Below are positions 1 to 64,000 of a stretch of DNA of 64,000 nucleotides, one piece after another. The notes beneath the pieces are model-generated. The model was not told the origin of the DNA. It did not search any database and was given only the letters and a program-made list of their open reading frames with translations. This stretch comes from Thiotrichaceae bacterium. Lineage in GTDB: Bacteria > Pseudomonadota > Gammaproteobacteria > Beggiatoales > Beggiatoaceae. Positions within the stretch are counted from its first letter, which is position 1; every line of letters begins with the position of its first letter. The stretch is taken from NCBI GenBank assembly GCA_011391085.1, contig JAABRD010000008.1, positions 1 through 64,000 of the forward strand. Direction: 5' to 3'. The position numbers and the translations under genes are program-made.

Positions 1-290
1 CCATTCCATGTTCTACTTCATACCTCATCTCGTATTTTGATTAGAGAGAATATTATGACTGATTTAGATTGTAACTATACCCCTTGCACCTTTAGATGAT
101 TCCAGAACTAAAGGAACGGTTCTGGATAAGTGCTTTTAACCCTGTTTATTTTAAGGGGCTTCATATATTACTTTGCTTTCGCTAATCATGTCAGTCTCTA
201 CTCAGGTGGCAACCTTAAACAGAGTTTCCTTATTTTGCCTATCCCTTTTGTCTCCTCGCTTTACAACCTAATACCGTTATTGCGGTTTAG
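1..290. other. no supported gene
   Basis: Short open stretches exist on the plus strand, but none has a ribosome site, recognisable motif or protein-like composition. It may be the decayed upstream part of the remnant that follows. Confidence 0.4.
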
Positions 291-645
291 ATGTCTGAGG
301 GTAAGTATCCCACATCTCATCAGTGGGAGGGGAATCGCACCCCATTTCTCTCTATCTTTCGTGCCTAACTTGTTGATTTAGTTCAACTTATTGGCACTTC
401 TTACGACACACCCCTCTCAATAATCTTATCCTCCTCAACATTCTTCTCAACAACCCTCTCAACAACAACCTTCTCAACAGAATATTGACATTCATGCACA
501 AGGTAAAGCCCAAATCATCAACACTGTTTATCATCGCGAAAATCTGGTTATCGACTTTGGAGGAAAGATTGATTTCAGGGGGAGGTTGGTGGTGCCTTTG
601 CCAAAAACAGAGGAGTTGAAAAAAGAGGATACCGAAAAGAAATAG
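291..645 (+). pseudogene. decayed Gln/Pro/Ser-rich gene remnant
   Basis: From ATG 291 one frame reads MSEGKYPTSHQWEGNRTPF, meets TAA at about 369, and continues as LVDLVQLIGTSYDTP. After a frame change near 411-424 the reading continues through PSQQ repeats into NIDIHAQGKAQIINTVYHRE and a charged tail ending at TAG 643. The tail reads like real protein (alternating hydrophobic beta-like residues, then KTEELKKEDTEKK), so this looks like a gene broken by at least one stop and one frameshift. The family is not recognised. Confidence 0.3.
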
Positions 646-650
646 GCCAA

Positions 651-683
651 GTAGGGTGGGCAAGTGTTTCTTTACCCCCCACC
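651..683. repeat. GTAGGGTGGGCAA-type palindrome
   Basis: GGTGGGCAA... is followed by its degenerate complement ...CCCCCCACC. This is one copy of the 'gtagggtgggc' family seen many times between genes here. Confidence 0.55.
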
Positions 684-762
684 AATTCATTGTTACCCAT
701 CCCACAATGGAGAAAAAGAGAGAGGATGGTTAGAGATGGAATTGAAGAGATTACAGTCTCCC

Positions 763-807
763 AGAAACTAAGTCAGAAACTAAGTTTCGGACAGCAAACT
801 TAGTTTC
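763..807. repeat. AGAAACTAAGTTTCT palindrome, degenerate copy
   Basis: Two AGAAACTAAG half-sites in tandem face an inverted CTTAGTTTCT. Cleaner copies lie at 30564, 55251 and (half) 61112, each a few tens of bases upstream of a gene start; this copy is not clearly upstream of an intact gene. Confidence 0.5.
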
Positions 808-810
808 TTT

Positions 811-960
811 AAACTGACACTTTCCCATTCTGTCAATGCTTTATCGATTCCGTCTAAAAATTCTGCATGAGAATTGTGGCCGTATAAATCAGCGATTGAT
901 AAGATTCAAAGGCTGGTAAATTCATGACGACGGTAGGATAACTAGCAGCTAAATATTCTT
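811..960 (-). pseudogene. small decayed gene fragment
   Basis: Minus-strand translation gives a protein-like segment NPTKLKEYLAASYPTVVMN in one frame and DLYGHNSHAEFLDGIDKAL in the next, so the fragment seems frameshifted near the middle. It lies directly downstream of a small antitoxin-like gene and may be its decayed partner. Family not recognised. Confidence 0.25.
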
Positions 961-965
961 TCAGT

Positions 966-1097
966 TTAGTCGGATTGATATTCTCGTTGCAGACTTCTAT
1001 AAGAATCGCCTATTTCCTTTGGGTTATAATGATATTCTGCCGCGATTTGCTTACGGATGTCTCGCAACCATTTTAAACCGTCAAAATCTTGATTCAT
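966..1097 (-). CDS. small antitoxin-like protein
   Basis: Starting at ATG 1097 the product is 43 residues: MNQDFDGLKWLRDIRKQIAA, then a stretch with NPKEIGDSYRSLQ. The pattern (short, charged, 'D-x-L-K-W-L-R-x-I-R-x-Q-I') resembles small antitoxin-like proteins common in cyanobacteria and large sulfur bacteria, usually next to a PIN-type toxin; that is from memory of the family. The 28 residues upstream in the same frame look non-coding, so the inner ATG is preferred. No intact toxin lies beside it. Lengths just below those of most annotated genes make it easy to miss. Confidence 0.45.
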   Translation of the reverse strand: MNQDFDGLKWLRDIRKQIAAEYHYNPKEIGDSYRSLQREYQSD

Positions 1098-1173
1098 GAG
1101 AATTATCCTTATAATAATATCAGTTGCCTCTCGCACTCTGCCTGCTATTTGATAACGGTGCATAAACCGATTT

Positions 1174-1531
1174 CTACCCAACTTGACAATGGGATTCCGA
1201 CAACACCCCCTTCACTCTGGCTAACATCTTCTCCCGAACCTGTGTACTACGTTCGATTTTGCCTAGATAAGAAACTGAGATTACCAGTCTTTCAGCCAAT
1301 TCTGCACGCCTAAAGATGTGCCCTGATTCTGGCCAACGCGACTGAATTTTGAACGTAATTGGCTGGGTCAAAGGGAACACAGCCTTCGTCTTCCTGTTTC
1401 CTCACCTTAACTTTCTTCTGGTTCTGTTCTAGCAATTCGTCAATTTGGTCTTTGAGGATTTCATAAATGGAGATGGGCAGGCGGATGTATTGTTGATGAC
1501 CATTGGGGGATTTGATAATTTGCAGTGTCAT
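1174..1531 (-). pseudogene. XRE/HigA-type HTH antitoxin, frameshifted
   Basis: The N-terminal part from ATG 1531 reads MTLQIIKSPNGHQQYIRLPI and a charged linker, then QNSVALARIRAHL. The HTH continues in another frame as RRAELAERLVISVSYLGKIE followed by REKMLARVKGVLSE, ending at 1174. Together these make a normal antitoxin of about 115 residues: an N-terminal strand region plus an HTH_3 fold of the kind 'LxxLRxxxxLTQxELAxxLGISxSYLSxIE'. The break lies near 1310-1322. No toxin gene is adjacent, consistent with a dying TA locus. A sequencing error cannot be excluded. Confidence 0.55.
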
Positions 1532-1616
1532 TTGTAAGCACCTCCTCGCGGTTTAATTTTCTCAATTTTTATCTTGATTCGATAATTTTTGGAAGTGACC
1601 GTCTTAAAAAATGAAG

Positions 1617-2003
1617 TCACCCCTTCCCATTCTCCACCGTCGCCCCTTTCCTCAACTCAACAATCTCCTTCAAATAAGCAATCTCCTTATCTTTTTGTTC
1701 AATCACTAACCGGGCTTTTTCCAATTCATGTTCAAGATGTTGAGAAGTTGTTGAGGAGGAATTTACTGACGAGTGATTATTAGGATTATTATAATTAGCG
1801 GTCTGATGAGTATTATGAGTGACAAAATTGAAAATCATTCCTCTCTCCAAGTTAACCAAATCTGCCACTTCCACTTCCAACAAACTAGCAATTTCTTCCA
1901 ATCTCTTCCATTGAATATTTGTTTTTCCTCTTTCAATATTAGCATAAGCCTTTTCTGACATATCCAATAAAGTTGCCATCGTGTCCTGAGTCCAACCCTT
2001 CAA
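1617..2003 (-). CDS. XRE-family HTH regulator with C-terminal coiled coil
   Basis: About 128 residues. Residues 1-55 form a helix-turn-helix (GWTQDTMATLLDMSEKAYAN, then IERGKTNIQW), followed by a short Asn/Ser-rich linker and a coiled coil (LEHELEKARLVIEQKDKEIA...). The same HTH-plus-heptad design occurs at 13302-13730, and the coiled-coil tail also survives as a fragment at 10144-10251. No ATG fits the usual N-terminus: the frame is open upstream to about 2060 with no ATG or GTG, so TTG 2003 is a guess and the 5' end may be eroded. Likely an autoregulating DNA-binding protein; no partner visible. Confidence 0.6.
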   Translation of the reverse strand: MKGWTQDTMATLLDMSEKAYANIERGKTNIQWKRLEEIASLLEVEVADLVNLERGMIFNFVTHNTHQTANYNNPNNHSSVNSSSTTSQHLEHELEKARLVIEQKDKEIAYLKEIVELRKGATVENGKG

Positions 2004-2478
2004 TTCGCGTAAGGTACGAATTGAAGGAGTTTGGACAGACTCTTGGAGATGACGGGATGGTCAGAGGCAATCATTGGTTCAAGCTATAAACATGTAAAAA
2101 GTTGGTGGATTATTGACGTAGGAAGTTTGACAGGGGGTTAGAGGCCGTGAAACTGCTGGAAAGCGGTAGTTTGAGTGGGTTGTGAAATGGGGAAAGTGAC
2201 CTTATTATAGGGGGTACGAATAGTGTTGTCAATGTTGATTTTGCTATTTGAAGTATGTGTATCAAATATCACCCTTCGATTAACGGGGATAGTATATGTC
2301 ATGTACGGTACGGTGTGGCCTAGTTCAACTAAGCTTATTGTAACAATAGTGTGAAAAAATTGTCAACTTTACTCACACGCCCATTAGGTTAACGGGTGTA
2401 TGAAGTTTAGTCAATAGTTTCTCTAGTCCACCCTGATTTTTTCGTTAACTACTCTCCACTCTCCACTCTCCGCTACGT
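2004..2478. other. intergenic, no gene recognised
   Basis: This stretch between the HTH gene and the argC remnant has no convincing reading frame. Near 2330-2400 it holds AT-rich sequence with direct hints of promoter-like TTGTAACAATAGTG, but I could not fix a promoter. Confidence 0.4.
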
Positions 2479-2889
2479 CATCGTCATTGGCCCGAAATTT
2501 GCCGCCAACTCAGTAAAATTTCTAAAACGTCTGTCGGTTTCACTTTTGTACCGCATTTAGTCCCCATGATTCGCGGTATTCATGCGACGTTATACGCCAC
2601 CTTGGTGAACTCCGAAGTCAATTTGCAACATATATTCGTACAACGCTACCAAAATGAACCCTTTGTTGATATACTTCCCCCCGTTCTCATCCTGAAACAC
2701 GCAATGTCCGCGGCGTCAATCGTTGTCAAATCGCGGTGCATCGTCCCTTCAATGGCAAACAAGTCGTGGTTTTATCGGTCATTGATAACTTGGTCAAAGG
2801 GGCCGCAGGACAGGCGGTGCAAAATCTAAATATTCTGTTTGGATTGTTGGAAACGACGGGGTTACAGGGAATTGGGTTGTTACCTTAAA
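2479..2889 (+). pseudogene. argC: argC remnant (N-acetyl-gamma-glutamyl-phosphate reductase, C-terminal third)
   Basis: Frame 1 reads [20 protein letters not shown], then [20 protein letters not shown] and [14 protein letters not shown]. After a one-base shift in a run of C near 2680 the reading continues [38 protein letters not shown] and ends [12 protein letters not shown] with TAA at 2887. These are hallmark ArgC C-terminal motifs (HLVPMxRGI, the SHPETRxVRGxNxC-type loop, [13 protein letters not shown]). The first ~200 residues, including the NADP-binding Rossmann fold and the usual catalytic Cys region, are missing. In related gammaproteobacteria argC precedes a DUF6776-type gene, and that order is kept here. 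An intact argC is presumably elsewhere in the genome. Confidence 0.8.
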
Positions 2890-2993
2890 ATGAATAATGA
2901 ATAATGGAGTCTGGTTTGCCGGCGTCTGTTAGTGGAGGGAAGGGACGTCACAGATGTTAGCTTCCAGTCCTGCCGAACCTTTTTGATTATTCA

Positions 2994-3069
2994 GGTAGTG
3001 ATGCAATGTGGGTGATAGTAAGGACTGCCAATCCTAACACCTCTTTATCACCCAGATTGCATCACTACC
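2994..3069. repeat. GGTAGTGATGCAATGTGGG palindrome (family A), 76 bp
   Basis: Begins GGTAGTGATGCAATGTGGG and ends with the inverted arm ...GCATCACTACC; the loop carries 'aggactgccaatcct'. Followed by simple ATTATTCATT repeats up to 3113. Confidence 0.8.
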
Positions 3070-3118
3070 CATTATTCATTATTCATTCCTTCATTATTCA
3101 TTATTCATTCAAACTGCT

Positions 3119-3892
3119 ATGGCACAAAACTTATTTTATCGTTCGCCCTTACCAACGAAAGCTAAACCTGGTCCCACGGTATTAACCATTAAACCACATC
3201 GTCCCTGGGTATGTCCGGTGCTGATGGTTCTAGTCGTGGGAATGGTTCTCTGGGGAGGAATGTTATTATGTCAACATAGCACACAATCCCTTGATCATAG
3301 TTTACGCACTTTACTCGAAGAACGTTCGCAAACTTTAACTGTCATTGAACAAGAGAATCTTGGCCTACGGACCCAGAATCAGGAGTTGCAAGAACAAATA
3401 GAGACGTTGATTAAATCCACCCAAACTGACCAAGAAACGTATGCTAAAGTTCTGCAAACCTTAAATCAACTACAGGGGGAGAGGTATGATTTGGTAGAGG
3501 AACTCGATTTTTATAAAAAATTGCTAATCTCTACCACCACCGGGGCAGGAAAATTGGTTGTCAATGGTTTTACCGTCACTCATCAGGACGAAACAGATAT
3601 TTATCCTTATAAGTTGGTGTTAAGTAATGTGTCTAAAGAACCTGTCCTTTATGAAGGCAACCTCCAGCTAGAAATTCATGGAAAAATCAATGGTAAGAAA
3701 AAAAAATTGTCCATGAAAGAAGTGACCCCGGACACCATTGGTTTTCTGTCTTATCGAGTGATTTATTTTCAACGTTTGCAAGGCACCTTAAAGTTACCAA
3801 AGGATTTTATACCTGAAAATGTCGTGGTGCGTTTGTTTCCTCAAGGTCAGGAGAAAGCGGAGGAGACTATGGTGGAATGGAAAAAACAATAA
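3119..3892 (+). CDS. DUF6776-like membrane-anchored coiled-coil protein
   Basis: 257 residues. A cytoplasmic N-terminus of about 28 residues is followed by one membrane segment (about 29-51, WVCPVLMVLVVGMVLWGGML). A coiled coil (about 55-150, many E/Q/L heptads) leads to a C-terminal beta-rich domain (about 165-250) containing FYKKLL, then VNGFTVTHQDE. This layout, and the place just after argC, fit the gammaproteobacterial DUF6776 family, whose function is not known. It probably sits in the inner membrane with the C-terminal domain in the periplasm. Assignment to the family is from pattern memory; the membrane segment and coiled coil are visible in the sequence. Confidence 0.65.
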   Translation: MAQNLFYRSPLPTKAKPGPTVLTIKPHRPWVCPVLMVLVVGMVLWGGMLLCQHSTQSLDHSLRTLLEERSQTLTVIEQENLGLRTQNQELQEQIETLIKSTQTDQETYAKVLQTLNQLQGERYDLVEELDFYKKLLISTTTGAGKLVVNGFTVTHQDETDIYPYKLVLSNVSKEPVLYEGNLQLEIHGKINGKKKKLSMKEVTPDTIGFLSYRVIYFQRLQGTLKLPKDFIPENVVVRLFPQGQEKAEETMVEWKKQ

Positions 3893-3965
3893 AACCGAAC
3901 CAAGAGTCCAAAGTTGTAGCTTTGTCTATCAAAGCTACGCTTTTTCCTCATGGAATTAGCATATT

Positions 3966-5069
3966 ATGGAAACTCAAAAAATTTTTGCTATAGAACCCTA
4001 TTTGTCTTTAGACGACGCCCTCTGTGAACAACGTATGATGGCTGCCAAAGCTAAGTTGGGAAACAGAGTTGTCATCTTAGGGCATCATTATCAACGCGAT
4101 GAAGTCTTCAAACATGCCGATTATACCGGTGATTCTCTGAAATTATCGCGTCAAGCAGCACAGTCAGGGGCGGAATATATAGTCTTCTGCGGCGTCCATT
4201 TTATGGCGGAAGTCGCTGATATTCTTTCCGCTTCGCATCAAACTGCTATCTTACCAGATGTAACCGCCGGTTGTTCGATGGCCGATATGGCTGACTTGAA
4301 CAAGGTTGAACAAGCGTGGAAAGAATTGTCAGACGTGGTGAATGTGGAGGAGACCGTCACGCCTGTCACTTATATCAATTCAGCCGCGAATTTAAAAGCG
4401 TTTTGTGGACGACAAGGTGGTATTGTGTGTACGTCTAGCAATGCCAGACAAGTCTTAGAATGGGCCTTTCGGCAACGTGAAAAGGTGTTATTTTTCCCCG
4501 ATCAACATTTGGGTCGCAACACTGGGTATCGCATGGGGATTCCTTTAGAACAAATGGTCGTCTGGAATTTTGATTATCCTCACGGAGGTTTATCTCAACA
4601 ACAAATAAAGTCAGCCAAAATGCTACTGTGGGATGGTTACTGTTCCGTTCATCAACTGTTTAGACCTGAACATATTGAACAATTTCGGACGAAGTATCCC
4701 GCTGGAAAAGTGATTTCTCATCCCGAAGCCTCCTTTGAAGTCTGTCAAAAATCTGATGAAATCGGTTCGACGGAACGGATTATTCAAGTGGTTCATGCTT
4801 CTCCCCCAGGCACACGTTGGCTAGTTGGTACAGAATTGAATTTAGTGAATCGGTTAGCTAGACAATGTGAGGCAGAAGGTAAATGGGTACACTTTATGGC
4901 GCCTACGGTCTGTATGTGTTCAACGATGTATCGGATTGACCCACAACATCTTCTGTGGACGTTAGAAAATCTGGTGGCAGGTCACGTTGTGAATCCAATT
5001 AAAGTACCACCTCAAGATGTGACGGAGGCAAAATTGGCGTTGGAGAGGATGTTAAAAGTGTCGGCTTAG
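3966..5069 (+). CDS. nadA: quinolinate synthase NadA
   Basis: 367 residues. Condenses iminoaspartate with dihydroxyacetone phosphate to quinolinate in de novo NAD synthesis, using a [4Fe-4S] cluster; cytoplasmic. Visible family signatures: ILGHHYQRDEV (38-47), ADYTGDSLKLSR (51-62), FCGVHFMAEVADIL (74-87), AGCSMADMA (101-109) and MAPTVCMCSTM (311-321). Cluster ligands are probably Cys103, Cys226 (DGYCSVH) and Cys316 or Cys318. Length and motifs fit a complete enzyme. It stands alone, with no nadB or nadC beside it. A degenerate copy of the 'aggagtccaaagc' hairpin (3901-3950) fills the gap upstream. Confidence 0.96.
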   Translation: METQKIFAIEPYLSLDDALCEQRMMAAKAKLGNRVVILGHHYQRDEVFKHADYTGDSLKLSRQAAQSGAEYIVFCGVHFMAEVADILSASHQTAILPDVTAGCSMADMADLNKVEQAWKELSDVVNVEETVTPVTYINSAANLKAFCGRQGGIVCTSSNARQVLEWAFRQREKVLFFPDQHLGRNTGYRMGIPLEQMVVWNFDYPHGGLSQQQIKSAKMLLWDGYCSVHQLFRPEHIEQFRTKYPAGKVISHPEASFEVCQKSDEIGSTERIIQVVHASPPGTRWLVGTELNLVNRLARQCEAEGKWVHFMAPTVCMCSTMYRIDPQHLLWTLENLVAGHVVNPIKVPPQDVTEAKLALERMLKVSA

Positions 5070-5163
5070 TTTGAAAACGCTGGACTAGAGAAGTTAGAAG
5101 ACAATGGCGAAGTAAAGGCTTTAGACACCAGTTAGGAAATAAATGACCCCGAAATGAACCAAG

Positions 5164-5357
5164 AGGTGGACTAGAGGCTTCAGCCGGTGTGGCACGGTGT
5201 GATTTCAATTCTGTTCCGCACCCACCGGCTAAGGCATCAATGCCATTAAGTTAAGGAAAATCCCGGTGGAGTGGAGGCTTCGGCCGGCCGTAGGCATCAC
5301 CCCCCACTCAAATTGCGGGGCGCCTACCGCCGGCCGGCTAAAGCCTCCACTCCACCG
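5164..5357. repeat. two copies of the 'GTGGAGTGGAGGCTTCAGCCGG' palindrome (family C)
   Basis: First copy about 5164-5231, second 5264-5357. Each starts with ggtgga-c/g-t-agaggctt-cagccgg and ends with the inverse ccggctaaagcctc-cactcc. A short conserved spacer 'atgccattaagttaagg' sits between them; the same spacer recurs at 23406, 63240 and 63400. Together they fill the gap between nadA and the convergent transpeptidase gene and could act as a two-way terminator. Confidence 0.75.
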
Positions 5358-5368
5358 TACCTTTTTTC

Positions 5369-6208
5369 TTATTCCGTCGTCATTTTCGCCTGCACTGCCG
5401 GGTCATACTGACATTCCTGAGTCGTGGAGTCTTGTTGACTGCACAAAATGTTCACTTCCAGACCTTCTTTCACTAGATCATACAGTTCCACCACATGCTG
5501 GTTGTACATTCTGATACAACCGTGGGAAGCGGGTTTGCCAATATTTTTTTCTTCGGCAGTGCCATGAATGTAAATATAGCGTTTATAAGAATCCATGCCG
5601 GGTCCCACATTTTTGCCTTCCTCTAGGCCCTTTAGCCACATAATGCGAGTCGTCACCAAATCTCCCGCATTGTTTCCATCAATCTCGGCCAGTTTGCCAG
5701 TGTTGACACGAGATTTAAAAATGGTATTCAGTGTGGCACCATCACCGATTTTGTTGGCAATAAGGTGGCGTCCCAAAGGTGTTTTGTCACTGCCGGCTTG
5801 ACTGCCCACCCCGCGCTTGGCAGACGAAATGGGATAGGTTTTGATAATGGTATCGCCTGCATACACGTTAAGGACTTGAGTGGAAACATCTACTTCAATT
5901 CTAGTCGATTCCACTACCGTTTGAGAAGTCGGAGGTGGCACTGGTTCACTCACTGGGGCTGGCGGTGGCGGCAATTGGGAAGCCGGTATGTTTTCGGGAA
6001 GACTCACTGGTTTAGTGATAACTTCAGGTTGCAACGGGGGAAACTCGGACATAGTAGGAGTAGCGTTAGTAATCGGTACAGGCACAGGTCGGGGAGGCTT
6101 GTTGGCAGTACATTGGACAAGGCCGATAGCAATAAGTAACATAAGAAAAAGAGAACTTTTTTTCCAAAAATTCTTTTTGGGTAATGGATATAGAGATTTG
6201 TTGTGCAT
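5369..6208 (-). CDS. L,D-transpeptidase (YkuD), predicted lipoprotein
   Basis: 279 residues. A basic N-terminus and hydrophobic segment (18-32) end in LVQC, so Cys33 is a likely lipidation site. A Pro-rich linker (about 38-96) then leads to the YkuD catalytic domain (about 102-256). The active site is typical: His215 (YIHGT), then SHGCIR with His229 and catalytic Cys231. Such enzymes form 3-3 cross-links in peptidoglycan or attach lipoprotein to it, in the periplasm. The gene is convergent with nadA across two palindromes and divergent from mlaD. The long Pro linker suggests the catalytic domain must reach away from the membrane. Confidence 0.9.
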   Translation of the reverse strand: MHNKSLYPLPKKNFWKKSSLFLMLLIAIGLVQCTANKPPRPVPVPITNATPTMSEFPPLQPEVITKPVSLPENIPASQLPPPPAPVSEPVPPPTSQTVVESTRIEVDVSTQVLNVYAGDTIIKTYPISSAKRGVGSQAGSDKTPLGRHLIANKIGDGATLNTIFKSRVNTGKLAEIDGNNAGDLVTTRIMWLKGLEEGKNVGPGMDSYKRYIYIHGTAEEKNIGKPASHGCIRMYNQHVVELYDLVKEGLEVNILCSQQDSTTQECQYDPAVQAKMTTE

Positions 6209-6473
6209 TTTAGATATTTTAAGGGATAAGTTGAAAGTGGAGATAGTGATAGAAATCTTTAGAACTGTGATGGGTGTGATAGGTATGATTGAAAGAATAA
6301 TGCGGTGAAGAACATATCTTCATACTCATGGTTTCTCTCATTTTCATCACACATATCACACACATCACAGTTCCCATTGGTCATTCACATATCACTATCA
6401 AACTAACGCAACCACGCCAAACACAGTCAGCTTACCTCACAAAATTGAGTGTTTCGGCTAACGATTGGGTGAT
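6209..6473. other. divergent intergenic region
   Basis: Lies between the divergent transpeptidase and mlaD genes. It contains 'tgtgatgtgtgtgat'-like TG/CA-rich repeats near 6260-6400 but no gene. The mlaD promoter candidate follows immediately. Confidence 0.5.
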
Positions 6474-6502
6474 TTGCGTAAATTGGATTTTCGTTTTATA
6501 GT
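6474..6502 (+). promoter_or_regulatory. candidate sigma-70 promoter for mlaDCB
   Basis: TTGCGT at 6474-6479, a 17-base spacer, and TATAGT at 6497-6502, about 50 bases upstream of the mlaD ATG. It would explain transcription of mlaDCB without the usual upstream mlaFE genes. Confidence 0.5.
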
Positions 6503-6550
6503 ATAACAGCCATTGAACCATTACTTTAGTATAAATAAACAATCATCATT

Positions 6551-7042
6551 ATGCAATCATCACGTACCATAGAAACATGGGTGGGTATCTTTGTCGCACT
6601 GGGCCTGGCGGCATTGTTCATGTTATCCATGAAAGTCAGCCATTTAGGCGATGTCTTTGCCAACCAAGGTTACACAGTCACGGCCAAATTTCAAAATGTG
6701 GGGGGCCTCAAAGTCAAATCCCCTGTCAAAATGGCAGGTGTGCGAATTGGCAGAGTGACGGAAATTCGCTTGGATCCGGCCACTTTTGAGGCTGTGGTCG
6801 CCATGCAAATTGACCGCCAATATGATAAACTACCCACAGATACCAAGGCGAGTATTTTCACAGCGGGTCTTCTTGGTGAACAATACATTGGTCTAAAAGA
6901 AGGCGCCGAAGAGGATGCCCTGAAAGACCACAGCGAGATTTTTATCACGCAACCAGCCCTGATTTTGGAACAGTTGATTGGGCAATTTCTGATTAACTTT
7001 GCGTCAGGAAATACAGGCACCAGTGACAAATCGGACAAATAG
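6551..7042 (+). CDS. mlaD: phospholipid transport protein MlaD (MCE domain)
   Basis: 163 residues. One N-terminal membrane segment (about 9-27) is followed by an MCE domain (about 40-118) with FQNVGGLKVKSPVKMAGVRI and GRVTEIRLDP, then a C-terminal helical region (LEQLIGQFLINFA) as in E. coli MlaD. MlaD forms the hexameric periplasmic ring of the MlaFEDB complex, which returns phospholipids from the outer to the inner membrane. The N-terminus fits the family exactly. mlaC and mlaB follow, but mlaF and mlaE are not upstream; a divergent transpeptidase gene is there instead, so the operon is split. No strong ribosome site is seen. Confidence 0.94.
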   Translation: MQSSRTIETWVGIFVALGLAALFMLSMKVSHLGDVFANQGYTVTAKFQNVGGLKVKSPVKMAGVRIGRVTEIRLDPATFEAVVAMQIDRQYDKLPTDTKASIFTAGLLGEQYIGLKEGAEEDALKDHSEIFITQPALILEQLIGQFLINFASGNTGTSDKSDK

Positions 7043-7069
7043 GCATATTATATGCCTATCGTATTAACC

Positions 7070-7100
7070 CAGGAGTCCAAAGCTACGCTTTGGACCCCTG
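7070..7100. repeat. 'CAGGAGTCCAAAGC' hairpin (family B)
   Basis: CAGGAGTCCAAAGC-tac-GCTTTGGACCCCTG forms a near-perfect 14-bp stem between mlaD and mlaC. It could stabilise or attenuate the operon transcript. Confidence 0.75.
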
Positions 7101-7133
7101 AATCATTATTTCAATTTTCGAGGAAACATATCT

Positions 7134-7766
7134 ATGAAACAACAACTTGCTAATGCCGTTTTGATTTTACTCTTCATGATGCCCACTCATCCCAGTTGGG
7201 CGGAAACAAACGCGCAAGCGGCGCAAGCCGTCATCAAGAACACCATTGACCAAGTTCTCAAAGAACCCGACAAACTCAATGACTCAGTCTGGGTGGACAA
7301 CCTGATTGACCAGGTATTTGACTTTGAGAGAATGTCCAAATTTGTGCTGGGATCCAATTGGAAAAAGACCTCTCCTGACGAACAAACTGCGTTTGTCAAA
7401 GAATTTCGCGCCTTGCTGGTGCGTACCTACTCCACGTCCTTGAAAAAGTCCATTGCGGCGGGTAAAAAATTTGAAGTCACTTACCTTCCCCATGCAGGAA
7501 GTGAAGAACGTCCTAAAATCAAAACTCTCGTCAAGGAGACCGATAAAGCCCCTATAGCAGTGGATTACGACATGTACTCTCTCAAGGGTGTCTGGAAGGC
7601 TTATAATGTCACCGTGGAAGGCGTTAGCCTCGTCACCAATTACCAAAATGAGTTTGAGAAGGACATCCGTGAAAAAGGCATGGATGGGCTGATTAGCAAA
7701 CTCAAAACACGCAATCAATCTACTGAAGAACCGTCCGTGCCCTTATCTCCTCAAGGTGGCAAGTGA
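7134..7766 (+). CDS. mlaC: periplasmic phospholipid-binding protein MlaC
   Basis: 210 residues. A signal peptide (about 1-24, cleavage after PSWA) precedes the MlaC/Ttg2 fold. Typical pieces are VDNLIDQVFDFERMSKFVLG, WKKTSPDEQTAFVKEFRALL, RTYSTSL and the C-terminal WKAYNVTVEGVSLVTNYQNE. MlaC carries phospholipid between the outer-membrane MlaA complex and MlaFEDB. Ribosome site GAGG lies about 10 bases before ATG. The end overlaps the start of mlaB by four bases (GTGA), showing translational coupling. Confidence 0.94.
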   Translation: MKQQLANAVLILLFMMPTHPSWAETNAQAAQAVIKNTIDQVLKEPDKLNDSVWVDNLIDQVFDFERMSKFVLGSNWKKTSPDEQTAFVKEFRALLVRTYSTSLKKSIAAGKKFEVTYLPHAGSEERPKIKTLVKETDKAPIAVDYDMYSLKGVWKAYNVTVEGVSLVTNYQNEFEKDIREKGMDGLISKLKTRNQSTEEPSVPLSPQGGK

Positions 7767-8041
7767 ACCCGATCCAAATGACAGACCCTCACACTTGGCA
7801 ATTTTCTGGCGAGTTAAGTTTTGCGACAGTGCCTACTTTACTCGCCCAACTCAAATCCGTCCCAAATTTGCCAACGGTGATCGACTTACAAAACGTGACT
7901 CGTACTGATAGTGCAGGACTAGCCCTGTTAATTGAATTTCGCAAACAAGCCAGGGAGAAGCCTGTGATCTTTCGTCACTTACCTGACCAACTGCTTAGTT
8001 TGGCGGCAGTTTGTGGGGTGACGGAGTTGTTAAGTGGGTGA
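7763..8041 (+). CDS. mlaB: STAS-domain protein MlaB
   Basis: 92 residues, GTG start overlapping the mlaC stop. The STAS fold is seen from LSFATVPTLLAQL through VIDLQNVTRTDSAGLALLIE (about 39-58; the DSAGL loop is the usual STAS signature) to the C-terminal helix. MlaB binds the ATPase MlaF in the cytoplasm and is needed for its activity. An inner ATG follows five codons later, so the exact start is not certain. Last gene of the operon. Confidence 0.88.
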   Translation: MNPIQMTDPHTWQFSGELSFATVPTLLAQLKSVPNLPTVIDLQNVTRTDSAGLALLIEFRKQAREKPVIFRHLPDQLLSLAAVCGVTELLSG

Positions 8042-8104
8042 ACTGTGATGTGTGTGATGTGATAAGTAGTGAAGCAGAAATTTTCTGGTATAACGATGCC
8101 CTGG

Positions 8105-8328
8105 CCCTCACCCCCGGCCCCTCTCCCAGAGGGAGAGGGGCCGGGGGTGAGGGCGACGATTGAAAACACGGTAAAATTTCTGGTAGTGATGCAATGTGGG
8201 TGATAGACACTTCCCCTCTCCCCCCTACGGGCGTGGGGAGAACGGCGGCACCCGTGGTTTTCACCCCTCTCCCCCTGGGAGAGGGGCCGGGGGTGAGGGC
8301 GACGATTGAAAACACGGTAAAATTTCTG
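8105..8328. repeat. GC-rich 'ccctcacccccggcc' palindromes with an exact 50-bp direct repeat
   Basis: A palindrome at 8105-8153 (CCCTCACCCCCGGCCCCTCT and inverse) is followed by a left arm of family A (8182-8204) and a second, half palindrome (8261-8298). Bases 8133-8182 and 8279-8328 are identical over 50 bp and include the non-palindromic tail gcgacgattgaaaacacgg, so the segment was duplicated after insertion. Confidence 0.85.
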
Positions 8329-8353
8329 TTTTGGTACTTATCACTATACAAAC

Positions 8354-9811
8354 CTACGCTTTTTCCTCCTGGAGTCGGGCCACCTTCCGCACAAATTCTA
8401 CAAATCGTTGTGTCCAACGGTTATTTTCGACTTCTCGTAAATGCACGTAACAGGCCAACGTATTCTTATAAATTAAACCGTCATGGCGACCATCTAACCC
8501 TTCACCACGTAAGACTTCATACGCAAATGGCAAATGGGAAGGCAAGTTGACAATTCGAGAATAATGAAATTCATGGGCATAAAATTCCGCAGGTTGTCCT
8601 TGTTCATTCAACAAGGGCCACAACCCCTGCCCGGTTTCCCGTAATTGTACATAACCACGTCCTTGCGGACGATTTTCCATCACGGTATCACAAGGCAAGG
8701 CACCCACCATTTGATAAGTCTTCCCTTGCCAAGTGAGTTGCCGCGATAAATACATCAAGCCACCACATTCGGCATAAACTGGCAATCCCTGTTCTATCGC
8801 AACTTTCAGGTCGGTTCGGAATGACTGATTGTTGAACAAAGCCTCCATATTCTCCTCTGGAAAACCTCCTCCAATGAACAATCCGTCTATCTTTGGTAAT
8901 TTCGCATCATGGAGGGCGTCAATGAAAACCAAGTGTGCCCCCATTTCCTCCATCGCTATCAAATCCCCTGGATAGTAGAAACCAAAAGCGGCATCGCGAA
9001 TCACGCCGATTTTGACCGATTGGTTGTGCCTCTTCTCAAACCTGACAGGTCTGGCAGACCTGTCAGGTTTCACTGCATTAGGGAGACACAAAGAAGGTGA
9101 AAATGCGGAGAACAAGGGGAGATTTCGCATAACCGATGCTTCCTTAGCAAGATTAAGCAACCGATTCAGATTGACCTGTTTCGAAACCAATTCTGCCACG
9201 GTCATAATCTTCTGCTGTGCTTCTTTATCTTCATTACTGGGAATCAACCCCAAATGCCTTTCTTCAATATTCAATCTGGAATCGCGTTGAATCGCGCCTA
9301 ATACTGGGACCGTGGTATAACGTTCGATGGCCGTTCGCAACTTCCCTTCATGGCGGGGACCGCCGACTTGATTCAAAATGATGCCGGCGATGTGAATGTT
9401 GGGATCAAACCGTTGATACCCCAATATCAACGGCACCACCCCACGAGTCATCCCTTGGGTATCGATCACCAAAATTACCGGCGCCCCCAACAAGTGGGCC
9501 AACGCGGCATTGCTATTACTGCCGTCGACATCTAAACCATCATATAATCCTTTATTTCCTTCAATGAGACTGACATCTGCACCCGTCGAATAATGGGCGA
9601 CATTTCTAACAATTTCGTCAGCACTCATGGTATAAAAATCTAAATTATGACAAGGTCTCCCCGCGGCTTGAGTTAACCATAACGGGTCAATATAATCAGG
9701 TCCTTTCTTAAACGGTTGCACCACGAGACCACGCGCCTGCAAAGCGGCACACAGTCCCAACGTTACCGTCGTTTTACCAGAAGATTTATGAGTCGCAGAA
9801 ATAAATAACAT
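8354..9811 (-). CDS. cobB: cobyrinate a,c-diamide synthase (CbiA/CobB)
   Basis: 485 residues. Amidates the a and c side chains of cobyrinic (or hydrogenobyrinic) acid using glutamine and ATP, in cobalamin synthesis; cytoplasmic. The N-terminal ATP domain has a P-loop-like SATHKSSGKTT (5-15), KKGPDYIDPLW (35-45) and EGNKGLYDGLD (84-94). The C-terminal class-I glutamine amidotransferase domain has FIGGGFPEE (312-320), catalytic Cys349 in YAECGGLMYLSR, and FYAHEFHYSR near the end. Residues 248-258 (KPDRSARPVRF) in the linker between the domains are encoded by a 33-bp palindrome that also occurs in intergenic sites. The catalytic parts look intact. No other cobalamin genes are adjacent. Confidence 0.93.
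   Translation of the reverse strand: MLFISATHKSSGKTTVTLGLCAALQARGLVVQPFKKGPDYIDPLWLTQAAGRPCHNLDFYTMSADEIVRNVAHYSTGADVSLIEGNKGLYDGLDVDGSNSNAALAHLLGAPVILVIDTQGMTRGVVPLILGYQRFDPNIHIAGIILNQVGGPRHEGKLRTAIERYTTVPVLGAIQRDSRLNIEERHLGLIPSNEDKEAQQKIMTVAELVSKQVNLNRLLNLAKEASVMRNLPLFSAFSPSLCLPNAVKPDRSARPVRFEKRHNQSVKIGVIRDAAFGFYYPGDLIAMEEMGAHLVFIDALHDAKLPKIDGLFIGGGFPEENMEALFNNQSFRTDLKVAIEQGLPVYAECGGLMYLSRQLTWQGKTYQMVGALPCDTVMENRPQGRGYVQLRETGQGLWPLLNEQGQPAEFYAHEFHYSRIVNLPSHLPFAYEVLRGEGLDGRHDGLIYKNTLACYVHLREVENNRWTQRFVEFVRKVARLQEEKA
9038..9070. repeat. 'AAACCTGACAGGT' palindrome inside cobB (family H)
   Basis: AAACCTGACAGGT-ctggcag-ACCTGTCAGGTTT, 33 bp and thus in frame. Intergenic copies lie at 43822-43855 and 58695-58728. 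The copy codes for 11 residues of the cobB interdomain linker. Confidence 0.9.
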
Positions 9812-9869
9812 AACGTCAAGTCCATAAGTTCAATGCTAAAAATTCAGGAGTCCAAAGCTACGCTTTTCG

Positions 9870-9986
9870 GGTAGTGATGCAATGTGGGTGATGACCCTAG
9901 ACCGCAGAGAGTCCGAAGACCTCGGAGGTCTGACCAAAGTGACCATCAGCTAGTACCTCTGTTATCACCCACATTGCATTACTACC
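9870..9986. repeat. family A palindrome, 117 bp, with nested inner palindrome
   Basis: Outer arms GGTAGTGATGCAATGTGGG and its inverse flank a loop holding a 'gaagacctcggaggtc' palindrome. The copy at 11797-11913 has the same length. A fragment of the 'caggagtccaaagc' hairpin abuts it at 9845-9868. Confidence 0.85.
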
Positions 9987-10020
9987 GGACCCCGAATAGT
10001 TGTAGCAAGAGAGATGAGGT

Positions 10021-10087
10021 TAGGTTTAGGAAGGCTGAAACGTGACCGTTTTTAAAGACTTTGCAAAGTTAGCCTTCCTAAAACCTA
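10021..10087. repeat. 'TAGGTTTAGGAAGGCTGAA' inverted repeat (family M)
   Basis: TAGGTTTAGGAAGGCT... is mirrored by ...AGCCTTCCTAAAACCTA about 30 bases later. Similar elements are at 53518-53582 and, more diverged, 37412-37500. Confidence 0.7.
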
Positions 10088-10143
10088 GTAGCCTGTTCAA
10101 ACTCTTCAAAAAACGGGTCACAGTGTTACATAATCGCCCCCCT

Positions 10144-10251
10144 TTACCTTTTCAACACCCCAACCCTCTCCCTCAAATCCGCATATTGCTGTTTCAGATA
10201 ATCAATTTCTTTCTGTATTATACGCAAAGGAGTATCATTTTCTGCGACCAT
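10144..10251 (-). pseudogene. coiled-coil tail fragment of an XRE-type regulator
   Basis: A 35-residue frame from ATG 10251 reads MVAENDTPLRIIQKEIDYLK and then QQYADLRERVGVLKR. It matches the last third of the HTH protein at 13302-13730 (KEIDYLKQQ..ADLREMVGVLKR) at both protein and DNA level. The HTH part is gone, so this is most likely a leftover of a duplicated copy. Confidence 0.6.
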
Positions 10252-10363
10252 GTGATATGTTAGTCACCTTGGTATTTTGGACGCAGGTTGTCTTTCGTTT
10301 CAATGCAGCCCTAAAAACTATAAACTAGCCTATCAAGTTCTTGCATTATCAGGGTGTCTCCTT

Positions 10364-10495
10364 ATGCAAACCGAATCTTTAACAACGCCCGACTTCTCTT
10401 TACCACAACTTGCCCACTGTTTAGAATATCTTGAACAACCAGTCCAACTCATTCAAACTCGGTTTCCCGCCCAGAGGGAGAGGGGCCGGGGGTGA
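10364..10495 (+). CDS. short protein cut off by a GC-rich repeat
   Basis: 43 residues from ATG 10364: MQTESLTTPDFSLPQLAHCL, then EYLEQPVQLIQTRF, then PAQRERGRG. The first 34 residues look like real protein. The last nine and the stop codon come from the GC-rich palindrome 'cccagagggagagggg', so the original gene was probably longer and was truncated by insertion. Family unknown. Confidence 0.35.
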   Translation: MQTESLTTPDFSLPQLAHCLEYLEQPVQLIQTRFPAQRERGRG

Positions 10496-10528
10496 GGGTA
10501 AACATATCACCCACATTGCCTCACTACC
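10468..10528. repeat. composite half element (GC-rich palindrome plus family A right arm)
   Basis: cccagagggagaggggccgg... runs directly into the right arm ATCACCCACATTGCCTCACTACC of family A. The left half is missing. Genes on both sides borrow their last codons from it. Confidence 0.75.
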
Positions 10529-10782
10529 CTTTCTTCATCATGTCTTTCCACCAGATGTTGCCCAAGATATTCATCATGCCGTATCCCTATATCGGTCACT
10601 TCAGACTGTATACTACCTGCCAATTGTAACAGCGGGTCTTCCTCCACGGCGGAAATAACCACCGGTGGTTCCTGCAAGAAGGTGATATGAATCATCAAAG
10701 GTTGGTCAGGAAGCCACGCCGGTGGTGTTTCTAACCATCGAATCTGGTTAGCTGTAAGAGTTGCTTTATAGGTGGGTAACAT
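10507..10782 (-). CDS. antitoxin-like protein with repeat-derived C-terminus
   Basis: Start taken at ATG 10782 (MLPTYKATLTANQIRWLE); the 17 upstream residues in frame are Lys/Gly-rich and unlike the rest. About 91 residues. The fold looks like the small antitoxins with a DNA-binding N-terminus and a C-terminal 'LLQLAGSIQSEVTDIGIRHD' motif that usually pair with PIN toxins. The last seven residues (RVVRQCG) and stop are encoded by the right arm of a family A repeat. The normal toxin partner would follow there but is absent, so the repeat seems to have replaced it. Confidence 0.55.
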   Translation of the reverse strand: MLPTYKATLTANQIRWLETPPAWLPDQPLMIHITFLQEPPVVISAVEEDPLLQLAGSIQSEVTDIGIRHDEYLGQHLVERHDEERVVRQCG

Positions 10783-10875
10783 AATTTTCTCCTTTCCGGT
10801 TTTGCCATTTTTGCCATCATTCCGTGTTGCCACGAAGGTAGCTAAACCTTCGAGAAAGTTAAACTTAATGTAGTT

Positions 10876-10915
10876 AAGGTAGGGTGGATTAAGCGAAGCG
10901 TATCCACCCTACCTT
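10876..10915. repeat. 'AAGGTAGGGTGGAT' palindrome (family D), 40 bp
   Basis: AAGGTAGGGTGGAT-taagcgaagcgt-ATCCACCCTACCTT, a perfect 14-bp stem. The stop codon of the next gene on the minus strand is formed at its edge. Confidence 0.85.
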
Positions 10916-11105
10916 AGATAGACAGATATTCCTTTGTGATATTCGCTTTTTGTGCCAATTGTGGCAACGTCAACGGTTGGGCTAGACGTTCACGATAAAC
11001 GGCTTCTGCCAACCGAATCCGGGCCAACGATTCGTCACAGTATTGTTGAAATTTGGGGGATTGTTTGGCGTCTGCAATGACATTGGAATATTTCTTTATC
11101 TTCAT
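10914..11105 (-). CDS. truncated XRE/HigA-like HTH protein, third gene of a vapBC operon
   Basis: 63 residues from ATG 11105, which overlaps the vapC stop by one base. MKIKKYSNVIADAKQSPKFQ, then a helical region and the first HTH helices LTLPQLAQKANITKEYLSI. A complete HTH would need some 25 more residues (recognition helix end and 'xIExG'), so the gene is cut off where the family D palindrome begins; the stop TAA overlaps the repeat edge. Its tight coupling to vapC suggests it once acted as a regulator of the operon. Confidence 0.5.
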   Translation of the reverse strand: MKIKKYSNVIADAKQSPKFQQYCDESLARIRLAEAVYRERLAQPLTLPQLAQKANITKEYLSI

Positions 11106-11527
11106 CACACCTGACCACTCTTCTCTGGCACTTGCCAATCTTCCAAAGATAACTGCGGGACTCGTGAAAATTCTTTGAGATTGTGAGTGACTAACGTCAC
11201 ATTATGTGCCCGTGCAATCGCCGCTATCAACAAGTCGTTTGCACCGATTGGGGTACCCTGTTTGGTCAAAAATGCCCGGATTTCACCATACTGTTCAATC
11301 ACCGCGTCATCAAATGCTAAACTGGGTAATTGTGCAAAAAAATCTCGTAAGAATGCCTGATTAGCCAACACTCGTTGACTGTTACAAGCACCATACCATA
11401 ATTCGGCTTTAACAGGGGCGCAGAGTAGCAAACGTTCAAACCCTTTCTCTTGAATTTGGGCGACCACTGTCACATGCTGTTTGAAAAAAGCAATACAGGT
11501 ATTAGTATCTAAGAGATAACGTGTCAT
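11105..11527 (-). CDS. vapC: VapC-type PIN-domain ribonuclease toxin
   Basis: 140 residues from ATG 11527, overlapping the antitoxin stop by four bases. PIN motifs are MTRYLLDTNTCIAFF (first acidic residue in LDTN), VKAELWYGA (Glu), GANDLLIAAIA (Asp) and VTHNLKEFSRV (final Asn/Asp position). PIN toxins of this FitB/VapC type cut tRNA or rRNA in the cytoplasm when the antitoxin is lost. The frame stays open upstream through the antitoxin region, but that part is the other reading frame of vapB and is not translated as one protein. Confidence 0.9.
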   Translation of the reverse strand: MTRYLLDTNTCIAFFKQHVTVVAQIQEKGFERLLLCAPVKAELWYGACNSQRVLANQAFLRDFFAQLPSLAFDDAVIEQYGEIRAFLTKQGTPIGANDLLIAAIARAHNVTLVTHNLKEFSRVPQLSLEDWQVPEKSGQV

Positions 11528-11757
11528 TCCCAATCTTCCCGTTCTTGTGACTGACCGACTGGTTCCCTCTCCGGAAAATCCAGCTGTGCCCCCGCAAAGC
11601 GTTGAATAAATAATTCCGTGGTCATCGCCGACGTATTTGCCGCTTCTCCCAACGGCAACACAATAATTTCTGCCTGCGGATACCCTAGAAATGCCGGTGG
11701 CAACTGAATCGTGAGAGAATGGCTTTGTATCGGTTGAATCTGACGTAATGCCATCAT
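11524..11757 (-). CDS. vapB: antitoxin of the VapC pair
   Basis: 77 residues. The N-terminal DNA-binding part (HSLTIQLPPAFLGYPQAEII, an AbrB/SpoVT-like beta pattern) is followed by an acidic, Arg-rich tail that would wrap the toxin. Ribosome site AGGAG lies about 10 bases before the first of two adjacent ATGs. Overlaps vapC by ATGA. First gene of a three-gene minus-strand operon bounded by a family A element upstream. Confidence 0.8.
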   Translation of the reverse strand: MMALRQIQPIQSHSLTIQLPPAFLGYPQAEIIVLPLGEAANTSAMTTELFIQRFAGAQLDFPEREPVGQSQEREDWE

Positions 11758-11796
11758 AGTAAGGTTTCTCCTTTAGTTGAAATAGTTCAAAATCTC

Positions 11797-11913
11797 GGTA
11801 GTGATGCAATGTGGGTGATGCCCCTAGACCTCCGAGGTCTTGAAGACCTCGGAGGTCTGCCGCACCTGACCATCAACGAGTGCCCCTGTTATCACCCACA
11901 TTGCATCACTACC
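11797..11913. repeat. family A palindrome, 117 bp, with nested inner palindrome
   Basis: Outer arms as in the 9870 copy; the loop has a perfect inner stem AGACCTCCGAGGTCT-tg-AAGACCTCGGAGGTCT. It lies just upstream of the vapBC operon and could cover its promoter. Confidence 0.88.
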
Positions 11914-12011
11914 AAAATCTCTAGTGTGTTACACCGTTCAAAAGTGGTCTTAGGTGGACAACATTTTTTGGTTCTCCACCATTCCTATTTTCCCCCAAAA
12001 CCAGGCACTCC

Positions 12012-12277
12012 CTAGCGTTTTCTTTTATAAATGTCCCGACGATGCCCGACCTGATGAATGACAATGGTTTGTTCGTCTTCTAAAATCTGGTATAACACGC
12101 GGTAATCACCCACCCGTAATTTGTAGAGACCTAACAAATGGCCCGTCAATGCTTCTGGGTAAAGATTTCTTAGATGTTCTGCCAGCCAATGAATTTTTTC
12201 ACTACCTGGCGACCTATTGGTGGAGATAACTGTGCCAATTCGGTGGCAGCTTCGTTCAAAATACGAATGTGATACAT
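12012..12277 (-). pseudogene. relE: RelE/ParE-type toxin, frameshifted in an A tract
   Basis: From ATG 12277: MYHIRILNEAATELAQLSPP, then GRQVVKK, then a stop after a few wrong residues. Adding one A to the run of six at about 12201-12206 restores IHWLAEHLRNLYPEALTGHL, LGLYKLRVGDYRVLYQILED and VIHQVGHRRDIYKRKR, a typical RelE end with the Arg/His residues of the mRNA-cutting site. Whether this is a real mutation, a slippage-controlled switch or a sequencing error cannot be told from the sequence. It follows its antitoxin by six bases. Confidence 0.75.
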
Positions 12278-12283
12278 AGATGA

Positions 12284-12502
12284 CTATCCAAGATTGAGTT
12301 GTTGGACCACTTCTGCAAACGGTTGCCCTCGTTCATCTGCGAGAACCGCCTGTTTCTGTCTAAGCAGTCGCTGATAAACCTGTTCTTGAAGTTCCAACCC
12401 ATCGTCCAGATTGCCAAACCATTCTCTCAATTTTTGTTCAATGAGAGTTTCTATCAGGTCTTTAAGTTCTTCTTGAGTGATTTGCAAAACGGTGTCGGTC
12501 AT
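12284..12502 (-). CDS. antitoxin upstream of relE-type toxin
   Basis: 72 residues: MTDTVLQITQEELKDLIETL, then EQKLREWFGNLDDGLELQE and a helical tail ending QPFAEVVQQLNLG. Almost wholly helical and acidic, as in RelB-like partners of RelE toxins in cyanobacteria. It ends six bases before the relE start on the same strand. It looks intact although the toxin is frameshifted. Confidence 0.7.
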   Translation of the reverse strand: MTDTVLQITQEELKDLIETLIEQKLREWFGNLDDGLELQEQVYQRLLRQKQAVLADERGQPFAEVVQQLNLG

Positions 12503-12559
12503 AATTTTATTCCATAAACCAAATGATGAAACGTTCTGTGAACCCTCACACCGTCACTA

Positions 12560-12982
12560 TCATTCCAACTCTGACAGAAGTATGATCTTCCCTTCCTGAG
12601 AAGTTTTGTTAAAATAAACCACATCTGCCGTCACCAGCGTTGCATTCTCCTGAGAAAGGGCAACGGCATGATATAGTGTATCAAAGAGATGATGATGGTA
12701 CTTTTTGCTTAACCGACAAGCTAGATTTAATATGATTGGATCATGGCCAATCGGCAATTCCATCGCGTATAATGCACTGATGACAGTTTGTGCATGATCA
12801 GGTTGTAAACGGGTGATGACGGCCGCTACTTCTATAAGCCAATGAACGGGTTGTAACACCTGGAGGTTATCATTCCGCAACGCGGTCAACAATTCCAAAG
12901 CCTTCATCAAATCCGATTCATTTTCAGCGTCCGTCATAAACCATTTGACGACCACACTGGCATCCAGAACCCAAGTTTTCAT
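12560..12982 (-). CDS. vapC: VapC-type PIN-domain toxin
   Basis: 140 residues. MKTWVLDASVVVKWFM carries the first catalytic Asp; HWLIEVAAV has the Glu; DTLYHAVALSQENATLVTAD has the second acidic pair; the C-terminus is ILLSELE. These are the four acidic PIN positions. Starts inside the antitoxin stop with a four-base overlap. Likely a metal-dependent ribonuclease active in the cytoplasm. Confidence 0.9.
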   Translation of the reverse strand: MKTWVLDASVVVKWFMTDAENESDLMKALELLTALRNDNLQVLQPVHWLIEVAAVITRLQPDHAQTVISALYAMELPIGHDPIILNLACRLSKKYHHHLFDTLYHAVALSQENATLVTADVVYFNKTSQEGKIILLSELE

Positions 12983-13212
12983 GGCCGATTCTCCTCTCGC
13001 GCCCGTCTGATTTCCTGTTCCGTGAAGGGAGGCAGCGACTTTCGGAGGGCCAATAAAGTATCAATCGCCTGGGTTCGTTGACGTTTTCGCCTCTCCTCTT
13101 GGATGGCCCGCTGCATTAAGTCGCTGATAATCACGCTTTGATTTTTCACTTCAAACGTTTCATTGAAAGCGTTGTTGAGTTCTTCAGGGATACTAAAACT
13201 GATGGTTACCAT
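12979..13212 (-). CDS. vapB: ribbon-helix-helix-like antitoxin of the PIN toxin
   Basis: ATG 13212 is preferred over GTG 13218 because AGGA lies nine bases before it. About 77 residues: VTISFSIPEELNNAFNETFE followed by SVIISDLMQRAIQEERRKR gives the strand-helix-helix of RHH repressors; the rest is a basic and then acidic tail (RRAREENRP). Overlaps vapC by four bases. Confidence 0.8.
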   Translation of the reverse strand: MVTISFSIPEELNNAFNETFEVKNQSVIISDLMQRAIQEERRKRQRTQAIDTLLALRKSLPPFTEQEIRRAREENRP

Positions 13213-13301
13213 AGTCACTTTTCCTGATGAGAATTAAGGGGGGATTCTTGAGAATCCATTATAATCATATCATAAGAGTTTCAAAAATTTTCTTCCAACC
13301 G

Positions 13302-13730
13302 CTACCTTTTCAACACCCCAACCATCTCCCTCAAATCCGCATTTTGCTGTCTCAAATCCGCATTTTGCTGTTTCAGATAATCAATTTCTTTGTCTTTCTG
13401 TTCGAGGAGGAGATGAGCTTTTTCTAACTTATGTTGTAACTCCACCAATGATTCAGAAGGGGAGGTGGTGCTATACCAATGACTAAAACTGTTATCCATC
13501 CCAATGTTCAATATCTCTTTCTCACTCACCAACTCTTCTAAACTCACCCCAAACACCTTTGCAATTTTTTGCAATTTTTTCAAATTTGGATATGTTTCAC
13601 CGCGTTCAATACAGCCATAAGTATTTGGTTCGACATGTAGTTTTTCAGCCACTTCGGCCTGCGTCCAGTCTTTGACTTTTTCTCGCAAATGTTTGATTTT
13701 TTCATGAAATTCCATAGTGACATCGTACAT
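13302..13730 (-). CDS. XRE-family HTH regulator with C-terminal coiled coil
   Basis: 142 residues if started at ATG 13730; an inner ATG (13715, MEFHEKIKHLREKVKDWTQ) is as good. HTH at about 12-60 (WTQAEVAEKLHVEPNTYGCI, ERGETYPNLKKLQKIAKVFG). A linker follows, then a coiled coil (about 90-142) with an internal seven-residue duplication QQNADLRQQNADLRE. Related to the gene at 1617-2003 and to the fragment at 10144-10251. Probably a DNA-binding dimer; target unknown. Confidence 0.75.
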   Translation of the reverse strand: MYDVTMEFHEKIKHLREKVKDWTQAEVAEKLHVEPNTYGCIERGETYPNLKKLQKIAKVFGVSLEELVSEKEILNIGMDNSFSHWYSTTSPSESLVELQHKLEKAHLLLEQKDKEIDYLKQQNADLRQQNADLREMVGVLKR

Positions 13731-13885
13731 TTATTAGTTTTGTGGTGACCATGTAAAATTAGTGAAATACCAATAATACATGGTGGACAGGGGTTTGAGG
13801 CTTTAGGATAATGGGCATTGATTTTTTAAGTCAATACCTCTTAGGAACATCAAAGAAATAAATTGTCTTATTGAGGACCCTTACC

Positions 13886-13910
13886 AAGAAATTTCTATTT
13901 TCTAATTTTA
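13886..13910. repeat. partial copy of the start of the next gene
   Basis: AAGAAATTTCTATTTTCTAA here and 'aagaaatttccattttctaa' at 14021 differ by one base and lie 135 bases apart; the second is codons 6-13 of the membrane protein gene. It suggests a short local duplication. Confidence 0.6.
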
Positions 13911-14005
13911 TAGGGCTTAATCGGGTGAAAGTCAATCAGTTAATTTTATAGTCATTCGGGTTATTACAGTCACTATATTCTCACAGAATCAGATAATTTA
14001 TTTCT

Positions 14006-14749
14006 ATGGAGTCTTTTACTAAGAAATTTCCATTTTCTAATTTTACAAAGTTTTGCGAAATCGTAAACTACCAACGCATATCAAAAGATATTGTTATAAG
14101 TTTACTTTATCCTGCCGTGCTTGGAACTATTATATATAACACAGTTACAGGGCTTGGCCAGGTTTCCAGCTACGAATATAAAAATTGGGTTGCGCTTTTC
14201 ACTTTGGTTGTAATAATAATTCACTATGTTGTGGACTATATGTATACCATATATTTTGAAAATTACTCGGTGTTGGCGTTTGTTTTGGATATGTTAGTAA
14301 TAGGATTAATGCTTTTGTCCACATCATATGTTGAGATTAATCAAGGTGTGGTAGATACACGTATGATATCCTTATGTTTTTCACTTACCTATTTTCTTTT
14401 TATAACAATTGACTTGATAGTTCTAAGAAAACAGGGGAACCCACGAATAACACTAACGATATTTGTGGAAACTATAATTTTCAGTATGTTTTTGTGTTAT
14501 CATTTTTATTTGTCCAATACTTCCCTTTTATTGGTGTTCATTGGGATGGCATCTTTGGCCCTGTTCTGTGTTTCACCAAAACCAATATGGAATTCTACCA
14601 ATACACCTCTGACAAATAGTGGTGTTTCAACAGACTTATCGATACCTGATATGACTAACGGCACTACAATGAACAATAGTGTACAAAAGCCTTTGCTAAA
14701 ACAGATAACTTTTTCTTTATCTTTTCGTATAAGAACTTCTCGAAAATAA
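14006..14749 (+). CDS. integral membrane protein of unknown family
   Basis: 247 residues, clearly more AT-rich than the neighbours. About 30 polar residues are followed by six likely membrane segments (near 33-53, 62-82, 87-107, 115-140, 150-170, 173-190), and then a polar Asn/Thr/Ser-rich tail of 50 residues. Short loops such as YEYKNW and DYMYTIYFENY separate the segments. I do not recognise the family. The base composition and the isolated position next to TA modules suggest horizontal gain. Confidence 0.65.
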   Translation: MESFTKKFPFSNFTKFCEIVNYQRISKDIVISLLYPAVLGTIIYNTVTGLGQVSSYEYKNWVALFTLVVIIIHYVVDYMYTIYFENYSVLAFVLDMLVIGLMLLSTSYVEINQGVVDTRMISLCFSLTYFLFITIDLIVLRKQGNPRITLTIFVETIIFSMFLCYHFYLSNTSLLLVFIGMASLALFCVSPKPIWNSTNTPLTNSGVSTDLSIPDMTNGTTMNNSVQKPLLKQITFSLSFRIRTSRK

Positions 14750-14998
14750 GTTCATCAAATCCTCTGACACTCAAATCCTCTGAACACCTAAGTCATAGAG
14801 TTGATTAAGTCATAGAGTTGATATTGAATTTCGCTTCGCCCATTCCAACCTACATTTACTAACAGTTGCCACGAAAGTAGTGTGACGGGCAACGAGAAAC
14901 CCGTTGCCACCCTACTTGGCTCAAATTCTAACCTCATAAATGACATGAAATGGGTCAGAGTAGGCAATGCGGTTCGTCATTGCCCACCCTATTACTCA
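14750..14998. repeat. 'gggcaa...ttgccc' palindromes between convergent genes
   Basis: Two degenerate copies of the 'gtagggtgggcaa' family lie at about 14875-14925 and 14960-14992 between the membrane protein gene and the convergent TerD-like gene. A direct repeat of 'aagtcatagagttgat' lies at 14790-14820. Confidence 0.6.
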
Positions 14999-15562
14999 CT
15001 AACTAATAAACACTTCCTGTTGCATTCCCTCCTCGTGTCGGGCAATCTCAATGAGTTGCCCGATTGTTTTTAACCCTTTCAACGTCCCTGCTTTACTGGC
15101 ATTGATAAGTTTTGGTGCCGTGCCAGTATTGTCAAGAGTGGCTATGCAACACACATTTCCCAACTCCCCAGTGTCTATAGTCACAGAAATCGCCTTCCCC
15201 ATTTCATTGGTCATCGTCAAATGGACATCGCTGTTTTTAAAACGGGCACGTTGACCACGTTGCATCATGTTATAATCCCAGCAAATTATCCACACGTAGT
15301 TCATGTCGTCGAGGCGGCTGATACGCATGATTTCTTCATTATTTCCACCTTTGTCACCAACCCCTTCATCTTTGTTGAGGTTCAGGTAGGGAAACGCATT
15401 CAAATTCCCTAAATCTCCAAAATACACAATTCCTTGTTGTTGAGTTTTAGTTTCATAAACCGCAGCTAGATCAAAATCGGCGGCGGTGGTCCACTTCATG
15501 GAGATGGTGAGTTGTTTAAATTGGTCAATCCATGCGGCGTGACCTTTTTGTTTAAGTTCCAT
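14999..15562 (-). CDS. TerD-family protein
   Basis: 187 residues from ATG 15562 (MELKQKGHAAWIDQFKQL); the longer open frame upstream overlaps the neighbouring coding region's end and looks non-coding. TerD-family signatures are KWTTAADFDLAAVYETK, GIVYFGDLGNLNAFPYLNL, NKDEGVGDKGGNNEEIM (acidic calcium-binding-type loop) and YVWIICWDYN. TerD-like proteins bind calcium and occur in tellurite/stress clusters whose exact role is unclear. A TerB-like gene lies 28 bases upstream on the same strand, likely in one operon. Confidence 0.85.
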   Translation of the reverse strand: MELKQKGHAAWIDQFKQLTISMKWTTAADFDLAAVYETKTQQQGIVYFGDLGNLNAFPYLNLNKDEGVGDKGGNNEEIMRISRLDDMNYVWIICWDYNMMQRGQRARFKNSDVHLTMTNEMGKAISVTIDTGELGNVCCIATLDNTGTAPKLINASKAGTLKGLKTIGQLIEIARHEEGMQQEVFIS

Positions 15563-15590
15563 AGTTACCTCTATAGGAAAAGTTGAGTTA

Positions 15591-16010
15591 TTAAGTAATC
15601 GCGGAATACCATTTGGTGCCAAACAATCCTCCTTCCTTGGCATTCCAACCATTATCGTTCATCATTTTCTTCAGACGCCTTTTCAATTCAGGTTCGGGAA
15701 GCCGGCCTTTGGTGGCGTTTTTGAAGATGGCGAGAGTGTCTTCAAATTCCTTCTTGTCGATTTTTCCATCATTAGCGACAAATCTCGCTAACATTTCTTT
15801 GGCACGGTCTTCAGCTTGTCGTTCAATCACGACACCCTTTTCAAGGGCGACTTGTTGAATGATAGCCAAGCCTTCTTCCACAGTCATCCCACGTTTGATG
15901 CCCTCTTCCAGAATTTTCTTCTCTTCCTGACGATCAATGTATTGGTCATCAAAGACGTGAAGCATAATGTAATCAATAAACTGTTTTCGAGTAGATTCTG
16001 ATGTTGTCAT
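15591..16010 (-). CDS. small helical TerB-like/EF-hand-like protein
   Basis: 139 residues, all helical. FIDYIMLHVFDDQYIDRQEE and FVANDGKIDKKEFEDTLAIF each look like an acidic loop between two helices, the latter (DGKIDKKEFED) close to an EF-hand. The order helix-loop-helix, repeated, is also seen in TerB-type proteins. Its place next to a TerD-family gene supports a calcium- or stress-linked role, but the family assignment is tentative. Confidence 0.55.
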   Translation of the reverse strand: MTTSESTRKQFIDYIMLHVFDDQYIDRQEEKKILEEGIKRGMTVEEGLAIIQQVALEKGVVIERQAEDRAKEMLARFVANDGKIDKKEFEDTLAIFKNATKGRLPEPELKRRLKKMMNDNGWNAKEGGLFGTKWYSAIT

Positions 16011-16099
16011 AAATGACGGTTCCTCATAACATTAAGTGAGTTTAACTAAAATTGAGAAACGACCTTGAAAGTTTTAGAAAACTTCAAGGTCGATGGCAA

Positions 16100-16504
16100 T
16101 TAATGATTGACACAATCCTTCCCGTCGGCTATTTTTCCAATTTCCCTACCACTTACAGCACCGCCGATACCACCGCCTACGGCACCCACGCCAGCCCCTA
16201 TCGCGGTAGCTGCAATCAATCCTGTACCACAAGTTGCCAACGCCGCCCCCAGACTGGTTCCAAAGGTAAACGGCGCCGCCGCAATGGATAAACCGCATAA
16301 AATTCCAACGCCACCAGCTAATGTTGCGCCTGTAACGCCTCCTACTACTGCGCCAGTTGTTGCGCCCGCGACTCCCCCTACGACGGCGCCAGTTTGGGTG
16401 CCAGCGCACTGAACTTCCGCAGGTGGTTCATTTGGGGTTTGTGCAAAGGCAGGTAACGTTAAAGCGATGATTAAAGTGGAAACGGCCAAATTAAGTGTTC
16501 TCAT
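16100..16504 (-). CDS. secreted glycine-zipper protein
   Basis: 134 residues. A signal peptide (1-21, cleaved after AFA) is followed by repeated glycine-zipper motifs (TGAVVGGVAGATTGAVVGGV, GAGVGAVGGGIGGAVSG). Such segments pack as membrane-associated helices in small outer-membrane or periplasmic proteins. Two Cys-containing turns (VQCAG, GILCGL) and a final KDCVNH could form disulphides. Function unknown. A palindromic 'gaccttgaag...cttcaaggtc' lies just downstream (about 16060-16093) and may terminate it. Confidence 0.65.
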   Translation of the reverse strand: MRTLNLAVSTLIIALTLPAFAQTPNEPPAEVQCAGTQTGAVVGGVAGATTGAVVGGVTGATLAGGVGILCGLSIAAAPFTFGTSLGAALATCGTGLIAATAIGAGVGAVGGGIGGAVSGREIGKIADGKDCVNH

Positions 16505-16623
16505 GTTTAATTCCCTCTTAATAAGATTAATTCAATTTATATATGTGAATATTGAAAAAGTTATAAAAATCACTTTGATAAAACTATCACAGTAAATAAT
16601 GCAAAAGTAATGCCAAACCATTT

Positions 16624-16803
16624 TTGAATCATCACCAGGTAAACGACCTCCCCGCCATTCTCACCCTCTGCCCAGACGAACATGCCAATTGGCAGGCTTG
16701 TCGTATTTTACCCCAACTCGCTGGCATCTGGGGACGCGAGGAACCGTTAACCGCCGGCGATACCCTCACCCCCACGGTTCTCCATTTGCAAAATAACCAG
16801 ACA
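16624..16803 (+). pseudogene. remnant of a clostripain-protein C-terminal domain
   Basis: NDLPAILTLCPDEHANWQAC, then GIWGREEPLTAGDTLTPTVL and HLQNNQ match the C-terminal domain of the protease at 24805-27135 (SPAILSFCGAEATWQTDTQW, GIWGRDDTLYSEDTIIPNTL, HLQDQQ). There is no start, no protease domain, and the rest is replaced by a 'gtagggtgggc' repeat. A second remnant lies at 18064-18405. Confidence 0.65.
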
Positions 16804-16839
16804 GGTAGGGTGGGCAAACGTCCTTTCGTTTGCCCACCG
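16804..16839. repeat. 'GTAGGGTGGGCAAACG' palindrome
   Basis: GGTGGGCAAACG-tcctttCGTTTGCCCACC, a perfect 12-bp stem, inserted exactly at the end of the protease-domain remnant. Confidence 0.8.
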
Positions 16840-16866
16840 TGTTGCCACTACCTTATACTACCTTAA

Positions 16867-17233
16867 CTGATTTTGTCCACCCTCCTCATCTCCCCTATAT
16901 TCAAATCTTCCTCAAATAAGTTCCCACTTCTAAGTTCGCCTCCATCTCGCCGGTTTAGAAAACCTGCAACCCTGACCCTTTGTAATCAATTGACTTTCAA
17001 CACCTCCATTAGTTTGCAGGGACTACCGTATTTTTGACAGTTGCCGCCAAATAGTTTCTAATATGTGCCTGAGAACCTTGGATAGAACTAGCTAAATAAA
17101 GTGGGTGGTAAACCACATTTACTCATTTTTACGGTTCTCCTTAAAGTTACCTATGTTTCAAGATTTTGGTAAAACTGTCCGAAACATCGATTATAATAGT
17201 TTAACATGATCAAATCATTCTCATGGAGGCAGC
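16867..17233. other. intergenic with one arm of a ~65-bp direct repeat
   Basis: Bases 16870-16940 (gattttgtccaccctcctca, then ctatattcaaat) recur with a few changes at 17989-18055, on the other side of vapBC. No gene is seen here; the last 80 bases probably hold the vapBC promoter. Confidence 0.5.
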
Positions 17234-17497
17234 ATGAATATTCAATACGTTATCGACCACACAGGATACCCAACTAGCGTGATTATGCCGCTGGCCTGGT
17301 ATCAACAACTCACCCAGGCGTCAACTTCCCCGCCGCTGGAACTTCCACCACCACTCCAAACTCCATTAGCTTCGCCTGCTGAAATTGTCAATCTCTTTAC
17401 CCAGGTTTATGAAGGCTGGTCGGCGACGGAAATTAACGAAGTGGAACGTCTCATCTTAAACCGACAAGGCTTTTTCAAGGGAGCCGTAGATGAATGA
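17234..17497 (+). CDS. vapB: antitoxin of a PIN-type toxin
   Basis: 87 residues; ribosome site GGAGG eight bases upstream. The start MNIQYVIDHTGYPTSVIMPL is a Phd/YefM-like strand-helix beginning ('V-I-M-P-L-A-W-Y'). A Pro-rich linker and an acidic helical tail (WSATEINEVERLILNRQGFF) follow. Overlaps the toxin gene by eight bases. Confidence 0.8.
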   Translation: MNIQYVIDHTGYPTSVIMPLAWYQQLTQASTSPPLELPPPLQTPLASPAEIVNLFTQVYEGWSATEINEVERLILNRQGFFKGAVDE

Positions 17498-17903
17498 TTC
17501 CCCAGTGTTACTAGACACCAACATCATTTCCGCCTTGATGCGACAACAGCCGGCCGTGATGGCCCATATCCGAAGTTACTTAGATCAACATAAACGGCTA
17601 ACGTTTTCAATTATTAGCCGTTATGAAATTCTACGTGGCTTGGAGGTAAAAAATGCGGCGATTCAAAAACAGCGATTTGAGTTAGCTTGCCTAAACAGCG
17701 AAATTTTACCACTAGATGAGACAGTCATTAAGTGGGCTGTCAAGATTTATGCGGATTTATATCGTCGTGGACAACTTATCGAAGATGCTGACATTTTAAT
17801 TGCGGCGACGGCCTTAGTCCATGATCTACCGCTAGTGACTAATAATCATAAACATTTTAGCAGAATACCAGCATTGGTCTTGCAAAATTGGTTAGATGGC
17901 TAG
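17490..17903 (+). CDS. vapC: VapC-type PIN-domain toxin
   Basis: 137 residues. SPVLLDTNIISALMRQQP (first Asp), SRYEILRGLEV (Glu), EDADILIAATALVHDLPLVT (Asp pair) and TNNHKHFSRIPAL are the standard PIN positions. The pair sits between two decayed copies of the same protease-domain fragment and between two arms of a direct repeat, so it may have moved in or been carried by a duplication. Confidence 0.9.
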   Translation: MNDSPVLLDTNIISALMRQQPAVMAHIRSYLDQHKRLTFSIISRYEILRGLEVKNAAIQKQRFELACLNSEILPLDETVIKWAVKIYADLYRRGQLIEDADILIAATALVHDLPLVTNNHKHFSRIPALVLQNWLDG

Positions 17904-17908
17904 TCAAA

Positions 17909-17991
17909 TAAGGTGGGCAACGGGGTTCTCGTTGCCCACCTGATTGAACGGTTAAGGAGGGCAAATAAATACTTGCCCCCTACCTTAACTG
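17909..17991. repeat. two 'aaggtgggcaa' palindromes in tandem
   Basis: About 17909-17941 (GGTGGGCAACG...CGTTGCCCACC) and 17953-17990 (AAGGAGGGCAAATA...TTGCCCCCTACCTT) follow vapC directly and may end its transcript. Confidence 0.7.
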
Positions 17992-18063
17992 ATTTTGCCC
18001 ACTTTCCTCATCCCCCTATATTCAAATTCCCTTCAAATAAGTTCTCACATTTCCCCATGTAGC

Positions 18064-18405
18064 AACCTCACCGTAACCGACAACCCAGGATTACGATTGG
18101 CCGATGTATTATACAATGACCTTCCAGCGATTCTCACCCCCACGGTCCTCCATTTGCAAAATAACCAGTTGACTCCACAACCCAGTCCGCCGCTAGTGGT
18201 AGGCGAATCGGTGCCTGTTCTCAAAATAAAGTGTGACACGGAAACAGCCGTCATCCCCGCCAGATACTTTGGTGACAATCGCCAACCGCAATTTGAACAG
18301 TTGTGTGACCAAGGAGATTGCGTGTGTCAAGAAAATGATGTCGATGAAAGTTGTCGGGGAACGGGGTTTCAGTTTAAGGCGGGGGTGCGATTGAAGGTGG
18401 AGTAA
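18064..18405 (+). pseudogene. second remnant of the clostripain-protein C-terminal domain
   Basis: Reads NDLPAILTPTVLHLQNNQ (internally shortened compared with 16624), then VPVLKIKCDTETAVIPARYF, GDNRQPQFEQLCDQGDCVCQ and ESCRGTGFQFKAGVRLKVE. This matches the end of the protease at 26880-27135 including the Cys positions (RRCDDSQAAVAVAYYG, FDTLCNNKGLANCFCQ, GCRKLN). No start codon context and no protease part, so it is a leftover gene end. Confidence 0.65.
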
Positions 18406-18569
18406 ATTTGTCCAAATTTGAAAAATTTGAATTCCAACGTTGTGCCTTCTGAGGAAGACGGAAAACTTGCAAAAGGTTAACTCTTGTATTATTCTTAACT
18501 CAAGAGACTCGGTATTCAAACCACCGGGTTTCCAGACCTTTCAAAATTCCTAAACAGGAGAGAAATAAT

Positions 18570-19481
18570 ATGCTGACAAACCCCCAACCGGATTTCACTC
18601 AATTTCGCGATTACCTTCTCAAAATATTACCGCAATTGTTGCGAGAAGAACCGGAATTAGTGGCCACCATTGACGGGATTGTGGCCCGCCAATTTCCCAG
18701 ACGAGACGAATTTGCGCGATTGTTAGACGAAGTCAAACAACTCCGTCAAGAGATCAATCTGCGCCTGGAATTGCAGAGTCAGGAAATGCAACAACGGATA
18801 GATTTGTTGCGTCAAGAAATGGAACAACGCCTGACTGCATTGCGCGAAGACATGGAACGGCGCTTTGAACAAATGGATAAGCGCTTTGAACAAGTGGACC
18901 AACAACTGGCAAACTTGCAGGAGAATGTCGGCAACTTGCAGGAGAATATGGGCAAGTTGCAGGAGAATGTCGGCAACTTACAGGAAAATGTCGGCAAGTT
19001 GCAAACTGATAACGTCCAGATTAAACGGGACATTCTCAAATTGCAAGCAGGTCAAACCAGTATTCTCAAAACCCTGAACGGCCAAGAGGCTTGGTTAAGA
19101 ATGACGATTGGCATTTTGCATAGTGACAAGGGTCAAATTTTGGAGGATCTGTTTGCCGCAGGATTACGTTATGGTTTAAAGGACGATGACATTACGCCGG
19201 AGACCATTCGGTTGCGTACCCCCTTGACAGATTTTGAGGGACTGGTATTCAAGAAGGGTTACGTGACGGAAGTCGATGTGGTCGCCCAAAATGGTAAATT
19301 GACCGTCTTTGAAGTAAAGGCCACGGCTAAGGCTGGCGATGTAGATATATTTGCCTGGAAAGTTGAGTTAGTCCGGGCACAAAGTCCGACGCTATCTGTT
19401 CGTGGCGTGTTTATTTGTATTGGTGCCCGACCCGCGGTGAAGCAACGTTGTTTGGAAAACGGGTTGGAGTTGTTGGATTGA
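18570..19481 (+). CDS. coiled-coil protein with PD-(D/E)XK-like nuclease domain
   Basis: 303 residues; AGGAG 11 bases upstream. An N-terminal helical head (1-55, FRDYLLKILPQLLREEPELV) is followed by a long coiled coil (about 55-165) that includes five seven-residue repeats of the type NLQENVG/KLQENVG. The C-terminal domain (about 185-303) has TEVDVVAQNGKLTVFEVKAT: an Asp, then Glu-x-Lys, as in PD-(D/E)XK nuclease folds, preceded by a possible Glu in the helix ILEDLFAAGLRYGL. It resembles DUF3782-type proteins of cyanobacteria and sulfur bacteria; the role is unknown. A paralogue lies at 30646-31626. No signal peptide, so cytoplasmic. Confidence 0.7.
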   Translation: MLTNPQPDFTQFRDYLLKILPQLLREEPELVATIDGIVARQFPRRDEFARLLDEVKQLRQEINLRLELQSQEMQQRIDLLRQEMEQRLTALREDMERRFEQMDKRFEQVDQQLANLQENVGNLQENMGKLQENVGNLQENVGKLQTDNVQIKRDILKLQAGQTSILKTLNGQEAWLRMTIGILHSDKGQILEDLFAAGLRYGLKDDDITPETIRLRTPLTDFEGLVFKKGYVTEVDVVAQNGKLTVFEVKATAKAGDVDIFAWKVELVRAQSPTLSVRGVFICIGARPAVKQRCLENGLELLD

Positions 19482-19551
19482 GTGGAGGTAAGTTGAAATT
19501 CGCGCCAACTAAATCTAACGTTCATCCCTTGCATCACTACCAAACCAACGG

Positions 19552-19690
19552 TTTTGGAGTCCGGAATTTATTCCGTTTCCGTTGGAGTCCGGAATTTATT
19601 CCGTTTCCGTTGGAGTCCGGAATTTATTCCGTTTCCGTTGGAGTCCGGAATTTATTCCGCCGGAAACGGAATAAATTCCGGACTCCAAAA
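19552..19690. repeat. 28-bp tandem repeat ending in a large hairpin
   Basis: The unit GGAGTCCGGAATTTATTCCG+tttccgtt occurs three times complete (19556, 19584, 19612) plus a fourth short unit at 19640. The last copy is followed by its inverse (19660-19690, ACGGAATAAATTCCGGACTC). Each unit also holds its own small palindrome CGGAATTTATTCCG. The array lies just before the propeller gene start. Confidence 0.9.
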
Positions 19691-19722
19691 ACCCACACCA
19701 TCTCAAACTCAGGAAAACTACT

Positions 19723-21450
19723 ATGAAAACGCTAACCACTTTCCTTTCCCCCCTCTACCTCTTGACCTGGCTATTCACCCTCAGCCTCCTCACCCCCACT
19801 CACGCCGCCGACCTCACTTTCACCCCCGCCATGCCCGTGGTGCAAATCAACCAAACCATTACCGTTGCAGGCGCCGTGGGCCAAGTCCGCTGGCAAACCT
19901 TTGATGACACCATTCAAGGCGAGGGGACGATAGTGACTTAACTGGCCCCAGACAAGGTGGGTAAGGATACGGTCACGGTACTGGACAGCGAAGGTAATAC
20001 GGAGGCGTTGATGGTCGTTATCACTCCGCCCAATGATTTTTCGATGGAAAATGGGCAGTGGGAGGTGTTTACGGATCGCAGTAATATTCGGGCGTTGTTG
20101 CTGTCAGACGATGGCAAGACGTTGTGGGTGGGATCGCTTGGGGGACTAGAACAGCGGGATGCTCAGACGGGGGAGATTCGGCAGGTTTTTCTCAATATGG
20201 ATGGCTTGCCAGACAACTCCGTTAACGCATTGTTAAGCGATAGCCAAGGCGGTCTATGGGTGGGGACTGATGAAGGATTAGCCCATTACACCGCCTCTGG
20301 GCAATGGCAAGTGTTTAATACCGATAATTCTGGTTTGCCTGCCAACGAGGTTTCGGCGTTATTAAGCGATAGCCAAGGCGGTCTGTGGATGGGGACTATT
20401 TGGGACGGATTAGCCCATTACACCGCCTCTGGGCAATGGGAAGTGTTTAAGACCGACAATTCCGGTTTGCCTGGCAACTATGTCAGGGCCTTATTAAGCG
20501 ATAGCCAAGGCGGTCTGTGGGTGGGGACTCATGGAGGATTAGCCCATTACACCGCCTCTGGGCAATGGCAAGTGTTTAATACCGACAATTCTGGTTTGCC
20601 TGACAACTGGATTAACGCTTTGACAAGCGATAACCAAGGCGGTTTGTGGGTGGGAATCAGTAGAGGACTCGCCCACCTCACCTTCAGCCGTCAAACCGAA
20701 CTTTGCACCCAATTCCAAATTGACACTACTACTTGTCAAATTCTAATTGTTGACAATAAAATGCCTGCCACAATGATGCTTACGGCTAGACAAACTGTCA
20801 TGTTGCAGGCCAAAGCCACCGTGACTCAAGGCATCGTCAAGCGCGTCTGGGCCGTGATTCGTCCCCCGGCCTTCGCCCAAATTCTCGACACCAGTGGCAC
20901 CCCCATTTTAGCTTTCCTGCGTCTAAATTTAGGCACCTCGCCTGAGACCCCAGATATTTGGCAAGCGATTTGGAATGAGGCGGTGTATAGTGGCAATTAC
21001 CGCATCACCTTCTATGCGGAAGACAATGAGAAAAACATTGCCAGCAGTGAATTAGACACAGTGCTAACCGTCACCGGTGGTATTGACCCACCCTCAACTG
21101 CGCAAGTCCAAATTCATTTGGAGAAAGACCGTTATCAACGCGGCGAAGCCTTCAAAGCCACCTTGATGGAAGATTTAGGTTGGGGATATGACTTATACGC
21201 CGAGGTTCTCTTCCCCGATGGCAAAAACTTTATGACCTTGAAAAACACCAACGACTTGCGTCCCCTGAATGAAGCGAAGCCGTGGTATACGCCGCGACAA
21301 CCACATCAGGCGGTGACATTGTTTGACTTGACCTTACCTACGGGGCAATATTGTTTGTTTGGAATTTTGTCACCTGAACAGAACGACGTGTTGGAAACGT
21401 TGGGGAAGGGGTTATGGGTGATGGAAAAGAAATGTTTTGAAATCTTTTAA
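19723..21450 (+). pseudogene. exported propeller/Ig protein gene with an internal TAA
   Basis: Starts at ATG 19723 with a signal peptide (cleavage after THAAD) and an Ig-like segment ending GEGTIVT. TAA at 19939-19941 then interrupts, and the same frame continues LAPDKVGKDTVTVLDSEGN. The neighbour at 21518 has VIYLAPAQAS at this place, so a Tyr codon became TAA. The rest holds a beta-propeller of repeated 'LLSDSQGGLWVGT..GLAHYT..GQWQVFNTDNSGLP' blades, as in two-component regulator propellers. An Ig-like module and a C-terminal module (YDLYAEVLFPDG ... QYCLFGILSP) shared with 21518 and 33326 follow. Unlike 33326 it lacks the caspase domain. A new start at GTG 19957 would lack a signal peptide. 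Confidence 0.75.
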
Positions 21451-21517
21451 AACATGGTGGAGTCCAAGACAGGTCTTGGACTCCAATTTGATGTAAATTT
21501 ATGAGGAGATAATTAAC

Positions 21518-23239
21518 ATGCGATTCTACTTTTATGTAATTTGGTTTATCACTTTTCTGTCCGTTGCCCACGCTACGGAACTCACGTTCACCCCTGCTAC
21601 GCCTACCGTTCCAGTGGGTGGACAACTCACGTTGACGGTTTCAGGGACCCGCGGTGAAGTCACTTGGACACCGATGCACGGTCAAATTCAAGGTAGCGGC
21701 ACACAAGTGATCTATCTTGCCCCTGCCCAAGCAAGTATCGATGTGGTAATGGTGTTGGACGCCGAAGGGAACTTGGGCACAGTGAGTATTCAGGTGGTGC
21801 CGGCCCTCGCCGTGACTCATCTGACTTTCTCTCGTGCCGCTATTCTCATTCTGGGAGGCGGAGATGAGGAGGTTAATCCACATTGGGCAACGACGCAGGT
21901 GATTGCCCAACATATTTACAGAACACTGCACGATAAAGGGTTTAGCGATGCCGAAATTTATTATCTGTCACCCTCCTCTTGGATGGACTTCAATGAGGAT
22001 GGGCAACGAGATAATATCGTGGATGCACCTAACCCAGAACGTCCTTTGGTCACGACTGATATTCAGGAAGCCCTAGCGTGGGCGAACACGTTGGGGAAGT
22101 TGGAACAACCGTTATCTCTCTTCTTTATTGCAGGACAGGGGGAGACGGACAAGTGGGTGTTAAATTCCAACCAGAGGCTAGATGCCAGTACCTTGAAACC
22201 GTGGTTAGACGATTATCAAAACACGACTGGTAATTCGGTGGTGTTGGTTATGGATGCGTCTTACAGTGGCACCTTGTTGAAATCCTTGGCGGCGCCGCAA
22301 CGGGGGGTTATCAGTAGCACCTCGGCAGAATTGGAGGCACAGTTTAGTCGTAATGATAAGGGTAAGGTGATTCAAGGCTTTAGTGAGTTCATGGTGGCGG
22401 GGGAAGGTGGAAGTCTCCTCGGAGGAAGTTCGTTTGGAGAGGCATTTAAGATAAACATGAAAAACTATTCGAATCAACAACCACAGTTAGATGACAATGG
22501 AGATGGTGTTTCTACCAACCAAGACGGTCAGGAGTTATCCAAAGTGTTCTTGACACCCAGGATAGCCTTGGGGGCGTCACTGTCTTTACGTGCCAAAGCC
22601 ACCGCATGGAGTGGAGAAGTGCAACAGGTGTGGGCGGAATTGAGGATGTTATTGGATGAGAAGGATAAGACAGTGCCTTCACTTCTCTTGCAACGGGTGA
22701 ATTTATCACCGACGCCAGAAGCCAATTTGTGGGAAGGACTTTGGAATGAGGTCGTTTATCCCAGTGAGTATGAAGTCACTTTGTATGCGACAGACCAGCA
22801 GGGACAAGTTGCCAGTAGTCCTCCTGTGAAATTACAAGTGACAGGAGTTGAAATTCCTTTCCAACCGAGTATCCAAGTGACCTTGGCAAAGGATACCTAT
22901 CAAATCGGCGAGTCATTTAAAGCCGAAGTGTTGGAGAGGTTAAGTTGGAAAATGGATTTGTATGTGGCCGTTATTTTGCCTTCTGACAGCCCACCACCTC
23001 AATTTATTGCGCTAACTCAGTTGAATCAATTTGCCCCCTTGAATCAACCTTCCAAATGGGAGGCGGAGAGGTGGTTAGAAGATTCGGTGACGGTGTTAGA
23101 TTTGACGTTACCAGTGGGATTGACGCCAGGTCAATATTGTCTGCTGGGAATTTTGTCACCGGCCAAGGAAGATGTGTTTAAGATGATGAATCAAAAACAG
23201 TGGGTGACAAGTGAAAAATGTTTTGGGGTAGTGCAATAG
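21518..23239 (+). CDS. secreted caspase-like protein, predicted inactive
   Basis: 573 residues; GAGGAG 11 bases upstream. Signal peptide (1-19, SVAHA). Ig-like domain (about 20-100), caspase-like (C13/C14 fold) domain (about 105-330), then the Ig-like and C-terminal modules shared with 19723 and 33326 (VQQVWAELRM, YEVTLYATD, GQYCLLGILSP). The caspase region aligns with 33326 (ILILGGGDEEVNPHW, then EIYYLSPSSWMDFNEDGQRD). However, the catalytic His (VDHGA in 33326) is replaced in IAGQGE (Gly206/Gln207), and the Cys (IDACWSG) is Ser248 in VMDASYSG. So it is probably a pseudo-protease acting as a binding or regulatory partner. It lies 67 bases after the propeller gene. Confidence 0.8.
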   Translation: MRFYFYVIWFITFLSVAHATELTFTPATPTVPVGGQLTLTVSGTRGEVTWTPMHGQIQGSGTQVIYLAPAQASIDVVMVLDAEGNLGTVSIQVVPALAVTHLTFSRAAILILGGGDEEVNPHWATTQVIAQHIYRTLHDKGFSDAEIYYLSPSSWMDFNEDGQRDNIVDAPNPERPLVTTDIQEALAWANTLGKLEQPLSLFFIAGQGETDKWVLNSNQRLDASTLKPWLDDYQNTTGNSVVLVMDASYSGTLLKSLAAPQRGVISSTSAELEAQFSRNDKGKVIQGFSEFMVAGEGGSLLGGSSFGEAFKINMKNYSNQQPQLDDNGDGVSTNQDGQELSKVFLTPRIALGASLSLRAKATAWSGEVQQVWAELRMLLDEKDKTVPSLLLQRVNLSPTPEANLWEGLWNEVVYPSEYEVTLYATDQQGQVASSPPVKLQVTGVEIPFQPSIQVTLAKDTYQIGESFKAEVLERLSWKMDLYVAVILPSDSPPPQFIALTQLNQFAPLNQPSKWEAERWLEDSVTVLDLTLPVGLTPGQYCLLGILSPAKEDVFKMMNQKQWVTSEKCFGVVQ

Positions 23240-23650
23240 ATAAGGACAAAAACCATCTTCATCGGACTGGCAATCGTTCTGAGGACTGCCAGTCCTCCTC
23301 TCCCTTCCTAAAGACTGCCAATCCTCCTCTCCCTTCATGAAGATTGGTTATCCTTCTCTTCCTTCCTAAGACTGTAGTCCTCCTCTCCACCGGCCAGTGC
23401 CTTAATGCCATTCAGTTAAGGAATATTACTCTAATATAAGGCAGACTTAATTGCGCGTATCTACCACCTTAGAAATGTAGGTGGATACGCGTACCGACAT
23501 TTACCCTACTTTAATGTAATGGTATTGTGGCCAACGCCTCGCCTCGGACATTTCAAAGCCTCTCATTTCTTTAAAAATTGTAATAATAATTATAAAAAAA
23601 AATTATAATCAATGCCTATTATTGGATGATAAAAAATTTTTAAAGAATTA
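23240..23650. other. intergenic with short direct and inverted repeats
   Basis: Three degenerate 'gactgccaatcctcctctcccttcc' units lie in tandem (23280-23385), then the 'ccttaatgccattcagttaagg' spacer (23398-23420) and a 'ggtggatacgcg' half palindrome (23455-23505). From 23570 the sequence is very AT-rich. No gene is supported. Confidence 0.55.
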
Positions 23651-23680
23651 TTGACATATATAAAAAAAGCGTATTATTTA
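23651..23680 (+). promoter_or_regulatory. candidate sigma-70 promoter
   Basis: Consensus TTGACA at 23651-23656, an 18-base A-rich spacer, and TATTTA at 23675-23680 (TTATTT with a 17-base spacer is the alternative). It would drive the secreted protein gene at 23946 with a leader of about 260 bases. Confidence 0.45.
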
Positions 23681-23945
23681 CAATAAGTATGGGATAAAAT
23701 CATTTTTAAACCATACTTAGATAAGTTGAATAGGGTAAAAATTGGCATCAACTCTATGTCAAACCAAATTGAACACTGTGTTAAACGAAACTTGCCTGGC
23801 TTTTACCTATTGACAACCTTGTGTAAGGGATTGTGCGGCAACGATTCGATGAATTTCAATATCTTTGCAACACAACTCATTTTGGTAAGACTATTCTATT
23901 CAACTTCATTTACTCTGTTTATGACAAACTTAGAGGATTTCAATT

Positions 23946-24710
23946 ATGCGCTTATCTAAACTTCTGGCAACGGCAACGTTAAGCCTTCTGTTAACTCAAC
24001 TCCCTTCCACCCTCTGGGCGGAAGAGACTCCTCTGGACCCAAACGCCACCCCACCCACGGAAGGCGTCCCCATTGACCAAGCGGACGCCAAATACAGTGG
24101 CCCCCCGAAAATTAGCTACTACCTCTCCGATGAGAACTTCATCATCATCAAAGTCGATGGTCTCAAACTCGGAGAAGTCAAAGGGTTCACCTTTGACGGC
24201 GCCGACATCAGCGACGCCATGAAGCAATTTGAAACCGATGGCGTGGTCGAAATCGTGTCCAGAGACGATGGTTTCAACCTCACCGTCAAAATTCCCAACG
24301 ACCAACTCCCAGGCCAACATAAATTCGGTCTCCTCTATGGAGACAACGAACTGTCTGCCACCCTGGATTCGGAAAAACTCACCACCGAAGCCAGCGCCGG
24401 CGACGGTCGTGCGTTTGGCTACCTGCGCATCTATGGCAACGTCCAAGAATATCTCTATGGATGTTCATGGAACTGCTGGAAAAATGCCAAATATGCCACC
24501 GTCAATTTCTGGGTTTGGGACGGCTACTGGGCTTATGTCGGTGCCACCACCACGAATGCGTCTGGCAACTTTGATGTCTATGTGGACGGCGTATGTGGCG
24601 ACGTTTATGTCGAAGCCGTCAATAACGGGAAATGGGGCAATGCCTCCTCCTCCGTTTGGTCTTGTGGTTGGAGTAGAACCTATGTGAGTGTCTATCCCTC
24701 TATCTGGTAG
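23946..24710 (+). CDS. secreted protein of unknown function with aromatic/Cys-rich C-terminus
   Basis: 254 residues; ribosome site GAGG 10 bases upstream. Signal peptide (1-25, STLWAE). A middle domain (about 50-140) of beta strands (YYLSDENFIIIKVDGLKLGE, NLTVKIPNDQLPGQHKFGLL) looks like an Ig/IPT-like fold. The C-terminal part (155-254) is rich in Trp, Tyr, Gly and Cys (YGCSWNCWKNAKYATVNFWV, SVWSCGWSRTYV) and contains ASGNFDVYVDGVCGDVYVEA, like a transthyretin/carboxypeptidase-regulatory sandwich. Probably outside the cytoplasm, with disulphides. Family not recognised. A hairpin of family B follows at once. Confidence 0.6.
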   Translation: MRLSKLLATATLSLLLTQLPSTLWAEETPLDPNATPPTEGVPIDQADAKYSGPPKISYYLSDENFIIIKVDGLKLGEVKGFTFDGADISDAMKQFETDGVVEIVSRDDGFNLTVKIPNDQLPGQHKFGLLYGDNELSATLDSEKLTTEASAGDGRAFGYLRIYGNVQEYLYGCSWNCWKNAKYATVNFWVWDGYWAYVGATTTNASGNFDVYVDGVCGDVYVEAVNNGKWGNASSSVWSCGWSRTYVSVYPSIW

Positions 24711-24726
24711 TTTATATAACCATAAC

Positions 24727-24776
24727 CCAGGAGTTCAAAGCGCAGCTTTGTACAAAGCTACGCTTTGGACTCCTGG
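24727..24776. repeat. 'CCAGGAGTTCAAAGC' hairpin (family B)
   Basis: CCAGGAGTTCAAAGCGCAGC... is mirrored by ...GCTACGCTTTGGACTCCTGG. It lies between two co-directional genes, 16 bases after the first stop, and could shape the transcript. Confidence 0.8.
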
Positions 24777-24804
24777 TTACTTAAACTTAAAGAGGAGTCA
24801 TCTT

Positions 24805-27135
24805 ATGAAAACTCAATTCTCGATTTATTCTATCTTACTAGGTTGTTTACTTCCGATTAACGGCTACCCCCTCTATGACCAATTGGCCATCGACCTCAAG
24901 CCTACGGAGAATGAACTTCAATTTTGCTTCACTCCAGACTACTCCAATTCCAATTGGCAAGTCTATCTCGCGGCCCTCATTAGCAACCAACTCTACTTCG
25001 TCAACGCTGACAACCAACCGGCGCCTTGGGATGGCGTCCAAGAACCTCCCTTCTTTGTCAAAAAACAACTGGGCGTGAAAACCACCTGCTTCCCGCCTCT
25101 CTCTAAAACTCTCCTACAAGGCATCCCCGTCTATGTGGGCATCGGGAGTGATTTCGCCGATATTGCAACCAACACCAGATACACCCGTATCTTTGACGGC
25201 ACCTTCCCAACGCTACCGCAACCATCGCGCCTTTGGACCGTCATGGTCTATATCGTCGGTTCCAACCTGGAATCTGTCCCCCAACATTGGGCCAGCCAAG
25301 ACTTGATAGAAATGTTAAATGGCACTCAGCAAATGGTCAGTGACAATGTCAACCTCGTCCTCACCACCGGCGGTTCGAAACGCGAAGGTTGGAACACCGT
25401 CAAACGGTCACTCATTCAAGCCGGTCAATCTCACGTCCTCCAAGATTTAGGTAGCCAAAGCCTGGCCACGCCACAAACTCTCAGCGACTTCGTTATCTGG
25501 GCCACCACTCAGTTTCCTGCCCAACACTACGCACTGGTCCTCTGGAATCATGGCGACGGTGCCAACGGTTACGGCCTCGACACCTCTACGGCAGGTCAAA
25601 ATAACCTCCTCCACCTCTCCGACCTTCACCAAGCCTATCAGACGATTCGTTCACAACTGGCACAACCTCTCGACATCGTTGTATACGACGCCTGTCTCAT
25701 GGCCAGCATCGAAGTGGCTGAAGTGACCGCCACCCTGGCCAATGCCATGAGTGCTTCTGCCGAATTGGAACCGGGACATGGTATCAATTATACCCACCTC
25801 CTCCAAACGTTGCAACAAACTCCCCCTGATAACGGCGTTACCTTTGGCCAAATTGTCAAGACGGGTTACATTCAACAATCTAAAGACCTGGGAACATTTA
25901 CAAACTCTCAAATCACCTATAGCGTCCTTGACCTCACCAAACTCCCCACGGTTACCAACACTCTAGCTGAATTTGCCACGGCACTTAACCAAGTCTTCAC
26001 CGACACTCCTTTTCTTAGTTATGAAATGCTAAGTCACGGCATTATTCGGGCCCCTGGCTACCCGTTTAAAGACACCGGTCGATTCCTACGTTCCCTAGAT
26101 GAAAAACGCAATGTGCGGGTTGACCTCTACAACATTTTGCAAACGGTGTTACCTGATTTCCCCCAATTAAAAACGCACGCTGACAACCTCCTCACGCAAC
26201 TTCAAACGCTGGTGGTTGACTATGAGACCAATGACAACGTGAAAGGCATTGACGCCCAAGCAGGACGCCTTAGCCTAGACATTGGTAAAGACAAGTCCTA
26301 CCTGGAGGTCATCCCCCAAGCCTACACCACGCTTAAAGGGGCCCTTGACTATTACAACCAAAAGCGCAAAAGCGATGATTTTAAACCGTCCAATGACGGT
26401 AGCACTTGCGTAAATGGCATCATTTGTGGCGATGCCCACTGGCTTAACCTCACCACCAGCGAACTCATCGGCTTAGAAGGTTACTATGGTCAACAAGCCA
26501 AAGACAGTGCCGAAATGAACCTGTATCTGGTTAAAACGTTACTCCAATACCCGCACTACCCAGAGGCGCCTAACATTGGTGCCGAAGGCAAAGAAGCCTG
26601 TCAATATCAACTCTGTATGAATGATTCACAATGTGAAAACCTCACCGTGAAAAAACAACCCATGACTGCGCAACGTTACCAATTATTAGCCGAAGTTGAA
26701 GTTAACCAATCCCCCGCCATTCTCTCCTTCTGCGGTGCCGAAGCGACTTGGCAAACCGACACGCAATGGCCAGTTTGCCAGATGACGCCACAAACAGACG
26801 GGATTTGGGGACGCGACGATACCCTTTATTCAGAAGACACCATAATTCCCAACACCTTACATCTGCAAGACCAACAATTGGAAGCCCGTCAAGGGAATCC
26901 ATTAACCGTCGTCAACACCAATACCGTCACTCTCCAACGCCGTTGTGACGACAGCCAGGCCGCCGTAGCAGTGGCCTACTATGGACTGAATGGACAACGC
27001 CAATTTGACACGCTGTGCAACAACAAAGGGTTGGCGAATTGCTTCTGTCAAGAGAAAGATTTTGAACCGGCGCCGGGGGGAGATGAAGGGTGTCGGAAAC
27101 TCAATGTCAAGTCGGGGGTTTATTTGAGTGAGTAA
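24805..27135 (+). CDS. secreted clostripain-family (C11) cysteine protease
   Basis: 776 residues from ATG 24805 (ribosome site GAGGAG). The longer open frame upstream runs through a repeat and is not used. Signal peptide about 1-21 (LLPINGYP). N-terminal beta domain (25-140). Peptidase C11 domain (about 145-540) with LWTVMVYIVGSNLES, catalytic His249 in LVLWNHGDGANGYGLD and catalytic Cys297 in IVVYDACLMASIEVAE. A Cys-rich C-terminal domain (about 625-776; LSFCGAEATWQ, RRCDDSQAA, NCFCQEKDFE) also survives as two gene remnants at 16624 and 18064. C11 proteases cut after Arg or Lys and often self-activate by cleavage. Likely periplasmic or exported; part of the protease block. Confidence 0.85.
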   Translation: MKTQFSIYSILLGCLLPINGYPLYDQLAIDLKPTENELQFCFTPDYSNSNWQVYLAALISNQLYFVNADNQPAPWDGVQEPPFFVKKQLGVKTTCFPPLSKTLLQGIPVYVGIGSDFADIATNTRYTRIFDGTFPTLPQPSRLWTVMVYIVGSNLESVPQHWASQDLIEMLNGTQQMVSDNVNLVLTTGGSKREGWNTVKRSLIQAGQSHVLQDLGSQSLATPQTLSDFVIWATTQFPAQHYALVLWNHGDGANGYGLDTSTAGQNNLLHLSDLHQAYQTIRSQLAQPLDIVVYDACLMASIEVAEVTATLANAMSASAELEPGHGINYTHLLQTLQQTPPDNGVTFGQIVKTGYIQQSKDLGTFTNSQITYSVLDLTKLPTVTNTLAEFATALNQVFTDTPFLSYEMLSHGIIRAPGYPFKDTGRFLRSLDEKRNVRVDLYNILQTVLPDFPQLKTHADNLLTQLQTLVVDYETNDNVKGIDAQAGRLSLDIGKDKSYLEVIPQAYTTLKGALDYYNQKRKSDDFKPSNDGSTCVNGIICGDAHWLNLTTSELIGLEGYYGQQAKDSAEMNLYLVKTLLQYPHYPEAPNIGAEGKEACQYQLCMNDSQCENLTVKKQPMTAQRYQLLAEVEVNQSPAILSFCGAEATWQTDTQWPVCQMTPQTDGIWGRDDTLYSEDTIIPNTLHLQDQQLEARQGNPLTVVNTNTVTLQRRCDDSQAAVAVAYYGLNGQRQFDTLCNNKGLANCFCQEKDFEPAPGGDEGCRKLNVKSGVYLSE

Positions 27136-27193
27136 AAGACACGCGGAACTAGAGGCTTCAGCCGGTGGATGGTTGGCAGTCCATGTAGTCCAT

Positions 27194-27279
27194 GTAGGGT
27201 GGGCAAGTGTTTATTTGCCCACCTTCTAACTTAACTCGGCTATGTGGTGGGCAACGATAAACCTGTTGCCCACCCTACC
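27194..27279. repeat. two 'gtagggtgggcaa' palindromes
   Basis: GTAGGGTGGGCAAGTGTTTA-TTTGCCCACC and a second, facing copy GGTGGGCAACG...GTTGCCCACCCTAC. They follow a half copy of the 'ggcttcagccggtgg' element at 27150-27167. Confidence 0.7.
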
Positions 27280-27342
27280 TAACTACCTATTTATGAAATG
27301 TAAAAATTTAGACCAGTCCTGCTACAGACGGGCTGATTTTTC

Positions 27343-27404
27343 GGTAGTGTTGTATAAGTAATGGTATAGCGGTAACCCACAACCATTACCTTTGCAACAC
27401 TACC
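27343..27404. repeat. variant palindrome GGTAGTGTTG...CAACACTACC
   Basis: 62 bp with arms GGTAGTGTTGTATAAGTAATGG and the inverse. It is related to family A in its ends (ggtagtg-t/a-tg) but different inside, so it may be a sister family. It lies about 30 bases before the vWA gene. Confidence 0.65.
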
Positions 27405-27432
27405 CTATTAACAACATAGGAGACATTATACT

Positions 27433-30315
27433 ATGAACATAAAACTAAAAACTGCAATCGCCGCGGTTTTATCCTGCGCTGTCACCAGCGTTGCGGCACA
27501 AACCACGAATGTCATCAGCAAGGTCTATACCTCTGATGCCGACTTTGACGAAGGCAAAGCCGTCAATCTTAATCACAACACCGTTGCCAACCAACTGCAA
27601 CTGAATGCCAATTTGACCACGTTTCCTTATATTTGGATTGCCTTATCTGGCAAGGGAACAGCGGTCAAAGTGGATACGGAGACTGGCAAGATTTTGGGCG
27701 AATATTACACTGCCCCTGATTGGCGCGGTCGCAATCCTTCCCGTACCACGGTTGACCAAAATGGGAATGTCTGGGTGGGTAATCGTGACGAAAGAGAAGG
27801 AGGTGTGGGTTCTGTGACTCATATCGGCCTGTCGGAAAATTTCCAATGTGTCGACCGGAATGGCAATGGTCAAATTGACACTTCCACGGGTTTAGGAGAT
27901 GTGAAACCTTGGACTAACAAGGACAGTGTAGATAACCAAGGAGGCGTTTCTACTGCCGAAGACGAGTGCATCTTGCATTATGTCCGCGCCGGGAATGGTG
28001 GCACACGATCTGTATCTATCACTCCAGACAATAATGTGTGGGTAGCAGGGATTAATGGTACACCTCAATTTGCTTTGATAGCGGGCGACACCGGTACGGT
28101 TGTTGAAACCATTCCCATGTCTTGTGGTGGCTATGGTGGATTGGTCGATAAAAACGGTGTCCTCTGGTCTTCTGGTCGTTATACCAACCACCTGTTACGT
28201 TATGATCCCGCTACCAAACAAGCTCAGTGTCTTCCATCCCCTGACTCTTACGGTCTGGCTATAGACACACAGGGTAACATTTGGAATTGTCGGTACAAAC
28301 CAAATGTCGTTGTCAAAGTAGCTAGTAGTGGTAATGAGCTCCTCCAGAGTAAGCAACCTACTTGTAGAGGATTGGCAGTTAACCCAGCAGACAATCATGT
28401 TTGGGTAGCCAACTCTGGTTCTCACCAAGTTACTCGCTTTGATAACGATGGCAACGAATTGGCAGTAATCGATTTGAATCGTGATGAGGGATGGGGACCG
28501 AACAAGGACAAGGGGTGGCAACCCACTGGTGTTGCAATAGATGCCCGTGGTAAAGTTTGGATAACCAACTTAGATTCCGACAACGCCATGCGAATTGACC
28601 CCGCCACCAACACCGTGGATTTGGTAGTGGACTTAGGTGCGTATGCAAAACCCTACAACTACAGCGATATGACCGGTACCATCGCGTTAGGCAATACGGA
28701 TCCACAAGGTCGGTGGATGACCGTTTATGACAGCAACCAAATGGGAACGGCTTGGAAGACGATAAGTTGGATAGGTCAGGACAATGGCGGGAAAGTGATA
28801 GTTCGCGCCCGTGCTGCTGACATGCAAGCTAGTTTCGGGGAACTGGCATTTGTGGAGGTGAACAATGGAGTAGAAACTAATCTCATCCCGCCAGGGCGTT
28901 TCTTGCAATTGGAAGTGATTTTGAAACCCGCAGCCGATGGAAAGAGTCCCAGTGTGGAGGAGGTTTCGGTGACTGGCATAGGAACTGGGGAAGTACCCCC
29001 TGTCCAACCCGTAATCACTGCCAAAACCATAGAACTCTGCGCCGCCATAGATGCCTCTGGTAGCATTGAAACGACGGATTTTCAACTCCAACTCAATGGT
29101 CTGGCCAATGCCATTGAAGACCCTACTGTGATTCCACCTGACAGCACCATCACTCTCTCGGTAGTGCAATTTTCCTCCACCGCTACCATCGCTGAAAAAT
29201 ATGGAATCGCCCCTACCGTCATCGATAGCCAGACCACAGCTCAGACGGTGGCCAATCAGATTCGTGCTTTCAAAAAGTTTGAAGGAGGCACCGATATTCA
29301 AGCGGGTATCGAACTGTGCGCTAAACAGTTTACGTTCAAAGCTGACAAGCAGGTCATTGATATTTCTACTGATGGACAAGCAACGGTGTCAAAGGAATTT
29401 TTAGAAAATCTCATGGCCAATGGCGTCGATGCCATCAATGCGTTAGGCGTCGGCACCGGTGTGGACCAAGCCCAATTGACCGCGATGGTCAGACCCCAAC
29501 CGCCATGTACCACCACCGGTCAAACCAATTGCGGTTTTGTCTCCCTCGTTCGCAATTTTGACCAATACGCAACCGCCATCAAACGCAAGATAACGATGGA
29601 AACGGGTGGCACGTATGTGGCAGACACGGTTGAATGTGGGGAAGCCAAGGAAGCCCGTTACACCGTCCCACTGGGACAAACCGGCTTCTATATTGTCGAA
29701 GCCGCTTTGCCGACCGACCAACCGCCGGGCGTTTGGAGTTTACTGGTGGATACCATGTCCACTACTCCATTTCGCAGTCGCGGAATCGCCATCCCCTATC
29801 CAGGTGGATTCTATGCAGGAGTGGCATTACGAGAAAATGGACTGTCTCCCAGTTGGGTCGGCTTTTCCGTTGGTGAAACCGAAGCGGTGGAAGTGACCAT
29901 CTCTGACTTCCTGCAAAACCACGCCACCTTTGATTTAAAGGTGATACAGAAGATAGGTGACGACTGGTTAACCGTCTTCAGACAACCTTCCGCAGTCCCA
30001 GAACAGCCGTATACCACGCCACCGTTATGGCCTGGTTTTTACGCGGTGGTGGTGACTGGAGACACCCTGTCACCGCGTGGTCAGTTAGGAATGTTTGTCA
30101 AGGGCAACACCTTGTATGGGGCAGTGACAGGCGGTTGGATTGACCATGCTGGAGGAGGTTACAGTGCCTTTTCCGTGGGGTCGCCAGGCCAGGTGGCAGA
30201 CGTGAAATTGCTGTTTTGTGACAGCTATGGCGAAGCTGGGGCGGGCAAACCTGCGGTGCAAATGTTGTATGTGAAAGGAGATGGAACGAAGGAAGTATTT
30301 TGGAAGGCGGAGTAA
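27433..30315 (+). CDS. exported NHL-type propeller protein with von Willebrand A domain
   Basis: 960 residues; AGGAG 12 bases upstream. Signal peptide 1-22 (SVAAQ). A six-bladed-type propeller (about 50-440) with repeats such as VDQNGNVWVGNRD, VDKNGVLWSSGRY, IDTQGNIWNCRY and IDARGKVWITNL. A beta domain (about 450-525) is followed by a vWA domain (about 533-720) with an intact MIDAS: D540-A-S542-G-S544, plus Thr in FEGGTDIQAG and Asp in DISTDGQA. The C-terminal 240 residues are beta-rich. A metal-dependent adhesion or binding role outside the cytoplasm is likely. It stands among the protease genes, on the same strand. Confidence 0.8.
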   Translation: MNIKLKTAIAAVLSCAVTSVAAQTTNVISKVYTSDADFDEGKAVNLNHNTVANQLQLNANLTTFPYIWIALSGKGTAVKVDTETGKILGEYYTAPDWRGRNPSRTTVDQNGNVWVGNRDEREGGVGSVTHIGLSENFQCVDRNGNGQIDTSTGLGDVKPWTNKDSVDNQGGVSTAEDECILHYVRAGNGGTRSVSITPDNNVWVAGINGTPQFALIAGDTGTVVETIPMSCGGYGGLVDKNGVLWSSGRYTNHLLRYDPATKQAQCLPSPDSYGLAIDTQGNIWNCRYKPNVVVKVASSGNELLQSKQPTCRGLAVNPADNHVWVANSGSHQVTRFDNDGNELAVIDLNRDEGWGPNKDKGWQPTGVAIDARGKVWITNLDSDNAMRIDPATNTVDLVVDLGAYAKPYNYSDMTGTIALGNTDPQGRWMTVYDSNQMGTAWKTISWIGQDNGGKVIVRARAADMQASFGELAFVEVNNGVETNLIPPGRFLQLEVILKPAADGKSPSVEEVSVTGIGTGEVPPVQPVITAKTIELCAAIDASGSIETTDFQLQLNGLANAIEDPTVIPPDSTITLSVVQFSSTATIAEKYGIAPTVIDSQTTAQTVANQIRAFKKFEGGTDIQAGIELCAKQFTFKADKQVIDISTDGQATVSKEFLENLMANGVDAINALGVGTGVDQAQLTAMVRPQPPCTTTGQTNCGFVSLVRNFDQYATAIKRKITMETGGTYVADTVECGEAKEARYTVPLGQTGFYIVEAALPTDQPPGVWSLLVDTMSTTPFRSRGIAIPYPGGFYAGVALRENGLSPSWVGFSVGETEAVEVTISDFLQNHATFDLKVIQKIGDDWLTVFRQPSAVPEQPYTTPPLWPGFYAVVVTGDTLSPRGQLGMFVKGNTLYGAVTGGWIDHAGGGYSAFSVGSPGQVADVKLLFCDSYGEAGAGKPAVQMLYVKGDGTKEVFWKAE

Positions 30316-30332
30316 CTTAGTAATGCGGCGTT

Positions 30333-30492
30333 GGTAGTGATGCAATCTGGGTGATATTCATGTTACCCTCACCCCCGGCCCCTCTCCCAGAGGGAGAGGG
30401 GGGAACGGCGGAATCCGTGGTTTTCTCCCCTCTCCCTCTGGGAGAGGGGCCGGGGGTGAGGGTAAACATATCACCCACATTGCATCACTACC
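30333..30492. repeat. family A palindrome, 160 bp, enclosing GC-rich palindromes
   Basis: Outer arms GGTAGTGATGCAATCTGGG and inverse; inside are two 'ccctcacccccggcccctctccc'-type palindromic arms. This composite form is repeated at 31661-31824 and 63022-63184. Confidence 0.88.
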
Positions 30493-30563
30493 GCGGCGTT
30501 TAAACTTTAATTTGGCTATTGAAATAAGTACACCATTGAGTTATTCTTAATAGGTAGATAGTA

Positions 30564-30596
30564 AGAAACTAAGTTTCTTTAAGAAACTTAGTTTCT
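30564..30596. promoter_or_regulatory. AGAAACTAAGTTTCT double palindrome upstream of a gene
   Basis: AGAAACTAAGTTTCTtta-AGAAACTTAGTTTCT, two 15-base palindromes side by side, 49 bases before the ATG at 30646. Similar sites occur 37 bases before the gene at 55321 and 41 bases before the kinase gene (minus strand). An operator or a promoter-associated repeat is possible. Confidence 0.55.
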
Positions 30597-30645
30597 GAGG
30601 TACCGTTGCATTTAATTAAACCAACCAGAGAAACTCAAATCAACT

Positions 30646-31626
30646 ATGCTAACAGAAACTGATTTTAGTCAAATTCAAGACTACCTTCTCAAGAATTTAC
30701 CCCAATGGTTACGTCAATCGCCGGACATAGCGACCACGATAGAAGGCATCGTCGCCCAACAATTTCCAAGGCGAGATGATTTTGCCAAATTACTGGAGGA
30801 AATGAAATCTTTACGCCAAGAGGTGAGTTGGCGTTTAGAGTTGCAGAGTCAAGAAATTCACGACCATCGCAAGGAAATGGAACAGCGGCTGGAGTCCCTG
30901 CGTCAAGAAACGGAACAGCGGATAGAGTCCGTGCGTCAAGAAGTGATACAACGCATCGATTTGTTGCGCGAAGACATGGAACGGCGCTTTGAACAAGTGG
31001 ATAAGCGCTTTGAACAGATGGATAAGCGCCTTGAACAAGTGGATAAGCGCCTTGAACAAGTGGATAAGCACCTTGAACAAGTGGATAAGCACCTTGAACA
31101 AGTGGATAAGCACCTTGAACAAGTGGACCAACAACTTGCCGATTTAAAGAATGACAATCTCCAGATAAAGCGGAAGATAGTCAAGTTGCAAGCTGGCCAA
31201 GACAATATCATCAAGCGGTTGGATGGGCAGGAAGCCTGGCTTAGGATGACTATTGGCAGTTTGCACAATGACAAAGGAGAAACGTTGGAAGATATGTTCG
31301 CGGCGGGTTTACGTTATGGTTTAAAGGATGAGGAGATTACTGCGGAGACCATTCGTTTGCGTGAACCTTTGGTGGACCACGACGGTTTGGTGTTTGAGAA
31401 AGGTTATGAGACTGAAGTGGATTTAGTCGCCCACAATGGTCAATTGACGGTCTTTGAGGTGAAAGCCACGGCGAAATCTGGCGATGTGGATTTCTTTGCC
31501 TGGAAAGTGCAGTTAATGCAGGCACAAAATCCTTCGTTGCAAGTGCGCGGGGTGTTTATTTGTCTTGGCGCCCTGCCAGCCGTGAAACAACGTTGTCTGG
31601 AGAGAAGATTGAGGTTGTTGTCTTAA
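30646..31626 (+). CDS. coiled-coil protein with PD-(D/E)XK-like nuclease domain, paralogue
   Basis: 326 residues, a clear paralogue of the gene at 18570 from end to end (LPQWLRQSPDIATTIEGIVA at the head; LEDMFAAGLRYGLKDEEITA and TEVDLVAHNGQLTVFEVKAT in the nuclease-like domain). The coiled coil (about 60-190) was enlarged separately: seven to eight near-identical 21-bp units code for LEQVDKH/LEQVDKR heptads at 31000-31130. Asp and Glu-x-Lys positions of the putative active site are kept. Cytoplasmic; function unknown. The two copies bracket most of the exported protease block. Confidence 0.7.
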   Translation: MLTETDFSQIQDYLLKNLPQWLRQSPDIATTIEGIVAQQFPRRDDFAKLLEEMKSLRQEVSWRLELQSQEIHDHRKEMEQRLESLRQETEQRIESVRQEVIQRIDLLREDMERRFEQVDKRFEQMDKRLEQVDKRLEQVDKHLEQVDKHLEQVDKHLEQVDQQLADLKNDNLQIKRKIVKLQAGQDNIIKRLDGQEAWLRMTIGSLHNDKGETLEDMFAAGLRYGLKDEEITAETIRLREPLVDHDGLVFEKGYETEVDLVAHNGQLTVFEVKATAKSGDVDFFAWKVQLMQAQNPSLQVRGVFICLGALPAVKQRCLERRLRLLS

Positions 31627-31660
31627 AAAAGACAGAGTTGACAACTTTAGTTGTCAACTC

Positions 31661-31824
31661 GATAGTGATGCAATGTGGGTGATATGTTTCCCCCTCACCC
31701 CCGGCCCCTCTCCCAGAGGGAGAGGGGAGACAGGCGGCACCAGTGGTTTTCTCCCCTCTCCCTCTGGGAGAGGGGCCGGGGGTGAGGGCAACTCTATCAA
31801 CATCACCCAGGTTGCATCACTACC
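31661..31824. repeat. family A palindrome, 164 bp, enclosing GC-rich palindromes
   Basis: Starts GATAGTGATGCAATGTGGG and ends ...GCATCACTACC, with the same nested GC-rich arms as at 30333. A small 'gttgacaactttagttgtcaac' hairpin at 31637-31659 precedes it and may terminate the upstream gene. Confidence 0.85.
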
Positions 31825-31833
31825 CAAAAGTTG

Positions 31834-33108
31834 TCAAATCTCCCCAAGACCAGATGAATGGCCATGAATCGGCAAAATGACAGTAAAATAACTGCGTTGT
31901 TCATCAAACTCATAACGTGGAGGAGGCGAACCATTGTTGACCAAAGCTTGAAAGATTTTGGGCACCCCAGTGCCACGGGCTTCGGCTAACCGTAATTCTT
32001 TTAGCATCTCCCCAATGCGCCGATTTCGCGCAGGTACTAGGGGAACTCGTTGGCCGGCCTCAAAGTGTCTCTTCTCCAACCCAGGTAAGGGACCAGGATA
32101 ACTGGTCACTTCCAGCCGGTCTGGAAAGAGATAAACTTTAGTAGGTTCATAAATGCCTTCGTAACTGCGATGGAAGACTGCATTGACCAATGTCTCCTCC
32201 AAAGCGGCGGGGGGGAAACTGGCCCAGTGGGAGGCTTCGGGACGGTCTTCATGTTTTTGGATGTAAAGGGTCGAAAAGCTTTTCAAATAAGTGAGACAAC
32301 TCTTCAATTGATGAGGTAAAGGACCTCGAAAAGTTTGTTCATGCAGAGTATTTCCGTCGGCCCCTGGCGCGAAATGGACGACCTCGATACGGGCCCCTGG
32401 AAAGGTGATTTCAGGGTCGTCAGCAAAAAATAAGAGGGCCACATTTCTAGGCACTTCATGGCCATTGACTCGCCACGTTAGTCGTAAGCGGCGGTAAATT
32501 TCATGGTCATCGGGGTCTTGAAGGAGGTTGCTACTTACTTCGTGCAAAAATTCACGAACCAATGTGGCCCGTAAATCATGCACCGTAAATTGCGGGGCGC
32601 GACGGTCATCAAAGGGGACTTTGGCACACATGCTGAGGAGGTCAGTCAGCAGTTTGCCAGTTGCTTCCACCGTTTCCTCGCCCAGCCGGATATAGTAAGT
32701 TTTATCACGACCGGAAAGAGAAACAGGTGCTTGGTGAGGACGTGCATCACTGGCCGGCACCCAGACCACTAAAAGATGTCGTCCCTCAACTTGTTCAGGG
32801 GAGAGAATGGGTTGAACTTCGGGGTCCAGGCGTTTGCAATGACCGCGAATCCATTTTTGAATATTTGATAGTTGATTGGGAGGCAGTCCGACAGGAGGCA
32901 ACACTGCCATTCCTTGTTGTTCTTCTACCCCAATGATTAAGTAGCCACCGTTGTCATTATAGAAGTCATTGGCGAAGGCACAAATCGTTTTAAGAACTTG
33001 CAGTCCTGTCGTTTTTTCATCCCAGGACCGTTTAAATTCCACCCGTGCGGATTCGACTCCGCGAAAGTGAAGGAGGTTATCAATATTAATGGGAAGACTG
33101 GAGAACAT
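31834..33108 (-). CDS. Schlafen-type AlbA_2 DNA-binding / ATPase-like protein
   Basis: 424 residues. The N-terminal AlbA_2 (AAA_4/Schlafen) domain (about 10-135) shows VEFKRSWDEKTTGLQVLKTI and CAFANDFYNDNGGYLIIGVE. Next comes a middle domain (about 150-300). The C-terminal part has the GHKL-like HATPase_c_4 pattern LEETLVNAVFHRSYEG (about 307-322), YLFPDRLEVTSYPGPLPG and the RRIGEMLKELRLAEARGTG loop. Such proteins are widespread putative transcription regulators or defence-linked factors; the role is not settled. It is on the opposite strand to the protease genes around it. Confidence 0.85.
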   Translation of the reverse strand: MFSSLPINIDNLLHFRGVESARVEFKRSWDEKTTGLQVLKTICAFANDFYNDNGGYLIIGVEEQQGMAVLPPVGLPPNQLSNIQKWIRGHCKRLDPEVQPILSPEQVEGRHLLVVWVPASDARPHQAPVSLSGRDKTYYIRLGEETVEATGKLLTDLLSMCAKVPFDDRRAPQFTVHDLRATLVREFLHEVSSNLLQDPDDHEIYRRLRLTWRVNGHEVPRNVALLFFADDPEITFPGARIEVVHFAPGADGNTLHEQTFRGPLPHQLKSCLTYLKSFSTLYIQKHEDRPEASHWASFPPAALEETLVNAVFHRSYEGIYEPTKVYLFPDRLEVTSYPGPLPGLEKRHFEAGQRVPLVPARNRRIGEMLKELRLAEARGTGVPKIFQALVNNGSPPPRYEFDEQRSYFTVILPIHGHSSGLGEI

Positions 33109-33157
33109 GGAGGTTTCCTCAAAGGTTTAAATGGATGATTGACCATGGTATCAGACC

Positions 33158-33215
33158 CAGGAGTCCAAAGCGCAGCTTTGTCAGATCACGGACAAAGCTG
33201 CGCTTTGGACTCCTG
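33158..33215. repeat. 'CAGGAGTCCAAAGCGCAGC' hairpin (family B)
   Basis: A long near-perfect stem: CAGGAGTCCAAAGCGCAGCT... and ...AGCTGCGCTTTGGACTCCTG. It lies between divergent genes. Confidence 0.85.
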
Positions 33216-33269
33216 AAACCATTACATTACCTAGTATAACGGAACTGATTTGAAAAGGAAATCTGGATT

Positions 33270-33299
33270 GGTGGATACGCTTCGCTTAATCCACCCTAC
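33270..33299. repeat. 'GGTGGATACGCTTCGCTTAA' half palindrome (family D)
   Basis: Right half of the 'gtagggtggattaagcg' family, ending in ATCCACCCTAC, directly upstream of the giant propeller-caspase gene. Confidence 0.7.
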
Positions 33300-33325
33300 T
33301 AATCTAACTAAATCGAGAAACTAAC

Positions 33326-36300
33326 ATGAAACATTACATACCTCACAGTCTATGGTGTCTGCTTCTCCTGGCGTCCTCCCTGGCCGCCGCAGACCTCCAA
33401 ATCACTCCTACCGTGGCAGTGGTCGAGACGGGTAAAACACTGACCCTCTCCATGACTGGCACCGACCGCCCTGTGACCTGGGTCGCCTCGAAAGGTCAGG
33501 TACAAAGTGCCGTGGGCTATCAAGCCACCTATACTGCCCCACCGGAAGCTGGGATAGATTCGGTCATCGTCAAAGATGACCTTGGCAATCATGGCGTCCG
33601 CAAAATCATTGTGGTTCGCGCAGGTACCTTCGTACCTGAAAATGCCAATTGGAAGGTGTTTGCTAACCGTCGCACGATTGCTGGACTCCTCTTGTCGGAG
33701 GATAAGGAAACGTTGTGGGTTGCTACCACCGGTGGCTTGGAACAACGGGATACTAAGACAAACCGAGTCATTCGGTTTTACACGACCCAAGATGGCTTAC
33801 CTCATAACTTTGTCCAACCGCTACTGTCCGATAACAAGGGAGGACTGTGGGTTGGCACTCAAGGCGGGTTGGTCCATCTGCTGGCCACCGGCAAGCTGGA
33901 AAAAATTAACCTGGAATGGAACCAGAAATTCATCGTGTCTCTCACTGACGATGGCAAAGAGGGTATTTGGGTGGCTATTCGTGAAGGTGGATTGGTTCAC
34001 TTACATGGCGACTTGACCTGGGAACAATTTACCACGGACAATTCCCAGTTACCAGATAACTCCACTTACTTTCCGGTGCTAGATGGTATCGGTGGACTAT
34101 GGGTGGGCACTCGGCAGGGCTTGGCACATTTATTGGCAGATAGTACTTGGCAAGTGTTTAATACCAGCAATTCTCCTTTGCCTGACAACTGGGTGGTCCG
34201 TTTAGTTTCCGACGGTAATCAGGGCCTGTGGTTAGGAACGGGAGAAACTTTTGGGATGAGTGGTGATAATGGAGGAGTTGCCCATTTTAAGGCTGACGGC
34301 AGTTGGGAAGTGTTTAACACGTCCAATTCCAAGTTGCCTGGTGACATCGTTTGGTCAGCGACTTCTGACCTCAATGGAGGGATGTGGGTAGGCACCACGG
34401 ACATGTTTGGGGTGAGTGGCGGACTGGCACATTTTCATAGTGATGGTACAGTGGAAGCATTTACCCCAGACAGTTCTCAACTACCCAATCCTAGAGTGTC
34501 TTCCCTGTATACGGATAATCGTGAAGGCGTTTGGGTAGGCACCGGCGGAAGTGGTTTGGCCTACCTTCATACGGACGGCACCTGGGATCTGCTGAATACT
34601 CATGAACAAAGTATTCCAGACAACATGATACTGGCCATCGACTCAGATGGTCAGGATGGAATTTGGGTCGGTGTCGCGGATGTGGCTTCTGGTGGTGGTT
34701 TAGCACACCTGGATGCCTATGGTTTATGGCAATTTTTTTTACTAGAGGAACCCAATGCCCTTGGGATACCTCTGAATAATACCGTGTGGTCTGTCGCCGC
34801 CGATGGTCAAGGAGGAGTATGGGCGGGAATCGGAGGAATGTTAGGAGGAGGAGGCTTAACACATTTTCATGCTGATGGCAGTAGAGAGGTTTTCACCACC
34901 GGCAACTCGCAACTTCCTGCTGACATTATTCGTATCCTACTTTCCGATGGTCAAGGTGGCGTTTGGCTAAGTGCTGGAGAGGTGGCAACAGGTAATGGTT
35001 TAGCCCATCTGCTGGCCGATGGCAGTTGGGAAATTTTTAATACCACCAATTCCAAATTGCCAGATGACCGAGTGTCAGGCTTGGACAACGACGGTAGAGG
35101 AGGTGTTTGGATAGGCACCATGGGCGGTTTAGCCCATCTTCTGGTGAATGGCAATTGGGAAGTATTTACCACCAGCAATTCGCAACTACCAGAAGACTCC
35201 CTTGTTTCTCTAGCCTCGGATAATCATGGTGGTGTGTGGGTCGGCACGTTAGAACATGGTGTTGCCCATTTGCAAGGAGATAATACGTGGCAAGTTTTTC
35301 ATAAGGATAACTCCAAGATGCCCAATAATGGGATAGTTAAAGCGTTGCTGGCAGATGACCGAGACGGGGTCTGGGTGGGGACGTTTGATGTTGAAACTCC
35401 GTTTGATGAAGTGGGTGGTCTAGTTCACCTGAATCCAGATGGTACAGGAGAAGTCTTTACCATCAGAAATTCTGGATTACCTGACAGTCGAATTGTTTCT
35501 CTTAAACGCGATAACAAAGAAGGCATCTGGGTAGGGACTGCCTTTGGTCTTGCTTACCTCACCCTGAGTAAGAAACCGTTTCTCTGCACCAACCTAGATG
35601 ACGCTACCTGTGACGCCCTTCTCAAAGGCAACCGGGCTGCTATCATCATTGCTGGTGGCGGTAACGAGGCTAACAATACCCTCTGGGACACGACCGAAAG
35701 CATTACTAACAGCATTTACCAAATGCTGTATGAAAGAGGATTTGAAAATAACGAGATTTATTATCTCTCCCCCAAACTGTCAGAGGACTTCAATGATGAC
35801 GGGGGAAATGACCGGGTGGTGGATGCACCGCAACCGGAAAATCCTTTGCAAGTAAGCGATGTGCAACAGGCCTTGGAATGGGCCAAGGGGCGAGGTAAAC
35901 TGGACCAACCACTGTATCTCTTTTTGGTGGACCACGGTGCGGAAGATTCAAATCAGAAACTTTACTTTAAATTGAGTAGTACGACACCGTTGGAAGCCGG
36001 CCAGCTTAAAGGGTTTCTGGACGAATATACCGCCGCTACCTCTTCACCTATGGTAATGGTGATAGACGCTTGTTGGTCTGGGGCCTTAATGGAGGAACTC
36101 TCACCCAGTGCTAACCGTGCTATTATCAGCAGTAGCGAAGGTTCAGGAAAAGCCTATTTCTACGCCCCGGAGAAGCAAGGTTTTAGTCGTTTTCTGGCCG
36201 AGAGTTTGGGAGAAGGAAAGAGTTTTGGGGAGGCTTTTGACCATGCCAAACGAGAACAACAGAACATTCTTCCCCGCGTGGCAGAGTCCTCTAAACTACC

Positions 36301-37117
36301 CGGCGAAATCGGTCAAGTGCCCCAATTCAATGATGGTGGCAATAGCGAATTTCGCACCCTGTTTGTCAACGGTAATTTCCCCCGTACCAACCCAGTGTCG
36401 ATAAAAGAACTGGTCTCCTCTGGCACCACCAGTTTAGCCGCCGGTCAAAAACATCTCTTCAAAGCCCAGGTGAATGTGACTCAAGGCTATGCGCAACATG
36501 TCTGGGCGGTGCTAAAACCACCGCGTGTCAATTTGGTGTTAGACAACAATGGTACGCCCATTTTAGACTTGCCCTTGTTGACTCTCTCGCCCACGGTGGA
36601 TGAGGGAATATGGGAAGCGAGTTGGCGAGATGCGGTTTATAATGGGGAGTATGAACTGACCTTCTATGCGGAGGATAATCAAGGGCATCGTGCCAGCAGT
36701 TCCCCTGTGACCGTGACCGTGACGGGTGGCACAGAATTACCAGCACAGGCGGAAGTGCAAGTGATGCTGACTCCGCAACAGGAGATTTACAAGGTGAAAG
36801 AACGCCTGACAATTCAGTTGACAGAAGGGTTAAGTTGGGGGTATGATTTGTATGTGATGGTAACTTTCCCAGACGGGTCGTTTGCCACCTTGACTGATAC
36901 CAATCAATTCCAACCGTCTAACCAGGCCAAAAAATGGATGGGGAAGAAGAGTCCCAATAGTCCACTTACCTTGATAGATATGGAGTTGGTGGAACCGCTG
37001 GGGTCATATTGTGTCTATGGGATTTTATCACCTGCCAAGGAGGACTTTTTAGCGGCAGAGACGAAAGCGTTGCAAGTGGAAGTGAAATGGTGTGCGGAGG
37101 TGGTGAAGAAAGAGTAG
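33326..37117 (+). CDS. exported propeller-caspase fusion protein
   Basis: 1263 residues. Signal peptide 1-22 (SLAAA). Ig-like domain (23-98). About 14 propeller blades (105-755) of the type 'LLSDNKGGLWVGTQGGLVHL', typical of two-component-regulator propellers. Caspase-like domain (about 768-985) with IIIAGGGNEANN, EIYYLSPKLSEDFNDDGGND, catalytic His870 in FLVDHGAED and Cys916 in VIDACWSGAL. An Ig-like module and C-terminal module (DLYVMVTFPDG, YCVYGILSPAKED) follow, shared with 19723 and 21518. The active dyad is intact, so this is a probable exported cysteine protease whose propeller binds a partner or substrate. The blade count suggests two stacked propellers. No membrane anchor beyond the signal peptide. 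Confidence 0.85.
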   Translation: MKHYIPHSLWCLLLLASSLAAADLQITPTVAVVETGKTLTLSMTGTDRPVTWVASKGQVQSAVGYQATYTAPPEAGIDSVIVKDDLGNHGVRKIIVVRAGTFVPENANWKVFANRRTIAGLLLSEDKETLWVATTGGLEQRDTKTNRVIRFYTTQDGLPHNFVQPLLSDNKGGLWVGTQGGLVHLLATGKLEKINLEWNQKFIVSLTDDGKEGIWVAIREGGLVHLHGDLTWEQFTTDNSQLPDNSTYFPVLDGIGGLWVGTRQGLAHLLADSTWQVFNTSNSPLPDNWVVRLVSDGNQGLWLGTGETFGMSGDNGGVAHFKADGSWEVFNTSNSKLPGDIVWSATSDLNGGMWVGTTDMFGVSGGLAHFHSDGTVEAFTPDSSQLPNPRVSSLYTDNREGVWVGTGGSGLAYLHTDGTWDLLNTHEQSIPDNMILAIDSDGQDGIWVGVADVASGGGLAHLDAYGLWQFFLLEEPNALGIPLNNTVWSVAADGQGGVWAGIGGMLGGGGLTHFHADGSREVFTTGNSQLPADIIRILLSDGQGGVWLSAGEVATGNGLAHLLADGSWEIFNTTNSKLPDDRVSGLDNDGRGGVWIGTMGGLAHLLVNGNWEVFTTSNSQLPEDSLVSLASDNHGGVWVGTLEHGVAHLQGDNTWQVFHKDNSKMPNNGIVKALLADDRDGVWVGTFDVETPFDEVGGLVHLNPDGTGEVFTIRNSGLPDSRIVSLKRDNKEGIWVGTAFGLAYLTLSKKPFLCTNLDDATCDALLKGNRAAIIIAGGGNEANNTLWDTTESITNSIYQMLYERGFENNEIYYLSPKLSEDFNDDGGNDRVVDAPQPENPLQVSDVQQALEWAKGRGKLDQPLYLFLVDHGAEDSNQKLYFKLSSTTPLEAGQLKGFLDEYTAATSSPMVMVIDACWSGALMEELSPSANRAIISSSEGSGKAYFYAPEKQGFSRFLAESLGEGKSFGEAFDHAKREQQNILPRVAESSKLPGEIGQVPQFNDGGNSEFRTLFVNGNFPRTNPVSIKELVSSGTTSLAAGQKHLFKAQVNVTQGYAQHVWAVLKPPRVNLVLDNNGTPILDLPLLTLSPTVDEGIWEASWRDAVYNGEYELTFYAEDNQGHRASSSPVTVTVTGGTELPAQAEVQVMLTPQQEIYKVKERLTIQLTEGLSWGYDLYVMVTFPDGSFATLTDTNQFQPSNQAKKWMGKKSPNSPLTLIDMELVEPLGSYCVYGILSPAKEDFLAAETKALQVEVKWCAEVVKKE

Positions 37118-37411
37118 GAGGTTGAATGTGACCACTTTCAAAAAGTGGTAACGTTCGGTGAGACCTCCGAAGTCTTTAGACTCTCTGCGGTCTATGGTTA
37201 TCACTATCTCTTTACAACAGGTGAGGACCGATTTATAATTTCATCTTATGCACCTCTTAGTCTTTCTCGCAGATTCTCGCAGATGAGATAGATTTCGCAG
37301 AGGAATCGTGGTCAAATTGGAGTCTGTGCCCCACGGCCATCATCTGCGGCAACCTGTGTCAATCTGCGGTAATCTGCGATTTAGACTAATTTTGTGTGTA
37401 CCAAGGCGCAG
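37118..37411. repeat. intergenic with 'agacctccgaggtct' palindrome and atctgcgg repeats
   Basis: 37161-37193 is a free copy of the palindrome AGACCTCCGAAGTCT...AGACTCTCTGCGGTCT that elsewhere lies inside family A. 37260-37380 holds several 'tctcgcagat/atctgcggtaatctgcg' units in both orientations. No gene. Confidence 0.6.
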
Positions 37412-37500
37412 GTGAGATGAAATTTAGGTGAAGGCAAAGCTGAATTCAAGGTATTTTTAATTCCCGTTGTATTTCAGCTTTGCTTTCACCTAAATCTCAC
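37412..37500. repeat. long inverted repeat with 'aggtgaaggcaaagctgaa' arms
   Basis: GTGAGATGAAATTTAGGTGA... faces ...TCACCTAAATCTCAC with 28-bp arms; resembles the 'taggtttaggaaagctgaa' elements at 10021 and 53518. A short 'aaggtgggc...gcccaccctacctt' palindrome follows at 37510-37544. Confidence 0.7.
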
Positions 37501-37828
37501 TGAACTGGTTAAGGTGGGCAAATAAACACTGGCCCACCCTACCTTGACTATGCAGTATATTATCCCACATTCCTATAGAGAGATAACTACTTACTTTTAA
37601 AGCCTACGTCGAACTCAGGTTATCATATTGTTAATGAAAGATTTTTCTAATGTCAAACACGTCCCAGATAATTTTTTATTCCAATAGACTTGAAAAAAAA
37701 TAACGTGGCCCCTATATTTCGAGACGCGGGGGCGACGTGAGTGCCTTAAAGATGCCTTAATTCTTGCCTCCTAATGTTTAAGCGTTACATATTTCAAGGG
37801 GGTGCATCATCAGTGTCTCCCCAATCTT

Positions 37829-37905
37829 AGGCGCGTAGCTCAGTTGGTTAGAGTACTTCCTTGACATGGAAGGGGTCGGCGGTTCGAGTCCGCCCGCGCC
37901 TACCA
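37829..37905 (+). tRNA. tRNA-Val (anticodon GAC)
   Basis: A 77-base cloverleaf with encoded CCA. Acceptor stem AGGCGCG/CGCGCCT, T8, D arm GCTC-agttggttaGAGT, anticodon stem-loop CTTCC-TTGACAT-GGAAG with GAC in the middle, and T arm GGCGG-TTCGAGT-CCGCC. GAC reads valine codons GUC and GUU. It stands alone, with no other tRNA nearby. Positions upstream show no clear integration scar. Confidence 0.95.
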
Positions 37906-38171
37906 CTTCTTGCTGGTCCCGTCTCGACTTTTCCCCCTCTCTATAAATGAATAATCTGTCATGGTTTTTGCCATGCCATTCGGTTATTTGTCACTCTTTT
38001 TGCATCTGATTATTTACGGTGTTTAAATATAGATTTTGCCGCAGTATGCGAAATCTAACTTAACTTAGGTTTTCCGGGTCCAAACGGTTGACAATGTTTC
38101 AAATTATTATACGCTATACGGTATAATGGCGATGACCACTGTCCTAACCACTGCCGGCTTCATCTAGTTTC
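37906..38171. other. intergenic, AT-rich promoter-like stretch
   Basis: TTGACA at 38088 and TATAAT at 38122 both match consensus, but the spacing (28) is too long for one promoter. Each may pair with a weaker partner. No gene is seen. Confidence 0.35.
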
Positions 38172-38267
38172 GGTAGTGATGCAATATAGGTGATAGAAAT
38201 TAAAGGCACTGGCGGTCTCTCTACGGACTGCCAGTGCCTTGCCCATCACCCACATTGCATCACTACC
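38172..38267. repeat. family A palindrome, 96 bp
   Basis: GGTAGTGATGCAATATAGG ... CCCACATTGCATCACTACC with an inner 'aaggcactggcgg/ggactgccagtgcctt' palindrome. It ends 41 bases before the sensor-MFS gene. Confidence 0.85.
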
Positions 38268-38308
38268 CTAGTTTCTTAAACGTCCCGAAATCAGTCAAGT
38301 CCACGATT

Positions 38309-41300
38309 ATGAAGAGAATCTCAAATAATTTATTTTTCCTAACCACGGTAATAGCATGTGGGATTCTGTACCTCTATTTAAACAGCGAACTTTTCTTTGA
38401 AAATGTGTTTGAACGAAAATTCACGCTGAACTATCCCGTTTATGCCGTTCAAGATTCAGATGGCAATCGCTATGTGATTGACAACTCGTTTCGCCGCATT
38501 TCCAAAATCAATAAAGAAGAAGAAATGGTTTATCGCATTCATGGCGGTAGCCGTGCAGAAACACATTTTTTCTATGCGAATGACATAGAAGTAGATAATG
38601 ATGGCTACTTATATGTCCTCAATTACGTTGCGGATCAGAAAGGCTTTTATCTGAATCGCGAGGAAATTTTGCGCTTTTCTCCAACAGGAGAGTATGACGG
38701 CAGAGTTTATCATAAAATGTTTGGCCAAGAGGATAAAAAAGCCCAGTTAATTCAACGTGGCGAAGTTTTCTCTTTAGAGGTCCAGGATAACCTCCTTTCC
38801 TGGTTCACTCTCACAGGTGACGGCATTACCAAATATAGTTATGATATTAAACGTAATGAACTACAAGAAGGGAATAATTATCCGTTAGCAGAAGCGAATA
38901 TTGTCGTTAGTGACATTATCCAACTCTCCACAGATAGCTTTGTGTACTCAAGCAAAGATGGTTTAATTACACGAGTTCTACCAAACGGAAGCACTCATAT
39001 TCTCTTTTCTGCTGACAAAGCGCAAGCGAAAAATGGCAGTTTTATCGTTCCCTGGGAAATTGGGGCGGATGCGTCCGAAAATATTTATTTTGTTGATTTA
39101 GAAGGAAAAAATATTCGTTCTATCCTCTCTCCCGCTAACACTCGAATCTTGCTGGATCAAGCCATGATTGAATTTCAACTGCAAATTCAGATGGAGGCGT
39201 TTAATTATTATCGTTTGAGCGTTAATGCGGATGGCACCCTCGTGACTTGTAACGATAAAGCGGTGGTCACACGAACGCCTAATGGTACGATTCATTATTT
39301 CACCAGTGCCAATCTGCCACTGGTCTGGCAATTAAAAGTGTTCACGTTTTGGGGAATTTGTCTCATTTTGGGATTTCTCATTATTTGGAAATTCCGTCTT
39401 ATCTATGTCAGTGTCTTAAAAAGGAAAGTACCCAACCTTCTGACATTATCCATCGGTATCACGGTCATTGTGGCTACCGTCGCTTTATTATCTTCTTATT
39501 ATTTCATTACCAACTTTTCCCAAAGATACCAAAATGTGGTGTTTGAAAAACTCTCTCAAATTATTCAACTGGTACCAAAAGTATTAGACGGAAATCGAAT
39601 TGAGAAGATCGCAAAACAAAGTGATTTTAATAATGCAGATTATAAATATGTATATAACACGTTATATAATGCCTTAAACCGAAATCAAGATGATTGGAAC
39701 GATGGCTATTATTTCGCCTTGTATCGGGTCATGAATGAACGTCTCTATGGGATGATGTATATAGATGGACGTATTAACATGTATTATCCATTCGATTGGC
39801 TAGGTGATGGTGGAGTGTATGACCAAGCGTTAGCCGGTCACATCGCGACTGAAGCTGTCACAGATATTACCGGTGACTGGATTTATGGTGTAGGCCCGGT
39901 GACGAATAGCGCCGGTAAAGTGGTCGCGATTCTTGAAATTGGTACGGATTTATATTACCTCCGACTGGAAAATCAAAGATTGATTAAAGAATTGGTGTTA
40001 AATTTACTCATTGTACTGATCATCTTTGTGTTAGTGTTGGTGGAGATACTGTATGTCGGTGAGTTACATAAAAAGAAACATCTTCAGGAAAAACATCAAA
40101 AAAAATTTGAGGAACAGCAACCTTTTTCGGAAATCATGTTGATTAGACCTCTGAGTTTCTTATATTTCACCTCGGTTTCGGTGTCGATTACGTTCGTTCC
40201 ACTGTTAATGAAACAATTTTATGAACCGATTCCCGGACTGTCACAAGAAATGGTGCTGGCGATGCCACTGTCGTTAGAAATGTTTGGGTTCGGCGTTGGC
40301 ACGACAATTGCCGGCGGAGTGGCCAGTCGTATTGGCTGGAAATGGGCTTTCTATTTAGGACTCTTTGGAACAGCGATAGGCTTATTGTTATCGGGTCTGG
40401 CCGATAGCATGTTAAGTTTCAACATTGCACGTAGCATGACAGGAATGAGTAGTGGATTCACATTAATTGCGATGCGTTCTTTCATTAATCAAGAATCACG
40501 AACGATAGAGAGAAGTCAGGGATTTAGCCAATTTTATTCCGGCATGACCGCAGGTATTTGTGCAGGCGCCGTATTTGGGGGAACATTAGCCAACCATATT
40601 AGTTTTTCCAATATATTTTTTATTGCCCTGAGTCCCCTCTTACTGACGGTGATTTTCCAACTTTTTTATTTAAAAAATCCATCTTTTTCCCAAAAAGCCG
40701 CGAAAATACCAAAAAGAGAATCGATTAGCCTGTTAGAGTCACTCAAAATATTTATCATGAGTGGCAAAAATTTAGTCTTTTTGACCATGATTGTCTTTCC
40801 AACGTATATTGCTGGCACCTTCGCCGGGTATTACTTCCCACTGTTTGCCGAAAGCCAAGGATTGTCAACGGCCGGCACAGGCTTGTTTATTATTTCTGGA
40901 GGACTGTTGGTCATCTATCTGGGCCCCATTTTAAGTAATTATTTGGAACGTCAATGGGGAACCTACAAAAGCATGATTTTCGGCTCCATCTTATGGGGAA
41001 TTTCGCTGATTGTGTTTGCACTCACGGGCAATTTAATCGGCGCCATCGTGACTTTGGTATTAATGGGAATTACCGAAGGCTTTTGCGTGACCGCACAGAA
41101 TGAATTTTTCTTGAAACTTCCCCCGGTGGCACAACTTGGAGAAGACAGGGCCGTCAGTTACTTCGAATTTTTCAGTAGCGTCGCCGAAACAATAGGCCCC
41201 CTGACGTTTGCCATGGTATTCATATCAGGTACCATGGGATTCATGTTCCTTGGGCTTGGAATTATCATTTTGACTTTGCTATTTATACTGTTTATGAATT

Positions 41301-41353
41301 TAACTCAAAATTCGATTTTAGAGGAATCAGTCAGAAGTACGGAAGAAATTTGA
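38309..41353 (+). CDS. sensor-MFS fusion membrane protein
   Basis: 1014 residues from ATG 38309; the open frame upstream runs into a repeat and is ignored. Order: membrane segment (about 7-25), extracytoplasmic NHL/SMP-30-like beta domain (about 40-335; VYAVQDSDGNRYVIDNSFRR, DIEVDNDGYLYVLNY), membrane segments (about 341-362 and 376-401), and a Cache-like extracytoplasmic domain (about 403-552; DGYYFALYRVMNERLYGMMY, VGPVTNSAGKVVAILEIGTD). Then a membrane segment (562-583), a charged linker, and a complete 12-segment MFS transporter (about 610-1005) with the usual GxxxDRxGR-like loop replaced by VASRIGWKW. Two sensor modules joined to a transporter is unusual; it may be a ligand-gated transporter or a transporter-like sensor. 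Confidence 0.75.
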   Translation: MKRISNNLFFLTTVIACGILYLYLNSELFFENVFERKFTLNYPVYAVQDSDGNRYVIDNSFRRISKINKEEEMVYRIHGGSRAETHFFYANDIEVDNDGYLYVLNYVADQKGFYLNREEILRFSPTGEYDGRVYHKMFGQEDKKAQLIQRGEVFSLEVQDNLLSWFTLTGDGITKYSYDIKRNELQEGNNYPLAEANIVVSDIIQLSTDSFVYSSKDGLITRVLPNGSTHILFSADKAQAKNGSFIVPWEIGADASENIYFVDLEGKNIRSILSPANTRILLDQAMIEFQLQIQMEAFNYYRLSVNADGTLVTCNDKAVVTRTPNGTIHYFTSANLPLVWQLKVFTFWGICLILGFLIIWKFRLIYVSVLKRKVPNLLTLSIGITVIVATVALLSSYYFITNFSQRYQNVVFEKLSQIIQLVPKVLDGNRIEKIAKQSDFNNADYKYVYNTLYNALNRNQDDWNDGYYFALYRVMNERLYGMMYIDGRINMYYPFDWLGDGGVYDQALAGHIATEAVTDITGDWIYGVGPVTNSAGKVVAILEIGTDLYYLRLENQRLIKELVLNLLIVLIIFVLVLVEILYVGELHKKKHLQEKHQKKFEEQQPFSEIMLIRPLSFLYFTSVSVSITFVPLLMKQFYEPIPGLSQEMVLAMPLSLEMFGFGVGTTIAGGVASRIGWKWAFYLGLFGTAIGLLLSGLADSMLSFNIARSMTGMSSGFTLIAMRSFINQESRTIERSQGFSQFYSGMTAGICAGAVFGGTLANHISFSNIFFIALSPLLLTVIFQLFYLKNPSFSQKAAKIPKRESISLLESLKIFIMSGKNLVFLTMIVFPTYIAGTFAGYYFPLFAESQGLSTAGTGLFIISGGLLVIYLGPILSNYLERQWGTYKSMIFGSILWGISLIVFALTGNLIGAIVTLVLMGITEGFCVTAQNEFFLKLPPVAQLGEDRAVSYFEFFSSVAETIGPLTFAMVFISGTMGFMFLGLGIIILTLLFILFMNLTQNSILEESVRSTEEI

Positions 41354-41373
41354 TCACCGCTGGAGTGGAGGCT

Positions 41374-41527
41374 ACCGCTGGAGTGGAGGCTTTAGCCGGT
41401 CGGCAGTAGGCATACTCCATCCCTCAAGAGTGGGGTGACGCCTACTGCCAGCCGGCTAAAGCCTCTAGTCCAGCGGCGTCCCACCGGCTAAAGCCTCTAG
41501 TCCAGCTTCGTCCTACCAGCTAAAGCC
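41374..41527. repeat. family C palindromes
   Basis: A half copy at 41356-41373, a full copy 41374-41476 (ACCGCTGGAGTGGAGGCTTT ... AAAGCCTCTAGTCCAGCGG with inner 'gcagtaggc/gcctactgc'), and a further right half to 41527. They fill the gap before thrS. Confidence 0.8.
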
Positions 41528-41687
41528 TCTATAATATGACACTGCCAAAACAGTTTAACCCACAACAGTTTGAATGTCGCCGGCAGTTTGGTATTATGTC
41601 CCCCATGAATCGGTTTGTCAAGCCAGGAATCCAAAAACCTACTCAGCAACCTAATTTCTCTACATTTTCCATTTTCCATTAAAAACT

Positions 41688-43592
41688 ATGCTAACCATCA
41701 CACTCCCAGACGGACACCAACGACAATTTGAACACCCAGTCACCGTGGCCCAAGTCGTTGCCAATATTGGCCCCGGTCTTGCCAAAGCGGCCCTAGCTGC
41801 TAAAATTAACGGCAACTTGGTGGATACCTCCACACTTATTAGCGACGATGTTCAACTGGCGATTGTCACAGACCGCGACCCTGAAGGCATAGAAATTATT
41901 CGGCATTCCAGTGCCCACCTCCTTGCCCAAGCGGTTAAACATCTTTTCCCAGACGCCCAAGTAACCATCGGTCCCGTCATTGAAGACGGTTTTTATTACG
42001 ACATTGCTTATAAAAGTTTTACGCCCGAAGATTTGGACAAAATCCAAGCAGAAATGGAAAAACTCGCGGCCCAAAATATTCCTCTCCGCCGTTACCTCCT
42101 CCCCCGTGATGAAGCTGTCCAATTTTTCCGCAACCAAGGTGAACATTACAAAGCCGAAATCATCGCTTCCATTCCTTCCAATGAAGATGTTTCTCTGTAT
42201 GAACAAGGTGATTTCACCGATTTATGTCGCGGTCCCCACGTTCCCAGCACTGGCAAACTCAAAGCCTTTAAACTGATGAAATTGGCCGGTGCCTACTGGC
42301 GTGGCGACTCCAAAAATGAAATGCTACAACGCATTTACGGCACCGCCTGGACCACTAAAAAAGAGTTGGACGCCTATTTACATCGTCTGGCAGAAGCAGA
42401 AAAACGTGACCATCGCAAAATTGGCAAACAACTCGACCTCTTCCATGTTCAAGACGAAGCCCCTGGCATGATATTCTGGCATGAAAGAGGGTGGACGTTG
42501 TATCTCCAAATTGAAAATTACATGCGTCAAATTTGGCGAAATAACGGTTATCACGAAGTCCACACCCCGCAACTGGTGGACTTCTCACTCTGGCGAAAAT
42601 CCGGCCATGCTGACAAATTTGGCAAAGAAATGTTCAGCACCCATTCTGAAAACCGTGACTATGCTATCAAACCCATGAACTGCCCATGTCACATTCAGAT
42701 TTACAATCAAGGCGTCAAAAGTTACCGCGACCTCCCCTTACGCTTGGCCGAATTTGGTTCCTGCCATCGCAATGAACCTTCTGGCACCTTGCACGGTCTC
42801 CTCCGCATCCGCAATTTTGTTCAAGATGACGCCCATATTTTCTGCACCGAAGACCAAATTCAAGAAGAAGTCGCGATCTTCATTGACCTCCTTTTGAAAG
42901 TCTATGCTGACTTCGGTTTCCATGACCTCCTCATCAAATTGTCCACCCGTCCCGACCAACGCATTGGCAGTGACGACGTGTGGGACAAAGCGGAACGGGC
43001 ACTCGAATTGGCTTTAAATAACAAGAAGATAGATTGGAAATTGCAACCTGGTGAAGGGGCGTTCTACGGCCCCAAAATAGAATTTGCCCTCAAAGACTGC
43101 TTAGGACGTATTTGGCAATGCGGCACCATTCAAGTTGACTTCTCCATGCCCGGACGTTTAGGGGCTGAATACGTGGCCCCCGATGGCAACAAACAAGTCC
43201 CCGTCATGTTACATCGCGCCATCTTAGGTTCTCTCGAACGCTTCATTGGTATCCTCATTGAAGAACACGCTGGCGCCTTCCCCGTCTGGCTGGCCCCCGT
43301 GCAAGCGGTAGTGATGAACATTACTGATCAACAAGCCAGCTATGCCAAGATGGTAGAAGATTTCTTCCATGACCAAGGTTTCCGAGTCTTCTCCGACTTG
43401 CGAAATGAGAAAGTGGGATTTAAAATTCGTGAACACACTCTTCAACGAATACCTTACTTATTGGTGGTCGGCAATCGAGAAGCGGAAATGCAACAAGTGT
43501 CGGTGAGAACCCGTAAGGGAGAAGATTTGGGAGTGATGTCGTTAGAAACGTTGCTTGAAAAATTAAAAGAGGAGGAAGCGGAACGTAAGTAA
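41688..43592 (+). CDS. thrS: threonyl-tRNA synthetase
   Basis: 634 residues. Attaches threonine to tRNA-Thr in the cytoplasm and edits mischarged serine. TGS domain (1-62, [20 protein letters not shown]). Editing domain (about 65-225) with [16 protein letters not shown] and [10 protein letters not shown]. Class-II catalytic core (about 240-530) with the zinc-site residues in [30 protein letters not shown] and [10 protein letters not shown]. Anticodon-binding domain (about 535-634, [14 protein letters not shown]). Full length. In many gammaproteobacteria infC, rpmI, rplT and pheST follow thrS; here a repeat region and transporter genes follow instead. Confidence 0.97.
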
Positions 43593-43620
43593 TTTTTAAC
43601 GTTGTCAGGACTTACGCAAC

Positions 43621-43800
43621 TGTATTTTGTAACCCTTTAGATTTGATACCCTCCTATCTCCCCGTACACGGGGGGGGAATCACTCCCTCCCCTGTATTTT
43701 GTAACCCTTTAGATTTGATACCCCCCTATCCCCCCGTACACGGGGGGGAATCACTCCCTCCCCACGTGGGGGGAGGGTCGGGGTGGGGTGACTGCGTAAG
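43621..43800. repeat. tandem 72-bp repeat with C/G-tract hairpins
   Basis: 'tgtattttgtaaccctttag' plus the following ~50 bases occurs at 43621 and again at 43693, each with an inner palindrome ccccGTACACGGGG. A G-rich right part (cgtggggggagggtcgg) pairs with the C-rich left part. A related element lies at 49229-49368. Confidence 0.8.
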
Positions 43801-43821
43801 CCCTAGTTGTTCCATCTCCAA

Positions 43822-43855
43822 AAACCTGACAGGTCGCAAAGCACCTGTCAGGTTT
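43822..43855. repeat. 'AAACCTGACAGGT' palindrome (family H)
   Basis: AAACCTGACAGGT-cgcaaagc-ACCTGTCAGGTTT. Same family as the copy inside cobB. Confidence 0.9.
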
Positions 43856-43866
43856 GAATGACAAAG

Positions 43867-45804
43867 CTATGCTTCGGATTCCTGGTTATGAGTACCACGC
43901 TTTGGATTCCTGGGTATAGAGGTGGGCGTGGAGGTGGCCGGTGAATCCAACTTGGCTTCCTCTTTGTCCTTTTTTAGTAGCAGGTGAAAGAAGAAGAAAA
44001 TTGCCGCAATGATCAAAAAATTGAAAACCGAATCACTTTTGGAAGGATTCAACGAATTCGATTTCGCCTTGGTTTGCGGCTTCAAAACCTCCGCCGAAGG
44101 TAACGTTGGATCCAGTTTTTCACCACTACCCAACGCCTTATTCAGTTTCAGAATCACAGGGTCTGATAACGGCTGTGAATAAGCTGAGATAACGGTGGCA
44201 GGGCCTCGATTGCCCACCACGTCACTAACTGGTAAAGGACCCGCCAAAACCATTTGGGTGCTAATCGTTTCCACAATGTCTGGTTGACCATCGTAGGAAT
44301 TGGCAGGGATTCGGGCCAACCGAAAGAAGGGGAAACGAATCAGATTATTGCCTTCTTGCCATTCTCTCAAAGACAAGAGTTTAAACCGACCCGTGGACAT
44401 AATGCCGGCCAACTGTTCATGATGCAAGGGCACCATGAGGAGAATCCCATCAAGGTGCTGTTTTTGAAGAGACTCGATTTGATCATTCAAGTTATCTTCG
44501 TAACTAAGAGTCACTTGGTCTTGAAGTCCTAACGACGTGAGTATCATTTTGGCACTGCGAGTTGAAATGCCACTTTTGCCACCATTGACCCCCAATTTTT
44601 GGATGTCCTTTAAAGCGGTAATTTGACCATCACGGGAAATGAGGAGGTGGGCCATTGCAGAACCCACTACCCCAACTGCTTCCATCAACCCTTCGGGGAC
44701 GGGTAACATATCTCTGGTGATTCTGAAAAAAGCTTCTGCATTCACAATCGCCAGCCGAGATTGACCTTTGATGAGAGATTGAATGGGGTCCGACACCTGA
44801 ATCGTTTTGACCTGGCGTCCTGGAAACGTCTTGCGTACCGCCCGGAGGGCTTTACTTAAACCACCACTGGGTTCATCTAACAATCCTGTAGCCATGATGA
44901 GTTCTTCCTTCTTGAGGAGACTTTTATCACGGGTACTTATTAAATTGTGTTGAATCAAGAAATTTTGGGCCACGGTCTGATAATCTTGCCCTTCTAATTC
45001 GACTTCGCGATTCATTTGGCGCATACTTTTGGTGTCAATGGTATCCGCGAGTCGTTGGAGGACCATGCGCAGTTTAGGAAAACGGTCCAAAGTGTCATCT
45101 CGGACCAGCGGCGAAGGTTCATAGACCGGGAAAAATTGTAAATCGTCTTGGAGGACCGTTAATCCAAAATCTTCAATACGTCCATCGGTAGAAAAGCCTT
45201 CGGCAACATCTACTTTGTTGTCTAACAAGGCTTGATAGATGGTAGAAACATCACTGTTAACCACGGTGGCAACGATATGATTGAGTCCATAGCGGCGTTG
45301 TAATGCGGCTAGACCATCTAACGGGCGTTCAATAAACTCCGGTTCTGCGGCCAACCGTACCGTGGGTTGAATTTTGAGGAGGTCGCTGATTTTCTTGATC
45401 CTCAAATTAGAAGCCAGGTCGCGTCGCATCAGCAACACATAGTTGTTAGCAAATCCAAGCCGGTCTAGCCATTCTAGTCCCAACGGTTTGAAGAGTTTTT
45501 TGACTTCCTCAAACGCCTTGTCACCATCATTGATGGGAGGTTGTCCTAACATGATGAGACCTGTACCATTGTATTCTACATACATGTCCAAGTCCCCAGT
45601 TTTGACCGCCTCCAGATTGGAAAAGGTGTCACCATACGGAATGGAACGCTTGACGGGAATTTGGGATTGTTCTGCCAATTGGGCAATCATTTCCGCCAAA
45701 ATGAGTTGTTCGGTAAATTCTTTAGAACCAATGTGGAGGGGGTCCAGTTTGGTGCAACTGCCCAGGAACAGTAAGATAGTAAGGGAGATGAGGATTTTTT
45801 TCAT
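43867..45804 (-). CDS. two-domain substrate-binding lipoprotein (OpuAC-like plus TAXI-like)
   Basis: 645 residues; GAGG ribosome site. A lipoprotein signal (LLFLGSCTK, Cys17) precedes an OpuAC/glycine-betaine-type binding domain (about 20-290; LHIGSKEFTEQLILAEMIAQ, GDLDMYVEYNGTGLIML, VAEGFSTDGRIEDFGLTVLQ). A second binding domain follows (about 300-575; VKTIQVSDPIQSLIKGQSRL, GINGGKSGISTRSA-like) that looks like the TAXI group of TRAP-transporter receptors. A Ser/Lys-rich linker and one C-terminal membrane segment (about 600-618) close the protein. It is co-directional with, and 15 bases after, a BCCT transporter gene, with no ABC permease or ATPase nearby. It may feed or regulate the BCCT carrier. 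Confidence 0.75.
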   Translation of the reverse strand: MKKILISLTILLFLGSCTKLDPLHIGSKEFTEQLILAEMIAQLAEQSQIPVKRSIPYGDTFSNLEAVKTGDLDMYVEYNGTGLIMLGQPPINDGDKAFEEVKKLFKPLGLEWLDRLGFANNYVLLMRRDLASNLRIKKISDLLKIQPTVRLAAEPEFIERPLDGLAALQRRYGLNHIVATVVNSDVSTIYQALLDNKVDVAEGFSTDGRIEDFGLTVLQDDLQFFPVYEPSPLVRDDTLDRFPKLRMVLQRLADTIDTKSMRQMNREVELEGQDYQTVAQNFLIQHNLISTRDKSLLKKEELIMATGLLDEPSGGLSKALRAVRKTFPGRQVKTIQVSDPIQSLIKGQSRLAIVNAEAFFRITRDMLPVPEGLMEAVGVVGSAMAHLLISRDGQITALKDIQKLGVNGGKSGISTRSAKMILTSLGLQDQVTLSYEDNLNDQIESLQKQHLDGILLMVPLHHEQLAGIMSTGRFKLLSLREWQEGNNLIRFPFFRLARIPANSYDGQPDIVETISTQMVLAGPLPVSDVVGNRGPATVISAYSQPLSDPVILKLNKALGSGEKLDPTLPSAEVLKPQTKAKSNSLNPSKSDSVFNFLIIAAIFFFFHLLLKKDKEEAKLDSPATSTPTSIPRNPKRGTHNQESEA

Positions 45805-45819
45805 ATCACAAGTACCTCG

Positions 45820-47379
45820 TTAATTGTCAGCGTTGACCAGTACTTCCACTTGGGGAGGAGAAGTCATCTGGCGGGGTTGTGGTTGTATTTCGCGACGAAT
45901 AGTACGCAGGAACGCAATCAATTGAAGAATCAAAATAAACGTAAAGGGAATGGCGCCTGCAATGGCCATGGCTTTGGCAATCGTGACCGAGTGGGTGAGA
46001 AGAGTGCCAGCCGTGAGAACGCCTATAATAATTCCCCACAGCAATTTGAGTCCTGTACCAGGATTTAAATTACCATGATCAGTCATCATGCTGATGACAA
46101 AAGTAGCTGAATCGGCACTGGTGACCAGGAAGATGAAAATCAGAAAAATCGCCAGAATGCTAAGAAATTCCGGGAACGGAAACCAAGTGAAGAAGGTAAA
46201 GAGGGCCTTGCTAACGTCTTCCCGGACCAGTTCCGCAAGCCCCCCTCCGCCAAACATTTCTATGTACAGTGCCGCACCCCCAAAGACGGCAAACCAAAAG
46301 ATGGAGAAGAGAGTGGGGAGAAGCACGACACCGATCATAAATTCTCGGATGGTGCGACCACGACTGATGCGGGCAATGAAGATTCCGACAAAGGGTCCCC
46401 AAGCCAGCCACCAGATCAGGTAAGTCAAGGTCCACCCGGTGGTCCACCCGGTCAAATCGTTGTAGGGAAACAGTTTGAAAGACATCGACACCAGATTACT
46501 AAAATAATCGCCCGTAGCGGTGACAAAGACTTCTAAAATGAAGCGCGTGGGACCAGTGAAGAGGACGTAAAACATGACCAGAACCGCGATGGCTATATTG
46601 AGGTTGCTGAGGAATTTGATACCTTTGTCGATGCCACTGCACGCTGAAAAGAGGAAGGCGATCATCATGAGTGCCAATATCACGATGCTAACAATGTCTA
46701 AGGAGGGGATGTTAAAAATTTCTGTCAACCCTGCCCGGACTTGGAGAACGCCCATGGTAAGAGAACCGGCCAAGCCAAAGACGACGGCTAGAACACCTGT
46801 AATATCGGCGATGTTACACCATAAACCTTTGTGTTTGCAACCAAATTCCGCCCGAATGGGGCCTGAAATGAGGGATGGTGTGTCTTTGCGGAATCCAAAA
46901 TAAGCAATGATCAGGGCACAGATTCCATAAATCGCCCACGCATGAAGTCCCCAATGAAATAGCGAAATGACCATCGCCATTTTAGCCGCTTCTGGGGTAC
47001 TGCCCTGCATATTGGGAGGCGACAAATAATGAAAAATCGGTTCTGCCACCCCCCAGAAGACCAATCCTGCGCCCATGCCTGCCGCAAACAGCATGGAAAA
47101 CCAGGATATGTTACTAAATTCTGGCTTATCGTCATCTTTTCCCAAGACAATGTGGCCATAAGGTCCAAGTGCGAGGTAAAGACAGAGAAGCAAAAAACTG
47201 GTACAGAGTGCTAGAAAAAACCAGTCAAACGTTTTTAGGGCAAATCCTGTCATTTTCAGGACGGCATTGGCCATGTCATCAGGGGCGATAATCCCCCACA
47301 AACCAATGGCACCGCTAAGAGTGGCTGAAATAAACAGCACCAGGTAGCCTTTATGTGTGTGGTTGCGAGTCAATTTCAT
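45820..47379 (-). CDS. BCCT-family betaine/choline/carnitine-type transporter
   Basis: 519 residues from ATG 47379, with AAGGAG nine bases upstream. Twelve membrane segments. The family core is seen in WFSMLFAAGMGAGLVFWGVA and EPIFHY, and in the Trp-rich stretch WTLTYLIWWLAWGPFVGIFI ... ARISRGRTIREF. A short polar N-terminus and C-terminus argue against the long osmosensing tails of BetP. It moves a quaternary amine with Na+ or H+ across the inner membrane. Which substrate cannot be said: GMGAG-V-F resembles Na+-coupled betaine carriers. Probably one transcript with the downstream binding-protein gene. Confidence 0.92.
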   Translation of the reverse strand: MKLTRNHTHKGYLVLFISATLSGAIGLWGIIAPDDMANAVLKMTGFALKTFDWFFLALCTSFLLLCLYLALGPYGHIVLGKDDDKPEFSNISWFSMLFAAGMGAGLVFWGVAEPIFHYLSPPNMQGSTPEAAKMAMVISLFHWGLHAWAIYGICALIIAYFGFRKDTPSLISGPIRAEFGCKHKGLWCNIADITGVLAVVFGLAGSLTMGVLQVRAGLTEIFNIPSLDIVSIVILALMMIAFLFSACSGIDKGIKFLSNLNIAIAVLVMFYVLFTGPTRFILEVFVTATGDYFSNLVSMSFKLFPYNDLTGWTTGWTLTYLIWWLAWGPFVGIFIARISRGRTIREFMIGVVLLPTLFSIFWFAVFGGAALYIEMFGGGGLAELVREDVSKALFTFFTWFPFPEFLSILAIFLIFIFLVTSADSATFVISMMTDHGNLNPGTGLKLLWGIIIGVLTAGTLLTHSVTIAKAMAIAGAIPFTFILILQLIAFLRTIRREIQPQPRQMTSPPQVEVLVNADN

Positions 47380-47514
47380 CAAAGTATCTCCTTATTTTTA
47401 AGTGGATAACAAGTAGTTAGTTTATATGGTTCATATTTCAAAATTTATGATAACATAGGATAATGAATAATGAATAATGAATAATGACATAATGACATAA
47501 TAATCCATAGTAAT

Positions 47515-47568
47515 CCAGGAGTCCAAAGCGTAGTTTTGTCAGGTAACTGACAAAGCTATGCTTTGGAT
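47515..47568. repeat. 'CCAGGAGTCCAAAGC' hairpin (family B), degenerate
   Basis: CCAGGAGTCCAAAGCGTAGT... and ...AGCTATGCTTTGGATT. It follows simple 'tgaataatgaataatga' repeats at 47461-47487 between divergent genes. Confidence 0.75.
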
Positions 47569-47610
47569 TTGCAATTTTGAAATTTTTGCAAAATAAATGA
47601 AAAATCCCCC

Positions 47611-48012
47611 ATGCTACAACTATTCCGAACTCTCTTCTTTCTCCTTATCTGTTTCACTTTGATAATAGGTGGTGCCGGCTATTGGTTCTATGAAAACAAA
47701 CTCGTAACGCCCTTTTCTATTGTCAACCAAGTACGGTATACGGTCCCCTCTGGCACCAACTTGACCCAGGTAGCTATGGACTTGATGGATAAGGACATTA
47801 TTGACTATCCCAGTGCCTTGACGTGGGTGATGTTAGCCCGTTTTCAACAACGGGCGCACCTCATTAAAGCCGGCGATTATGTCATTCAGGTAGGTACAAC
47901 GCCGCAACAATTTTTGGATACCTTGATTAAAGGGAAGACGACCCCTCCCCCCCATACGTTGCGTTTGCCTCACTTAGTTCAACCTATTCGTTTTCAATTT
48001 TCACTATGTTAA
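47611..48012 (+). CDS. truncated MltG-like protein
   Basis: 133 residues. Membrane segment (about 8-27) and the LysM-like N-terminal domain of MltG (YTVPSGTNLTQVAMDLMDKD, IKAGDYVIQVGTTPQQFLD). After TLIKGKTT the sequence ends in an unrelated tail (PPPHTLRLPHLVQPIRFQFS) without the catalytic domain. It matches the next gene's first 120 residues closely, so it is a tandem partial duplicate. The last seven bases overlap that gene's start. It could be non-functional or bind glycan without cutting. Confidence 0.65.
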   Translation: MLQLFRTLFFLLICFTLIIGGAGYWFYENKLVTPFSIVNQVRYTVPSGTNLTQVAMDLMDKDIIDYPSALTWVMLARFQQRAHLIKAGDYVIQVGTTPQQFLDTLIKGKTTPPPHTLRLPHLVQPIRFQFSLC

Positions 48013-49094
48013 ATTTGTCACTGAAATCATTTCTCAAAGTCCTTTTTTTCTTCTTCCTCTTCTCTCTCGTGATTCTCACCATTCTCGCGGGAAGTGCTTA
48101 CTGGGTATATGAATGTAAACTCCAGACGCCATTACCTGTAAAGAAAGAATGGCACTACACTCTGCAACCCAACACCACTTTTTCCACCGTCGCTAAGGAC
48201 CTGATGAAAGAAGGTCTCATCAGTTATCCAACCGCGTTATTTTGGGTCCTCTCCGCCCGGTTGCAAAATCAAGCACAACGTATCAAGGCCGGTGAATATG
48301 CCTTTCCTGTCGGTACTACGTTACAAGATATTTTGGATATGTTGGTCAGCGGTAAAACGTTGCAATACACTTTGACTATACCTGAAGGTTGGAATTTTCG
48401 CCAGGTGTTGGAAGCCGTTAACAGACATCCGCATCTGGTTCACACGCTTATCAACCTAGACGACGTATCGGTGATGACCAAATTAGGTTGGCTGGACCAA
48501 AAACCGGAAGGACGATTTTATCCAGATACCTATTCGTTTCCTAGTCGGACCACAGATGTGGCCTTCTTACAACGTGCTTATCGCGCCATGGAAAAGGAAT
48601 TAGAGAAGGCTTGGCAGAAGCGAGAGAAAGAGTTACCTTTGAAAACGTCTTACGAGGCACTGACATTGGCCTCTATTGTGGAAAAGGAGACCGGCGTACC
48701 TGAAGAACGTCCTCTCATTGCCGGCGTCTTTGTGCGACGTTTGCAAAAAAATATGTTATTGCAAACCGACCCCACTGTGATTTACGCCTTGGGGGAAGAC
48801 TATCATGGGAATATTCGCAAACAAGATTTGGAAGTCAAGAGTCCTTATAACACCTATGTTACCCCAGGACTGCCCCCAACCCCCATTGCCATGCCCGGTC
48901 GGGCCGCTTTAGAAGCAGCGGTTAATCCCGCGCCAGGTGATGCTTTATATTTCGTCGCCAAAGGCAATGGCAGCCATTATTTTTCCGCCACTTATGCAGA
49001 ACATGAATGTGCAGTGGTTGAGTATCAACTTAAAAAACCACTTCCAAAACGTTGTCAGCAGTATCCGAATTTGGCCGCAAGTAGTAAGAACTAG
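48006..49094 (+). CDS. mltG: endolytic murein transglycosylase MltG (YceG)
   Basis: 362 residues. Membrane segment (about 8-36), LysM-like domain (about 48-118), catalytic YceG domain (about 122-350). The catalytic Glu lies in LASIVEKETGVPEERPLIAG (about 222-240; Glu226 most likely). Other signatures are GRFYPDTYSF, LQTDPTVIYALG, SPYNTYVTPGLPPTPIAMPG and YFVAKGNGSHYFS. MltG cuts nascent glycan strands at the inner membrane and sets their length. Full length. In many relatives tmk and holB follow; here repeats follow. Confidence 0.95.
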   Translation: MLNLSLKSFLKVLFFFFLFSLVILTILAGSAYWVYECKLQTPLPVKKEWHYTLQPNTTFSTVAKDLMKEGLISYPTALFWVLSARLQNQAQRIKAGEYAFPVGTTLQDILDMLVSGKTLQYTLTIPEGWNFRQVLEAVNRHPHLVHTLINLDDVSVMTKLGWLDQKPEGRFYPDTYSFPSRTTDVAFLQRAYRAMEKELEKAWQKREKELPLKTSYEALTLASIVEKETGVPEERPLIAGVFVRRLQKNMLLQTDPTVIYALGEDYHGNIRKQDLEVKSPYNTYVTPGLPPTPIAMPGRAALEAAVNPAPGDALYFVAKGNGSHYFSATYAEHECAVVEYQLKKPLPKRCQQYPNLAASSKN

Positions 49095-49137
49095 GGTGGT
49101 GTTATAGTCACATTCCAATCAAATTATACGACTTCCG

Positions 49138-49200
49138 CTGGAGCGCAATAAGAATTATTGCGCTTTGCGCCGCCGCGCAATAATTCTTATTGCGCTCCAG
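49138..49200. terminator. long perfect hairpin after mltG
   Basis: CTGGAGCGCAATAAGAATTA-TTGCGC... is mirrored exactly to ...GCGCAATAATTCTTATTGCG-CTCCAG: 26-bp arms around an 11-base GC loop. There is no U tract, so a rho-independent role is not certain. Confidence 0.6.
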
Positions 49201-49228
49201 ATGGAATGGTACAGGTTTGAATGAATAT

Positions 49229-49368
49229 TATAGTAATATTCCTTCTCATTTATACCCCCCCCAGCCCCCCCGTACACGGGGGGGAGTGCCCCCGTCCATG
49301 GGGAAAGTGACTCCCCCCCCGCGTGCGGGGGGGCTGGGGGGGTATAAATGAAAAGGAATATTACTATA
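49229..49368. repeat. 140-bp inverted repeat with C/G tracts
   Basis: Outer arms TATAGTAATATTCC ... GGAATATTACTATA, inner arms of cccccccagccccccc and ggggggctgggggg, and an innermost palindrome ccccGTACACGGGGGG. G runs on either strand could also form quadruplexes. Confidence 0.85.
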
Positions 49369-49512
49369 CTATAACTTAACGGCATTGAGGGGCCGGGGGT
49401 GAGGGCAAACATTTGAAGAGTGGTTGGTGGTACGATTAAAAAATTCAGTCCGCGTAGGTTGGATTTCACTTTGCTCAATTCAACCTACATGCCAAACCTG
49501 AATTGAGAAAAA

Positions 49513-50046
49513 TCACGAGACGACGTTTCCCTCCTCCACATCTTCTTTGCACCTTTGCGCTTCTACGTGTTTCTCCTCTGGAGGCAACCAGGCCGTTCCA
49601 CGCAGATTGATTTCAAAAACTACTCCACCGTGATTATCAATTCTATTTACTCTGATTAAACCATCTAAATTTTTAAGAGGCACTTCCACACCAGTTTGCG
49701 AAGGAGACAAACTCATTTCTATCTTCTTTTTAAACCCTGCCGTTTCCAACCATTCAGAAATATTTCGCCAGTTATCTATTTTGGCCTTTTCCTTATGAAC
49801 CAACAACTTGACATACCGATAAATGGTGTCAGACAACCCGACTTCGATACCATGCACGTCTCTTTCAATTTGTTCAGCGATTTCGGCGGGACTATAGCCA
49901 CAGAGGAGACCACGGAGATGTAATTTTTCGGAGGGGGTTAACGACCTTCCTTTGACTTGGGCGAGGTTGTGATAGAGGGAATCAAGATTCCAAAGGAGTT
50001 TGGCTTCGTCGAAGTATTCTTGTTTTTTGCGAGTTGAGGTTGGCAT
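49513..50046 (-). CDS. vMAP-type HTH protein
   Basis: 177 residues. N-terminal HTH region (about 15-90): LWNLDSLYHNLAQVKGRSLT, PSEKLHLRGLLCGYSPAEIA and DVHGIEVGLSDTIYRYVKLL. This is the pattern of the N-terminal HTH found in vWA-MoxR-associated (vMAP) and related conflict proteins of cyanobacteria and sulfur bacteria. The C-terminal part (100-177) is beta-rich (VPLKNLDGLIRVNRIDNHGG, VVFEINLRGTAWLPP). No effector or NTPase domain is attached. Distant relatives lie at 55890 and 57247. Confidence 0.6.
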   Translation of the reverse strand: MPTSTRKKQEYFDEAKLLWNLDSLYHNLAQVKGRSLTPSEKLHLRGLLCGYSPAEIAEQIERDVHGIEVGLSDTIYRYVKLLVHKEKAKIDNWRNISEWLETAGFKKKIEMSLSPSQTGVEVPLKNLDGLIRVNRIDNHGGVVFEINLRGTAWLPPEEKHVEAQRCKEDVEEGNVVS

Positions 50047-50060
50047 TGGCGGAACCTTGT

Positions 50061-50609
50061 TTAAATTTTGTGTAAGTCCAAAAACATCAATGGATGTTCA
50101 CTTTGGTTATTATTTTCAGTATTTAGTCTCTTGAAACTCAATTTCTCATAGAAGGAAATGACCTCGGATTTGGCATCTACAATTAAAAATCGACAACCCA
50201 CCACAGGCATAATTTTTTCCTTCACTACAGAGACGCACCAACTGACCATTTGTGAACCTCCACCCTGTCCTTGTAAAGACTTATCTATGGCCAGTCTGGC
50301 GATTTTGACAGCGGGAAACGTCTTATATTTGCATGTTCTTGAACATTCTTCATCTAGGTCAAAACTTTCACCAATGGTAATCTCGCTACAAATAATCGTT
50401 ATATAACCCCAAACTCTGGGAGATGAGAGAGATTTGTCCACCAAAACATAAGTTTTAGCTATGTCATTTTGATGAAATGTTAGCGCATCTTTTTGCAAAA
50501 AGATTTTAAGAGGTAACTTGGACTTGTCACCTAAAGCGAATTTGGAGACTATATCACCCTGTTGTAGGGGACGTAGAACAAACGTTTGTAACAAATTAAA
50601 TTTAGTCAC
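50061..50609 (-). CDS. GNAT-family acetyltransferase toxin
   Basis: 182 residues, GTG start inside the stop of the gene before it (GTGA overlap). GNAT fold: DIAKTYVLVD and WGYITIICSEIT strands, acetyl-CoA loop ARLAIDKSLQGQGGGSQMVS (about 113-132), then VGCRFLIVDAKSEVISFYEK and an end LSFKRL. Paired with a small basic DNA-binding protein, this has the layout of TacAT/AtaRT-type modules, in which the enzyme acetylates aminoacyl-tRNA. A fairly long N-terminal extension (FVLRPLQQGDIVSKFALGDK) is usual for the cyanobacterial-type members. Confidence 0.8.
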   Translation of the reverse strand: MTKFNLLQTFVLRPLQQGDIVSKFALGDKSKLPLKIFLQKDALTFHQNDIAKTYVLVDKSLSSPRVWGYITIICSEITIGESFDLDEECSRTCKYKTFPAVKIARLAIDKSLQGQGGGSQMVSWCVSVVKEKIMPVVGCRFLIVDAKSEVISFYEKLSFKRLNTENNNQSEHPLMFLDLHKI

Positions 50610-50812
50610 GGCCTGTCCTTATCTGATTTTTTAGGTTGCAAAACAATCGTCGCAAATCCTTTCTTATCAAATTCTTCCATCAATTTTCGTCCCTGCGCTA
50701 ACACACGAGAAGCCGATTTCCTGGGACGACCATGGTTAACCTGTTTGAGAAATTGCTGGGCGTCTGCACCTGTTAAGGTGACACCGCCGAAAGTAGAGGT
50801 TTTGATGCCCAT
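50606..50812 (-). CDS. antitoxin of the GNAT toxin
   Basis: 68 residues, basic: MGIKTSTFGGVTLTGADAQQ, then FLKQVNHGRPRKSASRVLAQ and GRKLMEEFDKKGFATIVLQP. The start resembles a strand followed by a helix with DNA-contact residues, and the tail would bind the toxin. The overlap and order (antitoxin first) support the pairing. No known motif beyond that. Confidence 0.65.
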   Translation of the reverse strand: MGIKTSTFGGVTLTGADAQQFLKQVNHGRPRKSASRVLAQGRKLMEEFDKKGFATIVLQPKKSDKDRP

Positions 50813-51113
50813 GTTTGATTGCCTACAAAATACTGATTAAATTCTGATATAAATCCTGACATTGGTCAAATTGATTATTGGATTGTTAGACCTTAAATTA
50901 TTTCGTATGTCTATAAAATACGTCCAATTACCATATTTATCATCCCTGCCATGATATAGTCCTGAATGGGGTTCTGATAGAAGTCAGGTAATCACCTGTC
51001 ACTAGATTTATAGGTGGAAGTTGGAAAAAACAAGGGGGCTAGAAAATATTTTTTGCCTACTTATTATTTTAAGATAACACGGGTCTTCATTCAATGTAAC
51101 AAGAGGTATTTTT
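50813..51113. other. AT-rich divergent promoter region
   Basis: Between the GNAT TA pair and the secreted repeat protein. It contains 'ctgatataaatcctgacatt' and 'ctgatagaagtcaggtaatcacctgtc' with short CAGGT/ACCTG dyads, but no gene. AGAGG lies about nine bases before the ATG at 51114. Confidence 0.4.
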
Positions 51114-53306
51114 ATGAAGTACAAATTAAGGGGCTGTATTATCGGCCTATTTTGGTTGTTCACGCTGTTGCTACAGGGACAAGTGGTGTGGGCGGAGACG
51201 GACTTGTTGAATTTGTCCGCCTATCAGGAGGCATCTACTCCAGAATATGGGGAAAATGTGTTGGTGGCGCAGGATGAGAAAACAGGGGCGAAGTGGTTGA
51301 CCGTTGGGAAAGAAGAGGGCAGTACCGGGCGTTTAAAGTTTCCAGTGAACTTGTCTGGGGATTTTGAAGTGGTGGTCAAGGTCAATCCTAACGAGGGGCA
51401 AGCATTTTTTCTAACAGCCGATGAGTATAGAATTAAAGTCGGTTTTTGGCGTGCTGGTAGTGTCGGACTCCAAGCAGGTAGTGATACCGGGCCTGGGGAT
51501 GAAAGCAAGGCATGGAAAGGGTACAGTACGAATATTTTAAAACTCTCAGTCTCCGGAAACGTCGCCAAATTGTATGTCAACGATGTGTTTTCTCAGAAGT
51601 TGACCTTAAAAGCGGATTTGACTTATACCCAGTTGTTATACCAGGGACTTGACCAGAATAGCCAACTCTATCAGGTAATTCTGGGAGGCTCTGGTGGAAG
51701 CGCACAACCTCCCGTTACAGGGGCCCAAACGGATTTGTTAAATTTGTCGGCCTACCAAGAAGCTACGACTCCATTGTATGGGGAGAATGTGCTGATAGGT
51801 CAGGATGAAAAGACCGAAATAAAGTGGCTAACCGTAGGGAAAGAAGCGGGTAGTACCGGGCGTTTAAAATTCCCAGTGAACTTGTCAGATGATTTTGAAG
51901 TGGTGGTCAAAGTCAATCCTAACGAGGGGCAAGCATTTTTTCTAACAGCCGACGAGTATAGAATCAAAGTTGGTTTTTGGCGTGCAGGTAGTGTCGGACT
52001 CCAAGCAGGTAGTGATACCGGACCTGGGGATGGCAGTAGCGCATGGATGGGTTACACGACGAATACTTTAAAACTCTCAGTCTCCGGAAACGTCGCTAAA
52101 CTCTATGTCAATGATGTGTTTTCTCAAAAGTTGACCTTAAAAGCGGGTTTAACTTATACCCAATTTTTATACCAGGGACTTGACCAAAACAGCAAACTCT
52201 ATCAAGTAACTTTGGGAGGTTCTGGTGGAAGCGGACAACCTTCTGTCACGGGTAATCAAGAACCCGAAACGGACCTATTGAATTTGTCGACTTACCAAGA
52301 AGCTACGACTCCGTCGTATGGTGAGAATGTGCTGGTGGGTCAGGACGATCAGGCCGACATTAAGTGGCTAACCGTTGGAAAAGAAGCGGGTAGTGTCGGG
52401 CGTTTGAAATTCCCAGTGAACTTATCAGGTGACTTTGAAGTGGCGGTCAAAGTCAATCCTAACGAGGGGCAAGCGTTTTTTATAACTGCTGACGAGTATA
52501 GAATCAAAGTTGGTTTTTGGCGTGCAGGTAGTGTCGGACTCCAAGCAGGTAGTGATACCGGACCTGGGGATGGCAGTAGTGCGTGGATGGGTTACACGAC
52601 GAATACCTTAAAACTCTCCATCTCAGGAAACGTTGTTAAACTCTATGTCAACGATGTGTTTTCTCAAAAGTTGACCTTAAAATCGAGTTTAACTTATACC
52701 CAATTGCTATACGACGGACTTGACCAGAATAGCAAACTCTACAAGTTGAAAGTAGGTCAAGGGGTGACTGTCAACCCAACGCCGAATCCAACGCCGACAA
52801 CGCCGACAACGCCGACAACACCGAAACCAGCCAAGACTTGCGGTTGTAAAAAACTGTCTCCTCCTGTCGCTGTCGATGCCACGGGCAAATCTGTGACGAC
52901 CGCAACGGTTACCTACGCCGGCATTATCGTCAATAACCAACCGCCTGTCGTCGAGGTCAAACAAAAATTGTTTGACACCGTGGAGGTTCTAGGTGACCTC
53001 GAAGTTGACCCAGTGGATGTCGGCCAACAGGTGGATATTTTCGTCTATGCGGCAGCCACCTTCCCAGGTGTCAGTACGGTCTCCTACTACATGTTAGGCC
53101 CCGGCTTAAATATCATGGCTTGGGACCAACATCCCGCGAGTTTAGTGGCCTTCTCCAGTGGCACGTTGGGGGTCTTTCAAACCGTGCAGATGTACAGTGG
53201 GAAGTTCTACTATCCAGGGACACTGAAAGTCTATTTCGGCTACCGCTTACCTAATGGAGTGGTGATTACTAGCAGTGTGCCGATTGATATTACGATAGAA
53301 CAGTAA
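51114..53306 (+). CDS. secreted protein with three long, nearly identical repeats
   Basis: 730 residues. Signal peptide 1-26 (QVVWAE). Three repeats of about 177-180 residues begin at 29, 206 and 386 (TDLLNLSAYQEATTP..YGEN). Each holds GRLKFPVNLSGDFEVVVKVN, NEGQAFFLTADEYRIKVGFW, RAGSVGLQAGSDTGPGDGSS and LKLSVSGNVAKLYVNDVFSQ. The pattern suggests a jelly-roll (concanavalin-like) sandwich, an inference. A Thr/Pro linker (about 548-570) leads to a C-terminal domain (571-730) starting CGCKKLSPP. The repeats are so alike in DNA that they must be recent duplications or homogenised. Likely surface or exported, perhaps glycan binding. A clear terminator follows. Confidence 0.75.
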   Translation: MKYKLRGCIIGLFWLFTLLLQGQVVWAETDLLNLSAYQEASTPEYGENVLVAQDEKTGAKWLTVGKEEGSTGRLKFPVNLSGDFEVVVKVNPNEGQAFFLTADEYRIKVGFWRAGSVGLQAGSDTGPGDESKAWKGYSTNILKLSVSGNVAKLYVNDVFSQKLTLKADLTYTQLLYQGLDQNSQLYQVILGGSGGSAQPPVTGAQTDLLNLSAYQEATTPLYGENVLIGQDEKTEIKWLTVGKEAGSTGRLKFPVNLSDDFEVVVKVNPNEGQAFFLTADEYRIKVGFWRAGSVGLQAGSDTGPGDGSSAWMGYTTNTLKLSVSGNVAKLYVNDVFSQKLTLKAGLTYTQFLYQGLDQNSKLYQVTLGGSGGSGQPSVTGNQEPETDLLNLSTYQEATTPSYGENVLVGQDDQADIKWLTVGKEAGSVGRLKFPVNLSGDFEVAVKVNPNEGQAFFITADEYRIKVGFWRAGSVGLQAGSDTGPGDGSSAWMGYTTNTLKLSISGNVVKLYVNDVFSQKLTLKSSLTYTQLLYDGLDQNSKLYKLKVGQGVTVNPTPNPTPTTPTTPTTPKPAKTCGCKKLSPPVAVDATGKSVTTATVTYAGIIVNNQPPVVEVKQKLFDTVEVLGDLEVDPVDVGQQVDIFVYAAATFPGVSTVSYYMLGPGLNIMAWDQHPASLVAFSSGTLGVFQTVQMYSGKFYYPGTLKVYFGYRLPNGVVITSSVPIDITIEQ

Positions 53307-53314
53307 TGGGAACG

Positions 53315-53349
53315 AAAAACCGAGTTTTTTTCAAAAAACTCGGTTTTTT
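53315..53349 (+). terminator. rho-independent terminator
   Basis: AAAAACCGAGTTTTTT-tc-AAAAAACTCGGTTTTTT: perfect stem followed by T6, starting eight bases after the stop of the triple-repeat gene. It would work on either strand. Confidence 0.92.
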
Positions 53350-53366
53350 GGTGGCACCCAGTCACT

Positions 53367-53396
53367 GTAGGGTGGGCAGATGTTTATTTGCCCACC
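53367..53396. repeat. 'gtagggtgggcagatg' palindrome, degenerate
   Basis: GTAGGGTGGGCAGATGTTTATTTGCCCACC-type, one of the interspersed 'gtagggtgggc' copies. Confidence 0.6.
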
Positions 53397-53517
53397 ATAC
53401 CCACCCACTCTCGTAGTATCATTACGGTACAAGATATTAACCTTGTGTGCAACACCACGACGTTTCTGGTTTCTCGTTCCAACGCAGAAGCAGGCAGGTT
53501 GGCAGCTTCGATGGGTG

Positions 53518-53582
53518 AGGTTTAGGAAAGCTGAAATATCGATTCGATTTGAAAACGTTGCGGATTTAGCTTTCCTAAACCT
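53518..53582. repeat. 'AGGTTTAGGAAAGCTGAA' inverted repeat (family M)
   Basis: AGGTTTAGGAAAGCTGAAAT faces ATTTAGCTTTCCTAAACCT; the closest relative is at 10021-10087. Confidence 0.8.
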
Positions 53583-53623
53583 AAATGTCATCCCACTGGC
53601 GCTTTACGAACCTGGTATTTCAT

Positions 53624-53704
53624 GTAGGGTGGATTAAGCGATAGCGTATCCACCGCTACTGATGACGAAAAATGGTGGATACGCTACCGCTTAATCCACC
53701 CTAC
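53624..53704. repeat. 'GTAGGGTGGATTAAGCG' palindrome (family D), 81 bp
   Basis: Two half units GTAGGGTGGATTAAGCG ... and ...CGCTTAATCCACCCTAC with inner GTATCCACC/GGTGGATAC. The next gene on the minus strand ends inside it. Confidence 0.85.
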
Positions 53705-53851
53705 CTCTTTTTCTTGAATCGCTTTAATCAACCCAATCTCTTCAATTGCAAATATCTCCGTAAATAATTCGCGCCGTTCTTCCACTAATTCTATAAGTGC
53801 CTGTTTCACAACGTCTTTCAATTGGGAATCGGCAACGGCCAAACTTATCAT
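53684..53851 (-). CDS. small antitoxin-like protein with repeat-coded C-terminus
   Basis: 55 residues from ATG 53851: MISLAVADSQLKDVVKQALI, then ELVEERRELFTEIFAIEEIG and LIKAIQEKEVGWIKR. The start resembles antitoxin-like proteins ('xLAVxESQLKxxxKxALxEVLEERxDLF') that pair with RelE/ParE or PIN toxins in cyanobacteria. The last seven residues (EVGWIKR) and the stop are encoded by the family D palindrome; no toxin follows. Upstream in-frame sequence comes from a family C element and is not part of the gene. Confidence 0.55.
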   Translation of the reverse strand: MISLAVADSQLKDVVKQALIELVEERRELFTEIFAIEEIGLIKAIQEKEVGWIKR

Positions 53852-53950
53852 ATTCGTTTCCTCTGCAAGTTTAAGTAGATTGAGAATTTGAGGGAAAAAC
53901 CCATGGTATTGGGTTATGATAAGGGGAGGGGGAATGGATGTCAAGAGGAT

Positions 53951-54033
53951 TGGAGGAGTGGAGGCTTTAGCCGGTGGGAGTTGGCACAAGGTTAAATGTT
54001 GGGGAAAGGCTACCAGCTAAAGCCTCTACTCCA
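53951..54033. repeat. family C palindrome
   Basis: TGGAGGAGTGGAGGCTTTAG-CCGGTGG ... CCAGCTAAAGCCTCTACTCC, between two minus-strand genes. Confidence 0.75.
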
Positions 54034-54105
54034 AGGTTTCATGCTGGTGTGTCGGTACGGCATTCCCACGCGGGCGCGTGGGAACGAAAAAAACAAGGTG
54101 GTCCA

Positions 54106-54678
54106 TTATTTTAGGATGGGTTCATCTAGTGGTGGCCTAGTGACCTCGTATGTTACAGGAGTGTCATCATCGACGATTTCCCACTTGATGTCATCTATCC
54201 ACATTTGCCCCCCTTGCCACAAAGAAAAACATAGTGAAATGGTGTTTTCTTTATGTTTTTGTGGAATGTCGAAAACCATATCCAGAAACGTCCAGTCTTG
54301 AGTTCCACCACCATCATTGTAAGCATTTACCCCTTTAAATGGATAAATATTTCCGCTGATTGCGTATATGTACGCCCAGTGTTCAATGTCCCTTGTCTTG
54401 ATAAAAGCAGAATATCTAACCCGCTTTCCAAGATATTTGGTGGTCTTTACCTCTTGGCAAATTCCCGACCTGTTGATTTCTCCTTTTTTTACGGAGTTTT
54501 TGTCGTTTATAACGGTGAGACTGTCTGGCTTGCTACGATAAGTATCTTTATCAAGACCTGCGATATGAGTTCCCTTCTCTTTAGTCCATTGTCGCCAGTA
54601 GTCTGGCAATGGTTCAATGGCAAGGCAGTTTAGAGACGAAACTGACAATGCAACAGTTAAGATATAACGAGTTTTCAT
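54106..54678 (-). CDS. secreted protein with galactose-binding-like domain
   Basis: 190 residues. Signal peptide 1-20 (SSLNCLA; a Cys at 18 allows a lipoprotein reading). The rest reads as one beta-sandwich (PDYWRQWTKEKGTHIAGLDK, VKTTKYLGKRVRYSAFIKTR, GTQDWTFLDMVFDIP, LCFSLWQGGQMWIDDIKWEI). The motif 'W-x-x-x-x-x-x-F-x-I-P...L-x-G-x-G-x-x-W-I-D-D-I-x-x-E' fits CBM-like/galactose-binding folds. A periplasmic or surface carbohydrate-binding role is possible but unproven. Confidence 0.65.
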   Translation of the reverse strand: MKTRYILTVALSVSSLNCLAIEPLPDYWRQWTKEKGTHIAGLDKDTYRSKPDSLTVINDKNSVKKGEINRSGICQEVKTTKYLGKRVRYSAFIKTRDIEHWAYIYAISGNIYPFKGVNAYNDGGGTQDWTFLDMVFDIPQKHKENTISLCFSLWQGGQMWIDDIKWEIVDDDTPVTYEVTRPPLDEPILK

Positions 54679-54986
54679 GTATTTTATTCTATATGGTTAT
54701 AATCCCATAGGATACATACCCATTGTTTTTTACCCAATCAACCCTCATAAATAATAAAATGCCAAAGAAAAAGTTTACAGGCACCAACGATTTATGTTAG
54801 ACTTGACTTGATAAAAAGCCTATGAACTTGTACGCTTGAATTGCGTCTATTAGTCCACAACGGGGAAAATAAGGCGCCTTGTTGAATTTCTCAACTAACA
54901 AATGTTGGTATTTAGGTTAGGAGATGTTAGTATCTCACCTTACGCATCCTAACTGAAAGAAGTTGTATAATATTTATGTTATTTAA
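54679..54986. other. intergenic, no gene recognised
   Basis: AT-rich upstream region of the secreted galactose-binding-like gene. No frame or motif is convincing. Confidence 0.4.
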
Positions 54987-55115
54987 GTAGGGTGCGTTAG
55001 GCGCGTCTGTTTGCGCCGTAACGCACCTGAATTCCCCTATTACGGTTTTGTTGGTGGTTGTGGTTGATGATGGCACGGGAAAAGGGTGCGTTACGCTATC
55101 GCTAACGCACCCTAC
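54987..55115. repeat. 'GTAGGGTGCGTTAGGCG' long inverted repeat
   Basis: GTAGGGTGCGTTAG... facing ...CTAACGCACCCTAC with a second inner pair CGTAACGCACC/GGGTGCGTTACG. A relative of family D in which GGATTAAGCG is GCGTTAGGCG. A short stretch at 62969-62990 belongs to the same type. Confidence 0.75.
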
Positions 55116-55250
55116 GACTTCTTACGCACCACCATCCCTAGAGACTCCTGGCTAAAGCGGGGAATCTTCCCGGCGAGGCCGGTCGTGCTGACTCCCCTCC
55201 TTAGCAAGGTGGTTGAGTTAACCGTGCGTAAGGTGAGTTAGTATTTTTAT

Positions 55251-55283
55251 AGAAACTAAGTTTCTTGAAGAAACTTAGTTTCT
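55251..55283. promoter_or_regulatory. AGAAACTAAGTTTCT double palindrome upstream of a gene
   Basis: AGAAACTAAGTTTCTtga-AGAAACTTAGTTTCT, differing by one base from the copy at 30564. It ends 37 bases before the ATG at 55321. Confidence 0.55.
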
Positions 55284-55320
55284 TTGCGGTTATGGATTCC
55301 TATCATTCATAAGGTCAGTT

Positions 55321-55563
55321 ATGTATCAAGACCCCATTGTTGAAGAACTTAGACAGATTCGTCGGCAGATAGAACAAGAATGCCAGAATGATGCGGACCT
55401 TTATTATGCACATCTCCTCGAAGTGCAAAAGCTACACGCTGCACGGTTGGTTTGCGGTGCCCCCAAACCGTTGCTGACATGTTCTCCTCACAACAAAAAC
55501 AAAATCTGTTTGGGACGACAAACTGTTGAAGAAAATAAAAAGTTTGAAACAGAGTCAAACTAA
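55321..55563 (+). CDS. small antitoxin-like protein
   Basis: 80 residues. The start MYQDPIVEELRQIRRQIEQE and CQNDADLYYAHLLEVQKL is the pattern of a very common small protein in cyanobacteria and sulfur bacteria ('MYxDPIVEEIRxIRxxxAxxxxxDLxAIxxDLxxxQ'), thought to be an antitoxin. The last 30 residues (RLVCGAPKPLLTCSPHNKNK) do not fit and may come from a frame change or inserted DNA. A second small gene follows 39 bases later. Confidence 0.55.
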   Translation: MYQDPIVEELRQIRRQIEQECQNDADLYYAHLLEVQKLHAARLVCGAPKPLLTCSPHNKNKICLGRQTVEENKKFETESN

Positions 55564-55602
55564 GTTTGTTTCGCCATTGGAGTTAATTGCGGAGATTCAA
55601 TC

Positions 55603-55803
55603 ATGCAACAGTCTATAAAACCCCTAACCGAAATCACTGCCAAAGCGATACAAGTCTTATATAAAGAAATTGGGATAGTGAACACCGTGCGGTTCCTTAA
55701 CCAATTTACCGTAGGTCATGGTGACTATACCAAAGAACGTGAACAACTATTTGCTGATTTGACTTTGGAAGAGATTATTACAGAGATGAAACGTCTTCAC
55801 TGA
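55603..55803 (+). CDS. small antitoxin-like protein
   Basis: 66 residues: MQQSIKPLTEITAKAIQVLY, KEIGIVNTVRFLNQFTVGHG and DYTKEREQLFADLTLEEIIT. Helical throughout, with the 'ALxxLxxELGxxxTxRFLNQFxxGxGDYTxERxxLF' pattern of a family widely found beside TA genes. No partner toxin is adjacent. Probably cytoplasmic; function inferred only from context. Confidence 0.6.
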   Translation: MQQSIKPLTEITAKAIQVLYKEIGIVNTVRFLNQFTVGHGDYTKEREQLFADLTLEEIITEMKRLH

Positions 55804-55889
55804 AACAGGCCGAACCTTGCATGACAAGGGGTTTATCGTGTCTCCAAAGAGTCAAACAACCACCTTCAACCATTTGATACCACTCTCGT

Positions 55890-56435
55890 ATGTCCCCTCC
55901 CAAAGCCGACCTCTTCAAACCAGCCGCCGACCTCTGGGACTTAGAACGTCTCTATGCCGACTTGGCCAAGGTTAATGGTGAAGCGTTAACCGAGACCGAA
56001 AAATTACATTTGCGCGGCTTACTCTGCGGTTACAGTTCCGCCACCATTGCTAAAAAGTTACATAAAAGTGTCAGGGGAGTACAAGCGGATATTTCAGGCA
56101 CTATCAGTCAATCTGTCAAAGAGTTAGTCAATCAAACGCGGCCAGTGTCAAAGCGGGTAAAAAATCTGAATAATGCCGGAGATATTGGGGAACTGTTGGA
56201 GGAGTTAGGGTATCGGAACAAATCATCTACACCTATTTCTTCGGGAGAGACTATGATACAACTAGAAACAGCAACAGGTAATGGCATAATAAATTGTGTT
56301 AAGTTGGGCGATAGAGTGACCATTTCTCCCGTATCGATTTCCCTGCCCGCTGAGATGGCTAGACAGGTGTCAGAGGCGTGGATTAAGGGGGTGGCGGATT
56401 CGTCGGGAAAAGGGGGAGGAGGGGGGAAGGAATAG
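55890..56435 (+). CDS. vMAP-type HTH protein, copy 1
   Basis: 181 residues. HTH part (about 15-95) with LWDLERLYADLAKVNGEALT, ETEKLHLRGLLCGYSSATIA and SVRGVQADISGTISQSVKEL. Linker, then a C-terminal beta part (ETMIQLETATGNGIINCVKL, GDRVTISPVSISLPAEMARQ). The copy at 57247-57795 is nearly identical in DNA over more than 500 bases; only two residues differ inside the shared part, and the ends differ. The HTH resembles that of vWA-MoxR-associated proteins. The two copies flank hicAB. Confidence 0.65.
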   Translation: MSPPKADLFKPAADLWDLERLYADLAKVNGEALTETEKLHLRGLLCGYSSATIAKKLHKSVRGVQADISGTISQSVKELVNQTRPVSKRVKNLNNAGDIGELLEELGYRNKSSTPISSGETMIQLETATGNGIINCVKLGDRVTISPVSISLPAEMARQVSEAWIKGVADSSGKGGGGGKE

Positions 56436-56609
56436 GAGGTTACTTATCTAAAGTATTTTTCCAATGTCATGGTTTTATCGGCTGCTTGCACGAAGAAAAC
56501 CAGTTCCCGTCACAATAAACAAGCGTTGGAGTCATATTGAGAATGACTCAAATGGAGAAAAACACAAATATTTCAGAAATTGCGAACGAGAGAATAAAAA
56601 ATTGGAGAG

Positions 56610-56852
56610 ATGACCAGACGTAAAAAATTGTTAGCCGCTATTTGTAATAACCCCAAAGCGGTACGTTTTGAAGAAGCCTGCCAGGCCGCTGAAATAATCG
56701 GTTTCCAAAAAACCGGTGGTAAAGGTTCACATTGTGTTTACACGAAACCAGCAGAATTGGAGATTTTGAATTTCCAAAATCGAGACGGTTATATTTATCC
56801 TTACCAGGCACGTCAGTTAATCAAGTTGTTAGAAAAATATGATGAAGAATAA
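56610..56852 (+). CDS. hicA: HicA-type mRNA interferase toxin
   Basis: 80 residues. The dsRBD-like HicA fold is shown by MTRRKKLLAAICNNPKAVRF, EEACQAAEIIGFQKTGGKGS and HCVYTKP. The key residues GSH (Gly-Ser-His, about 39-41) are present, followed by NRDGYIYPYQARQLIKLLEK. HicA cuts mRNA when freed from HicB. Overlaps hicB by 14 bases. Confidence 0.9.
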   Translation: MTRRKKLLAAICNNPKAVRFEEACQAAEIIGFQKTGGKGSHCVYTKPAELEILNFQNRDGYIYPYQARQLIKLLEKYDEE

Positions 56853-57147
56853 TCTACAACGCTATCCCATTTCCGTATTTTGGAGTGACGAAGACGAAGC
56901 TTATATTGCCATTGCGCCAGACTTAGAAGGCTGTTCGGCAGGCGGTGCCACGGCGGTGGCGGCCCTTCAAGAATTGCAAGTCGCGATGTCATTATGGTTG
57001 GAAGCGGCCCGGCAAATCGGCAAACCATTTCCTGAACCAAGTTTGCCGAAGGAGGTTTGGCCATCGACAAAACGATGGCAACCGTGTCGTATAGTTGGTG
57101 ATAAGGTATACTCCAGCAATCGTGTCAGTAAGATGACTCAAGGGTAG
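56839..57147 (+). CDS. hicB: HicB-type antitoxin
   Basis: 102 residues. RYPISVFWSDEDEAYIAIAP and DLEGCSAGGATAVAALQELQ are the partial RNase-H-like HicB fold (W-S-x-E-D-x-A-Y-x-A-x-x-P-D-L-x-G-C). A helix LWLEAARQIGKPFPEP follows, then a short tail of uncertain fold. The stop TAG is the TAG of a 'gtagggtggattaag' palindrome, so the natural C-terminus (often an HTH) may have been cut short. Confidence 0.88.
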   Translation: MMKNNLQRYPISVFWSDEDEAYIAIAPDLEGCSAGGATAVAALQELQVAMSLWLEAARQIGKPFPEPSLPKEVWPSTKRWQPCRIVGDKVYSSNRVSKMTQG

Positions 57148-57208
57148 GGTGGATTAAGCGAAGCGTATCCACCAGAAGCGTATCCACCATTCGCTTAATC
57201 CACCCTAC
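57144..57208. repeat. 'GTAGGGTGGATTAAGCG' palindrome (family D), 65 bp
   Basis: GTAGGGTGGATTAAGCGAAG ... CTTAATCCACCCTAC with inner TATCCACC units. It contains the hicB stop codon. Confidence 0.85.
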
Positions 57209-57246
57209 GTTGTATTGAGAAGCTGTTTCTAACCGTTTAAGATTAA

Positions 57247-57795
57247 ATGATGACTCCCTCCCCCACAGCCGACCTCTTCAAACCAGCCGCCGATCTCTGG
57301 GACTTAGAACGTCTCTATGCCGACTTGGCCAAGGTTAATGGTGAAGCGTTAACCGAGACCGAAAAATTGCATTTGCGCGGCTTACTCTGCGGTTATAGTT
57401 CCGCCACCATTGCTAAAAAGTTACATAAAAGTGTCAGGGGAGTACAAGCGGATATTTCAGGCACTATTAATCAATCTGTCAAAGAGTTAGTCAATCAAAC
57501 GCGGCCAGTGTCAAAGCGGGTAAAAAATCTAAATAATGCGGGAGATATTGGAGAACTGTTGGAGGAGTTAGGGTATCGGAACAAATCATCTACACCTATT
57601 TCTTCGGGAGAGACTATGATACAACTAGAAACAGCAACAGGTAATGGCATAATAAATTGTGTTAAGTTGGGCGATAGAGTGACGATTTCTCCAGTATCGA
57701 TTTCCCTGCCCGCAGAGATGGCTAGACAGGTGTCAGAAGCGTGGATTAAGGGGTTGGCGGATTCGTCGGGAAAGAAAGAAGGGGCGCCAAAATAA
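57247..57795 (+). CDS. vMAP-type HTH protein, copy 2
   Basis: 182 residues. Apart from the first five and last seven residues it repeats the protein at 55890-56435; the internal changes are Ser to Asn (GTINQSV) and Val to Leu (KGLADSS). DNA differs at few positions, so the duplication is recent. Domain reading as for copy 1. The next genes are a UPF0175/PIN pair. Confidence 0.65.
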   Translation: MMTPSPTADLFKPAADLWDLERLYADLAKVNGEALTETEKLHLRGLLCGYSSATIAKKLHKSVRGVQADISGTINQSVKELVNQTRPVSKRVKNLNNAGDIGELLEELGYRNKSSTPISSGETMIQLETATGNGIINCVKLGDRVTISPVSISLPAEMARQVSEAWIKGLADSSGKKEGAPK

Positions 57796-57878
57796 AGAAG
57801 GGGTACATGACAGGTAAATGGGCTGTCACATTTTGAAGTTCTTCAACCTATTCCGATATTTTATTCTTGAGGTATCAA

Positions 57879-58109
57879 ATGAACATTTCTATAGAATTGC
57901 CTGACAAAATTTCTCTTCATCAAGTGAGTCAAAATTATTTCAAGGAAGGGTTAATTGCCCTGTTATATCATATTGGTAAGCTGTCAGAACAAGAGGCTTG
58001 TGTGGCACTGGGTTTCACCCGTCGCGAATTTCAAGAAATGTTGCCCAACTTTGGATTTTCTATTCTTGCCGATGATCCAGATACTATTCTGACAGAACTC
58101 TGTGCATGA
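57879..58109 (+). CDS. UPF0175-family antitoxin
   Basis: 76 residues from ATG 57879 (GAGG six bases upstream; four extra codons upstream from a TTG are unlikely). NISIELPDKISLHQVSQNYF, KEGLIALLYHIGKLSEQEAC and VALGFTRREFQEMLPNFGFS follow the UPF0175 pattern with its HTH-like 'GKLSxxxAxxxLGxxRxxFxxxL'. Ends four bases into the next gene (ATGA overlap). Usual partner: a DUF3368 PIN protein, as here. Confidence 0.85.
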   Translation: MNISIELPDKISLHQVSQNYFKEGLIALLYHIGKLSEQEACVALGFTRREFQEMLPNFGFSILADDPDTILTELCA

Positions 58110-58606
58110 ATGAGTTGAATATCATTGTCAGTGACACAGGACCACTGATTTCGCTAGAAGTGCTTCGGCATGGTTATCAATTTATTCGTCTTCTATATGA
58201 CAGAATTATAGTTCCGCCGGCGGTACTTTACGAGTTGGCCCAGGGACAATTTGACGACTCTCAAACCTATTTACACCACTATGGCATAACGGACTTAATT
58301 GAGGTACGTTATCCTTCCTCTCTGAGAGTATTGCCGGACTCGAATTTGTTACATCAAGGTTAAACACAGGCCATTCAACTTGCCTTAGAACTTAACACGG
58401 CCCTGCTGATTGAAGAGACTACAGGACGGCGAGTAGCTAGTAGTTTGGGAATTGAAATCTCTGGTATTGCAGGTCAAATTATGAAGGCATTTCGCCACCA
58501 TCTTATCGATGCTACCGAAGCACGGAAAAAATTAAGTGAGTTATTTCAGGCAGGCTGCATCAACCGAAAAATTGATAGTACACTTTTGGCAACCATCTTA
58601 AGGTAG
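58106..58606 (+). pseudogene. DUF3368 PIN-domain toxin gene with an internal TAA
   Basis: The first part reads NIIVSDTGPLISLEVLRHGY, then IIVPPAVLYELAQGQFDD and LRVLPDSNLLHQG, then TAA at 58361. The same frame goes on TQAIQLALELNTALLIEETT, GRRVASSLGIEISGIAGQIM and ends at TAG 58604. In the family this place is 'LDxGEAxAIxLALEL', so a Glu codon GAA became TAA. Without the second half the enzyme lacks the second catalytic acidic group (EETTGRRVA). It is either a dead toxin, read through, or a sequence error; the antitoxin is intact. Confidence 0.75.
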
Positions 58607-58694
58607 CTTTGGAAAATTCAGTGAGGCTAAAAGATTTGGATTTTCTGGACACTTTGACAGTTAATTCAAGCGGGGTTCAAGTTTATCCCCACTC

Positions 58695-58728
58695 AAACCT
58701 GACAGGTCGCAGAGCACCTGTCAGGTTT
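58695..58728. repeat. 'AAACCTGACAGGT' palindrome (family H)
   Basis: AAACCTGACAGGT-cgcagagc-ACCTGTCAGGTTT, 19 bases from the end of the convergent kinase gene. It differs from the 43822 copy in the loop by one base. Confidence 0.9.
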
Positions 58729-58746
58729 AGTCTGTCGAACTCTCGA

Positions 58747-61071
58747 CTAAGATTGAGTTTGCTTCACATACTCCTCCACCAACGGAATAATATCATCAGC
58801 GTTAAACTGATCCGCTAACTCCCGAATTTTGCTGGTCAACGGTTTTAACCTAACGTCAGTTTGTTCCAACTTATCTACTTGTTGCAAAATCCCCTGTACA
58901 TCTCCTTGCATGGCTAAGTCCAGCAACACTTCCGCAGTCTGACCGGGCAGAGGCACAGCAATTTGAGGAAGTAACTGGGCGTGTGTCGTCAGTTCCGCAG
59001 ATTGGGTTGCCTCCGCCGGGACCACCGCTTGTTCATAAATCCAAGTCAACTCTAAATATTTCTGTAACTTCTCTAGCAAGACTTCGGCATCAATAGGTTT
59101 CATAAGAAACGTATCAAACCCCGCGGCATGACTTTGCGAATCTAGGTCAAACACGCTGGCGGACACCGCAATCACCGGCAACTCTTTAAATCCGTCTGAC
59201 TGTCGGATTTTTCGGACCGTCTCAAAGCCATCCATGACGGGCATGACTAGGTCTGTCAGGATCAGGTCTGGATGATGACTATACAACAAATCGAGGCACT
59301 CTTGACCATGAGTGGCTTCCAGAATGTCAAAACCTAATGGTTTTAAGAGGTTGATGAGGACCGAACGATTTTCCCATTTATCATCTGCCACCAGAATTTT
59401 TCGAGAAGGGCCTGCACAACCTAGAATGACCGGTTTATTGGCATGATGTCCTGATTTAACAACCTCGCGGGCTTCCGCAACGGGCAAGGTGACTGCAAAG
59501 AGACTGCCTTTCCCCAAGGTACTCTCCACCTGTAAATCTCCTCCCATGAGATTGACTAACTTTTGGGTGATTGACAATCCTAATCCCGTCCCGTCAGGCC
59601 GATAATGTTTGTCACCGGCTTGTTGGAACGGTTGAAAAATTTTGGCTAAATCTTCCTTGATGATGCCAATCCCCGTGTCGATGACTTGGAAGTGAATTTG
59701 GCCTACGGTATAACTGACGGTAAACGTGACGCCACCATGTTTGGTAAATTTAACCGCGTTGCCTAACAAGTTGATGAGAACTTGCCGAAACCTTTTTTCA
59801 TCTGCATACAGTCCGGTCGGCAAGGAGGACAGTTCTTCATAAACAAACGCAATATGTTTGTCTCGCGCCCGCATTTTAAAAGGGGCTAGGGTACTTTGCA
59901 GGAAGTCTTCCAGATGGAAGTTGGTCGGGTAAAGTTCCACGCAGTTAGCCTCAATTTTGGAAAAATCCAAAATATCGTTAATCAAGGTCAACAGGTATTC
60001 ACCACTGCGTTGAATAATGTGAATCCCTTCCTGCTGTTTGTCGGAAAAACTTTTATCCCGTGCGAAAATTTGGGCATAGCCTAAGATACCATTCAGCGGG
60101 GTTCTTAACTCGTGACTCATGTTCGCTAAAAATTCGCTTTTGGCTTGATTAGCCGCTTCCGCCATCTTTAACGCGGCGGTACGTTCTTGGATTTGTTGTT
60201 CCAGTTGCACATTCAAATTCTGCAAATGTTCCTGTTGTTCAGAAATTTGACCGGCCATGGTATTAAACGTATTGCCTAACACCGCAAATTCACCGGCATA
60301 GGTTTTCACACGTTGAGTATAATCACCCTGCCCAATGACCTGCATCCCATTGACCAGTGATTCCAAAGGACGGGCGACATGGCTACGAATAATGAAGGTG
60401 ACGAGGATAAAAATGAGAATGAAACCGATGAAATGGATGATGGCGGTTTGGAGAAAAGAGTTCCAAATCCGGTCTGCCATCACCGAAGCAGGCAGTTTGA
60501 TACTTAACAGACCGCGCAAATCACCCACCTTATAATCATAAGCGGTGTCGTAAGTATCACGAATCGTCGGCGGTGCTTCACTTTGTTTGCCGTGACACTT
60601 GATGCAATATTCCTCCACCCAAATGGGACGGGCATAGAGGTAAAAGCGTTCCCCGCTGGGTTTGTAAAAAGCTTTGAACAACACCTTCTCTTGAGGATGG
60701 TCGCGAAAATACTGCATGGTTTCCAGTTCCACTGGATCCGCAGTATGGTCTGGATTACGTGGCCGGTCCGAGACATTTTCAAAACTAAATTCGGAGTTGT
60801 CCCAACTGTGATAATCCTGCGAAATTTTGCCCATGGCATGGGCTGGTAAAAAGCCTAGCGTTTTGGGAGTGAGAGGGATGCCACTGTCTAGGAATTGCTT
60901 GTGATAAATACGCCGCATGGACATTAACACATTGCGGACTTTGTCCGCTTGTTCCCAGAGAGTTTGTTCCGTGTTGACCCGTATCGTTTGGTAATTGAGG
61001 ACTTCCAAGCCAGTGAAAGTGAGTAGTAACACGATACCGATAGTGAGTAGTAATTTGGTTTGAAGACTCAT
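58747..61071 (-). CDS. hybrid sensor histidine kinase with c-type haem-like input domain
   Basis: 774 residues. Membrane segment (about 6-24). Periplasmic Tll0287/DUF3365-like domain (about 30-200) with [14 protein letters not shown]156-x-x-C-H160 is a covalent haem site. Second membrane segment (about 208-228), HAMP (229-281), coiled coil (282-312). HisKA with H320 in [17 protein letters not shown]. HATPase with [14 protein letters not shown] (434-447), DTGIGI (465-470) and GTGLGLS (494-500). Receiver domain (about 558-680) with D607 in [15 protein letters not shown]-terminal helical tail (about 690-774) could be a weak Hpt-like bundle but lacks a clear phospho-His motif. Likely senses redox state or a gas at the inner membrane. 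Confidence 0.92.
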
Positions 61072-61111
61072 AATGATATACTCCTTTAAAGAAGAAATAT
61101 GATTAATAGTG

Positions 61112-61134
61112 AGAAACTTAGTTTCTTTATGTTC
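61112..61134. promoter_or_regulatory. half AGAAACTTAGTTTCT palindrome upstream of the kinase gene
   Basis: AGAAACTTAGTTTCT, one of the two palindromes seen at 30564 and 55251, lying 41 bases upstream of the kinase start on the minus strand. Confidence 0.5.
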
Positions 61135-61165
61135 TCGTTCTCAAGCTACCGCGAGGAACCGCACT

Positions 61166-61254
61166 GCTGGACTAGAGGCTTTAGCCGGTGGATGTTGGTA
61201 CACGCATCGAAAAAAAGGGGGCAACCCCCACCGGCTAAAGCCTCTAGTCCACCG
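61166..61254. repeat. family C palindrome
   Basis: CTGGACTAGAGGCTTTAGCC-GGTGG ... CCACCGGCTAAAGCCTCTAG-TCCACCGG. Confidence 0.8.
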
Positions 61255-61397
61255 GCATTTCCACCGGCATTTTAGGTTCTAGGTTTCCAGTCGTAAAAAA
61301 TCACGTTTTTCATTTCCCACCTTCCTAAATCGCCACCAGCACTCTTACCAACTCCTCAACTTCTGTAACGTCGCTTTTATCAGGTGACGCTATGGTT

Positions 61398-61455
61398 CAG
61401 GAGTCCAAAGCGCAGCTTTGCCAGGCGGCGCACAAAGCTGCGCTTTGGACTCCTG
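61398..61455. repeat. 'CAGGAGTCCAAAGCGCAGC' hairpin (family B)
   Basis: CAGGAGTCCAAAGCGCAGCT... and ...AGCTGCGCTTTGGACTCCTG with a GC-rich loop. Almost the same arms as the copy at 33158. Confidence 0.88.
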
Positions 61456-61550
61456 TATAATACAATACACGCTTGCACTGTTACCGTTTTTTAGATATTA
61501 TAAAGTATATCACTTGCCAGTAATGAATACAATCCAAAGCAGAAAAAAAT

Positions 61551-62972
61551 ATGACATTCACCCCCCACAACTTCAAATTGCAAGCCATCCAGGCCATTCA
61601 AAATGATAGTCTCCAACGCGCCCTTGCCAGAACCAAAAGTCACTTTGTGGATAAACGTCAGGCCGCGGTCAAAAATCTTCCCGAATTTGATGCACTGCGG
61701 CACCGGGCGAAAGAGATTAAGGAACATACGCTGACTCATTTAGATTTTTACCTAGAATATTTTGAACAACAAGTGCTGGCCCAAGGTGGCCAAGTTCACT
61801 GGGCTGATACGCCGCAAACGGCACGGGACCATATTCTCCGGATTTGTCAAACCGCCCAAGCGAAACGAGTGACTAAAGGCAAATCCATGGTTAGTGAGGA
61901 GATTGAACTGAATGCGGCTTTACAACAAGCAGGGATGGAAGTGACCGAAACAGATTTGGGCGAATATATCATTCAGTTAGCTAAGGAACCGCCTAGTCAT
62001 ATTATCGCCCCGGCGGTTCATAAAAGTAAAGAACAGATAGCTGATTTATTTCATATTCATCATCAACCATACGGTCTTACGCAACGTCTTACCCAAATTC
62101 CAGAATTGGTCAATGAAGCCCGGCAAGTGTTGCGCGAAAAATTTCTTGCCGCTGACGTTGGCATCACGGGTGCGAATCTCCTCATTGCGGAAACTGGGAC
62201 GACGGTGTTAGTCACTAACGAAGGGAATGGCGATTTGACCAGTACGTTGCCACGGGTGCATATTGTTATCACCGGTATAGAAAAAGTCGTGCCCACTTTG
62301 GAAGATGCTACCACTATTTTACGAATCTTAGCCCGGAGTGCCACAGGTCAAGAAATCACTTCGTATACTACTTTCACGACAGGTCCCCGGCGTCTGGAGG
62401 ACTTAGATGGACCTCAAGAATTTCATGTAGTCCTCCTTGACAATGGCCGTTCCCAATGGCTAGGCAACGAATTTCATGACATCCTCCGCTGTATTCGTTG
62501 TGGGGCTTGTATGAATCATTGCCCCGTCTATGGTGCGATTGGAGGACATGCTTACGGGTGGACTTATCCAGGTCCAATGGGGTCGGTTCTCACCCCTCTC
62601 ATGTTAGGACTGAAGGAAGCAAAAGACCTTCCCAATGCTTCCACGTTATGTGGACGTTGCGAAGAGGTGTGTCCATTGCACATTTCTTTACCTCACATGC
62701 TACGTTGTCATCGCCACCGGGAACAGCAAGCTAAACTATCTCCTTTTTACATCCGTTGGTTACTCTCAATGTGGGCTTGGTTTGCCAGACATCCACGCCT
62801 TTACCACTATTTTGCGGCCATCAAAATCCGTTGGCTAGGTCGTTTAGGCAGACGCCGTGGTGCATTTCGCTATCTTCCATTGGCGGGAAGGTGGACGGCG
62901 ACTCGTGATCTGCCGGCGCCGCAGGGGGAGACGTTTATGGCGATGTGGAAGAAACAACAGGAGTTAAAGTAG
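61551..62972 (+). CDS. lutB: lactate-utilisation iron-sulfur protein LutB (LldF)
   Basis: 473 residues. An N-terminal LUD-type domain (about 70-300; AKRVTKGKSMVSEEIELNAA, GITGANLLIAETGTTVLVTN) is followed by two cysteine clusters: C314-x-x-C-x-x-C320-x-x-x-C324 (RCIRCGACMNHCPVYG) and C367-x-x-C370-x-x-x-C374 with C386 (LCGRCEEVCPLHISLPHMLR). It would carry electrons in the LutABC-type L-lactate oxidation complex, in the cytoplasm or at the membrane. lutC lies 570 bases downstream; lutA is not upstream. Stop TAG is the TAG of a 'gtagggtgc' repeat. No good ribosome site is seen. Confidence 0.93.
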   Translation: MTFTPHNFKLQAIQAIQNDSLQRALARTKSHFVDKRQAAVKNLPEFDALRHRAKEIKEHTLTHLDFYLEYFEQQVLAQGGQVHWADTPQTARDHILRICQTAQAKRVTKGKSMVSEEIELNAALQQAGMEVTETDLGEYIIQLAKEPPSHIIAPAVHKSKEQIADLFHIHHQPYGLTQRLTQIPELVNEARQVLREKFLAADVGITGANLLIAETGTTVLVTNEGNGDLTSTLPRVHIVITGIEKVVPTLEDATTILRILARSATGQEITSYTTFTTGPRRLEDLDGPQEFHVVLLDNGRSQWLGNEFHDILRCIRCGACMNHCPVYGAIGGHAYGWTYPGPMGSVLTPLMLGLKEAKDLPNASTLCGRCEEVCPLHISLPHMLRCHRHREQQAKLSPFYIRWLLSMWAWFARHPRLYHYFAAIKIRWLGRLGRRRGAFRYLPLAGRWTATRDLPAPQGETFMAMWKKQQELK

Positions 62973-63021
62973 GGTGCATCCCACGCACCATTTGGAAAAA
63001 TGCCATTCAGTTAAGAAATTA

Positions 63022-63184
63022 GGTAGTGATGCAATGTGGGTGATATGTTTACCCTCACCCCCGGCCCCTCTCCCTCCGGGTGCGGGGTGAAAACCGTTGG
63101 TGCCGCCACACTCCCCGCGCCCTCTGGGAGAGGGGCCGGGGGTGAGGGCAACTTCATGAATATCACCCAGATTGCATCACTACC
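63022..63184. repeat. family A palindrome, 163 bp, enclosing GC-rich palindromes
   Basis: GGTAGTGATGCAATGTGGG ... CCCAGATTGCATCACTACC with nested 'ccctcacccccggcccctctccc' arms, as at 30333 and 31661. Confidence 0.88.
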
Positions 63185-63218
63185 AGAAATTAAAGTAGCC
63201 AAAGAATTAAAATAGTGG

Positions 63219-63490
63219 TGGACTAGAGGCTTCAGCCGCAATGCCATTAAGTTAAGGAAAACCGCCCCCCGAATTAAAATACAGGTGGACTAGAGGCTAA
63301 CGCCTGTGGGTGCGGAACATAATTGAAATCGCGGGGCCCCGCCCCCGGCTAAAGCCTCTAGTCCACCCGTATTTTAATTTCGGGGAGACCTTCATTCCTT
63401 AACTTAATGGCATTGCGGCTAACGCCTCTAGTCCACCCGCGCTTTGATGGAATCACGTTCGGCCCCCCACCGGCTAAAGCCTCTAGTCCG
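63219..63490. repeat. cluster of family C palindromes
   Basis: Two to three overlapping copies of 'ggtggactagaggctt/aagcctctagtccacc', separated by two inverted copies of the 'atgccattaagttaagg' spacer (63239 and 63396). They part lutB from lutC. Confidence 0.8.
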
Positions 63491-63542
63491 GCGCTTCTTT
63501 CACCTTGTGAACACCACCCATTTTTCCTAGCCAGAGAAACTT

Positions 63543-64000
63543 ATGAATCAACCCCGTACCACCATTTTCAACAACCTTCGCCAGTCTTTAAAACGTCAAG
63601 AATTGGATGCCCACACTCGCCAAACTTTACAAGCCCGGTTGGCGGCCCATGTAGTCCATGAACAACCCTTTGTCGGTCCAGACCTCGTGTCTAAATTTTT
63701 CTACCAACTTGACAAAGTGGTAGGCACTCATGACACGGTTTCTACTTTGACAGAGATTCCGTTTGCTATTCAAGAATTTTTACAAAAATACACTCTCCCC
63801 AAAGACCTGGTGGTGGATGCCCAGTTGAACCACTTGTCCTGGTCACCGCGCCTTCACCCAGCTTACCGGGCCGCCTTGCCGCAAGATGTAACCAGTGTTA
63901 GCTATGCTTTTGCCGGTGTGGCTGAAACAGGTAGTCTCGTCCTACGGTCCTCCCCAGTGAGTCCCACGACCTTGAATTTTTTACCAGAAAATCATATTAT
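63543..64000 (+). CDS. lutC: lactate-utilisation protein LutC (LUD domain), partial
   Basis: The first 152 residues are in the window; the end is cut off. MNQPRTTIFNNLRQSLKRQE, QPFVGPDLVSKFFYQLDKVV, and SVSYAFAGVAETGSLVLRSS-PVSPTTLNFLPENHI. The last is the LUD-domain signature (A-x-A-x-x-G-V-A-E-T-G-S-L-V..S-x..x-x-x-x-L-L-P-x-x-H). Forms the third part of LutABC-type lactate oxidation with lutB. The gap of 570 bases to lutB is filled by repeats, so co-transcription is uncertain. Confidence 0.9.
   Translation, partial: MNQPRTTIFNNLRQSLKRQELDAHTRQTLQARLAAHVVHEQPFVGPDLVSKFFYQLDKVVGTHDTVSTLTEIPFAIQEFLQKYTLPKDLVVDAQLNHLSWSPRLHPAYRAALPQDVTSVSYAFAGVAETGSLVLRSSPVSPTTLNFLPENHI

Follow-up and report, generated by a model that had tools for sequence, protein, structure and literature searches.

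Transporter-signalling fusions are already known. The SLC5/STAC histidine kinases, among them CbrA, CrbS, and RpuS, are reported to join a transporter fold with sensory and signalling parts (PMC9100948). In these a kinase domain is joined to an SLC5 symporter domain, whereas the protein analysed here carries an MFS domain and no kinase was found in it. The protein is encoded in a 64,000-nucleotide stretch of DNA, to which as a whole we refer as the window. PknD-type receptors resemble the predicted arrangement of the window protein in that a membrane helix tethers an NHL propeller on the outside; their output is a protein kinase instead of a carrier. In bacteria, sensors that combine Cache and HAMP domains have kinases, cyclases, phosphatases, or chemotaxis proteins as their outputs. 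Searches of an open-access library returned no description of a fusion in which a carrier is apparently the output of a propeller together with Cache-like sensors.

A propeller-sensor-MFS fusion in one reading frame

An uninterrupted ORF runs from an ATG at 38309 to a stop codon ending at 41353 and encodes 1014 residues (table 1). The other candidate start is a GTG upstream at 38234; the ATG is preferred because the ORF of an orthologue (L019) begins at the same place, and no clear Shine-Dalgarno sequence was seen at this ATG. The order along the protein is a membrane helix, an NHL-type beta-propeller, two helices, a Cache-like sensor, a further helix, and an MFS carrier, the two sensor-type modules being predicted as set out below.

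Table 1. Features of the fusion gene and its product in the window
Feature	Residues	Positions	Strand	Basis
Whole ORF, propeller-sensor-MFS fusion	1014 aa	38309..41353	+	open frame; orthologue alignments
Transmembrane helix 1	8-26	38330..38386	+	hydropathy
NHL-type beta-propeller, predicted periplasmic	36-340	38414..39328	+	profile vs PDB
Transmembrane helix 2	342-360	39332..39388	+	hydropathy
Short basic loop, predicted cytoplasmic (5 K/R, 0 D/E)	361-376	39389..39436	+	hydropathy, charge
Transmembrane helix 3	377-395	39437..39493	+	hydropathy
Cache/PDC-like sensor, predicted periplasmic	401-556	39509..39976	+	hydropathy, profile vs PDB, conservation
Transmembrane helix 4, joins sensor to MFS	563-581	39995..40051	+	hydropathy; hhalign profile comparison
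Glu in sensor-exit helix	579	40043..40045	+	alignment of sensor-MFS proteins
Linker, position of HAMP in relatives	582-608	40052..40132	+	Pfam, hydropathy, alignment
MFS domain	609-992	40133..41284	+	Pfam MFS_1; tree

Two Thiomargarita MAGs (L018 and L019; 71% and 75% identity) carry the full length in a single frame. This pair was found by a short-peptide-pattern scan of genome contigs, which picks up close relatives only, and L018 is apparently the same contig as C99 of genome G020. A more distant homologue, WRS28984.1 (L060; 1005 aa, annotated "MFS transporter"), is encoded on a plasmid of Oscillospiraceae bacterium MB08-C2-2, a member of the Bacillota from insect faeces, and matches residues 27-974 of the window protein at 23% identity (E 5e-47); an alignment of the two, at 24% identity, takes in the propeller, the sensor, the helices, the MFS domain, and Glu579. 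By this alignment it is like the window protein in its helix-propeller-two helices-sensor-helix-MFS order, whereas it differs in keeping the motif A Asp, in belonging to another phylum, and in its neighbours. Of 72,556 plasmid records searched at the protein level, 24 had a match, and WRS28984.1 was the one that covered at least 80% of the query; the propeller type was thus seen in 1 of the 24 matching plasmid records, and genome searches were confined to the phylum of the window. Phages gave no match to the window protein. Since the Bacillota homologue aligns across all of these modules, two phyla share this architecture. The first-pass annotation had named as its refutation a frameshift joining two genes that relatives would carry as separate reading frames, and had suggested looking for the same fusion elsewhere. 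The fusion is present in the two Thiomargarita MAGs and the one Bacillota plasmid, and all three near-full-length matches are fused; a frameshift or assembly artefact is ruled out by these single frames, and the fusion is real.

Propeller, sensor region, and topology

Pfam found no NHL repeat in the window protein. When a four-sequence profile of residues 36-342 was compared with the PDB, it matched designed "Pizza" propellers at 2.1e-12, the NHL propeller of Drosophila Thin at 1.4e-9 (2.7e-6 with the three-sequence propeller profile), and 1rwi, the NHL propeller of bacterial PknD, at 1.7e-3. That residues 36-340 form an NHL-type propeller is well supported by these profile matches. Strands appear here in AlphaFold models of the full length and of the propeller part; the latter model (pLDDT 46.3) has about six strand groups, and a Foldseek search returned mainly propellers among the matches listed (50 of 1338) at TM-scores of about 0.2; these matches count as supporting only, because the AlphaFold models are of low confidence, and a blade number of about six, taken from the strand pattern, is a guess. 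The N-terminal profile matched 5 of the 369 genomes of the class; the four matches besides that in the window's own genome cover only 67-85 positions, are confined to the start of the propeller, and were set aside as other NHL repeats.

Hydropathy analysis places four strong helices around two large polar regions (residues 27-341 and 396-562). The loop between helices 2 and 3 is basic (table 1), and the stretch 582-614 has 7 K/R and 5 D/E; this charge pattern, with basic loops on the predicted inside, is consistent with periplasmic polar regions and an MFS domain that begins from the cytoplasm. No HAMP was matched by Pfam in the window protein, where the linker has about 27 residues. A first-pass claim that membrane helices frame both domains is borne out by hydropathy, and the structure prediction suggested alongside it gave poor models of low confidence, with a mean pLDDT of 36.8 for the full length and 46.3 for the propeller part.

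For the second polar region we infer, weakly, a Cache/PDC fold. No Pfam Cache model rose above its cut-off, the nearest being sCache_3_3, matched by a single member out of three at E 0.34 and 0.62, and the sensor piece of the Bacillota homologue matched dCache_3 below the cut-off (E 0.17). A three-sequence sensor profile compared with solved structures returned no sensor chain among four rows. With the Bacillota sequence added, five of the nine PDB rows were sensor-kinase chains (E 0.73-0.88, stretch 101-149), three named citA and two "Histidine kinase", all of which were outscored by three unrelated rows. When the four-sequence profile was compared by hhalign with sensor regions from nine relatives, it gave a probability of 88% (E 2.9e-6), in a match of about 45 columns that spans the last sensor strand and the exit helix only; a three-sequence profile gave 65% (E 6.2e-5). 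Conservation among the three orthologues is high in this region: 121 of its 156 columns are invariant, which is level with the C-terminal MFS half (140 of 180), the corresponding counts being 186 of 305 in the propeller and 125 of 182 in the first MFS half. The sensor profile, used at E 0.05 against 95 related genomes, matched in two, namely the window protein itself and the orthologue in G020, and therefore no free-standing sensor of this type was found that could bridge this region to known Cache families. PF17202 matched in 4 of 39 relatives' genomes, and the window's own genome had no match; three of the matching proteins were read and set aside.

The carrier, its family, and the neighbouring genes

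Pfam MFS_1 (cut-off 33.4 bits) scores 88.7 bits over residues 616-964 and is the sole domain above its cut-off; the two Thiomargarita orthologues score 94.7 and 91.1 bits. An MFS domain is expected to have 12 helices, and hydropathy at a threshold of 1.25 recovers 9 here. A motif A with Asp is a hallmark of the MFS, and this motif is variable among members of the superfamily. The window protein and its two orthologues have Ser in place of the Asp and keep the Gly and Arg, and motif A also deviates in several other sensor-MFS rows. Because motif A varies in the superfamily and the MFS_1 profile passes, the carrier is still assigned to the MFS; the replacement of the Asp could mean that this is a carrier perhaps without any transport. 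Neither Pfam nor NCBIfam found a kinase or other known output domain in the window protein. The first-pass picture of two sensor-type modules with helices preceding an MFS carrier is supported, and both domain scans agree with its lack of a kinase output. Its suggestion of an exporter fared less well, as there is only general similarity to drug-efflux MFS models, all below cut-off.

The first-pass annotation had also described large sensor domains as rare among known MFS proteins. The domains of one relative (L004), the searches, and the tree place the window protein not as an isolated case but as a branch of a sensor-fused MFS family. MFS proteins bearing a sensor region at the corresponding position were found in 9 of 42 genomes of the same taxonomic family (E 1e-20) and in 8 of 398 genomes sampled across the phylum (E 1e-40). 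A class-wide search of 369 genomes at E 1e-30 gave 11 matches in 10 genomes, nine of them in open frames of at least 684 aa; the match in G265 has a stop inside it, that in G244 runs from position 188 only, and those in G088 (stop inside) and G249 comprise only the MFS part, in frames of 458 and 467 aa. Sensor-less kin may therefore exist. In L004 (from G028), sCache_3_2, HAMP, and MFS_1 all exceed their Pfam cut-offs in the order sensor-HAMP-MFS. This protein is like the window protein in having a sensor, a Glu-bearing exit helix, and an MFS domain of one clade; it differs in its HAMP above cut-off, in a binding-protein gene that overlaps the end of its own, and in having no propeller. HAMP falls below the cut-off in L005 and L028, and Pfam found no named sensor domain in the other scanned relatives (a scan made without L006, L007, and L043), whose 250-450 extra residues are called sensors because of their alignment and length; "two-sensor" is likewise a reading.

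In the MFS-domain tree, 19 sensor-fused rows fall on one side of a branch supported at 98/99 and the plain MFS rows, only eight in number and on long branches, fall on the other; within the former, L003 groups with the window branch at 95/91. Given so few and such long plain rows and the two MFS-only matches, a single origin of the sensor-fused proteins is likely, not proven, from these sequences. A Glu in the exit helix occurs in 16 of the 19 sensor-MFS rows including the window protein, is absent in L008, L016, and L043, and is also present in the Bacillota homologue. The tree and the neighbour counts that follow leave aside G155, G373, G265, G362, G244, G088, and G249.

A gene for a PF04392 periplasmic binding protein (E 0.001 or better) lies beside the MFS gene in all 15 sensor-MFS loci counted, or one gene away in the case of L035. 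These loci are C64 of the window's own genome, one each in G009, G010, G014, G018, G021, and G028, and eight from the 398-genome phylum sample; L003 (G024) was excluded since its gene runs to the contig end. The C64 locus (L041:3085-10187) encodes a second sensor-fused MFS protein of the own genome, 826 aa long, with its own PF04392 protein. Among four plasmid records viewed, those of Nitratidesulfovibrio vulgaris DP4 and Azospirillum brasilense have, immediately upstream of the MFS gene, a gene annotated as an ABC substrate-binding protein, the Bacillota plasmid with WRS28984.1 has none there and no PF04392 match at all, and one is unannotated there. On the N. vulgaris plasmid (L061:1207-5395) the binding-protein gene overlaps a 987-aa MFS gene, and an annotated CesT-type chaperone gene is close. 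At the propeller-type loci the picture is different: PF04392 is found on contigs C64 and C79 only of the window genome and not on the window contig C129, on C165 and C250 of G020 and not on the propeller-type contig C99, and no binding-protein gene was recognised by eye among the flanking ORFs of at least 150 aa in L019. The PF04392 neighbour in relatives, with none found at the four propeller-type loci (one of them read by eye), suggests that the propeller took over the role of the binding protein.

Other neighbours vary among the relatives. Genes for dCache adenylate cyclases are adjacent to the MFS gene in L042 and one gene away and convergent in L041, near L035 is a SpoIIE phosphatase gene whose HAMP and dCache_1 matches fall short of the cut-off, and an annotated cyclase gene lies near another relative. 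The MFS-PF04392 pair adjoins a VgrG-type gene in L033 and L034 and a ClpV/ClpB-type ATPase gene in L037 and L038, names read from Pfam domains that do not separate ClpV from ClpB; this hints at a link to type VI secretion. L045, L057, L058, and L059 each have a gene with an FGE-sulfatase domain upstream of the Cache-HAMP-MFS gene, with a gene for a 265-278 aa protein in between in three of these four. The nearby regulator that the first-pass annotation had proposed to look for in orthologues did not emerge, as no conserved regulator gene was seen beside the fusion gene. In the window itself, positions 33326-37117 encode a large protein that combines two-component-regulator propeller repeats with a Peptidase_C13 domain, of the caspase-like clan, and positions 43867-45804 encode a single chain in which an NMT1-like binding domain comes after an OpuAC binding domain, adjoined by a 520-aa ORF that is transporter-like by eye.

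Sensor gating and competing explanations

We propose, at a probability of about 0.5, that the fusion is an MFS carrier gated by periplasmic sensors. The propeller and the Cache-like region would both face the periplasm, ligand binding would shift the Glu579-bearing helix and thereby relay a signal to the MFS bundle, and the MFS domain would stand in place of a kinase, cyclase, or chemotaxis output domain. Relatives would use a HAMP in the linker and a separate PF04392 protein, whereas in the window branch no HAMP was found and the propeller may replace the PF04392 protein. This reading is favoured because the MFS domain is the sole recognised effector and because HAMP lies between sensor and MFS in relatives.

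The same HAMP bears on another scheme, in which the propeller and the Cache-like domain would act as a tethered binding protein, capturing the substrate itself for delivery to the carrier, with no gating. The PF04392 protein near the genes of relatives, absent from the propeller types searched, fits such a capture device; however, HAMP between sensor and MFS favours signalling, and MFS carriers are not known to require binding proteins, so that we regard capture alone as improbable. Somewhat better placed, if still rather unlikely, is a transceptor, whose MFS bundle would sense or relay with little or no transport and have its state read by a separate partner in the cytoplasm. Its main point is the motif A Asp, which is replaced in all three orthologues; further points for it are the cyclase genes (L041, L042, and the annotated one), the SpoIIE phosphatase gene (L035), the VgrG-type genes (L033 and L034), and the ClpV/ClpB-type ATPase genes (L037 and L038) near relatives. 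Yet no partner gene was seen among the scanned neighbours of the propeller-type loci, the Bacillota homologue retains the Asp, and the MFS halves are well conserved, and gating of the carrier by its sensors remains our preferred reading.

For the family as a whole we suggest, tentatively, that these proteins are widespread undescribed receptors with a periplasmic sensor (Cache, a doubled sensor, or a propeller plus Cache), a helix with a buried Glu, often a HAMP, a whole MFS domain as output, and usually a PF04392 protein, of which the window protein would be the self-contained, propeller-replaced form. In that form transport itself would be the directly ligand-switched response. Exchanging sensors could then show in what way the movement of an output domain depends on the HAMP or signal helix before it. 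A further prediction from the family is that an ABC-type binding protein and an MFS carrier work together, an unusual pairing if it holds. Sensor-fused carriers appear to be a little-noticed group of which this protein of a giant sulphur bacterium is a member, and if the sensor parts drive the carrier directly, transport could be switched without gene regulation.
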